Assembly (NCBI GenBank): GCA_036495095.1
Contig: DASXNK010000062.1
Location: 1-44,787, forward strand
Source of the DNA: Candidatus Dormiibacterota bacterium
Lineage (GTDB): Bacteria > Chloroflexota > Dormibacteria > Aeolococcales > Aeolococcaceae
DNA length: 44,787 nt
Direction of reading: 5' to 3'
This document shows, piece by piece, positions 1-44,787 of this stretch; position 1 is the first letter of the stretch; the number at the start of each line of letters is the position of its first letter. Made by a program: the position numbers and the translations under genes. The notes beneath the pieces are model-generated. The model was not told the origin of the DNA, searched no databases, and worked only from the letters and a program-made list of their open reading frames with translations.

Positions 1-757
1 GCAGCCGGGTCTGCCGGCGCGCCAGCAGGTCGGCGATCGGGCCCTGGAAGAGCAGGCGTCCGTGGTCGAGGACGACCAGCCAGTCGGCGAGCTGCTCGAC
101 CTCGCCGAGGAGGTGGCTGCTCACGAACACGGTGGTGCCGCGCTCCCGGAGCGACCGGAGCAGGGAGCGCATCGCGATGATGCCCGCCGGGTCGAGGCCG
201 TTGCTCGGCTCGTCGAGCACGATCAGCTCGGGGTCGGGAAGCAGCGCGGCGGCGACGCCGAGACGCTGCTTCATGCCGAGCGAGTAGCGGCGGTATTGAT
301 CGCGGGCGCGATCGGTGAGGTCGACGATCTCCAGCACCTCGTCGACACGCCCGCGGGTGTACCCGCCGAGGCTGGCGAGGACCTCGAGGTTGCGCCGCCC
401 GCTGAGCGCCGGATGGAACGCGGGTCCCTCGATCAGCGAGCCCACCCGCGAGAGGTACGCGGCCGGGTTGCTGACATCCTCGCCCAGAACCTCCGCGCTG
501 CCGCCGCTGGGACGGATGAGGCCGAGGAGCATGCGGATCGTGGTCGTCTTGCCGGCGCCGTTGGGTCCCACGAAGCCGGTGATCGACCCTCTCGGCACGT
601 CGAGGTCGAGCCCGTCGACGGCGCGGACGCCGCCGTACATCTTGGTGAGCCCGGTGCTGCGGATGGCCCGGACGGCGATGCCCGGCGACCGGAGGGGCGA
701 TGGCCGCCCGCTGTCGTCGTCGACGTCGGGATCGAGGAGCGGTGCGACGGATGCCAT
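1..757 (-). CDS. ABC transporter ATP-binding protein (3' end cut by window edge)
   Basis: The cytoplasmic ATPase subunit of an ABC exporter, 252 codons visible. The reading frame runs off the left edge with no stop. Seen in the translation: Walker A GPNGAGKTT, Q-loop region, signature YSLGMKQRLG, Walker B LIVLDEPSNGLDP and H-loop SSHLL. The order and spacing match the CcmA/DrrA-type (ABC-2) exporter ATPases, which usually have about 300 residues, so about 50 residues are missing here. The ATG at 757 has AGGAG ten bases upstream. It lies 120 bases downstream of the response-regulator gene, and a palindrome shared with the kinase promoter sits between them. I infer that the two-component system controls this transporter. 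The permease gene is presumably beyond the left edge. The substrate cannot be told. Confidence 0.93.
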   Translation of the reverse strand, partial: MASVAPLLDPDVDDDSGRPSPLRSPGIAVRAIRSTGLTKMYGGVRAVDGLDLDVPRGSITGFVGPNGAGKTTTIRMLLGLIRPSGGSAEVLGEDVSNPAAYLSRVGSLIEGPAFHPALSGRRNLEVLASLGGYTRGRVDEVLEIVDLTDRARDQYRRYSLGMKQRLGVAAALLPDPELIVLDEPSNGLDPAGIIAMRSLLRSLRERGTTVFVSSHLLGEVEQLADWLVVLDHGRLLFQGPIADLLARRQTRL

Positions 758-846
758 GCTCGGTGGGTCTCCTGAGCGGTGGTCGGGTCGCTCCCCATCA
801 TCGGCACCGCCGCCGCTCCTGTCGTCCATCTCCGAGACGATCCTGG

Positions 847-862
847 TCATCCTCGAGGATGA
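847..862. promoter_or_regulatory. 16-bp palindrome, candidate response-regulator operator (copy 1)
   Basis: The sequence TCATCCTCGAGGATGA is a perfect 16-bp palindrome. It lies 90-105 bases upstream of the ABC ATPase start, just beyond the stop of the response-regulator gene. A copy with one mismatch lies at 2835-2850 upstream of the sensor kinase. Both copies are followed closely by the string CCTCAGC. Two copies at two promoters of one regulatory locus suggest the binding site of the NarL-family regulator. That assignment is inference. Confidence 0.6.
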
Positions 863-877
863 GTCTCGAGGAGGACC

Positions 878-1588
878 TCAGCTGCCGGGGATGACGAAGC
901 CGGTCTCGTAGGCGAGCACCACCGCCTGGGTGCGATCGCGCAGGCCGAGCTTCATCAGCAGGTGGGCCACGTGGCTCTTCACCGTCGCGGTGCTGAGCAC
1001 GAGCTGCTCGGCGATCTGCTGGTTGGTGTACCCGCGCGCGATCAGGCGGAGCACCTCGCCCTCGCGCCCGCTCAGCTCGCCGAGCACGCCCGGGTCGGCC
1101 CGGCGGGGGGAGGGCAGGGCGACGAAGCGCTCGATGAGCCGCCGCGTCACCACCGGCGCGAGCAGGGCGTCGCCGGCGGCGACGGTGCGGATGGCGGCGG
1201 CGAGCTCAGCGGGCGGGACGTCCTTGAGGAGGAAGCCTGCGGCCCCGGCGCGGAGGGCGTCGTAGACGTACTGGTCGAGGTCGAAGGTGGTGAGGATCAG
1301 GATGCGGGTGGGTGGGTCGCCCTCGAGGGACGTGATCCGCCGGGTCGCCTCGATGCCGTCCATCAGCGGCATGCGGATGTCCATGAGGACGACGTCGGGG
1401 CGGGTCTCGGCGGCGAGCGCCACCGCCTCGGCCCCGTCGGCGGCCTCGCCGACGACCGCGAGGTCCGGCCGCGACTCCACGACCATCCGGAAGCCCGCCC
1501 GCACCAGCGCCTGGTCGTCGGCGATCAGGACGCGGATCGTCTCCGGTCCCTCCGGGACGCCGGCGGTCCCGGCCTCAGGCGGGATCAC
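878..1588 (-). CDS. NarL/LuxR-family response regulator
   Basis: A DNA-binding response regulator of 236 residues if translation starts at the GTG at 1588. The receiver domain (about residues 18-135) carries the acidic pair in LIADDQ, the phospho-acceptor D70 in VVLMDIRMP and the conserved Lys in LLKDVPP. The C-terminal LuxR/GerE helix-turn-helix (about 170-230) contains LSGREGEVLRLIARG and TVKSHVAHLL. The start overlaps the last 14 bases of the sensor-kinase gene, so the two are probably translationally coupled. The open frame extends further upstream, but that stretch is opposite-frame shadow of the kinase. Being the partner of the adjacent kinase is a strong inference. The likely targets are its own operon and the ABC transporter gene, judged from the shared palindromes at 847 and 2835. 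Confidence 0.95.
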   Translation of the reverse strand: MIPPEAGTAGVPEGPETIRVLIADDQALVRAGFRMVVESRPDLAVVGEAADGAEAVALAAETRPDVVLMDIRMPLMDGIEATRRITSLEGDPPTRILILTTFDLDQYVYDALRAGAAGFLLKDVPPAELAAAIRTVAAGDALLAPVVTRRLIERFVALPSPRRADPGVLGELSGREGEVLRLIARGYTNQQIAEQLVLSTATVKSHVAHLLMKLGLRDRTQAVVLAYETGFVIPGS

Positions 1589-2783
1589 GCGGCCAGGAGC
1601 CCGTGGGCAGGTGGGCGACGACCCGGAAGCCGCCACCGGGGATGCGGCCGGCGTCGAGCCGGCCCCGGAACAGGGCGACGCGCTCGCGCATCCCCACCAG
1701 CCCGCGACCCGCGCCGGGCAGGGAGGTGGGCACGGTCGCGACGCCGCCGTCGTCGACCACGCTGAGCTCCACACCGTCCTCCGTGTACCGCACCGTCACC
1801 TCGGCACGGGTCGCGCCCGCGTGCTTCAGGGTGTTGGTCAGCGCCTCCTGGATGATGCGGTACGCACAGACGTCGAGCGCGTCGGGCAGCGGTGCCGGCG
1901 GGCCGTCGACACGCACCCGCACGTCGAGCCCCGCCGACCGGCTCTGGGCGGCGAGCTGGGCGAGCTGACCGAGGCCCGGCTGCGGCGCCAGGGTCACCCC
2001 GTCGCCCTCCTCGCGCAGCACCCCGACGACCGCGCGCATCTCCGCCAGCGCCTCGCGGCTGGTCGCCTGGATGGTCGCCAGGACGGCGCGGGCACGCGCC
2101 GGGTCACGCTCGGCCAGCTCCTCGGCGGCGCCGGCCTGCACCGCGATGGCGCTGACGTGGTGGGCGACGACGTCGTGCAGCTCCCGCGCGATCCGCGCCC
2201 GCTCGGCGAGGGCGGCGCGCTGCGACACCACGGTCTGCTCGCGCTCGAGCCGCTCGGCGCGCTCCTCGAGCGCCGCGAGGTAGGCGCGACGGGTGCCGAT
2301 GTTGTCGCCGATCGCCCAGGCACCGGCGACGAGGATGGTGTCCGCGACGAGGTCGTGGAGCGCACCGCTGCGGCCGAGGAGATAGGCGACGACCAGGACG
2401 AGGCCGTTGCACCCGGCGACCGCAAGCGCGGCCCCCAGGGCCCGGGGGCGCGGAGAGCGGGTGGCCACGGTGAACATGGCGACGACCAGGGCCGGGCCGC
2501 CGAGGCGCAGGTCGGGGGTGGCCTGCACCAGCCCCACGACCACCGCGCTCTCGACGGCCGCGAGGACCGCGACCGGCCAGCGCCGGCGCACCAGCAGCGG
2601 AAGGCTGGACCAGAGTGCCAGCACGACACCGAAGGCGCTGGCGGACACCACGTGGCGCTCCTCGCGGACGCCGACGGCCCAGGCGAGCGAGACCGCGGCC
2701 ACGAGCACGGTGAGGCCCACGTCGAGAACCCGATCGCGGATCGATCCGGCGTCTGCGCGCTGCGCCGGCGCGGTCCTGGCCAT
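1575..2783 (-). CDS. Sensor histidine kinase, NarL-partner type (HisKA_3)
   Basis: A membrane sensor kinase of 402 residues. The N-terminal half (about residues 18-165) is hydrophobic, with about six predicted membrane segments and no large extracellular loop. This is typical of DesK/LiaS-like intramembrane sensors. A short helical linker rich in Glu and Arg follows. The HisKA_3 dimerisation helix carries the phospho-acceptor H203 in RELHDVVAHHVSAI. The ATPase domain shows the N-box IIQEALTNTLKHA and the G-box SVVDDGG. The ATG at 2783 has GGAGG only one base away but also a TACGGT -10-like hexamer eight bases upstream (2792-2797), so a leaderless start is possible. The gene overlaps the response regulator by 14 bases. 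Confidence 0.95.
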   Translation of the reverse strand: MARTAPAQRADAGSIRDRVLDVGLTVLVAAVSLAWAVGVREERHVVSASAFGVVLALWSSLPLLVRRRWPVAVLAAVESAVVVGLVQATPDLRLGGPALVVAMFTVATRSPRPRALGAALAVAGCNGLVLVVAYLLGRSGALHDLVADTILVAGAWAIGDNIGTRRAYLAALEERAERLEREQTVVSQRAALAERARIARELHDVVAHHVSAIAVQAGAAEELAERDPARARAVLATIQATSREALAEMRAVVGVLREEGDGVTLAPQPGLGQLAQLAAQSRSAGLDVRVRVDGPPAPLPDALDVCAYRIIQEALTNTLKHAGATRAEVTVRYTEDGVELSVVDDGGVATVPTSLPGAGRGLVGMRERVALFRGRLDAGRIPGGGFRVVAHLPTGSWPRDPA

Positions 2784-2834
2784 ACCTCCGAACCGTACGT
2801 CAGGGACGGCCGCCGGCGCATCGCTCCGCAGACG

Positions 2835-2850
2835 TCATCCCCGAGGATGA
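2835..2850. promoter_or_regulatory. 16-bp near-palindrome, candidate response-regulator operator (copy 2)
   Basis: TCATCCCCGAGGATGA differs by one base from the perfect palindrome at 847-862. It lies between the stop of the small membrane protein (2853) and the kinase start (2783). If transcription begins at the TACGGT-linked leaderless start, the dyad centre falls about 60 bases upstream, a usual activator position. Candidate autoregulatory site; the function is inferred. Confidence 0.6.
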
Positions 2851-2852
2851 CC

Positions 2853-3179
2853 TCAGCGCCGGCGCTGGGCCAGTCCGACCACCGCCACCGCCCCGGCGCC
2901 GAGGGCGAGGAGCAGGAGGCCGGCGTCGAGAGCGACGGCGGCCGCGCTCACCTGGACCGCCCGAGAGGCGGCGAGGCCGCCACCGAGCACGCACGTCACC
3001 ACCACCGCGATGCACATCCGCAGCGTCGCCGGCGTCACCCACGTCCTGCGGAGCGACCCCGAGCTCGGCCGCGACGCCATCGCGAGCATGAACAGGTCCG
3101 CGACCGGGACGGCCGGAGCCGCCCAGCGCGGCAGTGCGGGCACCGGCCGGTCGGGGACCCGGGTCAGGCGGTTCGCCAT
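2853..3179 (-). CDS. Small membrane protein, function unknown
   Basis: A 108-residue protein I cannot assign to a family. The first 50 residues are polar, with several Arg and Pro. The rest forms two hydrophobic stretches (about residues 51-72 and 78-102) with a short connecting loop and a closing Arg tail, so a two-pass membrane protein is likely. The ATG at 3179 has no Shine-Dalgarno sequence but has a TACGAT hexamer six bases upstream (3186-3191), which fits a leaderless transcript. It is transcribed towards the two-component genes and stops 70 bases before the kinase start, so it could be the first gene of that transcript or separate. Confidence 0.7.
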   Translation of the reverse strand: MANRLTRVPDRPVPALPRWAAPAVPVADLFMLAMASRPSSGSLRRTWVTPATLRMCIAVVVTCVLGGGLAASRAVQVSAAAVALDAGLLLLALGAGAVAVVGLAQRRR

Positions 3180-3224
3180 GCCGGGATCGTACCGGCGCGG
3201 CGCGACGATCGCGTGGCCCTTCGC

Positions 3225-5528
3225 TCACGATGCGCCGTCGGCGCCGGCGGGGATCGGGATCTGGGCGGCGATGAGGCTGGCGAAGATCCGCATCACCTCG
3301 AGCCCCGGATCCGACAGGGGAACACGGCGTTCGCTGTCGCCGCCGAGGGTGCCGAAGATGCTCCCGTCACCGAGGATGACCGGCACACCGACGGAGGTCC
3401 GCCGATCGTCCGGCGGCGCGAGGGTGCCGCACCCGGACGCGCTGATCGGCGAGGAACCGCGGCTGAACAGGGTCTCCTGGTCGCCCCGCTCCCGGTGGAG
3501 GCGGGTCAGGTACACGGAGTCGAGACCGGTCAGCCGCTGCAGCTCGACGAGCAGCCCGCGGACCAGGTCGTCGACCGGCGGCTCCAGGGCGGTCACATGG
3601 AGGGCGCTCTCCAGAGCCGCCCAGCGCATGTCCTCGATCGGTGGCAGCGGTGAGACCCGCAGCATCGGAGGGATCAGGTCCGGCTCGACCGCGCGGCTGA
3701 TCAGGTATCCCTGCAGCTGGCCACAGCCCTGGCGGACGAGATACATCCGCTGCTGCTCGGTCTCGACCCCCTCGGCGACGACCTCGAGCCCGAGCCCCAA
3801 CCCCATGGCGACCGTGGCCGACACGATCGGGCACTCCGAGTCCATGCTGGTGATCCGGGTGATGAAGGAGCGGTCGATCTTGAGCATGTCGATGGGAAAG
3901 TCCTGCAGGCGGCTGAGAATCGAATAGCCGGTGCCGAAGTCGTCGATGGCGATGTGGACCCCGAGCGCCCGGATCTCCCGCAGCATCGACAGCGCCTCCC
4001 CCTCCTGCTGCACCGCGGCGCTCTCGGTGAGTTCCAGCTGCAGCAGCCGGGGATCGAGCGGGGTCTCGCGCAGCACCCGGCGCACCTGCTCGAGCAGCGC
4101 GTGGCCGGCGAGGTCCCGTCCCGAGACGTTGACGGCGATCGACACCGGCCCGGCCCCGGATCGCGCCCAGGCGCTCGCCTGGCGGCACGCGGTGTCGAGC
4201 ACCCAGGCGTCCAGCTCCACGATCAGCCCGCTCTCCTCCGCCAGCGCCAGGAACGCGTCCGGCGCCAGCAGCCCCCGCCGCGGGTGGTTCCACCGGACCA
4301 GCGCCTCGACGCCGACCACCGCGCCGCTCCGGCTGTCGACCTTGGGCTGGTACCGGAGGACGAACTCCTCCCGGGAGATCCCCTCGCGAAGCTCCTGCTC
4401 CAGGGTGATCCGGCCGAGCACGGCGGCGTGCATCTCCTCGGAGAACAGCCGGTGACGATCCTTGCCGGCCGCCTTGCCGGCGAAGAGGGCGACGTCCGCG
4501 TTGCGCACCACGTCGGTGGCCGCGGCGGCGGCATCGCCCGAGAGGGCGATCCCGATGGTGGCGCCGAGGGTGACCGAGCGCCCGGCGACCGCGAACGGCC
4601 GCCGCATGGCGAGGACCATGCGGCCGGCGACCTCGACCGCCTCCCCCTCCCCCACCAGGTCCTCGAGAAGGATGCCGAACAGGTCGCCGCCCAGCCGCGC
4701 GGCGGTGTCGGCCGGCCGCACCCCGGCGGCGAGCCGGCTCGACACCTCGAGGAGGAGCTCGTCGCCCGCGGAGTGGCCGAAGCCGTCGTTGACGGTCCTG
4801 AAGTTGTCGAGGTCGAGCATGAGCACCGCGTACCGGCGCGAGCTCCGCAGCAGCCGCCGGTGCACGTGCTCGACGCGGTCGTGGAAGAGCGCGCGGTTGG
4901 GGAGCCCGGTCAGCGAGTCGTGGAACGCCTGGTGCTCGAGCTCGCGGTTCAGCCTGATCCGCTCGGTGACATCGTCGATGACGGTCAACCACACCCTCAG
5001 TCCCTCGAAGTCGACCTCGCGAACCTGGATCTCGACGTCGAAGGCGCGCCCGCTCTTGGTGCGATGGCGGATCCCCTGGAACTCCCTCCTCCCCTCGACG
5101 GCGATGGCCGCGGCGATCTCGGTGAACTGCGCGTGCTCGTCCGGCCAGCGAAGGTCCGGAATGGCCATGACGAGGAGCTCCTCCTGGGTGTAGCCGTACT
5201 GGACGACCGCCGCCTGGTTGGCCGCCAGGATGCGGAAGGTGCCCGCCTCCCACACGAACATCGGCTGCGGGTTGTCCTCGAAGAGGGCGCGGAAGCTGCG
5301 CGCCCTCTGGACCAGCTCGGCGTGCAGCCGCACCTGCTCGGTGACGCGCTCCTCGGCGCGGCGACCGGCGACCTCCGTACGCCGGCGCACCAGGCGGTGC
5401 AGCGCCAGCGCGCCGGCGGCCGCGACCGTCACGACCAGCCCGCTGGAGAGACGGAAGGCGATGACCGGCAGCAGGGGACGCACCCGCATCAGGGTTGTGG
5501 TCACGCTCCTCCAGGGATTGCGACTCAC
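3225..5528 (-). CDS. PAS-GGDEF-EAL cyclic-di-GMP protein with degenerate GGDEF
   Basis: A 767-residue c-di-GMP signalling protein. In order: one membrane segment (about residues 22-45), a coiled linker, a PAS domain (about 75-195), GGDEF (about 200-360), EAL (about 375-625) and a short GAF-like tail (about 640-760). The GGDEF active site reads GGDLF at 280-284, so the catalytic Glu is lost and cyclase activity is unlikely. The inhibitory-site motif RPAD (271-274) keeps its five-residue spacing. The EAL domain looks intact: EALVRW (408), ELTES, IDDFGTG, LKIDRSF, VVAEGVE and QGYL. I infer an active phosphodiesterase with a non-catalytic, possibly ligand-binding GGDEF. The start is a GTG at 5528 with weak upstream signals; an ATG 13 codons in is an alternative. 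Confidence 0.93.
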   Translation of the reverse strand: MSRNPWRSVTTTLMRVRPLLPVIAFRLSSGLVVTVAAAGALALHRLVRRRTEVAGRRAEERVTEQVRLHAELVQRARSFRALFEDNPQPMFVWEAGTFRILAANQAAVVQYGYTQEELLVMAIPDLRWPDEHAQFTEIAAAIAVEGRREFQGIRHRTKSGRAFDVEIQVREVDFEGLRVWLTVIDDVTERIRLNRELEHQAFHDSLTGLPNRALFHDRVEHVHRRLLRSSRRYAVLMLDLDNFRTVNDGFGHSAGDELLLEVSSRLAAGVRPADTAARLGGDLFGILLEDLVGEGEAVEVAGRMVLAMRRPFAVAGRSVTLGATIGIALSGDAAAAATDVVRNADVALFAGKAAGKDRHRLFSEEMHAAVLGRITLEQELREGISREEFVLRYQPKVDSRSGAVVGVEALVRWNHPRRGLLAPDAFLALAEESGLIVELDAWVLDTACRQASAWARSGAGPVSIAVNVSGRDLAGHALLEQVRRVLRETPLDPRLLQLELTESAAVQQEGEALSMLREIRALGVHIAIDDFGTGYSILSRLQDFPIDMLKIDRSFITRITSMDSECPIVSATVAMGLGLGLEVVAEGVETEQQRMYLVRQGCGQLQGYLISRAVEPDLIPPMLRVSPLPPIEDMRWAALESALHVTALEPPVDDLVRGLLVELQRLTGLDSVYLTRLHRERGDQETLFSRGSSPISASGCGTLAPPDDRRTSVGVPVILGDGSIFGTLGGDSERRVPLSDPGLEVMRIFASLIAAQIPIPAGADGAS

Positions 5529-5661
5529 GGATCACCGCCGCCAGGTGCACGCAATCGTCGATCCGCGCGCGACAACGAGGGATGCTTTGCGACAGTGTAC
5601 TCCAATCGGCGAGGTCCGTCTCAGATCGACGCAGATTGGACGTGGGCGACCGCCACCGCGG

Positions 5662-5736
5662 CTGACCGCGGTCACGCGCTGTTGAACCGTCGGGTTGGGT
5701 GACTGCAGTCACCAAAAACACTGCGACCCCGGTCAC
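5662..5736. promoter_or_regulatory. Three CRP/FNR-like dyad sites
   Basis: Three 14-bp sites share the form nnGAC-N4-GTCAC: CTGACCGCGGTCAC (5662-5675), GTGACTGCAGTCAC (5699-5712, inside a perfect 16-bp palindrome 5698-5713) and GCGACCCCGGTCAC (5723-5736). The middle one fits the CRP-family core GTGA-N6-TCAC exactly; the outer two each deviate in one half. They are clustered 134-208 bases from the GGDEF-EAL start and 332-406 from livG, so they would more naturally control the c-di-GMP gene. Regulator identity is inferred. Confidence 0.55.
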
Positions 5737-6054
5737 TCCCGTTCCAGCTCAACGATGGCGGCCTCCTGATGGAAAATCCCACCCCACCACATCGACTTGC
5801 GGAGACGCTGCCGCCGGGATTCACGACTGCTCCGCGCCAGCCTCACGGGCGGTTCTCGAAACCGCAAACCCGGCGAGCCGGAGAGGCAATCCAGGCGATC
5901 CGATTCCTGTCACCGTGTCCCGGTACGTCGGCACCGGCCGCGCCCGGCTCGTCGAGACGTTCCCCCCAGCCGGGGGCGCGCACCGTCGCGGACACCCGCT
6001 GAGCCGGGACGGATCCGGGGCAGTCTGCACAATGGCGGGCGGCGTGCCGGACAG

Positions 6055-6060
6055 TACGCT
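6055..6060 (+). promoter_or_regulatory. -10-like element for a leaderless livG transcript
   Basis: TACGCT ends seven bases before the livG ATG, and there is no Shine-Dalgarno sequence in between. The TAnnnT-to-start spacing places the transcript start at or next to the ATG. No convincing -35 hexamer is seen. The same arrangement recurs before several other genes in this window. Confidence 0.45.
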
Positions 6061-6067
6061 CTGAACC

Positions 6068-6958
6068 ATGGTGGCTGGTCGTGGGGGGAGGTGTGGTGTC
6101 ACTCTCACCGCCGGCCTCGAGCCGGCGCGATGGGACGGCCGTCCCGGCGCGCACCCGGCCGGCGTCGCACCCGCCCTTCTCCAGGTTCGCGACGTCAGCC
6201 TGGCCTTCGGCGGGGTGGTGGCCCTCGACCGGGTCGGCTTCGACGTCGCGCCGGGCGCGATCTGCGGGCTGATCGGGCCCAACGGTGCGGGCAAGACCTC
6301 GATGGTCAACTGCATCACCGGCGCCTACCGCCCGGATGCCGGCGACATCGTGTTCGACGGGACCAGCCTGCTCCGCACCCCCGCCCATGGCATGGTGCGA
6401 CGGGGCATCGCCCGCAGCTTCCAGAACCTCCAGCTCTTCGCCTCGATGTCGGTGCTGGAGAACGTCCTCGTCGGTGACCACGTCCGCATCGACGGCGCCT
6501 TCCTCACCGCCGGGATCCGCGCCCCCCGGGTGCGGCGGAACGAGGCGTCGGCTCGCGACCGTGCTCGGGAGGCGCTGCGCACCGTCGGCATCGAGCGGCT
6601 CGCCGACCAGCCCGTCGCCGCGGTCCCGTACGCGGCGCAGAAGCTCACCGAGATGGCCCGTGCGCTGGTGTCGCGGCCGCGCCTGCTGCTGCTCGACGAG
6701 CCCGCCGGCGGGCTGAGCCGCGGCGAGGTCGACGGCCTCATCGCGCTGATCCGGCGGGTTCGCGACGAGTACGCCCTCGCCATCCTGCTCATCGAGCATC
6801 ACATGAACCTGGTGATGTCGCTCTGCGACCGCATCGTCGTCCTCGACTTCGGCCGTGCGATCGCGACCGGGACCCCCGCCGAGATCCGCACCGATCCCGC
6901 GGTGATCGACGCCTACCTCGGCATCGACGAGGACGAGGACGATGCTCGAGCTCACTGA
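6068..6958 (+). CDS. livG: Branched-chain amino-acid-type ABC transporter ATPase, LivG
   Basis: A 296-residue cytoplasmic ATPase of the Liv (HAAT) transporter family, the first gene of a five-gene operon. Residues 1-33 are an extra, non-conserved N-terminus. Next come Walker A GPNGAGKTS, the LivG-typical Q-loop region RSFQNLQLF, Walker B LLLLDEPAGGL, and the H-loop LLIEHHMNLVMSLCDRI, also LivG-typical. The signature loop is odd: VPYAAQKLTE stands where LivG proteins usually have LSYGxQRxLE, so both the Ser and the Gly are replaced. One of the two composite ATP sites may therefore be weak. The ATG at 6068 is chosen for its position after TACGCT. An in-frame start closer to the domain is possible. 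The end overlaps livF by 17 bases. Confidence 0.93.
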   Translation: MVAGRGGRCGVTLTAGLEPARWDGRPGAHPAGVAPALLQVRDVSLAFGGVVALDRVGFDVAPGAICGLIGPNGAGKTSMVNCITGAYRPDAGDIVFDGTSLLRTPAHGMVRRGIARSFQNLQLFASMSVLENVLVGDHVRIDGAFLTAGIRAPRVRRNEASARDRAREALRTVGIERLADQPVAAVPYAAQKLTEMARALVSRPRLLLLDEPAGGLSRGEVDGLIALIRRVRDEYALAILLIEHHMNLVMSLCDRIVVLDFGRAIATGTPAEIRTDPAVIDAYLGIDEDEDDARAH

Positions 6959-7643
6959 CGTGGTCGCGGGGTACGGCGGCAACACCGTCCTCCACGGCGT
7001 GTCGCTCACCGTCCCGGAGCGGTCGATCGTCTGTGTGCTCGGCGCCAACGGCGCGGGCAAGACCACGACCCTGCGTGCGATCTCCGGGACGGTCCGGCGC
7101 TCGGGGGCGATCCGCCTCGACGGCCGTGCCATCGACCGGGCGTCGGCCGAGCAGATCGCCCGCTGGGGGGTCGCCCACGTCCCCCAGGGGGGCAGCGTGT
7201 ACCGGAGGCTCACCGTGGAGGAGAACCTGCGGATGGGCGCGCACCTCCGCCGCGACCGCGACGTGCGCGCCGACCGGCATCGGCTCAGCGACTACTTCCC
7301 CTGGTTGAGCAGGCGGTGCGACCAGCTCGCCGGCACGCTGAGCGGCGGCCAGCAGCGCATGCTCGCCATCGCCCGCGGCCTGATGATGCGCCCGTGCCTG
7401 CTGATGCTCGACGAGCCCTCGCTGGGGCTCGCCCCGCTGGTCGTGAAGGAGGTGTTCGAGGTGGTGCGAACCATCAGCGCCGAGCTGGGGATGGCGGTGC
7501 TGGTGGTCGAGCAGAACGCGCGCCTGGCGCTGCGGTCCGCCGTGCACGGGTACGTGCTCGAGGCCGGCGCGGTCGCCGTCTCCGGTCGCAGCGAGGTGCT
7601 GCGCGCCGAGGACTCGGTGCGCCGCTCGTACCTCGGCGACTGA
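6942..7643 (+). CDS. livF: Branched-chain amino-acid-type ABC transporter ATPase, LivF
   Basis: The 233-residue partner ATPase of LivG, of standard family length. Walker A is GANGAGKTTTLRAISG, the signature LSGGQQRMLAIARGLM is intact, Walker B is LLMLDEPSLGLAP and the H-loop region is VLVVEQNARLAL, all classic LivF. The start lies inside the end of livG (17-base overlap), which implies translational coupling. The stop is one base before the livH start. With LivG it should power import of a small amino acid-like or amide solute through LivH and LivM. Confidence 0.96.
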   Translation: MLELTDVVAGYGGNTVLHGVSLTVPERSIVCVLGANGAGKTTTLRAISGTVRRSGAIRLDGRAIDRASAEQIARWGVAHVPQGGSVYRRLTVEENLRMGAHLRRDRDVRADRHRLSDYFPWLSRRCDQLAGTLSGGQQRMLAIARGLMMRPCLLMLDEPSLGLAPLVVKEVFEVVRTISAELGMAVLVVEQNARLALRSAVHGYVLEAGAVAVSGRSEVLRAEDSVRRSYLGD

Positions 7644-7644
7644 G

Positions 7645-8526
7645 ATGCGCCAGCTCAGCCAGCAGGTGGTCAGCGGCCTCGCCTCGGGCGGCATCTTCGC
7701 CAGCCTGGCACTGGCCTTCGTCCTGGTCTACCGGGCCATGGGGGTGGTGAACTTCGCCCAGGGCGAGATCGCGATGTTCACCACCTTCATCGCCTGGTCG
7801 CTCCTGGAGACGGGGATGCCCTACCTGGCGGCGTTCCTGCTCGCCGTGGTCGCCGCCTTCGCCATCGGGGTCGGGGTCGAGCGCACCGTCATCCGTCCGG
7901 TCGAGCGCGGGCCGGTGCTGGCGACGGTGATCGTCACCATCGGGCTCGCCACCGTCTTCAACGGGCTGGCCGGCGCGATCTGGCTGTACATGCTGAAGGC
8001 GTTCCCCAGCCCCTTCAGCGCGCGCACCGTCACCGTCGACGGCGTCGCCATCAGCTACCAGGACCTCGGCCTGATCGGCGCCTCGCTGGTGGTGATGGTG
8101 CTGATGTACGGGTTCTTCCAGCGCACCCGCCTGGGACTGGTGATGCGCGCCGCCGCCCTCGACCCGGTCACCAGCCGGCTGCTCGGGGTGCGCGTCGGCT
8201 GGATGCTCGCGCTCGGCTGGGGGCTGGCGGCGATGGTCGGCGCGGTCTCGGGGATGATGGTGGCGCCGGTCGTGTTCCTCGAGCCGAACTTCATGCAGAC
8301 CGTCGCCGTCTACGCCCTCGCCGCCGCGGTGCTGGGCGGGATCGACAGCGCGCTGGGCGCGGTCGTCGGCGGCGCCATCGTGGGCGTGACCGTGAACCTC
8401 GCCGGCACCTACCTCGGCTCGATCGGGGCGTCGCTGCGGCTGGTGGTGGCGCTGGCGATCATCGTCGGGGTGCTGGTGGTGCGGCCCTCGGGGCTGCTCG
8501 GACGCCCGGACGCGCAGCGCGTATGA
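7645..8526 (+). CDS. livH: Branched-chain amino-acid-type ABC permease, LivH
   Basis: An inner-membrane permease of 293 residues with about eight hydrophobic segments. The family hallmarks are visible: an N-terminal LASGGIFASLALAFVLVYRAMGVVNFAQGE (the conserved N-F-A-Q-G-E patch), the central EAA-like region around LLGVRVGWMLALGW, and the C-terminal AVLGGIDSALGAVVGG glycine motif. It begins one base after livF and overlaps livM by four bases (ATGA). It forms the translocation channel together with LivM. Confidence 0.95.
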   Translation: MRQLSQQVVSGLASGGIFASLALAFVLVYRAMGVVNFAQGEIAMFTTFIAWSLLETGMPYLAAFLLAVVAAFAIGVGVERTVIRPVERGPVLATVIVTIGLATVFNGLAGAIWLYMLKAFPSPFSARTVTVDGVAISYQDLGLIGASLVVMVLMYGFFQRTRLGLVMRAAALDPVTSRLLGVRVGWMLALGWGLAAMVGAVSGMMVAPVVFLEPNFMQTVAVYALAAAVLGGIDSALGAVVGGAIVGVTVNLAGTYLGSIGASLRLVVALAIIVGVLVVRPSGLLGRPDAQRV

Positions 8527-9611
8527 CCGGCGCGCCGCCCGCCGCCGGCCGGCGCCGTCCGCTCCTGCCCGGCGCCGTCGCCCTCGGCCTGCTCGCGGTG
8601 CCGCCGCTGCTGCTCCCCGACTTCGTCACCTACGACCTCGCCTACGCCGGCGTCTACGCGATCGCGATCCTCGGACTGGTCCTGCTCACCGGGTTCTCGG
8701 GGCAGATCTCGCTCGGTCAGGGCGCCTTCATGGCGATCGGCGGCTACGCGTCGGCCATCCTCGTCGCCACCGCCGGGTGGAGCCTCTACCTCACCATCCC
8801 CGTCGCCGGTGTGCTCGCGACCGTCGTCGGCATCGTCGTCGGCATCCCCGCGGCACGGCTCACCGGCATCTACCTGGCACTGGCGACCTTCGCGCTGTCG
8901 CTGGCCGCGCCCGCGCTGCTGAAGGAGGCCGTCCCCCTCACCAACGGCGCCCGCGGCATCGTGGTGAGCAGCGCCGCGCCGGTGGGGCCGCTGACCCAGG
9001 AGCAGTGCCAGTACTACCTCTGCTGGGGGATCGCCGCGCTGCTGCTCGTCTTCGCCGTCAACCTCGTGCGCGGCCGCTTCGGGCGCGCGCTGGTGGCGGT
9101 GCGCGACAGCGAGGCCGCGGCGCGTGCGTCCGGGATCAACGTGCCCCTGTACCGCGCCGCCGCCTTCGGGATCTCGGCGTTCTGCGCGGGCATCGCCGGG
9201 GCGCTGCTGTCCGATCTCGCCGGCTTCGTCAACCCCGACAGCTTCGGCCCGCAGCTCTCCATCACCGTCCTCGTCGGCGCGGTGGTCGGCGGCGTCGGCT
9301 CGATGCTCGGCCCGGTGCTGGGGGCGCTGTTCGTCGAGTTCCTGCCGATCCGGGCACAGGACATCCCCCGGGTCGGCACCGCCGCACCCGCGGTGATCGA
9401 GGGGGTGCTGCTCATCCTGGTCGTGCTGGTGGCGCCCACCGGTCTCGCGGGCCTGCTCCAGCGCGCCGCCGCGAGCACGCAGCAGCGGTTCTCTCGCCGC
9501 CGCACGCCGCCCGCGACCGGCGCCGAGGCCGCACTCCTCTCCGCGGAGCTGCGCGGGGTCGCCATGGTCATCGAGGCTCACAGAGCCGAGGAAACGGAGG
9601 TCAGGCAGTGA
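8523..9611 (+). CDS. livM: Branched-chain amino-acid-type ABC permease, LivM
   Basis: The second permease, 362 residues, about nine hydrophobic segments. Family motifs are seen in LLTGFSGQISLGQGAFMAIGGY near residue 58, in the central VAVRDSEAAARASGIN loop that contacts the ATPase, and in VGGVGSMLGPVLGALFVE near the C-terminus. A polar tail of about 45 residues (from about 318) extends beyond the last membrane segment and has no recognisable domain. The start overlaps the livH stop (ATGA). The stop overlaps the GTG start of the binding-protein gene. Confidence 0.95.
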   Translation: MTGAPPAAGRRRPLLPGAVALGLLAVPPLLLPDFVTYDLAYAGVYAIAILGLVLLTGFSGQISLGQGAFMAIGGYASAILVATAGWSLYLTIPVAGVLATVVGIVVGIPAARLTGIYLALATFALSLAAPALLKEAVPLTNGARGIVVSSAAPVGPLTQEQCQYYLCWGIAALLLVFAVNLVRGRFGRALVAVRDSEAAARASGINVPLYRAAAFGISAFCAGIAGALLSDLAGFVNPDSFGPQLSITVLVGAVVGGVGSMLGPVLGALFVEFLPIRAQDIPRVGTAAPAVIEGVLLILVVLVAPTGLAGLLQRAAASTQQRFSRRRTPPATGAEAALLSAELRGVAMVIEAHRAEETEVRQ

Positions 9612-10882
9612 GATGTCGCCATCACCGGCCGGTCGGCGCGGTCATCGCCGCGGTGGCGGTCACCCTGAGCGCCTGTGGCGGCGGCGCCGCCACGGGAGCG
9701 GCTCCGCACGGCGATTCCACCGGGGTGACCGCCGGCTCCATCGTGCTCGGGACGACGTTCGCGCTGAGCGGGCCGGCCTCGGCGTACGGGGTCATCCCGA
9801 AGGGCACCCAGGCCTACTTCCAGTACGTCAACGACCACGGCGGGGTGAACGGGCGCAGGATCGACTACCGGGTTCTCGACGACGGCTACAGCCCGCCGCA
9901 GACGGTGCAGCTGACCCGCCAGCTGGTGCAGCAGGACAGGGTGTTCGCCATGGTGGGCGGCTTCGGGACCCAGCAGCAGATGGCGGTGCGCCAGTACCTG
10001 AACGACAGGAAGGTGCCGCAGCTCTTCGTCACCAGCGGCGCGTCGACCTGGGGCGCCGACTACCGGAGGTACCCCTGGAGCATGAGCTGGCTGCCGACGT
10101 TCGCGACCGAGTCGAAGATCTACGCCGACCACGTCAGGCAGATCGCCCCCGGCGCGAGGATCGGGGTGCTGTACCAGAACGACGACTTCGGCCAGGACTA
10201 CATGACCGGGCTCGAGCATGGGCTGGGAGACTCCGCCCGCCAGATCATCGACCGCGAGCCCTACGACGTCAGCGCCGCGGACCTCTCGTCGCAGGTGGCC
10301 CGGCTGCGCGGCTCGGGTGCCGACACGCTCTTCATCTTCGCCACCGCGCGGTTCGCCATCCAGACGATGGTGAGCGCGTACAGGCTCGGCTGGCACCCGC
10401 GGATCATGCTGTCGTACACCTCCGCCGCCTCGACGATCATCAACGCCGTCGACAGGGCCGCCGGGTCGGCGGACGCCACCGAGGGCATCACCAGCGTCGG
10501 GTTCGAGCTCGACCCCGGCAACCCCGCCGACGCCACCCTCCCCGGCATCCCGCTGTACCAGCAGATCATGACCAGGTACCTGCCCGGCGCCGACCAGAGC
10601 AACGTCTTCTACCTCACCGGGATGAGCAACGCCTACATGGTCGTCGACGCGCTGCGGCGGGCGGGCGCGGACCTCACCCGCGAGGGGCTGATGCGGGCGG
10701 CGGCCAGCCTGAGCGAGTCGTCGAACCCCTTCCTGCTCCCCGGCGTGGTGGCGAAGACCACCGCGACCGACCACTTCCCGATCACCCAGATGGAGCTCGG
10801 CCATTTCCACAGGGGCGTGTTCCAGCTGTCCGGCACCCTCGAGGACACCCGCAGCACCGTGCTCGCCCTGGTCGGCTCCTGA
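9608..10882 (+). CDS. Liv-type periplasmic substrate-binding lipoprotein
   Basis: A 424-residue solute-binding protein of the Peripla_BP_6 (leucine/amide-binding) family, which delivers the substrate to LivHM. I chose the GTG at 9608: GGAGGT lies at 9595-9600, seven bases upstream. The start gives a clean lipoprotein signal peptide with lipobox LSAC and lipidation Cys at residue 23. The ATG at 9613 is in another frame. Typical features follow: GTTFALSGPASAYG at the mature start, an EAA-like VNDHGGVNGR segment, and the second lobe with GVLYQNDDFGQDY. The ligand cannot be assigned from sequence. It is the last gene of the liv operon and converges on the gene at 10893. Confidence 0.94.
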   Translation: MRCRHHRPVGAVIAAVAVTLSACGGGAATGAAPHGDSTGVTAGSIVLGTTFALSGPASAYGVIPKGTQAYFQYVNDHGGVNGRRIDYRVLDDGYSPPQTVQLTRQLVQQDRVFAMVGGFGTQQQMAVRQYLNDRKVPQLFVTSGASTWGADYRRYPWSMSWLPTFATESKIYADHVRQIAPGARIGVLYQNDDFGQDYMTGLEHGLGDSARQIIDREPYDVSAADLSSQVARLRGSGADTLFIFATARFAIQTMVSAYRLGWHPRIMLSYTSAASTIINAVDRAAGSADATEGITSVGFELDPGNPADATLPGIPLYQQIMTRYLPGADQSNVFYLTGMSNAYMVVDALRRAGADLTREGLMRAAASLSESSNPFLLPGVVAKTTATDHFPITQMELGHFHRGVFQLSGTLEDTRSTVLALVGS

Positions 10883-10892
10883 ACGGCGGCGT

Positions 10893-11624
10893 CTAGCGCC
10901 GGCGGGAGCGGCCCCTCAGGGTCAGCAGGGTGGCGGCGGCGAGCAGCGCCACCGCGGCCACGGCCACGGCGGCGTACACCAGCGTGTGGTCGGGGACGAC
11001 CACCGGCACCACCGCGTTCGAGACCACCAGCGCGATGGTGCCGAGCGCGGTGACGTTGGCCGCGTAGCTGTCCGGGGAGGTCCCCAGCGGCTGGGTGTCG
11101 AGCCTCATCCACTGGCCGTCGGCGAACCGCTCCAACACCGGGTTGGGGGTGCCCGCGGGGCCGCGCAGCACCACGGTGACCTGCTGTCCGGGGCGGAGGG
11201 CGAGCGGGGTGCCGTTGGCGGAGACGACGAACTGGTAGACGTTGCCGTCGAGGCGGCCGTCGAGGGGCAGCAGCCGCGGCGACGGCGCGCAGAGGATGGC
11301 AACCCGGATGGTCACCGCCCCCGGCGGCACCGCGAAGGCGTTCGCCGGGGCGAGCAGCTCGGCCTGGGGCGGCTGCTCCTCGGTGCCGTCGGCGATCGCC
11401 GGGCTCTGGCCGTTCACCACCGGAAGGTTGTGGTCGATCGTCGACGGCGGCTTCTGCTGAGCGTCACCGGGGGGCGGCTGGCAGTACCGGTAGGGTTCCG
11501 CGGTGGCGAGGCCGTCGTAGAGGGCCGGCTGCGACGCCGGCCCGGCGAGCCACGCGACCGCGAGCAGCACCGCCCCGGCGGCGAGCACCGCCGCGGGACG
11601 GCGGCGCGACCGTGACCCCAGCAT
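10893..11624 (-). CDS. Membrane-anchored protein of unknown family, paralogue A
   Basis: A 243-residue protein with an N-terminal membrane segment (about residues 9-27), an extracytoplasmic region of about 170 residues and a C-terminal membrane segment followed by an Arg-rich tail. I recognise no named domain. It is clearly related to the gene at 16883-17665. Shared landmarks in the same order are Y-D/E-GL, AEPYRY, PPPG, GQSPA, PPQA-LLA, GNVY, VVLRGPAG, ERF, QPLG and DSYAA. The start at 11624 has TAGGGT seven bases upstream (11632-11637) and no good Shine-Dalgarno, so it is probably leaderless. The open frame continues 36 codons upstream without support. It is divergent from the AurF-like gene. 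Confidence 0.8.
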   Translation of the reverse strand: MLGSRSRRRPAAVLAAGAVLLAVAWLAGPASQPALYDGLATAEPYRYCQPPPGDAQQKPPSTIDHNLPVVNGQSPAIADGTEEQPPQAELLAPANAFAVPPGAVTIRVAILCAPSPRLLPLDGRLDGNVYQFVVSANGTPLALRPGQQVTVVLRGPAGTPNPVLERFADGQWMRLDTQPLGTSPDSYAANVTALGTIALVVSNAVVPVVVPDHTLVYAAVAVAAVALLAAATLLTLRGRSRRR

Positions 11625-11682
11625 TCGCGCAACCCTACCCAACGAGGTCCGGTGGGAGTGGGACTTTCGCCGGGGCGTGCGG

Positions 11683-11701
11683 TACATCATCAGTCGATGT
11701 A
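11683..11701. promoter_or_regulatory. Dyad TACATC-N7-GATGTA in divergent promoter region
   Basis: A perfect 6-bp inverted repeat with a seven-base spacer lies between the membrane protein at 10893-11624 and the AurF-like gene at 11747. A TAGCAT -10-like hexamer (11700-11705) overlaps its right arm and points to the AurF-like gene. It could be an operator for the oxygenase gene. No regulator is encoded next to it, so this is tentative. Confidence 0.35.
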
Positions 11702-11746
11702 GCATGTCCATCTGACGCGTTGCCGGCGACATCGGGAGGAGGGTCG

Positions 11747-12691
11747 ATGGCCACGGTCCTGGACCAGGAGCAGCGCGGCGATGCGCAGAGCGACGAGGGC
11801 TTCCGCTCGCTGACCGCCCGGTTGAACCGCGCCTCGGTCGAGAAGCACTTCGACGCCTACACCGACGTCGACTGGGACGCCCCCGAGTGCGCGCTCACCG
11901 CCGACGACCCGCGCCTCGAGCTGCCCGACTTCGACCCGCTGGCCACCACCGAGTGGTACCGCTCCCAGCCCCGGGAGGTGCGCTCGCGGGTCTGCCTGTA
12001 CCGGGTCGCCGCCTACATGAAGATCGGCTGGCACTTCGAGAACCTGCTCCAGCGCGGCCTGCTGGCGCGGGCGATGCAGCTGCCCAACGGCACCCCGGAG
12101 TTCCGCTACATCCACCACGAGCTGATCGAGGAGTCGCAGCACACGCTGATGTTCCAGGAGCTGGTGAACCGCTCCGGACTGCCGGTGCGGGGCATGCCCG
12201 CCCTGGTGCGGGTCCCGGTCGCGATGCTCTCCATCCCGGTCGCGAAGATGTTCCCGACGGTGTTCTTCGTCGCCGTCATGGGGGGCGAGGATCCGATCGA
12301 CCACATCCAGCGGATGCTGCTCCGCGACGGCATCGAGCACCCGCTGGTGGAGCGGATCATGCGCATCCACGTGACCGAGGAGGCCCGTCACCTGACCTTC
12401 GCCCGCCATGTGCTGCGCCTCGAGGTGCCCCGGCTCAGCCGGTTCCGGCGCACCGTGCTCTCGCTGCTGGCGCCGCTGGAGCTGTCGCTGCTCGCCCACA
12501 TCATGCTGGTGCCTCCCGCCGACATGGTGCGCAACTGCGGCATCCCGCGCGCGGTGGTGCGGCGGGCGTACCGCTCGCCCGAGGGGCGCCGCTTCATCGC
12601 CGACTCGGTGCGCAAGAGCCGCCAGCTCTGCGCCGAGCTGGGACTGCTGACCCCGGTGTCGCGGCTGGTCTGGCGGCTCGCCGGGGTGTAG
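11747..12691 (+). CDS. AurF-like diiron N-oxygenase family protein
   Basis: A 314-residue protein of the p-aminobenzoate N-oxygenase AurF family (ferritin-like diiron fold). Candidate iron ligands are visible in the expected order: E98 in WHFENLL, E128/E129 and H132 in HHELIEESQHT, then E181 in GGEDPID, and H208, E211/E212 and H215 in IMRIHVTEEARH. The family oxidises amines or, in some members, other substrates with a peroxo-diiron centre. The substrate here is not predictable. The ATG at 11747 follows GGGAGGAGGG, a good ribosome-binding site. An in-frame upstream extension lacks one. No biosynthetic cluster for a nitro-aromatic product is seen next to it, so this may be a housekeeping or detoxifying member. 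Confidence 0.82.
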   Translation: MATVLDQEQRGDAQSDEGFRSLTARLNRASVEKHFDAYTDVDWDAPECALTADDPRLELPDFDPLATTEWYRSQPREVRSRVCLYRVAAYMKIGWHFENLLQRGLLARAMQLPNGTPEFRYIHHELIEESQHTLMFQELVNRSGLPVRGMPALVRVPVAMLSIPVAKMFPTVFFVAVMGGEDPIDHIQRMLLRDGIEHPLVERIMRIHVTEEARHLTFARHVLRLEVPRLSRFRRTVLSLLAPLELSLLAHIMLVPPADMVRNCGIPRAVVRRAYRSPEGRRFIADSVRKSRQLCAELGLLTPVSRLVWRLAGV

Positions 12692-12704
12692 CTGCCTGCC
12701 CGGC

Positions 12705-12710
12705 TAGACT
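12705..12710 (+). promoter_or_regulatory. -10-like element for a leaderless transcript
   Basis: TAGACT ends seven bases before the ATG at 12718, and the 26-base gap holds no Shine-Dalgarno sequence. Same layout as before livG and the genes at 14517, 16883 and 29272. Confidence 0.45.
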
Positions 12711-12717
12711 CGCGCCG

Positions 12718-13056
12718 ATGCGCACCAGCTTCCGCATCCGGCAGTCGTCGCGGCTCAACCTCACCGGCTACGAGGTGACGGTGTGCGACCGCTCCGGCGA
12801 GACCCTGCATCCACTGCGCGGCGACGCCGCCGACGTCGCCTGGCTCTTCGAGACCGACAAGGGCGCGCGGGTCCGGGTCCTCGGCGGCGTCCACGTGGTC
12901 GACGGTCGGAGCGTCCCCCCGGGCCAGACGCTCCCCGGCCACAGCGAGTACGTCGTGACCGGCGACCCCGAGGACCGGGTGCAGTTCACCGCCGTGACCC
13001 GCGAGGGCTCGATGAACTACGAGGGCCGCGGGCTGCGCGACCCGGGTTCAGGCTGA
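12718..13056 (+). CDS. Small protein of unknown function
   Basis: A 112-residue soluble protein with no signal peptide or membrane segment and no family I recognise. It looks like an all-beta fold: alternating short hydrophobic strands such as YEVTVCD, RVRVLGGVHVV and YVVTGD, ending in a Gly-rich tail. Codon use matches the neighbours and the TAGACT element suggests its own leaderless transcript, so I take it as real. The 3' end overlaps the convergent methyltransferase by nine bases. Confidence 0.6.
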   Translation: MRTSFRIRQSSRLNLTGYEVTVCDRSGETLHPLRGDAADVAWLFETDKGARVRVLGGVHVVDGRSVPPGQTLPGHSEYVVTGDPEDRVQFTAVTREGSMNYEGRGLRDPGSG

Positions 13057-13923
13057 GGCCTTCTCCGCGACCACCACCGCCACCTCGGCGGGGGCGCCGA
13101 GCCCGCCGTCCTCCGCCACCGCCACCGCGCCGACGTGGGCGACCATGGCGTCGCGCACCTCCCGCTGCTGCTCGGGGTCGAGGCGGTTGACGTACAGCCC
13201 GGACAGCGGGCCGCCGAGGATGCCCGCGTCCGCCGCCACCTCCGCCGAGGGGAAGCGCATCCGGCCGCCGACGGCCTCGTCGTGCAGCACGGTGAGCCCG
13301 GTCTCGGCGACCATCCGCGACAGCACCCCGGGGAGCCCGTAGAAGAACATCATCGGGCACACGCTGGCGTAGTAGCGCGCCCGGCTCTCGATGAGGTCGA
13401 TCACCGGGGAGAACCACACCCGCGGGGCCGCGCCCCAGACCACCACCATCAGGCGGCCGCCGGGACGCAGCACCCGGGCCATGTGCCGGAGCGCCGCCCG
13501 CGGGTCGTAGCAGTACATCAGCCCGAAGCTGCAGGTGACCACGTCGAAGGCGGCGTCGGGCTGGGACAGCCGCTCGGCGTCGTCGACGGCGAACCCGAGC
13601 CCCGGACCGGCGAAGCGCGCCGCGGCCTGCGCCACCATCGGCGGCGCGAAGTCGAGGCCCAGGGTGCTCCCCCGGGGCAGCCGGTCGGCGAGCGCGCGGG
13701 CGGTCACCCCCGGTCCGCAGGCGATGTCGCAGCCGTTCCCCTCCGGGTCGGGCGCGAGCAGGTCGAGACCGCGGGCGGTGAAGGGGGCGGTGCGCTCGGT
13801 CCAGAGCCGCTCGTACTCGCCGGCGATGCGCCCCCAGGCGTTGCGCATCCCGGTCTTCTCGGCGGGCTCCTCGGGCGGAGGCGGGTCGACGTCAGCGCTC
13901 ATCGATGCGAGGTAGTCTGGCAT
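13048..13923 (-). CDS. Class I SAM-dependent methyltransferase
   Basis: A 291-residue methyltransferase of the Methyltransf_11/UbiE type. SAM-binding motif I is CDIACGPGV (about 65-73), the motif II Asp is in LGLDFAP, and the post-motif region has VLRPGGRLMVVVWG. The substrate is unknown; the UbiE-like layout suits a small molecule. The N-terminus is Pro-rich. I used the ATG at 13923, which has AGGGGA nine bases upstream; an ATG at 13902 is possible. It is divergent from a PadR regulator across a region with a 7-bp inverted repeat. Regulation by that PadR protein is a reasonable inference. Confidence 0.88.
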   Translation of the reverse strand: MPDYLASMSADVDPPPPEEPAEKTGMRNAWGRIAGEYERLWTERTAPFTARGLDLLAPDPEGNGCDIACGPGVTARALADRLPRGSTLGLDFAPPMVAQAAARFAGPGLGFAVDDAERLSQPDAAFDVVTCSFGLMYCYDPRAALRHMARVLRPGGRLMVVVWGAAPRVWFSPVIDLIESRARYYASVCPMMFFYGLPGVLSRMVAETGLTVLHDEAVGGRMRFPSAEVAADAGILGGPLSGLYVNRLDPEQQREVRDAMVAHVGAVAVAEDGGLGAPAEVAVVVAEKASA

Positions 13924-13950
13924 GCGGCCGTCCCCTGCCGAGAACCGGCG

Positions 13951-13971
13951 CTTGACCGGATCGGGGTCAAG
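13951..13971. promoter_or_regulatory. Dyad CTTGACC-N7-GGTCAAG between methyltransferase and padR-like gene
   Basis: A perfect 7-bp inverted repeat with a seven-base spacer lies between the divergent starts at 13923 and 14068. On the plus strand its left arm contains TTGACC, with a weak TCAGTT 17 bases further (13975-13980), so the dyad would overlap the -35 region. On the minus strand the right arm likewise gives TTGACC. It is not the ATGT-N8-ACAT form common for PadR. Confidence 0.5.
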
Positions 13972-14067
13972 CTGTCAGTTTGGACAGGAGAGCGAGGTCA
14001 CCGATCCACGACCCCCGGCGTGCGGGGGCCAGGGCCGGCGCCGGCCGGCCGACGAGGGGACGGCACG

Positions 14068-14448
14068 ATGAGCGGAGAACACCGCGACTGGCGGAACGCC
14101 GGAGAGACGTTCCGTCCACGCAACCTGCTGCAGCCCTGCCTGCTCATCCTGCTGGAGGAGGAGGCCGGCTACGGCTACGAGCTGAACCAGCGGCTCGAGC
14201 ACCTCGGCGGCGTCCGCTGGGACATGCCCGCCGTGTACCGCGCCCTCAACGGGCTCGAGGACGGGGGGATGATCACCTCCCACTGGGAGCGCTCGGAATC
14301 GGGTCCGGGGCGGCGCTGCTACGCCACCACCTCCACGGGCCGGGAGGTGATGGCCGGGTGGGCCCGGGAGCTGGCCGACACCGACACCATCCTCCAGACG
14401 GTGCTGCGCCGCTACGAGGCGGTCGCCCCGGAGCCGGCGGCTCGCTGA
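14068..14448 (+). CDS. PadR-family transcriptional regulator
   Basis: A 126-residue regulator. The winged helix-turn-helix covers about residues 15-95: LQPCLLILLEEEAGYGYEL is the classic PadR N-terminal helix pair, MPAVYRALNGLEDGGMI the recognition region, and the wing contains GRRCYATTSTGREV. A short C-terminal helix for dimerisation follows (subfamily s-PadR). The ATG at 14068 follows GAGGGGA. PadR proteins usually repress a neighbouring gene and release on binding a small molecule, often a phenolic compound or drug. The divergent methyltransferase is the likeliest target here. Confidence 0.92.
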   Translation: MSGEHRDWRNAGETFRPRNLLQPCLLILLEEEAGYGYELNQRLEHLGGVRWDMPAVYRALNGLEDGGMITSHWERSESGPGRRCYATTSTGREVMAGWARELADTDTILQTVLRRYEAVAPEPAAR

Positions 14449-14477
14449 GCGGGCCCCCGGCGAGGCCGGACCGGGGG

Positions 14478-14507
14478 TTGCGGCGAACGCATGTTCGCCC
14501 GTAGAGT
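14478..14507 (+). promoter_or_regulatory. Promoter with SOS-box-like dyad
   Basis: TTGCGG (14478-14483) and TAGAGT (14502-14507) are 18 bases apart and end nine bases before the ATG at 14517. Overlapping the -35 end and the spacer is GCGAAC-GCAT-GTTCGC (14483-14498). Its core CGAAC-N4-GTTCG matches the LexA box of Gram-positive bacteria and Actinomycetota. The position between -35 and -10 is ideal for repression. The transcript would be leaderless or nearly so. Confidence 0.6.
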
Positions 14508-14516
14508 GGAGCGCCC

Positions 14517-14924
14517 ATGGAGACGCCGCCCGACAGCCCCTACTACCGCCCCCGCGCCCGTGAGCGCATCTACCGCGGCCGCTTCCGCGTCGAGGACGGC
14601 ATCCACGAGGTGACCGTCGACGGCTGGCGGCCGCTGGTGCACATCGTCCGGCAGTCGCCCGAGGGCTTCGCCTGGGGCTACGACGGGCCCAGCCCTCAGG
14701 ACCTCGCCCTCGCCCTCCTCGCCGACGCCCTCGGCGAGGACCCGGAGCCAGGCTGGAACGACGGCCGGACGCTCAGCGACGACCTCTACCGCACCTTCCA
14801 GCAGGATGTGCTCAGCCGCGTCCCGGTGGGCAAGGGGTGGATGCTGCGGCGCACCCACATCCTCCGATGGGTGGGTGAGCGGGTGCCCGCCTGCCGGGCA
14901 AGGAACGGCGCCGAGCCGGTTTGA
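14517..14924 (+). CDS. DUF6166-like small protein
   Basis: A 135-residue soluble protein. The central FAWGYDGPSPQDLALALLADAL, together with a following helix containing YRTFQQDVLSRVP and a Trp-containing end, resembles the DUF6166 family. That family has no known function and is often found on plasmids and other accessory DNA. The assignment rests on my memory of the motif. Residues 1-50 form short strands with conserved-looking Tyr, Arg and Gly. The start at 14517 follows a promoter with a LexA-like box, so expression may be DNA-damage-inducible. No toxin, phage or repair gene stands next to it. Confidence 0.68.
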   Translation: METPPDSPYYRPRARERIYRGRFRVEDGIHEVTVDGWRPLVHIVRQSPEGFAWGYDGPSPQDLALALLADALGEDPEPGWNDGRTLSDDLYRTFQQDVLSRVPVGKGWMLRRTHILRWVGERVPACRARNGAEPV

Positions 14925-14978
14925 CCCTCGCGGTCCCGGCTTCCAGACTGGGGTGCAGGCCCGTCATGGAGGACTGCC

Positions 14979-15848
14979 ATGCGCAGCGTCAGCGACCGTC
15001 CCGCGACCGAGAGCGGCACCTTCACCCTCGGCGGCGACCTGGTGGTGCACCGCCTCGGCTATGGCGCGATGCAGCTCACCGGGCCCGGGGTCTGGGGTGA
15101 CCCGCCCGACCACGACGAGGCGATCCGGGTGCTGCGCCGCGCCGTCGAGCTGGGGATCGACCTCATCGACACCGCCGACTCCTACGGCCCGTACGTTGCC
15201 GAGGAGCTGATCGCCGAGGCGCTCCACCCCTACCCGGCCGGCCTGGTGATCGCCACCAAGGCGGGCCTGGTGCGGACCGGGCCGGACCGGTGGCATCCGC
15301 TGGGACGGCCCGAGTACCTCCGCCAGGAGTGCCTGATGAGCCTGCGCCGGCTCCGCCTCGAGCGCATCGACCTGTTCCAGCTGCACCGCGTCGACCCGCT
15401 GGTGCCGCTCGAGGACCAGGTGGGCGAGCTGCGCGCCCTCCAGCAGGAGGGGCTGATCCGCCACATCGGCCTCTCCGAGGTGACCGCGGAGCAGATCGAG
15501 CAGGCGCGGCGGATCGCCGAGATCGTCAGCGTCCAGAATCGCTACAACCTCGCCGACCGCGAGCACGAGGCGGTGCTCGACCACTGCGAGCACGAGGGCC
15601 TGGGGTTCATCCCCTGGTTCCCGCTCGCGACCGGACAGCTGGCGCGGCCGGGCAGCCCGCTGCAGACCATGGCGGACGAGCTGGGGGCGACCCCGGCGCA
15701 GCTCGCCCTCGCCTGGCTGCTCCACCGCTCGCCGGTGATGCTCCCCATCCCCGGCACCCGCTCCGTCGCCCACCTCGAGGAGAACGCGGCCGCCGCCACC
15801 CTGCGCCTCTCGGCCGAGCAGGTGGATCAGCTCTCCCGGCTGGCCTGA
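14979..15848 (+). CDS. Aldo/keto reductase
   Basis: A 289-residue NADPH-dependent oxidoreductase with the TIM-barrel AKR fold. The catalytic tetrad is visible: D64 in [10 protein letters not shown]69, K94 in VIATKAG and H136 in FQLHRVDP. The cofactor-binding end has [13 protein letters not shown]. It is closest to bacterial AKR proteins of the YdbC/Tas sort; the substrate is probably an aldehyde or ketone. The ATG at 14979 follows TGGAGG with good spacing. The 3' end overlaps the convergent 2-hydroxyacid dehydrogenase by 22 bases. Confidence 0.94.
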
Positions 15849-16821
15849 GCCGCCACCGGTCCGGCGTTCACGCAGTCACGGAGCGGCCGGCCCTCGTCGA
15901 GGCGGCGCACGTTCTCGACGACGCGCTCGGCGATGCCGCGGTAGGAGACGTCGGTCACCCCCGCGATGTGCGGGGTGGCGAGCACGTCGCTGCGCCCGGC
16001 GAGCGGCGACCCGGCGGGCAGCGGCTCCTGGTCGAAGACGTCGAGCGCGGCGCCGGTGAGCAGGCCGCGGTCGAGGGCGTCGAGCAGCGCCGCCTGGTCG
16101 ACGACGCCGCCGCGCCCGGCATTGACGACGCAGGCGCCGTCGGGCAGCAGCGCCAGCGCGCCGGCGTCGATCAGGCCCCGCGTCGCATCGGTGAGGGGCA
16201 GGCAGAGGAAGAGGCAGTCGCTCTGGCGGAGCAGGTCGGGCAGCCGGTCGGCGCCGCCCAGCCAGTCCAGCCCCAGCCGGGCGGCGAGCTCCGGGTCGCG
16301 CCGGCGCCTCACCCCGATCAGGCGCATCCCGAAGGGACGCAGGCGGAGCGCCAGGGCCTGGCCGATACCGCCCAGGCCGACGATGCCGGCGGTGCGACCG
16401 GCCAGGGCGCGGCCGATGGGACCGCCCCACGTCGACCCGCTGCGGGTCCCTCCTGCAGCACCGGCAGCCGGCGGCTCACCGCGATCGCCGCCATCACGCA
16501 CCACTCCGCGACCGATTCCGCGTTGCCGCCACCTCCGGCCGGAACATTGGCAACCAGGATGCCGCGCCCGGTCGCCGCGGCGATGTCGACGCCGTCGAGC
16601 CCCGCGCCCCACTGCTGGATCAGGCGCAGCCCCTCGACCGCGTCCATGAGCTCGCCGTCGACCCGGCTCATCGCCGGCACCAGCACCTCGGCGGCGTGAC
16701 CGCCCTCGCGCAGCCGCGAGACCGGCACCATCTCGACCGATACGCCCGGGAGGATGGCCTCGAGGTGCTCGCGGATGGCGGCGAAGGCGGTTCCGGCGAC
16801 GGCGAACCGGGTCGGCGACAC
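15827..16821 (-). pseudogene. D-2-hydroxyacid dehydrogenase, frameshifted
   Basis: A NAD-dependent D-isomer 2-hydroxyacid dehydrogenase broken by one frameshift near 16447-16455. The N-terminal part (GTG at 16821 to about 16450) reads in one frame, up to AVSRRLPVLQEG. The rest continues in the -1 frame with STWGGPIGRALAGRTAGIVGLGGIGQA. Adding one G to the GGG run there joins the two perfectly, giving about 331 residues. Beyond the break all key residues are present: GLGGIG nucleotide motif, Arg in NAGRGGVVD, Glu in DVFDQEPLP and His in ATPHIAG. So the frameshift may be recent, or a homopolymer sequencing error. The gene overlaps the aldo/keto reductase by 22 bases. Confidence 0.85.
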
Positions 16822-16870
16822 CGCCCCATTCAAGCAGGCCGCGCCCTCCGGGCACGGCCGGCCGCCCGCA

Positions 16871-16876
16871 TACCAT
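16871..16876 (+). promoter_or_regulatory. -10-like element for a leaderless transcript
   Basis: TACCAT ends six bases before the GTG at 16883 with no Shine-Dalgarno sequence. It supports choosing this GTG as the start of the unknown-family membrane protein. It lies in the 61-base gap between divergent genes. Confidence 0.4.
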
Positions 16877-16882
16877 TGCGAC

Positions 16883-17665
16883 GTGGAACGCAGCGCACCC
16901 GGCCGCGCCGTGATCGCGCTCGGGGTGGGGGCGGTGCTCCTGGCGCTGACCTGGCGGGCCTCGCCCCTCCCCTCGCCTCCGATGTACGAGGGCCTCACCG
17001 CCCAGGCGGAGCCGTATCGCTACCTGCATCCGCCGCCCGGGCTGGGCTCGACGCCGCGGCCGTCCGGCGCCCGAGCGACCAGGCCGCTCGAGGGCGGGCA
17101 GAGCCCGGCGCTGAGCCCGGCCACCGCGGAGATGCCTCCGCAGGCGCAGCTGCTCGCCGCCCGGGGCTCGTTCATCGTGCCCACGGGAGCGACCGCGGTG
17201 ACGGCGACGATCGCTCCCGTCGACCCTCCTCCCGCGGCACCGATCGGCGGCGAGGTGGCCGGCAACGTGTACGACGTCAGCGTGGCCGCCGCCGGTGCGC
17301 CCCTGGCGGTGCGGCCCGGCCGTACGGTGACCGTGGTGCTGCGCGGCCCCGCGGGCATCGGCAGCCCCAGCATCGAGCGATTCGCCGGCAATGCCTGGAC
17401 CCGGCTGGAGACCCAGCCGCTGGGAGCCCTCGCCGGCGACTCCTACGCCGCCGACACCGGCGCCCTCGGCGAGTTCGCGCTGGTCGCGCCCCCGGGAGCG
17501 TCGCCACCGAGAAGCGGCACCGACACCGTCGCCATCGTCCTCGCCGCCGGCGCGGTGCTGCTCACCGCCGCGACCCTGCTCGCCCTGCGGCGAAACCGGC
17601 GGGCGCGGGTGGCGGAACCTCCGGGGAGGCGGCGGAGGGCGCCCCCGCCGCGCCGGCGCCGGTGA
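16883..17665 (+). CDS. Membrane-anchored protein of unknown family, paralogue B
   Basis: A 260-residue relative of the protein at 10893-11624, with the same build. It has an N-terminal membrane segment (about residues 7-25), a Pro-rich extracytoplasmic region with PPMYEGL, AEPYRY, HPPPG, GQSPA, PPQAQLLA, GNVYDV, VVLRGPAG, ERF and TQPLG, then a membrane segment (about 213-235) and a basic tail rich in Arg and Pro. The middle looks beta-rich, possibly an Ig-like fold. Two such genes six kilobases apart suggest a lineage-specific surface or envelope family. The GTG start is supported by TACCAT upstream; the frame remains open further upstream without support. Function unknown. Confidence 0.8.
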   Translation: MERSAPGRAVIALGVGAVLLALTWRASPLPSPPMYEGLTAQAEPYRYLHPPPGLGSTPRPSGARATRPLEGGQSPALSPATAEMPPQAQLLAARGSFIVPTGATAVTATIAPVDPPPAAPIGGEVAGNVYDVSVAAAGAPLAVRPGRTVTVVLRGPAGIGSPSIERFAGNAWTRLETQPLGALAGDSYAADTGALGEFALVAPPGASPPRSGTDTVAIVLAAGAVLLTAATLLALRRNRRARVAEPPGRRRRAPPPRRRR

Positions 17666-17676
17666 CCGGCCCGGGC

Positions 17677-19203
17677 CTACCCTGCCCGGCGGCTCCGTCC
17701 GGCGTGCACCGCGAGCAGCGCGCCCAGCACCCGCAGCGACGAGGGCCCGCCGCGGAGGGCGATGTCCCGGCTCTCCCACCGAGGGGCGAACTTGTTCTTG
17801 AAGCGCGCCAGCGACCGGTACTGGTAGCCGCCGAGGCCGTGGCCGTAGAGGACCCGGCGGACCGCCCGCGCCAGGCGGCCGTCGGGGGCGTCTCCGGCGG
17901 AGTCGCGGCAGGGCACCGAGCCCAGCGAGGCCACCCTCATCCCCCGCCGCTGGGCCTCGAGCAGCGCCTCGGTGAGGCAGAGGTCGACGGCGCCGGGGCC
18001 CGCCCGGGGATGGCGCCGCACCAGGTCGAGGGCGATGCCGTCGTGCCCGAGGCGGAGCCAGGAGCTGAAGGCGTGGACCACCCCGCCCGGCCCGCGCACC
18101 ACCACCAGCCAGGCGCCGGGGTCGACGGTCTCCTGGAAACGGCCGAGGGAGAAGCCCATCTCCCGGTTCGAGCGCCGCTGCAGCCACGCTCGTGACACCG
18201 GCTCGAGCTCGCCGCGGAGCAGCGGCTCGGCGGTGGCCCAGGGGGCGATCGTGGCGGTGAGCCCGGCGCGGCCCGCCCTGCAGACCTCGCGCCGGAGGTT
18301 GCCCCGCTCCGGCACCGCCAGGGTGAACGTGGTGAGGTCGACGACCGCCTCCTCGCCGAACTTCAGCAGCCGCATGCCGGCGGCGCGGTAGGCGTCACGC
18401 AGCCCCGGGGCGGTCTGGTAGAAGCACGGCTCCCAGCCGCGGCGCGAGCAGGCGGCGGTGAACTCCTGGATCGCCGCCGGCTGCGCCTCCCGGGAGGCCA
18501 GCGGGTCGCCGACGCAGAGGGCGACCCCGCCGAGGGTCCGGAATGCGCTGATCGCGCCCCCGGGAAGCTCCACCGCCCGCTTGTCCGTGGTGGCGACGAA
18601 GCAGCTGATGTGGGTGCGCCCGTGGGCGCTCCGGGCGCGCTCGAGGTCGCCGGGGGTGACGCTGCGGAGCAGCCGGCCGCCCCGCGGGTAGCGGGCCACC
18701 ACCGCGCCGGCGGCGAAGCCGCCGAGCATGAACGGCACCGGCACCGGTCCGGCGTGGGCGTGGGCGCCGAGGGCCAGCGCGAGGGTCTCGGCGGCCACCC
18801 CCGCGACCGCCAGGCCGCGGCCGGCGCCGGCCGGCACGGCGCCGCGGCGCACCGGGTAGGCGAGCACCAGCAGCACCGCCGCCCCGGCGAGCATCCAGGC
18901 GGCCCGCCAGGGATGCACCGGGGCGAGGGCGGCGGCGCTGATGCCGGCGAGGAGCACCCCGGCGGTGGTCCACCAGGCGAGCGGGCGCCCCAGGCAGATG
19001 CCGAGGGCGAGGGCGGCGATCGCCGCGGTGCCGGCGACCACCAGCCCCGGGGGGGTCGGGCCGTGCCCCGGGACGAGGTGCGGACGGGCGGCGAGGATGG
19101 ACACCCAGGCACCGATCAGGGCCAGTGCGGCGCCGCCGCGGACGCCCGCGCCGGTGGCGGTCTGAGGCAGCCGGCGGCGCAGCCGCGGGTCGACGCTAAC
19201 CAT
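17677..19203 (-). CDS. MprF-like aminoacyl-lipid synthase (DUF2156 / LPG_synthase_C)
   Basis: A 508-residue membrane enzyme. Residues about 25-165 hold about five membrane segments. The rest is the cytoplasmic catalytic domain of the phosphatidylglycerol lysyltransferase family (two GNAT-like lobes). Visible landmarks are FVATTDKRAVELPGG, ALCVGDPLAS, LLKFGEEAVVDL, the GFSLGRF segment and the C-terminal YQYRSLARFKNKFAPRWE. Such enzymes transfer an amino acid from aminoacyl-tRNA to a membrane lipid. It is shorter than MprF (about 840 residues), so the usual multi-pass flippase part is largely absent. The ATG at 19203 overlaps the stop of the esterase gene by eight bases, so the two are coupled. 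The amino acid and lipid are not predictable. Confidence 0.86.
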   Translation of the reverse strand: MVSVDPRLRRRLPQTATGAGVRGGAALALIGAWVSILAARPHLVPGHGPTPPGLVVAGTAAIAALALGICLGRPLAWWTTAGVLLAGISAAALAPVHPWRAAWMLAGAAVLLVLAYPVRRGAVPAGAGRGLAVAGVAAETLALALGAHAHAGPVPVPFMLGGFAAGAVVARYPRGGRLLRSVTPGDLERARSAHGRTHISCFVATTDKRAVELPGGAISAFRTLGGVALCVGDPLASREAQPAAIQEFTAACSRRGWEPCFYQTAPGLRDAYRAAGMRLLKFGEEAVVDLTTFTLAVPERGNLRREVCRAGRAGLTATIAPWATAEPLLRGELEPVSRAWLQRRSNREMGFSLGRFQETVDPGAWLVVVRGPGGVVHAFSSWLRLGHDGIALDLVRRHPRAGPGAVDLCLTEALLEAQRRGMRVASLGSVPCRDSAGDAPDGRLARAVRRVLYGHGLGGYQYRSLARFKNKFAPRWESRDIALRGGPSSLRVLGALLAVHAGRSRRAG

Positions 19204-20980
19204 TGCAGGTCATCCGGCACTGCGGCGTGCCCGGGTCGGAGCCCCAGAGACCGCCCAGCCACTGCAGGCTGTGGACCATCTCCAGGCGCCAGGCCTCCCA
19301 GCCGTGGCCGCCCGCGACCAGGTCCTGGTGCACCGGCTGCCAGTCGAGGCGGCCGAGCTCCTGCACGAAGCTCGCCTGCTGGGGGAGGAACGCCGTGTCG
19401 CTCTGGCCGGCGCCCAGGAACAGCGGCATCCGCGCCACCGGGGCCAGCTGGGGTGCGAGCAGCCTGGGGCTGTTGGCCGCGACCGCGGCGGGCCCGAAGA
19501 GGTCGCGGCGGGCGTCGAAGAAGCCGGAGTAGCTGGCCGCCCAGCGGAAGACGTCGGGGTGGCGCATCGCCAGGTTCACCGCACCGAAGCCCCCCGAGCT
19601 CAGCCCGGCCACCCCCCGGAAGGGGACGCCGAGGGTGCGGTAGCGGTGGTCGACCTCGGGGACCGCCCGGGTGATCAGCCAGTCCTCGACGCGGTCGCCG
19701 CGCTGGCCGTTGCCCCACTCGGCGTCGCTCAGCGCCTGGCCGTTGCCGTTGGGCATCACCGCGATCACCGGGGGGAGCTCGCCCGAGCCGATCAGCTGGT
19801 CGAGCACCTGGGGCAGCTGGGCGCCGTCACCGATCCAGTTGTCCTCGTTGCCGGGGTAGCCGTGGAGGAACCAGATGACCGGGAAGTCGCGGCTCCGCTC
19901 GGCGGCGTAGTCGCCGGGGAGGTAGACCAGAGCGGGCCGGTTGTCGACGCTGAAGGACTCGAGGTGTCCGGGGCGCTGGCGTCCCGGCAGGGTGTCGGCG
20001 ACGACGGCGTGCGCGGCGGCGCCCTGGGCGCCGGGTACGGTGGTGCCGCCCGCCGCCAGCGCCGGGCCGCCGCCGGCGTTGTGGGCGCCGCCGGTCGCCG
20101 GCGAGGAGTAGTCGTAGAGGGCGCTGATCGGGCCGTCCTGCACCGCGGTCATCGCCGGGCCCGAGGCCACCGCCGCGAAGAGCACCAGCGCCCCGAGGCC
20201 CGCCCAGGCGCCGCGCCTCCGCCGCACCGCCCGCACCACCCCGGCGAGGTCGCTGCGCAGCAGCTGGCCGAGGGCGGCACCGACGCTGACCACGAGCAGG
20301 GCGAGGAGGATCATGCCCAGCGGCTGGAGGATCCAGCCCCGGACCCGCAGGTGGGCGGTGAGCCCCTCGGTGGTGGCGGTGCGGGTGCCCCGCACCAGGA
20401 AGGGGCCGACCTCGATGGCGAGCAGGCTGAGCACGCCTCCGATCCGGGCGGCGCGCACGCCGCCGCCGGCGGCCACCACCACCGCCGCGGACCCGCCGGT
20501 GACCAGCAGGGTCCCCAGCAGCGCGCCACGCTCGTCGTCCATGCCGAGGCCGACCACCCAGCCCTGGAGGCCGGCTCCGAAGAGGCGCCAGAGGCCGGCG
20601 CTGAGCGCGATCACGGCGAGCGTGCTCAGCAGCGGCGGCAGCCACCTCCGGGCCCGGCGCCGCGACGCCGTCACCGCCTCGGGGGTCGCGGCCACGGGCT
20701 CGGCCGCCGCCGGTTCCGGTGGCGCCGTCGCGACCGCGACCGGGGCCGGCGCGGACGCCGCGGTGGCCTCGGCGGCGGCCGGAGACGCGGGCGCGGCCGG
20801 ACGCGACCGGACGCGCCGCCGCCGCGGTGGCGCGGTCGCAGGTGCCGTCGGGGCGGCGCTCAGCTCCGGCCCGGCGGGCACCGGAGGATCGAGGACGGCC
20901 ACCTCGGCCGACATCTGGTCGAGCAGGCGCCGCATCCTCGCGACGCCGTCCTCATACCCGGTGCCCTGGTGTGCTCCCAC
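19196..20980 (-). CDS. Membrane-anchored esterase (Esterase D / antigen-85-like fold)
   Basis: About 594 residues if started at the GTG at 20980. Residues 1-110 are a cytoplasmic region rich in Ala, Pro and Arg. About five membrane segments follow (about 113-275). The extracytoplasmic PF00756-type alpha/beta hydrolase domain covers about 335-585. Seen there: IWFLHGYPG, nucleophile S461 in GLSSGGFGA, an acidic residue in GAGQSDTAF and the His in AGGHGWEAW. The start is uncertain: the GTG has AAGGAG only three bases away, and an ATG at 20935 lies 15 codons further in. It overlaps the MprF-like gene downstream by eight bases. I infer a hydrolase acting on a lipid or cell-wall ester, perhaps the product of its partner. 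Confidence 0.85.
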   Translation of the reverse strand: MGAHQGTGYEDGVARMRRLLDQMSAEVAVLDPPVPAGPELSAAPTAPATAPPRRRRVRSRPAAPASPAAAEATAASAPAPVAVATAPPEPAAAEPVAATPEAVTASRRRARRWLPPLLSTLAVIALSAGLWRLFGAGLQGWVVGLGMDDERGALLGTLLVTGGSAAVVVAAGGGVRAARIGGVLSLLAIEVGPFLVRGTRTATTEGLTAHLRVRGWILQPLGMILLALLVVSVGAALGQLLRSDLAGVVRAVRRRRGAWAGLGALVLFAAVASGPAMTAVQDGPISALYDYSSPATGGAHNAGGGPALAAGGTTVPGAQGAAAHAVVADTLPGRQRPGHLESFSVDNRPALVYLPGDYAAERSRDFPVIWFLHGYPGNEDNWIGDGAQLPQVLDQLIGSGELPPVIAVMPNGNGQALSDAEWGNGQRGDRVEDWLITRAVPEVDHRYRTLGVPFRGVAGLSSGGFGAVNLAMRHPDVFRWAASYSGFFDARRDLFGPAAVAANSPRLLAPQLAPVARMPLFLGAGQSDTAFLPQQASFVQELGRLDWQPVHQDLVAGGHGWEAWRLEMVHSLQWLGGLWGSDPGTPQCRMTCNG

Positions 20981-21207
20981 TAGCTCCTTCCCTGCGGGGG
21001 CACGCGCAGCCGATCGCATCGACGATCGCGGTCCCCCTCGTCGTGAATCCCACCATTTCCACCGACCCGGGCGCAACTTCCATCGGTCGGAGCCGTGCAT
21101 GTCCCAGCTGTCGCCCGGGATCTACGGCTACCCACGATGCGCACCTCGGAAACGGAGCATACGGCTCCACGGGGGCGGCTGACAGTAGGTGTGGAAAACC
21201 CGGAGCG

Positions 21208-23505
21208 TCAGCCGCGGCCGCGGCGGCGCCGGCGGGCGCCGAGCGACGACGCGCCCATCACCACCAGGCCGCAGAGGAAGCCGCCGAGCACGTCCGCGAT
21301 CCGGGAGGGCGCCGGCACCGCCGCGGCGAGCGGCCGCGCCGGGGCCGCCGGCGAGGCGGCGGCGGGGTCGGGGCCGTAGGTGGTGGTGGGCGCGTCCTCG
21401 GCGGCCGGCCGGGGCGCCGGCACCACCCCGCCGCTCCCGGTCACACCGGCGGCCGGGAGGGAGCGCGGGCGGGGACCGGCGCTGCCGGCGGCGCTGGCGT
21501 AGCCGACGATGTCCGACCACAGGTCGGTGGGGTTGTCGCCCTTGACGACGACGCCGGCGCGGCGGGTGTCCGGCCAGGTGGTGTACGAGCCCAGGGCGCC
21601 GGCGGCGATCCCGGTGTAGTCGCCGAGGAAGCTGCCCTTGCGGAAGCCGAGGTTGCCGTCGAAGAGGCCGCTCGAGACCGCCCGGGCCGAGAAGGTGGCG
21701 CCGCCGTCGTGCGAGACCGCCAGGCTGCGGCCGATCAGACGGCCGGTCGGGTCCGGGGAGCGGTCGAGGTAGGAGACGTAGAGGGTGCCGTCGGGGCCGT
21801 ACGCCGACCAGGGGAAGAACTGGTCGCGGTGGTCGCCGAGCGGATCCTGGTTCACCCGCACCGCCGGCGCCCAGGTGCGGCCGCCGTCCCTGGAGGCGGT
21901 CGCGAAGATGTCGATGTCCGAGGGCTTCGCCCCCGGCTTGCCCGCATCCCAGTCCTTGCCGCCGTTCCGGTTGTCCTGGTAGACGACGTGGACGCTGCCG
22001 TCGAGCGGGTTCACGGTCACCGACTGCTGGGTCGCGCTCGGCACCCGGAAGCAGTAGCCGCTGAGGATCTCCTGGCCGGCGGGCTCCTGGGGGCAGGCCT
22101 GGTCGCCCGCCTGGGGCAGCGGCACCACCAGGCAGGCCGCCTGGCCGGGCTCGCGGGTCCAGGTCACCCCGCCGTCGGTCGAGGAGACGACCAGCACCTG
22201 GCCGTTGGGGCAGGCGGGGTTGTCGCCGTTGGCGAAGGTGACGTGGACGGCGCCGCTCCGGGGGTCGACGGCGGGCACCGCGCCCTGGCTGTCCACGCAC
22301 ATGTCGAGGCCGGGTGGCGCCGGGGGCAGGCCCACGCTCAGCGGCGCCTGGAGCGAGGGCAGCGGCGAGGGCAGGCTCACGTTCCCGAGGCCGCCGGAGC
22401 TGCAGAGGGCGTGGCTGGCGCCGTTGACGTAGACCGGGGTGCTCCAGTGCCGCCCCTGATCGTCCGAGTAGGCCATGAAGGTCGGCGACCCCAGGCCCAG
22501 GGCCGGGCCCGCGTAGGGCTGCACCGCCAGCGGCGGCACCTGGCTGAACTCGGAGTACACGATGTAGAGGCGGTCCGAGGAGAGGTGGGCGCGGTCGGCC
22601 TGGGGGTCGGCGGGGACGCCGGCCGGGCGCGGCCCGGTGGCGATGTACTCCTTGTCGTAGAAGATCTGGCAGTCGTTGTCGTTGGCGTTGACCGCGACCA
22701 CGCCGTCCCCGCTGCGCCGGGTGTCGCCGGGCTGCGGCTGGCCGGACAGCGGGCGGCTCCAGGTCTGGCCGCCGTTGCTGGAGCGGAGCACGAAGATGCC
22801 GCTGACGCAGCCGGTGCGGTGGAAGTTGATCTCCGCGTAGTAGGCGACGCCGTCGCGGTCGAAGGCGACCGCGGGGTCGCCGCCGCCGTCGAGGGCGATC
22901 GCCGTCTTCGCCACCGGCGGTACCGGGCTGGGCAGCGCCGGCACCGGTGGGGTGAAGACCACCGAGGGCATCGGCAGCACCCCGCCGAAGAAGCTCTGGC
23001 CGCCGTCGAAGCTGGCGTAGAACCCGGAGCTGCCGAAGCCGAGCGAGTAGTCGTTGGCGCCGACCACGAGGTTCTGCGGGTTGCGCGGGTTGATCGCCAC
23101 CGAGGTCTCGTTGTGCGGCATCGCCGAGCGGTCCTGGTTGACGAGCACGTCGGGGCTGAGGTTGGCGGGCGGCCGGGGCACGCCGGTCCCGGGGAAGGCG
23201 TCGCGCACCCCGGCGTCGTCCCCTCCCCCGCCGACCGCGTCGAGCCCGGGCAGGCCGAGCGCCAGCGCGCTGCTGAGGCTCTGCCGCTGCCGCCCCCCGG
23301 GGGCGGCGGCGCCCAGCCCCGCCGGCAGGGTGAGCGCCGGCAGCTGCGGGGTGAGGCCTGGCAGCGCGGGCAGCGCCGGGCGCGGCAACGCCCCCTGCAC
23401 CCCGGAGAGCAGCGGCTCGGGGAGGAGGGATGCCCCCGCCCCGCCGGCGGGTGCGAGGGCGGCGGCGAGCAGCCCGGCGAGGGCCGCGACCAGGATCCGT
23501 CGCAT
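21208..23505 (-). CDS. Secreted, surface-anchored BNR/Asp-box beta-propeller protein
   Basis: A 765-residue exported protein. It has a signal peptide (residues 1-25, ending near GAGA), then a Leu/Pro/Gly-rich low-complexity stretch. A large domain follows with six Asp-box-like repeats: SFDGGQSF, SSNGGQTW, SDDQGRHW, STDGGVTW, SRDGGRTW and SHDGGATF. Six Asp boxes fit a six-bladed sialidase-like propeller. An Ala/Pro-rich linker and a C-terminal membrane segment with an Arg-rich end then anchor it. I see no clear Arg triad and so do not call it a sialidase; many such propellers only bind. A CATACT element nine bases upstream of the ATG suggests a leaderless message. Confidence 0.82.
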   Translation of the reverse strand: MRRILVAALAGLLAAALAPAGGAGASLLPEPLLSGVQGALPRPALPALPGLTPQLPALTLPAGLGAAAPGGRQRQSLSSALALGLPGLDAVGGGGDDAGVRDAFPGTGVPRPPANLSPDVLVNQDRSAMPHNETSVAINPRNPQNLVVGANDYSLGFGSSGFYASFDGGQSFFGGVLPMPSVVFTPPVPALPSPVPPVAKTAIALDGGGDPAVAFDRDGVAYYAEINFHRTGCVSGIFVLRSSNGGQTWSRPLSGQPQPGDTRRSGDGVVAVNANDNDCQIFYDKEYIATGPRPAGVPADPQADRAHLSSDRLYIVYSEFSQVPPLAVQPYAGPALGLGSPTFMAYSDDQGRHWSTPVYVNGASHALCSSGGLGNVSLPSPLPSLQAPLSVGLPPAPPGLDMCVDSQGAVPAVDPRSGAVHVTFANGDNPACPNGQVLVVSSTDGGVTWTREPGQAACLVVPLPQAGDQACPQEPAGQEILSGYCFRVPSATQQSVTVNPLDGSVHVVYQDNRNGGKDWDAGKPGAKPSDIDIFATASRDGGRTWAPAVRVNQDPLGDHRDQFFPWSAYGPDGTLYVSYLDRSPDPTGRLIGRSLAVSHDGGATFSARAVSSGLFDGNLGFRKGSFLGDYTGIAAGALGSYTTWPDTRRAGVVVKGDNPTDLWSDIVGYASAAGSAGPRPRSLPAAGVTGSGGVVPAPRPAAEDAPTTTYGPDPAAASPAAPARPLAAAVPAPSRIADVLGGFLCGLVVMGASSLGARRRRRGRG

Positions 23506-23610
23506 CGGTGTGTGAGTATGACCGCGCTCCGCGGGCAACCTTGCGCACCGGTGTGGGCGGGGGTGGTCGCACGCTGCCGGGCGCCCCTCGCGTGAGCGAA
23601 ACTGGAGGCG

Positions 23611-24345
23611 ATGGAGATCCACGTCGAGGAGCACCCGGGGCGGGCCCCCGCGACGGTCTGGCTCCACCACGGCGTCGGCACCGCGGCGGCCTGGAACCCC
23701 TTCCTCCCGGCGGCGGCGGGGGGGCGCCGGGCGATCGCCTACGACCGCCGCGGCTTCGGCGCCTCGGGCCGCGACCGCGAGTTCGGCGACCGGCTCTTCG
23801 ACGAGGATGCCGCCGACCTCGCCGCCGTGCTCCTCGACCGCGGCGCCGCCCCCGCCCACCTCGTCGGCCACAGCGACGGCGGCACCATCGCGCTGCTCTG
23901 CGCCGCCCGCCGTCCCGAGCTGGTGCTCAGCGTCGCCACCGTCGCCACCCACGTGCGCAGCGACCCGGTCACGGTGGGCACGCTGCGGCGGATGGGTGCG
24001 CCCGGCGGCTGGGACGAGGCGCTGCGCCGCAACCTCCGTCGGGTGCACGGGGCCGACTGGGAGGAGGTGGCGGGCGCCTGGCACCGGCTCTGGACCGCCT
24101 CGGAGTGGGCGGAGCGGTGGACCATCGAGGCCGAGCTCGCCGCCATCCGCTGCCCGCTCCTGGCCTGCCAGGACCGCAGCGACGCGCTGGCGCCGCCGCT
24201 CCACGCCGAGGCGATCGCCGCCGCCCGGCCCGGCGCCCGGCTGTCGTGGTGGGACTCGGGCGGCCACGACCCCCACCGCACCGACCGCCGCCGCTTCACC
24301 GCCGAGCTCGAGGCGCTCTGGGAGCAGGCCGAGACCGGAGAGTAG
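23611..24345 (+). CDS. Alpha/beta hydrolase
   Basis: A 244-residue soluble hydrolase. It has the oxyanion-hole HHGVGTAAAWNPF, the AYDRRGFGASGR segment, the nucleophile elbow GHSDGG (S88), the acid region LLACQDRSDALAP and the catalytic His in SGGHDPHRT. The ATG at 23611 follows TGGAGG. It lies 34 bases before the CoA-ligase gene in the same direction, so the two may be co-transcribed. A role in ring-cleavage product or thioester hydrolysis would fit, but the family is too broad to say. Confidence 0.88.
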   Translation: MEIHVEEHPGRAPATVWLHHGVGTAAAWNPFLPAAAGGRRAIAYDRRGFGASGRDREFGDRLFDEDAADLAAVLLDRGAAPAHLVGHSDGGTIALLCAARRPELVLSVATVATHVRSDPVTVGTLRRMGAPGGWDEALRRNLRRVHGADWEEVAGAWHRLWTASEWAERWTIEAELAAIRCPLLACQDRSDALAPPLHAEAIAAARPGARLSWWDSGGHDPHRTDRRRFTAELEALWEQAETGE

Positions 24346-24379
24346 AGTTGCGGCGTCACCGGATCGGAGAGGAGCGAGG

Positions 24380-25975
24380 ATGACGACCGCGAGCGCGACC
24401 ACCGGCAGCACCGTTCCGGCGACCCTGCCGGACCGGCTCAACGCCTGCGAGTGGCTGCTCGACCGGAGGCTCGCCGCCGGCGACGGAGACCGGGTCGCGG
24501 TCCGGTGCCGCGGCCGCGACCACACCTATGCGGAGCTGACCGCCGAGGCGGCCGCCGTCGCCGCGGCGCTGCGCCACAGCGGGGTGCGGCCCGAGGAGCG
24601 GGTGCTGCTGGTGATGGTCGACGGCCCCGAGATGGTCGCCGCCTTCTGCGGGGCGATGCGGATGGGGGCGGTGCCGGTGCCGCTGTCGACGATGTCGACG
24701 CCCGCCGACCTCGGCTTCCTCGCCGCCGACTCGCGGGCCCGCCTGGCGGTGGTGTCCGAGCCGTTCCTCGAGGGCGGCCGGGCGATGGCCGCGGGCGGCG
24801 GCGGGCTCGCCGACCTGGTGGTGTGCGGCGGCGATCCCGGGCCGGTCACGGGCGCCGCGCGGGTGCACCGCTGGGACGACTGGCTGGCGGCGGGCGCCGG
24901 CGCCGATGGCGCGCCGCTGGCGACCCACCGCGACGCCCCGGCGTTCTGGCTCTACACCTCGGGGACGACCGGCCAGCCCAAGGGGGCGATGCACCGCCAC
25001 GCCGACATCCCCTTCACCGCCGAGACCTACGGCAGCCTGGTGCTCGGCATCCGCCCCGACGACCGCTGCTTCAGCATCGCCAAGCTGTTCTTCGCCTACG
25101 GGCTGGGCAACTCGCTCAGCTTCCCCTTCTCCGTCGGCGCCACGGTGATCCTCGAGCCCGGCCCGCCCAGCCCGGCATCGGTGGCGGCGCTGGTGGCCGC
25201 GGAGCGGCCGACGCTCTTCTTCGCCACTCCCACCTTCTACGCCGGGCTGCTCGCCGCCGACCTCCCCGAGGACACCTTCGCCTCGGTGCGCCAGGGCGTG
25301 TCCGCCGGTGAGGGGCTGCCCGCCCCGGTGCTCGAGCGCTTCCGGGAGCGCTTCGGCGTCGAGATCCTCGACGGGCTCGGGAGCACCGAGGCGCTCCATA
25401 TCTTCCTCAGCAACCGTCCCGGCGCGGTGGTCCCGGGCAGCTCCGGCACCCCGGTGCCCGGCTACCAGGTGCGGCTGGTCGACGACGCCGGTGCGGAGGT
25501 CGACGGCGACGAGCCCGGCCACCTCATGGTGCGTGGCGAGTCGCTCGCCACCGGGTACTGGTGCCGCACCGCGGTGACCCGCCGGATCTTCTGCGGCGAC
25601 TGGGCGCGCACCGGCGACATGTACGTGCGCGGCGAGGACGGCGTCTACCGGCACTGCGGGCGCTCCGACGACATGCTGAAGGTGGGCGGCATCTGGGTCT
25701 CGCCCGCCGAGGTCGAGGCGACGCTGGTCGCCCACGAGGACGTGGTCGAGGCCGCGGTGGTCGCCGAGAGCGACGCCGACGGCATCCAGCGCCCGGTCGC
25801 CCACGTGGTGGTGCGGCCCGGCCGATCGGTCTCGCCCGACGACCTGATCGAGTTCTGCCGGGCCCGCCTCGCCGCCTTCAAGCGACCCCGCCGCGTGGTC
25901 CTCTGCGAGCAGCTTCCCAAGACCGCGACCGGAAAGATCCAGCGATTCAAGCTACGGAGCCACGACCATGGGTGA
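24380..25975 (+). CDS. Benzoate-CoA ligase family acyl-CoA synthetase
   Basis: A 531-residue adenylate-forming enzyme that makes an acyl-CoA from a carboxylic acid, ATP and CoA. The P-loop YTSGTTGQPKG is at 192-202, the substrate-pocket strand FFAYGLGNSLSFPF follows, and the A5 motif is GSTEALHIF. The D-x-x in WARTGDMY, the hinge GRSDDMLKVGG and the catalytic Lys in KTATGKIQRFKL complete it. The FAYGLGN strand and overall layout are those of benzoate-/4-hydroxybenzoate-CoA ligases, so an aryl acid is a fair guess. The ATG at 24380 follows GGAGAGGAGCGAGG. The end overlaps the next small gene by eight bases. Confidence 0.93.
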   Translation: MTTASATTGSTVPATLPDRLNACEWLLDRRLAAGDGDRVAVRCRGRDHTYAELTAEAAAVAAALRHSGVRPEERVLLVMVDGPEMVAAFCGAMRMGAVPVPLSTMSTPADLGFLAADSRARLAVVSEPFLEGGRAMAAGGGGLADLVVCGGDPGPVTGAARVHRWDDWLAAGAGADGAPLATHRDAPAFWLYTSGTTGQPKGAMHRHADIPFTAETYGSLVLGIRPDDRCFSIAKLFFAYGLGNSLSFPFSVGATVILEPGPPSPASVAALVAAERPTLFFATPTFYAGLLAADLPEDTFASVRQGVSAGEGLPAPVLERFRERFGVEILDGLGSTEALHIFLSNRPGAVVPGSSGTPVPGYQVRLVDDAGAEVDGDEPGHLMVRGESLATGYWCRTAVTRRIFCGDWARTGDMYVRGEDGVYRHCGRSDDMLKVGGIWVSPAEVEATLVAHEDVVEAAVVAESDADGIQRPVAHVVVRPGRSVSPDDLIEFCRARLAAFKRPRRVVLCEQLPKTATGKIQRFKLRSHDHG

Positions 25976-26231
25976 GACCTTCCGCCGCGACCCCGACCTC
26001 CCCGGGCGCATGGGTGGGCGCTGGCGCGAGCCGGCGATGAAGCCGGTGGAGGTGGTGGGCGCCCGCCTCGACGGCGAGCCCCGCTGCACCGAGCACGCCC
26101 TCCAGGGCGCCACCGACCCGATGCACACGCTGGTCGGCGGCGGCCGCCTGGTGTGGATCACCGAGGACAGGGTCGACCCCGAGTCCCCGATCCAGTGCTC
26201 GGTCTGCGAGACGGTGCTGGGTGCCGGCTGA
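25968..26231 (+). CDS. Small Cys-containing protein coupled to the CoA ligase
   Basis: An 87-residue soluble protein I do not recognise. The first half is basic with Arg-Trp pairs. The second half has CTEHAL and, near the end, CSVCETVL, so a Cys/His metal-binding site is possible (C-x2-H about 40 residues before C-x2-C). Its ATG overlaps the end of the CoA-ligase gene by eight bases, so the two are probably co-translated. Codon use is like the neighbours. A zinc ribbon-like accessory protein is one guess. Confidence 0.65.
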   Translation: MGETFRRDPDLPGRMGGRWREPAMKPVEVVGARLDGEPRCTEHALQGATDPMHTLVGGGRLVWITEDRVDPESPIQCSVCETVLGAG

Positions 26232-26343
26232 CTGAGGGGAGGGTCACCGCCGCTCCCGCGACCGTCCGGTCGGATGCTGCGCCGACCGCCACGAACGACG
26301 CGATCGAAGCTGCTAGTTCCCTTGAGCAGGTGGTTCGGGGTAC

Positions 26344-26439
26344 CATCGTGCTAGCGCCGTTCGCGGCGCTCCCAACGATGTGTTTCTCTCCCCAGTTGCG
26401 GGGGCCGGTGGCGGATTCCGTGCCGGCCCCTTCTTTTTT
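26344..26439 (+). ncRNA. Candidate structured RNA or attenuator leader
   Basis: An outer stem CATCGT/ACGATG (26344-26349 with 26375-26380) encloses a perfect seven-pair hairpin AGCGCCG-TTCG-CGGCGCT (26353-26370). The run CCCC at 26390-26393 can pair with GGGG at 26400-26403, which would break the terminator stem at 26401. Two mutually exclusive structures ahead of a terminator is the layout of a transcription attenuator. I recognise no known riboswitch or T-box consensus. If transcription starts from TACCAT at 26341, the left arm of the outer stem would be lost, so the extent is uncertain. Confidence 0.45.
26401..26439 (+). terminator. Strong rho-independent terminator
   Basis: GGGGCCGG (26401-26408) pairs perfectly with CCGGCCCC (26423-26430). 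Inside, CGG/CCG (26412-26414 with 26418-26420) closes on the three-base loop ATT. The U-tract TTCTTTTTT (26431-26439) follows directly. The tract is on the plus strand only. It ends either the operon of the CoA ligase or a short leader RNA, 62 bases before the phosphatase start. Confidence 0.85.
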
Positions 26440-26501
26440 AACCAGGGAAGCGGATGCGCCGGCGTGGAGCGGGCGCCCCTGAAGTTGAGAAGATCCGACC
26501 G

Positions 26502-27167
26502 ATGAGCCAGTCCCCTGCCACGACGCGTGTCTACCTGGTCCGCCACTGCGACGTCGAGAATCCGGACCGGGTGCTCTACGGGCACCTCGAGGGCTTCCGG
26601 CTCAGCGAGAAGGGGGTGCGCCAGGCCCACGCCCTCGGCGAGCGGCTGGCCGGGACCCCGGTGCGCCAGATCTATGCGAGCCCCCTCGAGCGGGCCCAGC
26701 AGACCGCCCGGATCATCGCCTCCCACCTCGACGGCGTCCCCGTCACCACCACCCCCGAGCTGGTCGAGGCCCGCTTCGGCCACTACCTCCAGGGGGTGCG
26801 GGCCAACCTGAACATCGTCTGGCGCAGGCCGCTCTGGGGGGTGCACATGCTCTGGCCGGGCCTCCTCCCCAACGACGAGACCGTCGCCGAGATGGCCGCG
26901 CGGGTGCGCGCTCCATTGCTCCGCCTGGTCCGAGACCACCCCGGTCAGGGCGGCATCTGCGTCAGCCACGGCGACCCCATCCAGGCCTTCTGGGTGGAGA
27001 GCGAACGCCGGCGCGCCTGGGCCCTCCATCGCCTCGAGTGCGCCAAGGGGGGGATGCTCGAGCTCGACTTCGAGGGCGAGCGGCTGGCGGGGAAGCGCTA
27101 CCTCCCGCCCGAGGAGACCGGGGTCTCCGCCGGCGACTCGGCGGCGGCCGACGCCAGCCACGCGTAG
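26502..27167 (+). CDS. Histidine phosphatase superfamily protein (phosphoglycerate-mutase-like)
   Basis: A 221-residue enzyme of the PGM/acid-phosphatase branch. The phospho-acceptor His is in YLVRHCDVENP near residue 15. The usual RHG is RHC here, an unusual change. Other active-site parts are normal: IYASPLERAQQTA (second Arg), ELVEARFGHY (Glu) and ICVSHGDPIQ (second His). The ATG at 26502 is preceded by GAGAAG. An upstream in-frame ATG at 26454 lies just after the terminator and adds 16 unconserved residues. The C-terminal 70 bases overlap the convergent resB gene. It is most like the broad-specificity phosphatases of this family; the substrate is unknown. Confidence 0.9.
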   Translation: MSQSPATTRVYLVRHCDVENPDRVLYGHLEGFRLSEKGVRQAHALGERLAGTPVRQIYASPLERAQQTARIIASHLDGVPVTTTPELVEARFGHYLQGVRANLNIVWRRPLWGVHMLWPGLLPNDETVAEMAARVRAPLLRLVRDHPGQGGICVSHGDPIQAFWVESERRRAWALHRLECAKGGMLELDFEGERLAGKRYLPPEETGVSAGDSAAADASHA

Positions 27168-28540
27168 TCGGACGCGGGGGTGGGCGGAGCCTCGGCCTGA
27201 TCCCCGGCCCGGGGCCGGCCACCGCGACGGCGGCGCGCCCGGGCCTCGAGCAGGGGACGGAGATAGAGCTTGCTGAGCAGGCCCACCATCACCATCACGA
27301 AGGAGGCGTAGACCAGCGGCACCCCCTGGTCCCTCTTCACGTGGAAGAGGGAGTACTGGCGCAGCTCGGGGAAGGAGACGGTGAAGCAGGCCGAGGCCGG
27401 CCCGGCGGAGCAGTCGGTGCCCGCGAGGGGGAGGCGCAGCGAGCCGCCCACCGGCACCGGCAGGCTGCGGCCGTCCTGGAAGTAGGGCGACATCCCGCGG
27501 GTGTCGAGCTGGGTGACGTCCTGGGGCCGGCCGGTGTCGAGACCGAGGTCGCCGACGTAGAGCTGCACCAGCATCACCGGGTTGCGGGCCTCCTGGCCAC
27601 CCGGTCCGTAGCCGGTGGCGCCGCCGTCGGGGCCGAGCTGCTGCCGGGCACGGGCGTCGGGGAAGGCGACCAGCTTGGCGCCGATCTGCACCGGGCGGGC
27701 GGCGCCGGGCAGCGAGTAGCCGAAGTCGGGCAGCTTGAGCACCCCGGTCTGGGCGCTCTTGTCGTTGCCGAAGAGCTGCACCCTGCCGTCGTAGACCACC
27801 CGCCCGGCGGGGTTCTGCACCACCAGGTGGGGCGCCCAGCCGTAGTCCTGCTGGTAGAAGTCGACGTCGCGGTAGCCGAGGAAGTCGTTCACCCGGACGT
27901 CGCGGGTCTCCACCGCCCGCCCCCGGTCGTAGACGGTGACGTTGCTCACGAAGTCGCTGGGCGCGCCGTTGGCGGCGTAGCCGGCGTGGAAGTGGTTCAG
28001 CGCCACCTGGTAGCCGGCGTGGTGGCCGTCGAAGAGGAAGCCCTCGCGGAGGGTGTCGAAGCCGGTGCGCGCCTCGGTGACCCGGTCGCCCTCGGTGACG
28101 GTGACGATGCCCTCGAAGCCGGTCGCCTTGCCCCAGACCACCGCGATGAGCAGCAGGAAGAAGGAGGTGTGGAAGAGCCAGGAGCCCCACTCCCCCCAGT
28201 ACTGCGGGGTCCGCCGGTGGCCCCGCAGGGTGCGCCGCACCAGCGCGGTGCCGCGGCGGAGCACGCACGAGGCCAGGGCGATGTACAGGCTGCCGAGGAG
28301 CACGTAGAAGAGCGGCGACACGAAGACCTGGGTCAGCGGGAATCCCAGGTGCGAGGTGAGGGCGTCGAGATTCTGGTGGGCGAGCAGGAACTCGTCGACC
28401 TTGGCCTGCTGCGAGGTCTCCTGCTGGGGGACGAACGACCCCACCAGCACGATCAGCACGATGCCGATGAGGAAGAGGATGGCGGTGCGCATCCGCGTGT
28501 ACTCGCGCCAGAAGCGCGCGGCGCGCTCGCGACCCCGCAT
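27098..28540 (-). CDS. resB: Cytochrome c biogenesis protein ResB (Ccs1)
   Basis: A 480-residue membrane protein of the system II cytochrome c assembly pathway. With CcsA/ResC it passes haem to apocytochrome c outside the membrane. Seen: an N-terminal membrane segment in MRTAILFLIGIVLIVLVGSFVPQ, a second near residue 80 (FYVLLGSLYIALASCVL), a third near 122 (GSWLFHTSFFLLLIAVVWG) and a large external domain (about 145-400). A last segment lies near residue 410, followed by a polar tail. This four-helix layout is the ResB pattern. No ccsA or thioredoxin-like resA lies in the window. It starts eight bases after a GlcE-like FAD protein, in one operon. Confidence 0.92.
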   Translation of the reverse strand: MRGRERAARFWREYTRMRTAILFLIGIVLIVLVGSFVPQQETSQQAKVDEFLLAHQNLDALTSHLGFPLTQVFVSPLFYVLLGSLYIALASCVLRRGTALVRRTLRGHRRTPQYWGEWGSWLFHTSFFLLLIAVVWGKATGFEGIVTVTEGDRVTEARTGFDTLREGFLFDGHHAGYQVALNHFHAGYAANGAPSDFVSNVTVYDRGRAVETRDVRVNDFLGYRDVDFYQQDYGWAPHLVVQNPAGRVVYDGRVQLFGNDKSAQTGVLKLPDFGYSLPGAARPVQIGAKLVAFPDARARQQLGPDGGATGYGPGGQEARNPVMLVQLYVGDLGLDTGRPQDVTQLDTRGMSPYFQDGRSLPVPVGGSLRLPLAGTDCSAGPASACFTVSFPELRQYSLFHVKRDQGVPLVYASFVMVMVGLLSKLYLRPLLEARARRRRGGRPRAGDQAEAPPTPASDYAWLASAAAESPAETPVSSGGR

Positions 28541-28548
28541 CGACGCGG

Positions 28549-29211
28549 CTACCTGGCCGCGACCAGGAGGCCGTCGGGGTCGAAGGCCAGGCGGAGCAGC
28601 TCGCTCGACGCCGTGGCCAGACCCAGCGGGCCCTCCGGAGCGGTGGTCCTGGCCTGGCGGGGCTGGAGCCGGAAGACGACCTCGGTGACCAGCGCGAGCC
28701 GGCCCATGCTGCCGAGCAGGGCGCCGGTGAGGTCGTAGCCGGTCACGTCCTTGAGGACACCGCCGCCGGCGCGCACCACCTCGCCCTCGGGGAGCACCGC
28801 CACCACCCCGGTGAGCGCCCGCCGGGGAAGCTGGCCGCGGGCCACCAGGCTGCCGGCGTGGACCGCCGACCCGGGGCCGCCGCCGGGGACGCCGACGAGC
28901 CCCAGCGCGGCGGCGTCGACGGCCACCCGGAGCGACACCAGCGTCGCCCCGGCGCCGGCGCGCACCACCATCGCCCCCGGCTCGACGTGGACCTGGTCGA
29001 GCCGGCCGAGCGACACCGTGATCGCCCTGCCCCCCGGGGCGGGGTCGGTCACCTGGCCGCTGACCACGCTGATCGGGGTGCCCAGCTCGGCGCAGGCGCG
29101 GCAGACGGCGGCCACCTCCGCGGTGCTCCGCGGCGCGACCGAGTCGAGACGGCCGTTGACCCCCCGGGCGGTGACGATCTCGGCGAGCCGGGCTCTGAGC
29201 TGGACGTCCAC
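28549..29211 (-). CDS. Short GlcE-like FAD-binding protein
   Basis: A 220-residue protein of the PCMH-type FAD-binding fold (FAD_binding_4), closest to the GlcE subunit of glycolate oxidase. The C-terminal half carries the GlcE-like GSLVARGQLPRRALTGV and GGGVLKDVTGYDLTGALLG segments. GlcE is usually about 350 residues; here the domain's second half is nearly absent, so it may work with another subunit. No glcD or glcF is nearby. The GTG at 29211 has AGGAGA just upstream. The frame is open far upstream, but that is shadow of the opposite DUF885 gene. It precedes resB by eight bases. Confidence 0.82.
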   Translation of the reverse strand: MDVQLRARLAEIVTARGVNGRLDSVAPRSTAEVAAVCRACAELGTPISVVSGQVTDPAPGGRAITVSLGRLDQVHVEPGAMVVRAGAGATLVSLRVAVDAAALGLVGVPGGGPGSAVHAGSLVARGQLPRRALTGVVAVLPEGEVVRAGGGVLKDVTGYDLTGALLGSMGRLALVTEVVFRLQPRQARTTAPEGPLGLATASSELLRLAFDPDGLLVAAR

Positions 29212-29256
29212 GCTTCTCCTCTGGAATCGCGAGTGTAGCCGCCGGCCGGTGCGGGC

Positions 29257-29262
29257 TAGACT
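29257..29262 (+). promoter_or_regulatory. -10-like element for a leaderless transcript
   Basis: TAGACT ends nine bases before the GTG at 29272, identical to the hexamer before the gene at 12718. No Shine-Dalgarno sequence is present. It lies in a 60-base gap between divergent genes. Confidence 0.45.
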
Positions 29263-30896
29263 CGGCGCCCCGTGCCCGAACCCCACGATCGCCTCGCCAC
29301 CCTCACCGCGCGCACCGTCGCCGAGCACTTCGCCGCCTGCCCGGCGACCGGCCGGTCGAGCGGCGACCACCGCTTCGACGGCGTCCTCGGCGACGTCGGC
29401 GACGCGGCGATGGCCCGGCGCGCCGCCGAGCTCGAGGCCCTCGCCGCCGAGCTGGGGGGGCTCGACCCCGCCACCCTCGACACCGAGGGCCGGGCCGACC
29501 TGGGGATGAGCCGGCGCCTGGTGGCCGACGAGCACTTCCGGCTCACCGAGCTGCGCGACCCCTGGCACGACCCGCAGTGGGCGCTCTGGCGGGGCGCCGA
29601 CGTCTTCGGCTACGTCACCCGCGACTACGCCCCCGTGGCCGACCGGGCGGCGGCGGTCTGCCGGCACCTCGAGCAGCTCCCCGCCTGGCTCGGCGAGGCG
29701 GCGGCGATGCTCGACCCCGAGCTGCCCGCGGGTCCGCGCGCCCAGGCGATCGAGGCGGCGAGGGGCTACGCCTCCTTCTACCGCGACGAGGTGCGCGGCG
29801 AGCTCGGCGACCTCGGCGACCCCGGGCTCGCCCGCCGCCTCGAGGCGGCCCTCGACGGCGGCACCGCCGCCTGCGAGGCCTTCGCGGCAGCCGTCGAGGC
29901 ACGCCGCGGCCTCGACGACGATGTCCTCGGCGCGGCCCGGTTCTGCGCCATGCTCGAGGCCCAGGAGGGGGCGCGCGAGACCGCCGGGGCGCTGATCGGC
30001 CAGGCCAGCGCGGAGCTCGACCGGCTCACCGCGGCCACCGCCGAGGTCGCCGGCGAGATCGGGGCCGGCGGTCTCGACGCCGCCTTCGCCGCCCTCGAGG
30101 CCGAGCGCCCCACCGCCGCCGGCCTGCTCGCCACCACCGCCGGGATGCTCGACCGGCTCCGCGACTTCTGGACCGCCACCGGGGTGGTGACCATCGACCC
30201 CGAGGTGCACTGCCGGGTCCGGGCCACCCCGGCGTTCATGTCCTGGGTGACCGCCGCCTACGACAACCCCGGGCCGCTCGACCCCCCTGGTCTTCCCCAC
30301 AACTACTTCGTGACCCCGGTGCAGCCGGGCTGGAGCGACGAGCAGGCCGACCAGTGGCTCCGCCACCTCAACCTCGCCTGCCTGGAGAACATCTCCGTCC
30401 ACGAGGTCTACCCGGGCCACTTCGTCCACGCCGTCTGCGCCTCGCGCCGCTCCGGCCTGATCCGCCGCGCCTTCTGGTTCCCGGCGGTGAGCGAGGGCTG
30501 GGCCCACTACACCGAGCAGCTCGGCGTCGAGCAGGGGCTCGCCGACGGCCGCCCCCTCCTCCACCTCGCCCAGCTCCAGGATGCGCTGCTCCGCGCCTGC
30601 CGCTTCCGCTGCAGCCTCGGCATCCACACCGAGGGGATGAGCCTCGAGGAGGGCACCCGGCTGTTCATGGAGCGCGCCCACATCCCCCGGATCGCCGCCG
30701 AGCGGGAGGCGATGCGCGCCACCCACGACCCGATGTACCTGGTCTACACCTACGGGAAGCTCGAGATCCTGCGCTGGCGCGAGGCCCTCGCCGGCCGCCC
30801 CGGCTTCAGGCTGCGCGACTTCCACGACCGGCTGCTCGGCTGCGGCCTGGTCTCCCTCGACGTCGCCCGGGAGTACGTGATGGAGGGCTGGCCGGC

Positions 30897-31757
<861 letters not shown>

Positions 31758-31794
31758 GGTTCTCCCCCTGTCTGGAGCCGTCTCCCGGCTCCGC

Positions 31795-33309
31795 TCAGCT
31801 GTTGGGCGGGACGGGGAACGTCCCCACCTGCGCCAGGGTGGCGGCGCTGTAGATCAGGAACGTGAAGATGCCCAGCACCAGCGTGCCCACGGTGGTGGCG
31901 ACGAGGGCGACCCCGCCCCCGGCGGTGGTGCGCGCCCAGTCGTAGCCGGCCTCGCCCTCGCGGGGACGCGAGTACATCAGCAGGCCGACCTTCAGGTAGT
32001 AGAAGACCGAGACGGCCGAGGTGGCGATGCCCCAGAGGGCGAGCGCGATCTGGCCGTGCTGGATGGCCGCGCTGAAGACGAAGAACTTGCCGAAGAAGCC
32101 CGCGGTCGGCGGGAAGCCTCCGAGCGAGAAGAGGAACAGTCCCATCGCCGCGGCCACGTAGGGGCGCCGGAAGGCGAGCCCGCGGATCGAGTCGTAGCTG
32201 TCGAGGTCCTCTCCCCTCCCCGCCATCGTCGTGATCACCGCGAAGGCGCCGATGTTCATGGCGGCGTACGCGGCGAGGTAGTAGAGGGAGCCGATCGTCG
32301 CCTGCGGTGACTGCACGGCGACGCCGATCAGCATGTAGCCGGCCTGGGCGACGCCCGAGTAGGCGAGCATCCGCTTCACGCTGGTCTGGCCGAGGGCGGC
32401 GAGGTTGCCGATCACCATGGAGACGATCGCCACGAAGGCGACGATGCCGTTCCACTTGACGTACGAGCCCTCGAAGGTCGAGCTGAAGACCCGGATCAGC
32501 GCCGCGAACGCCGCCACCTTGGTGGTCACGCTCATGAACGTGGTCACCGAGGTCGGCGCCCCCTGGTACACGTCCGGCGTCCAGGTGTGGAAGGGCGCGG
32601 CGCTGATCTTGAAGGCGAACCCGACGAACATCAGCCCGATGCCGATGAGCAGCAGCGAATCGGTGCCGTGGAGGGCGTCCAGCGAGGCGCGGATTCCGGT
32701 CAGGGTGGTGTGCCCGGTCTCGCCGTAGACCAGCGCCATGCCGTAGAGCAGGAAGCCGGAGGCGAAGCCGCCGAGCATCAGGTACTTCAGCGCCGACTCC
32801 TGGGAGCGCTCCTCGGTGTGGGCGAAGCCGCAGAGGATGTAGAGCGACACCGAGAGCAGCTCGATACCGAGGAAGATCACGATCAGGCTCGAGGCGGCGG
32901 CGAGCAGCATCATCCCCACGGTGGCGCCGAGGATCAGCGCGTAGTACTCGCCGTAGTGGAGGCCGCGGCGGTTGAGGTAGCCGGGGCTGATCAGCACCAC
33001 CACCAGCGCGCTCGCCAGGATGATGCCGTCGACGAAGAGGCTGAAGCGGTCGTAGGCGTAGCTGCCGTAGTAGGCGAGCCCGTGGTGGGCGGTGTCGAAC
33101 CAGCCGAGGATCACCGAGCCGAGGGTGGCGGCGAGGAACACCGCGGCGAGCACCGCCAGGGCGGTCCGTGCCGAGGTCGGGGTGACCAGGTCGAGCATCA
33201 GCAGCAGCACGAAGCCGGCGCTGAGGATCAGCACCGGCAGCAGCCGGACCAGGTCGTCGGTCGGCGGCAGGCCGGGCATGGTGATCGTGGCGATGAGGGC
33301 CTGGATCAT
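31795..33309 (-). CDS. nuoN: NADH-quinone oxidoreductase subunit N
   Basis: A 504-residue antiporter-like membrane subunit of complex I, about 14 membrane segments. It keeps the family core, including the Glu in IVIFLGIELLSVSLYIL, the Lys in LMFVGFAFKISAAPFHTWTPDVYQGAPTS and the second Lys in VKRMLAYSG. It helps to pump protons together with NuoL and NuoM. The ATG at 33309 overlaps the nuoM stop by four bases (ATGA). It is the last nuo gene, followed after 37 bases by the SDR gene. Confidence 0.97.
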   Translation of the reverse strand: MIQALIATITMPGLPPTDDLVRLLPVLILSAGFVLLLMLDLVTPTSARTALAVLAAVFLAATLGSVILGWFDTAHHGLAYYGSYAYDRFSLFVDGIILASALVVVLISPGYLNRRGLHYGEYYALILGATVGMMLLAAASSLIVIFLGIELLSVSLYILCGFAHTEERSQESALKYLMLGGFASGFLLYGMALVYGETGHTTLTGIRASLDALHGTDSLLLIGIGLMFVGFAFKISAAPFHTWTPDVYQGAPTSVTTFMSVTTKVAAFAALIRVFSSTFEGSYVKWNGIVAFVAIVSMVIGNLAALGQTSVKRMLAYSGVAQAGYMLIGVAVQSPQATIGSLYYLAAYAAMNIGAFAVITTMAGRGEDLDSYDSIRGLAFRRPYVAAAMGLFLFSLGGFPPTAGFFGKFFVFSAAIQHGQIALALWGIATSAVSVFYYLKVGLLMYSRPREGEAGYDWARTTAGGGVALVATTVGTLVLGIFTFLIYSAATLAQVGTFPVPPNS

Positions 33310-34922
33310 GGCCTGCCCACGGTGGCCACCGGCGGCCGGGGCGCCGCGGCCAGCGGCGGCGGCGGCGCCGACGCGCGGATGACGTACTGGGCGGCGCTGC
33401 TCCGGGTGATGTCGCCCAGCGGCTTGGGATAGACCCCGATCAGGATCATCAGGGCGGCCAGCGGCAGCAGCACCATCCGCTCGCCGGCGCCGATGTCGCG
33501 CACCGTCTCGGCGGCCGGCGAGAGCGGCTCGTGCATCAGCCCCTGGTGGAGCCGGAGCATGTACCAGCAGGCGAGCACCACCCCCACCCCGGCGAGCACC
33601 GCGAGCAGCGGGCTGGCCTGGAAGGCGCCGAGCATGATCGTGAACTCGCCCACGAAGCTGTTCATCCCGGGCATGCCCAGGCCGGCCAGGGTGATGATCA
33701 GGAAGAGCGCGTAGAGCCAGGGCATCCGCCGCTCCAGCCCGGAGATCGCGTGGCGGTCGCGGGTGCCGGTGCGGGCCTCGATGTAGCCGACCACCAGGAA
33801 GAGGGCGGCGATGATGAGGCCATGGTTGACCATCTGGATGATGGCGCCGTTCACCCCGTTGAGGTTGAGCGCGAAGATGCCGAGCGCGATGAAGCCGAGG
33901 TGGCTGATGCTCGAGTAGGCGACGATGCGCTTGATGTCGCTCTGGGCGAGGGCGAGCATCGCGCCGTAGATGATGCTGAGGATGGCCAGCCCCTCGAGGA
34001 TCCACTGGAAGTCGTGCACCGGGCCGGGGAAGAGGGTGAGCCCGTAGCGGATGAAGCCGAAGGCGCCGAGCTTGCTCACGATCCCGGCGAAGAAGGTGAG
34101 CGTGGCCGGCGGGCAGTTCGCATACGAGTCGGGCAGCCAGGTGTGGAAGGGCACCAGCGGCACCTTGATCGCAAAGGCCAGGGCGAAGGCGACGAAGGCG
34201 AACTGCTGCGGGGTGAGCAGCTGGATGTTGAGGAAGGTCACCGGCTGCTGGGAGTCGCCGGGGTAGAGCATCAGCGCCAGCAGGTCGAAGCTCGCATGGC
34301 CGGTCGCCGTGGTCCGGGAGTGGACGTACAGGTAGATGATCGCCAGCAGCATCAGCAGGCTGCCGGCGACGGTGTAGCCGATGAACTTCAGCGTCGCCCG
34401 TCCCCGGTCACGGCCGCCGTAGCTGGCGAGCAGGAAGTACAGAGGGACGAGCATGCCCTCCCAGAACAGGTAGAAGAGCAGCATGTCGACGCTGAGCAGC
34501 ACTCCGATGGTGGCCGCCTCGGTGACCAGCATCAGGCCGCAGTAGAACTTCAGCCGCTCGGTGGTCCGCGACGAGATCGCCACCGCGCCGAGCAGGAAGA
34601 CGCCGGCGTCGAGCGCCAGCAGCCAGGCGGAGAGGCCGTCGAGGCCGAGGTGGTAGGCGGCGCCGATCTGCGGGATCCACTCGCGGAACTCCTCGAACTG
34701 GAAGGCGAGCACCAGGCCCTGCGGCCCCGGGCCGACGGCGTGGACCACCGGGTTCCTGGTGAAGGCGATCAGCAGGCCGGCGACCAGCCCGGCGGTTGCC
34801 AGGGTGCCGAGCACGGTGACCGCCTTGATCGCCCCCCGGTCGGAGCGGGGGACGAGCTGGAGCAGGATCGCGGTGCCCAGCGGGATCATCATCACCACGG
34901 TCAGCCAGGGCACGTTGGTCAT
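33306..34922 (-). CDS. nuoM: NADH-quinone oxidoreductase subunit M
   Basis: A 538-residue antiporter-like subunit of complex I. Family residues are in LFYLFWEGMLVPLYFLL (Glu), FALAFAIKVPLVPFHTWLPDSYANCPP (Lys) and IKRIVAYSSISHLGF. The gene starts seven bases after the nuoL stop and overlaps nuoN by four bases. The C-terminal 30 residues are Ala/Pro-rich and unconserved. Confidence 0.97.
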   Translation of the reverse strand: MTNVPWLTVVMMIPLGTAILLQLVPRSDRGAIKAVTVLGTLATAGLVAGLLIAFTRNPVVHAVGPGPQGLVLAFQFEEFREWIPQIGAAYHLGLDGLSAWLLALDAGVFLLGAVAISSRTTERLKFYCGLMLVTEAATIGVLLSVDMLLFYLFWEGMLVPLYFLLASYGGRDRGRATLKFIGYTVAGSLLMLLAIIYLYVHSRTTATGHASFDLLALMLYPGDSQQPVTFLNIQLLTPQQFAFVAFALAFAIKVPLVPFHTWLPDSYANCPPATLTFFAGIVSKLGAFGFIRYGLTLFPGPVHDFQWILEGLAILSIIYGAMLALAQSDIKRIVAYSSISHLGFIALGIFALNLNGVNGAIIQMVNHGLIIAALFLVVGYIEARTGTRDRHAISGLERRMPWLYALFLIITLAGLGMPGMNSFVGEFTIMLGAFQASPLLAVLAGVGVVLACWYMLRLHQGLMHEPLSPAAETVRDIGAGERMVLLPLAALMILIGVYPKPLGDITRSSAAQYVIRASAPPPPLAAAPRPPVATVGRP

Positions 34923-34929
34923 CTCGCCC

Positions 34930-36885
34930 TCATCGCACGAACACCGCGAGCACGATCACGAAGGCGCTGGCGGCGACCAGCATGCCGGTGGCGTAGTCGC
35001 GCAGCCGGCCGGTCTGGAGCACCCGGAAGGTCTCCGACATCCAGGCCGCGCCCCGGCCCACCGCCTCGACCCAGCCGTCCGCGTAGACCGGCTCGACCAC
35101 GGTGCGCAGGCCTCGGGCGACCTGCCGGGTGGGCCGCACCAGGATGGCGTCGTAGATCTCGTCGAAGTAGAACTTGTGCAGCGACAGCTGGGTGAGCGCC
35201 CGCGGCACCCGCGCCGCCACCACCTGGGCGTCGGGCCTGCGCTCGTACCACCACCGCCGCGCCAGCCCCGCGCCGATCAGGCTCGCGGCGGTGCCGAAGA
35301 GCACGGTGACGAAGCCCGCCAGCCGGCCCGGCTCGGTGATCACCTGCCCGCCGAAGGCGGTGAAGACCGGGTCGAGGAAGCTGCCGAGGATGAAGGGCCC
35401 GACCACCCCGGGGATGCCGGGGAGCAGGGCGAGGCCGACCACGGTGCTGAGCACGGCGAGGATGACGACCGGCAGCAGCATCACCGGCGGCGCCTCGTGG
35501 GCGGCGTAGGTGCGGGCGGTCTGCGGGTCGCCGCGGAAGACGGTGAAGTACAGCCGGAAGGCGTAGAGGCCGGTGAGCACGTTGACCCCGAGGCCGACGA
35601 GGTACAGGGTGGGCGCCAGCGGCCCGTGGCTGTAGCCGAGGCCGAGCAGCTCCTCCTTGCTGAAGAAGCCGGCCCAGATCGGGATGCCCGCCAGCGCCAG
35701 CGAGCCGGCGAGGAAGCACCGCTCGGTCTGCCGCATCGTCAGCCCGAGGCCCCCCATCAGCCGGATGTCCTGCTCGTCGTGGAGGGCGTGGATGACGTTG
35801 CCCGCCGCCATGAAGAGCAGCGCCTTGAAGACCGCGTGGGTGGCGAAGTGGAACATCCCCGCGCTGTAGGCCCCGATGCCCACGGCGAAGATCATCAGCC
35901 CGATCTGGGACATCGTCGAGTAGGCGATGACCCGCTTGATGTCGACCTGGCTCAGGGCGATGATGCCGGCCATCACCGCCGTGCCCATCCCCACGCAGGC
36001 GACCACGCCCTGGGCCACCGGGGCGAGGTCGAAGAGGGTGTGGAAGCGGGCGATCAGGTAGACGCCCGCGGTCACCATGGTGGCGGCGTGGATCAGCGCG
36101 CTCACCGGGGTGGGGCCCTCCATGGCGTCGGGCAGCCAGGTGTGGAGGGGGAACTGGGCGCTCTTGGCGAAGGCGCCCACCGCCAGGAGCAGGCAGATGC
36201 CGGTGATCAGCGCCCCACCCTGCGGGAAGGAGTCGCGGGCGTAGTGGAAGACCGTGTTCAGCTGGAGCGACGGCACCCTGAGGTTGGTGACGATCATGAA
36301 GGCGGCGATCACCAGGGCGACGTCGCCGATCACCTGGGTCACGAAGGCCTTGCGGGCCGCGGTCACCGCGCTCGGCCGGTCGTAGTAGTAGCCGATCAGC
36401 AGGTAGCTGCTCAGCGCCACCATCGCCCAGCCGATGATCAGGATCACCATGTCCCCGGCGAGCACCAGCAGCAGCATCGAGAAGATGAACAGGTTCATGT
36501 AGCTGAAGAACCGCCAGGGGGTCTCGTCCTCGGCCATGTAGCCGACGCTGTACCAGTGGATGAGGAACCCGACCCCGGTGATCACCAGGCACATCAGCAC
36601 GCTGAGGGGGTCGATGGTGATGTCGACGTTCACCCGCAGGGCGCGGGGGCCGAGGTCGAGCCAGGGCCAGAGCGTCACCGTGGTGGAGCGGGCGTCCTCG
36701 TGGGCGCCGAGGACGGCGACCAGCGCCACCAGCGCGCAGGCGAAGGCGGCGAGCACCACCCCGGGGCCGAGGATGTTGCAGAAGCGGCGGCCCAGCCGCG
36801 GCCCCAGCAGCGCATTGCCGAGGCAGCCGGCGAGGGGGAGCGCGAAGAGGAGGACGGCCAGCGTCCCCGCCATGGTGGAGCTCAT
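34930..36885 (-). CDS. nuoL: NADH-quinone oxidoreductase subunit L
   Basis: A 651-residue complex I subunit, the largest proton-pump arm component. It shows the pump-domain pattern KSAQFPLHTWLPDAMEGPTPVSALIHAATMVTAGVYL, with the Lys and His along the channel. A long C-terminal region follows, containing the lateral helix. The ATG at 36885 overlaps the nuoK stop (ATGA). Confidence 0.97.
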   Translation of the reverse strand: MSSTMAGTLAVLLFALPLAGCLGNALLGPRLGRRFCNILGPGVVLAAFACALVALVAVLGAHEDARSTTVTLWPWLDLGPRALRVNVDITIDPLSVLMCLVITGVGFLIHWYSVGYMAEDETPWRFFSYMNLFIFSMLLLVLAGDMVILIIGWAMVALSSYLLIGYYYDRPSAVTAARKAFVTQVIGDVALVIAAFMIVTNLRVPSLQLNTVFHYARDSFPQGGALITGICLLLAVGAFAKSAQFPLHTWLPDAMEGPTPVSALIHAATMVTAGVYLIARFHTLFDLAPVAQGVVACVGMGTAVMAGIIALSQVDIKRVIAYSTMSQIGLMIFAVGIGAYSAGMFHFATHAVFKALLFMAAGNVIHALHDEQDIRLMGGLGLTMRQTERCFLAGSLALAGIPIWAGFFSKEELLGLGYSHGPLAPTLYLVGLGVNVLTGLYAFRLYFTVFRGDPQTARTYAAHEAPPVMLLPVVILAVLSTVVGLALLPGIPGVVGPFILGSFLDPVFTAFGGQVITEPGRLAGFVTVLFGTAASLIGAGLARRWWYERRPDAQVVAARVPRALTQLSLHKFYFDEIYDAILVRPTRQVARGLRTVVEPVYADGWVEAVGRGAAWMSETFRVLQTGRLRDYATGMLVAASAFVIVLAVFVR

Positions 36886-37193
36886 TCGCGCATCTCGCTG
36901 AGGTCGTCGATGTCGAGCTCGCGACCGGACCGGTAGACCTGGCTGACCAGGGCGAGCCCGACCACCGCCTCGGCGGCGGCGACCACGATCACCACCAGGG
37001 TGAAGATCTGCCCGTCCTCGCTGTTCAGGTAGCGGCCGTAGTCGACGAAGGCGAGGTTCACCGCGTTGAGCATCAGCTCGATCGACATCAGCACCACCAG
37101 CGGGTTGCGGCGCACCAGCACCCCGACCGAGCCGATGGTGAACATCGCGGCGCTGAGCCCGAGGAGCAGCGGGAACAGGTCGATGCTCAGCAT
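36882..37193 (-). CDS. nuoK: NADH-quinone oxidoreductase subunit K
   Basis: A 103-residue three-helix subunit of standard length. The two membrane Glu residues of the proton path are in LMSIELMLNAVNL (E39) and VVAAAEAVVGL (E75). The start overlaps the nuoJ stop (TGATG). The open frame continues upstream, but that part is shadow of nuoJ. It overlaps nuoL by four bases. Confidence 0.96.
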   Translation of the reverse strand: MLSIDLFPLLLGLSAAMFTIGSVGVLVRRNPLVVLMSIELMLNAVNLAFVDYGRYLNSEDGQIFTLVVIVVAAAEAVVGLALVSQVYRSGRELDIDDLSEMRE

Positions 37194-37867
37194 CAGCCCA
37201 CCCCGACCGTCTCGCGCCCCGGCGTGGGAGCGGTCTCCTCGGGGAGCGCCCCCACCGGCGAGGCCGCCTCCGGCGGCTCCGCGGGGGCGTGGGGGAGCCG
37301 GCGGGTCAGGTAGACGGCGCCGACGGCGGCCACGATGAGCAGCAGCGAGGTGATCTCGAACGGCAGCAGGAAGGTGGTGAACAGCTCGCGGCCGAGCACC
37401 TGGACGTTGCCGGCGGCGTTCACCGTGGCCGGGTCGAAGGCGAAGCTGTGCTGGTCGCCCGGGGTCGCCGCCTGGGCCAGCCGCTGCCCCTGGAGCACGT
37501 GGTCGGTCTTCGAGTAGGTGACCCCGTTGACGGCGAGGGCGAAGACCTGGGCGGTGATGTAGCCGACCGCCACGATCCCCACCCAGAGCCGGGGGTCGCG
37601 GCGGGGCCCCTCGTAGTCGGGGTCGTGGCCGGGGTCGAGCAGGGCGATGATGAAGACGAAGAGGACCATCACCGCACCGGCGTAGATGATGATCTGGACG
37701 GCGGCGACGAACTGCGCGTTGAGCAGCAGGAAGAGCACCGCCAGGGACACCATGTTGCCGACCAGGCAGAGCGCGGAGTAGATGGTCTTCGCCGAGAGCA
37801 CCACCCCCGCCGCGCTCACCAGCGCGAGGCCGGCGACGACGTAGGCGAGCAGGTCGACCGCGCTCAT
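37193..37867 (-). CDS. nuoJ: NADH-quinone oxidoreductase subunit J
   Basis: A 224-residue membrane subunit of about five segments with the pi-bulge region AVQIIIYAGAVMVLFVFIIALL. About 35 residues at the C-terminus are a Pro/Ala/Glu-rich tail, longer than usual. The ATG at 37867 overlaps the nuoI stop (ATGA), and the stop overlaps the nuoK start (TGATG). Confidence 0.95.
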   Translation of the reverse strand: MSAVDLLAYVVAGLALVSAAGVVLSAKTIYSALCLVGNMVSLAVLFLLLNAQFVAAVQIIIYAGAVMVLFVFIIALLDPGHDPDYEGPRRDPRLWVGIVAVGYITAQVFALAVNGVTYSKTDHVLQGQRLAQAATPGDQHSFAFDPATVNAAGNVQVLGRELFTTFLLPFEITSLLLIVAAVGAVYLTRRLPHAPAEPPEAASPVGALPEETAPTPGRETVGVG

Positions 37868-38499
37868 CGGTCCCTCTGGACGCGCCGCGGCTCGGCGACG
37901 GTGGGGACGTGGGGGGCGAGGCCGGCATTGCCGGGCACGGGCTGCTCGGCGCCCTCCCGGCGGATGCGCTCGTCCTCGTCCCAGGCCAGCCGCGGGCTGA
38001 CCCCGGGGGCGCGCCCCGCCTGGCCGCGCTGGTCGGCGCCGGCGCCGCGCGGGTTCGGGCGGAGGCTCGCCGCGAAGTTCGGCCAGGCCTCGAGCAGGTC
38101 CTCCTTGACCGCCACGGTGCGCTCCCGCCGGTAGTCGGCGAGGTCGTACCGCGGCCCCAGGGTGATCGCCTCGGTGGGGCAGGCCTCGGCGCAGTATCCG
38201 CAGTAGATGCAGCGCATCAGGTTGATCTCGTAGCGCCGCGCGTAGCGCTCGCCGGGGGAGACCGGGTTGGCGGGGTCGTTCTCGGCGGGCTCGACGTAGA
38301 TGCAGCCCACCGGGCAGGCCCCGGAGCAGAGCTCGCAGCCGATGCACCTCTCCAGCCCGTTGTCGTAGCGGTGGAGCACGTGACGGCCGCGGTGCCGGGG
38401 CATCGCCGGCTTCTGCTCCTCGGGCCACTGCAGGGTGATCGGCTTGCGGAAGAGCTGGCGGAGGGTGAAGGCCATGCCCTTGACGATCTCGATCAGCAT
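37864..38499 (-). CDS. nuoI: NADH-quinone oxidoreductase subunit I (two 4Fe-4S)
   Basis: A 211-residue peripheral-arm ferredoxin-like subunit. It binds clusters N6a and N6b through CIGCELCSGACPVGC and CIYCGYCAEACPTEA. A 50-residue C-terminal extension, rich in Pro, Gly and Arg, follows the usual end. It overlaps nuoJ by four bases and starts 13 bases after nuoH. Confidence 0.96.
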   Translation of the reverse strand: MLIEIVKGMAFTLRQLFRKPITLQWPEEQKPAMPRHRGRHVLHRYDNGLERCIGCELCSGACPVGCIYVEPAENDPANPVSPGERYARRYEINLMRCIYCGYCAEACPTEAITLGPRYDLADYRRERTVAVKEDLLEAWPNFAASLRPNPRGAGADQRGQAGRAPGVSPRLAWDEDERIRREGAEQPVPGNAGLAPHVPTVAEPRRVQRDR

Positions 38500-38512
38500 C
38501 CCGGCCGCCCTC

Positions 38513-39546
38513 TCACATCGACGCCTTGATCGCCACCACCGCCCCGGTGACGGCGATGTTGAGCAGTCCGAGCGGCAGCATCACCTTCCAGCCCAGGTTC
38601 ATCAGCCGGTCGTAGCGCAGCCGGGGCAGGGTCCAGCGGATCCACATCATCACGAAGAGCAGCAGCAGCACCTTGCCGAGGAACCACAGCACGCCGGGGA
38701 TGAAGTCGAGGAAGGGCAGGATCGGCAGCCAGCCGCCGAGGAAGAGGGTGGTGGCGATGCCGCAGACCGTGACCATGTTGATGTACTCGCCGAGGAAGTA
38801 GAAGCCGAAACGCATCCCCGAGTACTCGGTGTGGTAGCCGGCCACCAGCTCGGTCTCGGCCTCGGGCAGGTCGAAGGGCAGACGGTTGGTCTCGGCCAGC
38901 GCCCCGGTGAAGTACAGGAGGAAGCCGAGCGGCTGGAGCAGCACGAACCAGGCGTGCTGCTGGGCGAGCACGATCTGCTCGAGGTCGAGACTCTGGCTGA
39001 GGATCACCACGCCCATCAGCGCGAACGCCACCGCCATCTCGTAGGAGATGAGCTGCGCCGAGGAGCGCAGCGCACCCAGCAGCGAGTACTTGCTGTTCGC
39101 CGACCAGCCGCCGAGGAAGATCGCGTAGACGCCGAGCGAGGTGACCGCGAGGATGTACAGCAGCCCCACGTTGAGGTGGGCGACGTCCCAGTGCAGCCGG
39201 TAGCCGTTCACCGTGCTGACCCCGCTGACCGGGATGACGGCGAAGGCGAAGATCGCCGCGGCGGCGGCGAACGCGGGGGCGATCAGGTAGAGGAGCTTGT
39301 CGCGGCCGGCGGGGGCGACGTTCTCCTTGAAGAGCAGCTTCACCGCGTCGGCGGCGGGCTGGAGCAGGCCGAGCGGGCCCACCCGGTTGGGGCCGATGCG
39401 CAGCTGGATGTGGGCGGCCACCTTGCGCTCGGCGTAGGTGCTGTAGGCGGCGGCGGTGGCGAGGAAGAGGACGATGATCACGCCCTTGAGCGCGATCACC
39501 CACCAGTAGTCGGGCCCGATCTGGAGTCCCCAGATGTCGGCGAGCA

Positions 39547-39547
<1 letters not shown>
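38513..39547 (-). CDS. nuoH: NADH-quinone oxidoreductase subunit H
   Basis: A 344-residue membrane subunit that links the quinone site to the proton pumps, about eight segments. Signatures are GPNRVGPLGLLQ near residue 50 and ETNRLPFDLPEAETELVAGYHTEYSGMRF, which lines the quinone channel. The ATG at 39547 overlaps the nuoG stop (TGATG). Confidence 0.97.
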
Positions 39548-41465
<1,918 letters not shown>

Positions 41466-41469
<4 letters not shown>

Positions 41470-42764
41470 GCGGTTCCCGCCAGCAGCGGCCGGTGCGCGC
41501 CGGTCACCGGGCAGGCGCCGGCGCCGCAGTGGGCCTCGAACTCCGCCCGGAAGTGACGGTACGCGGACATCACGAACCAGGTGGCGGTGTCGCCCAGCGG
41601 GCAGAAGCACTTGCCGTCCATGTTGGCGCAGATGTCCTTGAGGGTGTCCAGCTCGTCGAGGGTGGCCACCCCCGCCTCGAGGCGGTGCATCAGCTGCGAC
41701 TCGAAGTACGTGCCCTCGCGGCAGGGCGCGCACTTGCCGCAGGACTCGTGGTGGTAGAAGTCGACCAGCCGCATCGAGACGTTGACCAGGCAGGTGGTCT
41801 CGTCCATGAACATCATCGCGCCGGCGCCCAGCGACGAGCCCGCCTTCATCACCGCGTCCATGTCCAGGGGCAGGTCGAGGTGCTCGGGAAGGAGCACCTG
41901 CATCGAGCCTCCGCCGGGCTGGAACGCCTTCAGCGACCGGCCCTTCCACATCCCCCCGCAGTGCTCCTCGAAGAGCTCGCGGATGGGCCGTCCGAGCTCC
42001 ATCTCGTAGCAGCCGGGCCGCTCGATGTGGCCGCTGCAGCACCACACCCGGGTGCCGGTGCTGCGCTCGGTGCCGATCGCCTTGAACCACTCGCCGCCGC
42101 GGGAGACGATGTGGGGGAGGTTGCTCAGGGTCTCGACGTTATTGACCACGGTGGGCTTGCCGTAGAGGCCCTTCACCGCGGGGAAGGGCGGCTTCAGCCG
42201 GGGCTGGCCGCGGAAGCCCTCCAGCGAGTCGATCAGCGCCGTCTCCTCGCCGCAGATGTAGGCGCCCGCACCGCCGTGGACGATGACGTCGCAGCCGAAG
42301 TCGGAGCCGAGGATGCGCTCGCCGATGTAGCCGGCGGCGCGCGCCTCCTCGACGCAGCGCTCGAGCAGCAGCCGCTGGTCGTGGTACTCGCCGCGGATGT
42401 ACAGGAACGCGTGCTGCACCTGCAGCGCGTAGGCGGCGATGACGATGCCCTCGATCAGCTGGTGAGGGTTCTCGTCGATGAGGTAGCGGTCCTTGAAGCA
42501 GCCGGGCTCGGACTCGTCGGCGTTGATGCAGAGGTAGCGGGGGAAGACGTCGCGGGGCAGGAACGACCACTTCGTCCCGGTGGGGAAGCCGGCGCCGCCC
42601 CGGCCGCGCAGCCCGCTGATCTTCACCTGCTCGATGATCTCGTCGGGGGTGCGGTCGCGGAGCGCGGTGCGCAGCGCCTGGTAGCCCCCTCTCCGCTCGT
42701 ACACGGGCAGCGTCTGCAGGCCCTCGACGCCGATGTCCTTGGTGAGCAGCTTGTACTCGGCCAT
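41466..42764 (-). CDS. nuoF: NADH-quinone oxidoreductase subunit F (FMN, NADH)
   Basis: A 432-residue subunit that oxidises NADH. FMN and NADH binding are shown by [16 protein letters not shown] and [14 protein letters not shown]. Cluster N3 is bound through [11 protein letters not shown] and CPLGD. The gene starts 15 bases after nuoE and overlaps nuoG. Length and motifs are standard. Confidence 0.98.
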
Positions 42765-42779
42765 TGCTGGGCGGTGATC

Positions 42780-43361
42780 CTACCCGGCCGCACCCGCCGA
42801 GGGCGGTCCCTCGGCGGTGGGCGGGGGCGGCGTGTTCGCGGCAGGCGGATTGGGCACCCGGGAGGGCGGCCCGTCGCGGTGGGCGGCGGGCTGGGCGGCG
42901 ACCCGCGCCAGGATCGTGTCGATCCGCTGCGGGGTCAGGTGCTCCTCGAAGTGGTGGTCGACCTGCATCATCGGCGCCCCGCCGCAGCCACCCAGGCACT
43001 CGATCGTGCTCTCCCAGGTGAACATCCCGTCGGCGGTGGTGGTCCCCGAGGGGCAGCCGAGCCGCTGCTCGATGTGGGCGGCGGTCTCGTCGGCGCCGCG
43101 CAGCGCGCAGGCCGCGTTCACGCAGACCAGGATGTGGTGCCGGCCGGGCGGGCGCTTGAAGTACATCGAGTAGAAGGTCGCCACCGCCTGGACCTCGCTG
43201 GGGGCGAGCCCGAGCAGCTCGGCGACCTCGGCCATCGCCTCCGGAGGCAGCCAGCCGAGCTCGTGCTGCACCGCCCACAGCGACGGCAGGATCGCCGACC
43301 GCGGGTGCGGGTAGCGGCCACGCGCGTGCTCGATCTCCGCCCTGGTCTGGGCCGCGAGCAT
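42780..43361 (-). CDS. nuoE: NADH-quinone oxidoreductase subunit E (2Fe-2S)
   Basis: A 193-residue thioredoxin-like subunit with cluster N1a ligands CVNAAC and CLGGCGGAP. The last 40 residues are a Pro-rich tail unlike other NuoE proteins. The ATG at 43361 overlaps the nuoD stop (TGATG). The frame is open 32 codons upstream, but that is nuoD shadow. Confidence 0.95.
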   Translation of the reverse strand: MLAAQTRAEIEHARGRYPHPRSAILPSLWAVQHELGWLPPEAMAEVAELLGLAPSEVQAVATFYSMYFKRPPGRHHILVCVNAACALRGADETAAHIEQRLGCPSGTTTADGMFTWESTIECLGGCGGAPMMQVDHHFEEHLTPQRIDTILARVAAQPAAHRDGPPSRVPNPPAANTPPPPTAEGPPSAGAAG

Positions 43362-44653
43362 CACCGGTCGACGTCCCCCAGCACGATGTCGATGGACCCG
43401 ATCACCGCCACCACGTCGGCGATCAGCTCGCCCTTGACCATGTACGGCAGGGCGCACAGGTTGCTGAACGATGGGGCGCGCACCTTGACGCGATAGGGGC
43501 GGTTACTGCCATCGGCGACCATGTAGAAGCCGAGCTCGCCGCGGGGCGACTCCACGGCCTGGTAGACCTGCCCTCGGGGCACCGAGAACCCCTCGGTGAC
43601 CAGCTTGAAGTGATGGATCAGCGACTCCATGCTGGTGTTGAGCTCGTTGCGCGGCGGCGGCGAGACCTTGCGGTCGAGGGTGTTCACCGGCCCCGACGGG
43701 AGGTTGTCGAGCGCCTGCTCGATGATCCGCAGCGACTCGCGCATCTCCCGCATCCGCACCAGGTAGCGGTCGTAGACGTCGCCGTTGACGCCGATCGGCA
43801 CGTCGAAGTCGAAGTGGTCGTACGAGCTGTAGGGCTGGGCCTTGCGCAGGTCGTAGGCGACGCCGCTGCCGCGAAGGCAGGGCCCGGACATCCCGTAGGC
43901 GAGCGCGTCCTCGGCGCTGATCGTGCCCAGCCCGGTGGTGCGCTCCCGCCAGATCGGGTTCTTGGTGATCAGCAGCTCGTACTCGTCGATCGCCTTCGGG
44001 AAGGTGTGCACCACCCTGCGCACCATCGCCTCGAACTCGTCGGGGACGTCGGCCATCAGGCCGCCGACTCGGATGAACGACGTGTGCATGCGCACCCCGC
44101 TCACCAGCTCGTTGATGTCCATGATGGTCTCGCGCTCACGCCAGGCGTAGAGGAACGGCGTGGTCGCGCCCATGTCGATGGCGTGGGTGCCGAACCAGAC
44201 CAGGTGGCTGCCGAGGCGCGCCAGCTCGCACATGATCACCCGCAGGTACTGGCCCCGCGGCGGCACCTCCACCCCCAGCAGCTTCTCGGCGGCGAGCGAG
44301 AAGCCGAGGTTGTTGATCAGCGGCGCGAGGTAGTCCATCCGGTCGCTGTAGGGGATGCACTGCTGGTAGGTGTGGCGCTCGAAGTCCTTCTCGAAGCCGG
44401 TGTGCAGGAAGCCGATGTCGGGGCGGCAGCCCCGCACCACCTCGCCGTCGAGGTCGAGCACCAGGCGCAGCACCCCATGGGTCGACGGGTGCTGCGGCCC
44501 CATGTTCAGCTCCATGGTGTCGTCGCCGATCTCGGTCAGCTCCACGTTGTCGAGATCCGGCGGCACCCCGAGCCGGCGGCGGCCCTCGGCGAAGCCCTGG
44601 TCGGCGCCGCCGGGCAGGCCGGGGCCGCCGGGGGGCGGGAGCACGGCGGCCAT
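43361..44653 (-). CDS. nuoD: NADH-quinone oxidoreductase subunit D
   Basis: A 430-residue quinone-site subunit of the 49-kDa family. Hallmarks are NMGPQHPSTHGVLRL near residue 55, GFLHTGFEKDFE, RMDYLAPL and the C-terminal ESPRGELGFYMV and IDIVLGDVDR. The first 45 residues are Pro/Gly-rich and unconserved. The ATG at 44653 overlaps the nuoC stop (TGATG); an ATG 18 codons upstream is possible but lies inside nuoC. Confidence 0.96.
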   Translation of the reverse strand: MAAVLPPPGGPGLPGGADQGFAEGRRRLGVPPDLDNVELTEIGDDTMELNMGPQHPSTHGVLRLVLDLDGEVVRGCRPDIGFLHTGFEKDFERHTYQQCIPYSDRMDYLAPLINNLGFSLAAEKLLGVEVPPRGQYLRVIMCELARLGSHLVWFGTHAIDMGATTPFLYAWRERETIMDINELVSGVRMHTSFIRVGGLMADVPDEFEAMVRRVVHTFPKAIDEYELLITKNPIWRERTTGLGTISAEDALAYGMSGPCLRGSGVAYDLRKAQPYSSYDHFDFDVPIGVNGDVYDRYLVRMREMRESLRIIEQALDNLPSGPVNTLDRKVSPPPRNELNTSMESLIHHFKLVTEGFSVPRGQVYQAVESPRGELGFYMVADGSNRPYRVKVRAPSFSNLCALPYMVKGELIADVVAVIGSIDIVLGDVDR

Positions 44654-44787
44654 CAGCGCGACGACCCGGGCATGCCCGGCGGACGCTCCGCCGCGGGCAG
44701 GGCCCATTCGATGTTGTGGGTGAACGCGACCGGCTCACCGAAGGAGACGTAGTCGCGGCGCAGCGGATGCCCCTCCCAGTCGTCGGG
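44653..44787 (-). CDS. nuoC: NADH-quinone oxidoreductase subunit C (C-terminal end only)
   Basis: Only 44 codons and the stop are in the window. The PDDWEGHPLRRDYV segment is the conserved end of the 30-kDa subunit, followed by an extra 30 residues ending PPGMPGSSR. The stop overlaps the nuoD start. The rest of the gene, and probably nuoA and nuoB, lies beyond the right edge. Confidence 0.9.
   Translation of the reverse strand, partial: PDDWEGHPLRRDYVSFGEPVAFTHNIEWALPAAERPPGMPGSSR

Follow-up and report, generated by a model that had tools for sequence, protein, structure and literature searches.

A candidate free-standing small RNA gene with an exposed C-rich linker, inverted between two species of a Chloroflexota genus

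Small RNAs (sRNAs) with C-rich, unpaired segments are known from several bacteria. In Staphylococcus, the UCCC motifs of RsaE and RNAIII act on Shine–Dalgarno sequences (PMC9217828). NfeR1 is an Hfq-independent sRNA with anti-Shine–Dalgarno motifs in unpaired regions (PMC10746234). The alphaproteobacterial sRNA suhB/mmgR (RF00519) consists of a short hairpin, a GUUU-CUCCC-AG linker, and a GC terminator with a U tract in about 80 nt. Among the papers listed in our literature searches, none was an sRNA study in Chloroflexota. Here, we describe an element in a window of 44,787 nt, the whole stretch of DNA analyzed, from the genome of a Chloroflexota bacterium (G000), which resembles these RNAs in different respects. 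It shares with suhB/mmgR the parts listed above, the length, and a similar spacing, and RF00519 is its nearest sub-threshold bacterial match in Rfam. However, this alignment is weak (17.3 bits, far under the gathering threshold of 41), and the host of the element has no detectable Hfq. No intermediate homologues link the two, and convergence is therefore more likely. Like the RsaE/RNAIII class of C-rich sRNAs, the element has a UCCC(C) motif able to pair with G-rich Shine–Dalgarno sequences, but it shows no sequence relationship to them and has one such motif compared with two in RsaE. With alphar14/NfeR1 it shares an unpaired anti-Shine–Dalgarno motif and, presumably, independence from Hfq, whereas alphar14/NfeR1 has three hairpins, each with CCUCCUCCC, and does not match it in sequence. 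RsaE, RNAIII, and NfeR1 are regarded here as analogies to the element, not as its relatives.

The sequence of the locus makes it very probable that the element is an independent sRNA gene, whatever its mode of action. The likely specific form of this reading is a free-standing sRNA of about 87 nt that would act in trans and without Hfq through an anti-Shine–Dalgarno seed, UCUCUCCCC. The features of the locus are as follows.

25968–26231, plus strand: upstream neighbor, an ORF of 87 aa with a CxxC pair near its end, present only in G000 and its sister species G001 among 61 genomes searched.
26258–26311, plus strand: conserved region upstream of the promoter, a possible regulator site; 46 of 52 aligned bases are identical in G001, inverted along with the rest of the block.
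26339–26348, plus strand: putative −10 promoter region GGTACCATCG with the hexamer TACCAT at 26341–26346, assigned from recurrence of the motif at gene starts.
26353–26439, plus strand: predicted small RNA of about 87 nt, with the start from the spacing to the −10 hexamer and the end from the terminator.
26353–26370, plus strand: predicted 5′ stem-loop AGCGCCG-UUCG-CGGCGCU of 7 pairs, identical in G001.
26383–26395, plus strand: pyrimidine linker UUUCUCUCCCCAG, single-stranded and mostly unpaired in the predicted ensemble, identical in G001; proposed anti-Shine–Dalgarno seed, complementary to purine-rich ribosome-binding sites.
26400–26439, plus strand: intrinsic terminator, a GC stem (26400–26431) followed by the U tract TTCTTTTTT, predicted from the fold and kept in G001.
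26502–27167, plus strand: downstream neighbor, a histidine phosphatase (PF00300, Pfam 2.1e-34).

A sequence-only reading had described a nested hairpin with a TTCG loop, a pyrimidine run, and an 8-pair GC terminator with a nine-base U tract, located 62 bases before a phosphatase start. The run UUUCUCUCCCC is found at 26383–26393, with CCCC at 26390–26393, and the stem GGGGCCGG/CCGGCCCC of 8 GC pairs lies within 26400–26431. The phosphatase ATG at 26502 is indeed 62 bases past 26439. The U tract occupies nine bases (26431–26439), but it is composed of 8 U and one C. The UUCG loop is located at 26360–26363 on the plus strand, but the outer stem of the nested hairpin is likely DNA of the −10 promoter element.

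This revision follows from the promoter. The −10-like motif GGTACCATCG, or GGTASCATCG in its general form, occurs 9 times in G000. Each of the other eight precedes a gene or a long ORF, tRNA-Leu among them, and at some of these sites the CDS start codon is 6–7 nt after the hexamer, which is a leaderless arrangement. From TACCAT at 26341–26346 and the spacing at the other motif sites, transcription is predicted to begin at 26353, precisely where the 5′ hairpin begins. The outer part of the nested hairpin, CCATCG..CGATGTG, likely uses bases of the −10 element; it would accordingly belong to the promoter and be absent from the RNA. The promoter is thus recognized by its motif and not by a mapped 5′ end, and no clear −35 sequence was recognized upstream of the TACCAT hexamer. 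The motif, as TAGCATCG/TACCATCG, was also observed 6–8 bases before the start codons of the phosphatase (loci L034–L060) and of other genes (G000 C23:23418 and C25:4233). In many family relatives, TAGCATCG is at the same position before the phosphatase start. This recurrence suggests that TAGCATCG/TACCATCG is a −10 element used for widespread leaderless transcription in the class.

At the other end, the RNA has its own Rho-independent terminator, as judged from the fold and the T tract. The stem preceding the U tract has a predicted energy of about −26 kcal/mol, and neither strand of the 44.8-kb window, which is 73% GC, contains another tract in which 7 or more of 9 bases are T. A simple promoter/terminator scan missed the terminator at 26400–26439 because the stem is interrupted. 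The 99-nt stretch containing the whole element folds at −47 kcal/mol (z = −4.25), and none of 200 shuffled sequences was equally stable. The predicted transcript alone folds at −38.9 kcal/mol (z = −2.17; 4 of 200 shuffles as good). In the predicted structure, the linker lies partly within and partly next to an 18-nt loop that a weak CAAC/GUUG stem closes, and the loop presents UUUCUCUCCCC.

A BLAST search of the element against 101 related genomes gave one convincing match (96% over 139 bases), in G001, a member of the same genus (Chloroflexi bacterium RYN_343, contig JAQBPI010000094.1). The remaining matches were short and GC-rich and were not accepted as homologues. Direct alignment confirmed that G001 has the block 26258–26442 in inverted form, flanked by the same two genes: the minus strand carries the phosphatase and the 87-aa ORF, and the plus strand carries the element, in a contig that contains no N. 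The element is therefore independent in orientation from both neighbors. Elsewhere between the genes, the two species share no alignable sequence except TGAGAAGATC, a short stretch kept just before the phosphatase start. Selection thus appears to have preserved the unit whichever way it points, and hardly anything more of the intergenic sequence. An inverted syntenic copy of this kind can discriminate a leader from a free sRNA.

The promoter-like motif, the terminator, the conservation, and the inversion can be read directly from the DNA. Between G000 and G001, 84 of 86 transcript bases and 38 of 39 aligned promoter bases are identical, compared with 516 of 651 four-fold degenerate sites (79%) in four flanking CDSs. 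In a simple binomial model with the four-fold rate, the probability of at most two changes among 86 bases is 5.7e-7. Against the overall CDS divergence of 7.9%, the P value is 0.03 for the RNA and 0.009 with the promoter; the excess conservation is modest on this scale, and the constraint on the RNA is at least as strong as that on coding sequence. This comparison comprises two sequences and two substitutions in the transcript: one is in the loop, and the other affects the bulge of the terminator and creates an additional pair in G001.

So far, the element has been seen in this genus only. No Rfam family (riboswitch, T-box, 6S, 6C, or other) reached its gathering threshold anywhere in the window, in agreement with the earlier statement that no riboswitch or T-box was matched, and the relaxed threshold gave sub-threshold matches only. 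A covariance model built from the two sequences was used to search 110 genomes of the class and 400 of the phylum, and only G000 and G001 were convincing. The other matches were weak (about 19–28 bits). The three top matches in the phylum share one sequence, which resembles an internal part of a protein-coding gene (clpB-like), and the others were partial or lacked the linker. A scan of genome contigs with the 17-base linker gave 17 matches, one of which was G001 (L085); the organism names attached to the remaining 16 belong to unrelated groups, and this number is about that expected by chance. The element was not found in the phages, plasmids, and viral contigs searched. It was not found in G002, the third member of the genus, either; this genome is 67% complete and its phosphatase contig stops just before the start codon, so the absence is uninformative. 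No convincing homologue outside the genus was present in the genomes searched.

The sequence-only reading had left two options, a new attenuator or a small RNA. As an attenuator, the element would be a cis leader of the phosphatase in which the terminator has a CCCC/GGGG hairpin as its competitor and read-through depends on a ligand or a translation event. Its placement in the window fits this idea, since it is co-directional with the phosphatase and ends 62 bases before it. The competition proposed for the CCCC at 26390 is also seen in part: when the fold is predicted for a transcript truncated ahead of the terminator's 3′ arm, CCCC(AGUUGC)GGGG pairs. In the predicted fold of the full transcript, however, the terminator prevails and most of the linker is unpaired. 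The competing hairpin has 4–5 pairs, much weaker than the terminator, and no aptamer-like fold was observed. The leader reading is strongly weakened by G001, where promoter and RNA are nearly identical while the unit as a whole is directed away from the phosphatase. The position and orientation of the element upstream of the phosphatase are thus not conserved, and it was not found upstream of the phosphatase in other genomes of the family. The orthologous phosphatase genes of the family come without the element, and a −10-like motif stands just ahead of the start codon in many of them. In G000 and G001, TGAGAAGATC could perhaps, on weak evidence, be the phosphatase's own −10 element, and GAAGAT, the genus counterpart of TAGCATCG before the phosphatase start, may have this role. 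From these comparisons, the phosphatase is probably not controlled in cis by the RNA, and an attenuator is very unlikely. The small RNA option is the one favored by the promoter motif, the terminator, the purifying selection, and the inversion of the conserved unit. Slightly less credible still is the refuting reading offered earlier, an ordinary 3′ terminator of the upstream operon beside unrelated hairpins. Alpha/beta hydrolase and AMP-binding acyl-CoA ligase-like genes lie upstream (window 23611–25975) and apparently form one operon with the 87-aa ORF, which had no match in Pfam. The terminator is on the same strand, 170–200 bases past the stop codon of this ORF, but the conserved promoter motif separates the terminator from the end of the operon, and the inverted terminator of G001 has the wrong orientation to serve that operon.

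The opposite orientations in the two species might also reflect a DNA cassette, mobile or invertible, that switches a promoter by its orientation. We consider this extremely improbable: the block ends without flanking inverted repeats (one 9-bp pair, 26267–26275 with 26493–26501, does not bound it), no recombinase was identified beside it, and it is single copy and absent from the phage and plasmid collections. Moreover, the terminator travels inside the block, and the promoter therefore drives neither neighbor. An independent sRNA working by another route, as a protein-binding RNA, a sponge, or a dual-function RNA from which a tiny peptide is translated, starting at AUG 26377, deserves more weight but is still rather unlikely. 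The RNA is a stable two-hairpin molecule with a conserved loop, as this reading would have it, and in both species no stop codon interrupts the frame from AUG 26377 within the RNA (window 26377–26482 and L085). No Shine–Dalgarno sequence precedes this AUG, however; the frame enters the terminator, its end differs between the two species, and one of the two changes in it is non-synonymous. The frame is probably not translated.

For the trans-acting sRNA, candidate targets were sought through the linker, which is complementary to GGGGAGAGA-like ribosome-binding sites; for several genes, the predicted duplexes have energies of −23 to −30 kcal/mol. The full complement of the seed has 30 matches in G000, modestly above the 19 in a reversed control; those at ribosome-binding sites include C31:24514, C194:51516, and C99:14895. 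A search for the seed complement in three genomes of the genus found no conserved target. The C99 site and a site in G002 with the identical 15-mer precede unrelated genes. Any C-rich RNA can pair with Shine–Dalgarno sequences. As such pairing is generic and the matches are only modestly above the control, we claim no specific target. The Hfq on which an Hfq-dependent sRNA relies in its host was not detected: PF17209 had no match in 21 genomes, and the controls were positive in E. coli and others.

Here, we propose a mechanism for the element, for which we infer transcription, action in trans, the seed, and the target class. Directed by the TACCAT −10 element, RNA polymerase would initiate near 26353 and terminate at the U tract near 26439. 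The resulting RNA of about 87 nt would contain a stable 5′ UUCG hairpin, the exposed linker, and the terminator hairpin. The linker may then pair with the purine-rich GGGGAGAGA-like Shine–Dalgarno sequences of distant mRNAs and block ribosome binding without Hfq.

Judged from its sequence, the element is best described as a predicted sRNA of a known general kind, without an Rfam family and so far only in one genus. More tentatively, and with rather less than even confidence, it might be the founding member of a new sRNA family in this class of Chloroflexota, an Hfq-independent anti-Shine–Dalgarno regulator of many purine-rich ribosome-binding sites that is convergent with mmgR/RsaE-type RNAs. 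Because of its clear predicted ends, its strong conservation, and the natural inversion that separates it from its neighbors, the unit is a good first test case for regulation by a C-rich seed in a lineage without detectable Hfq.
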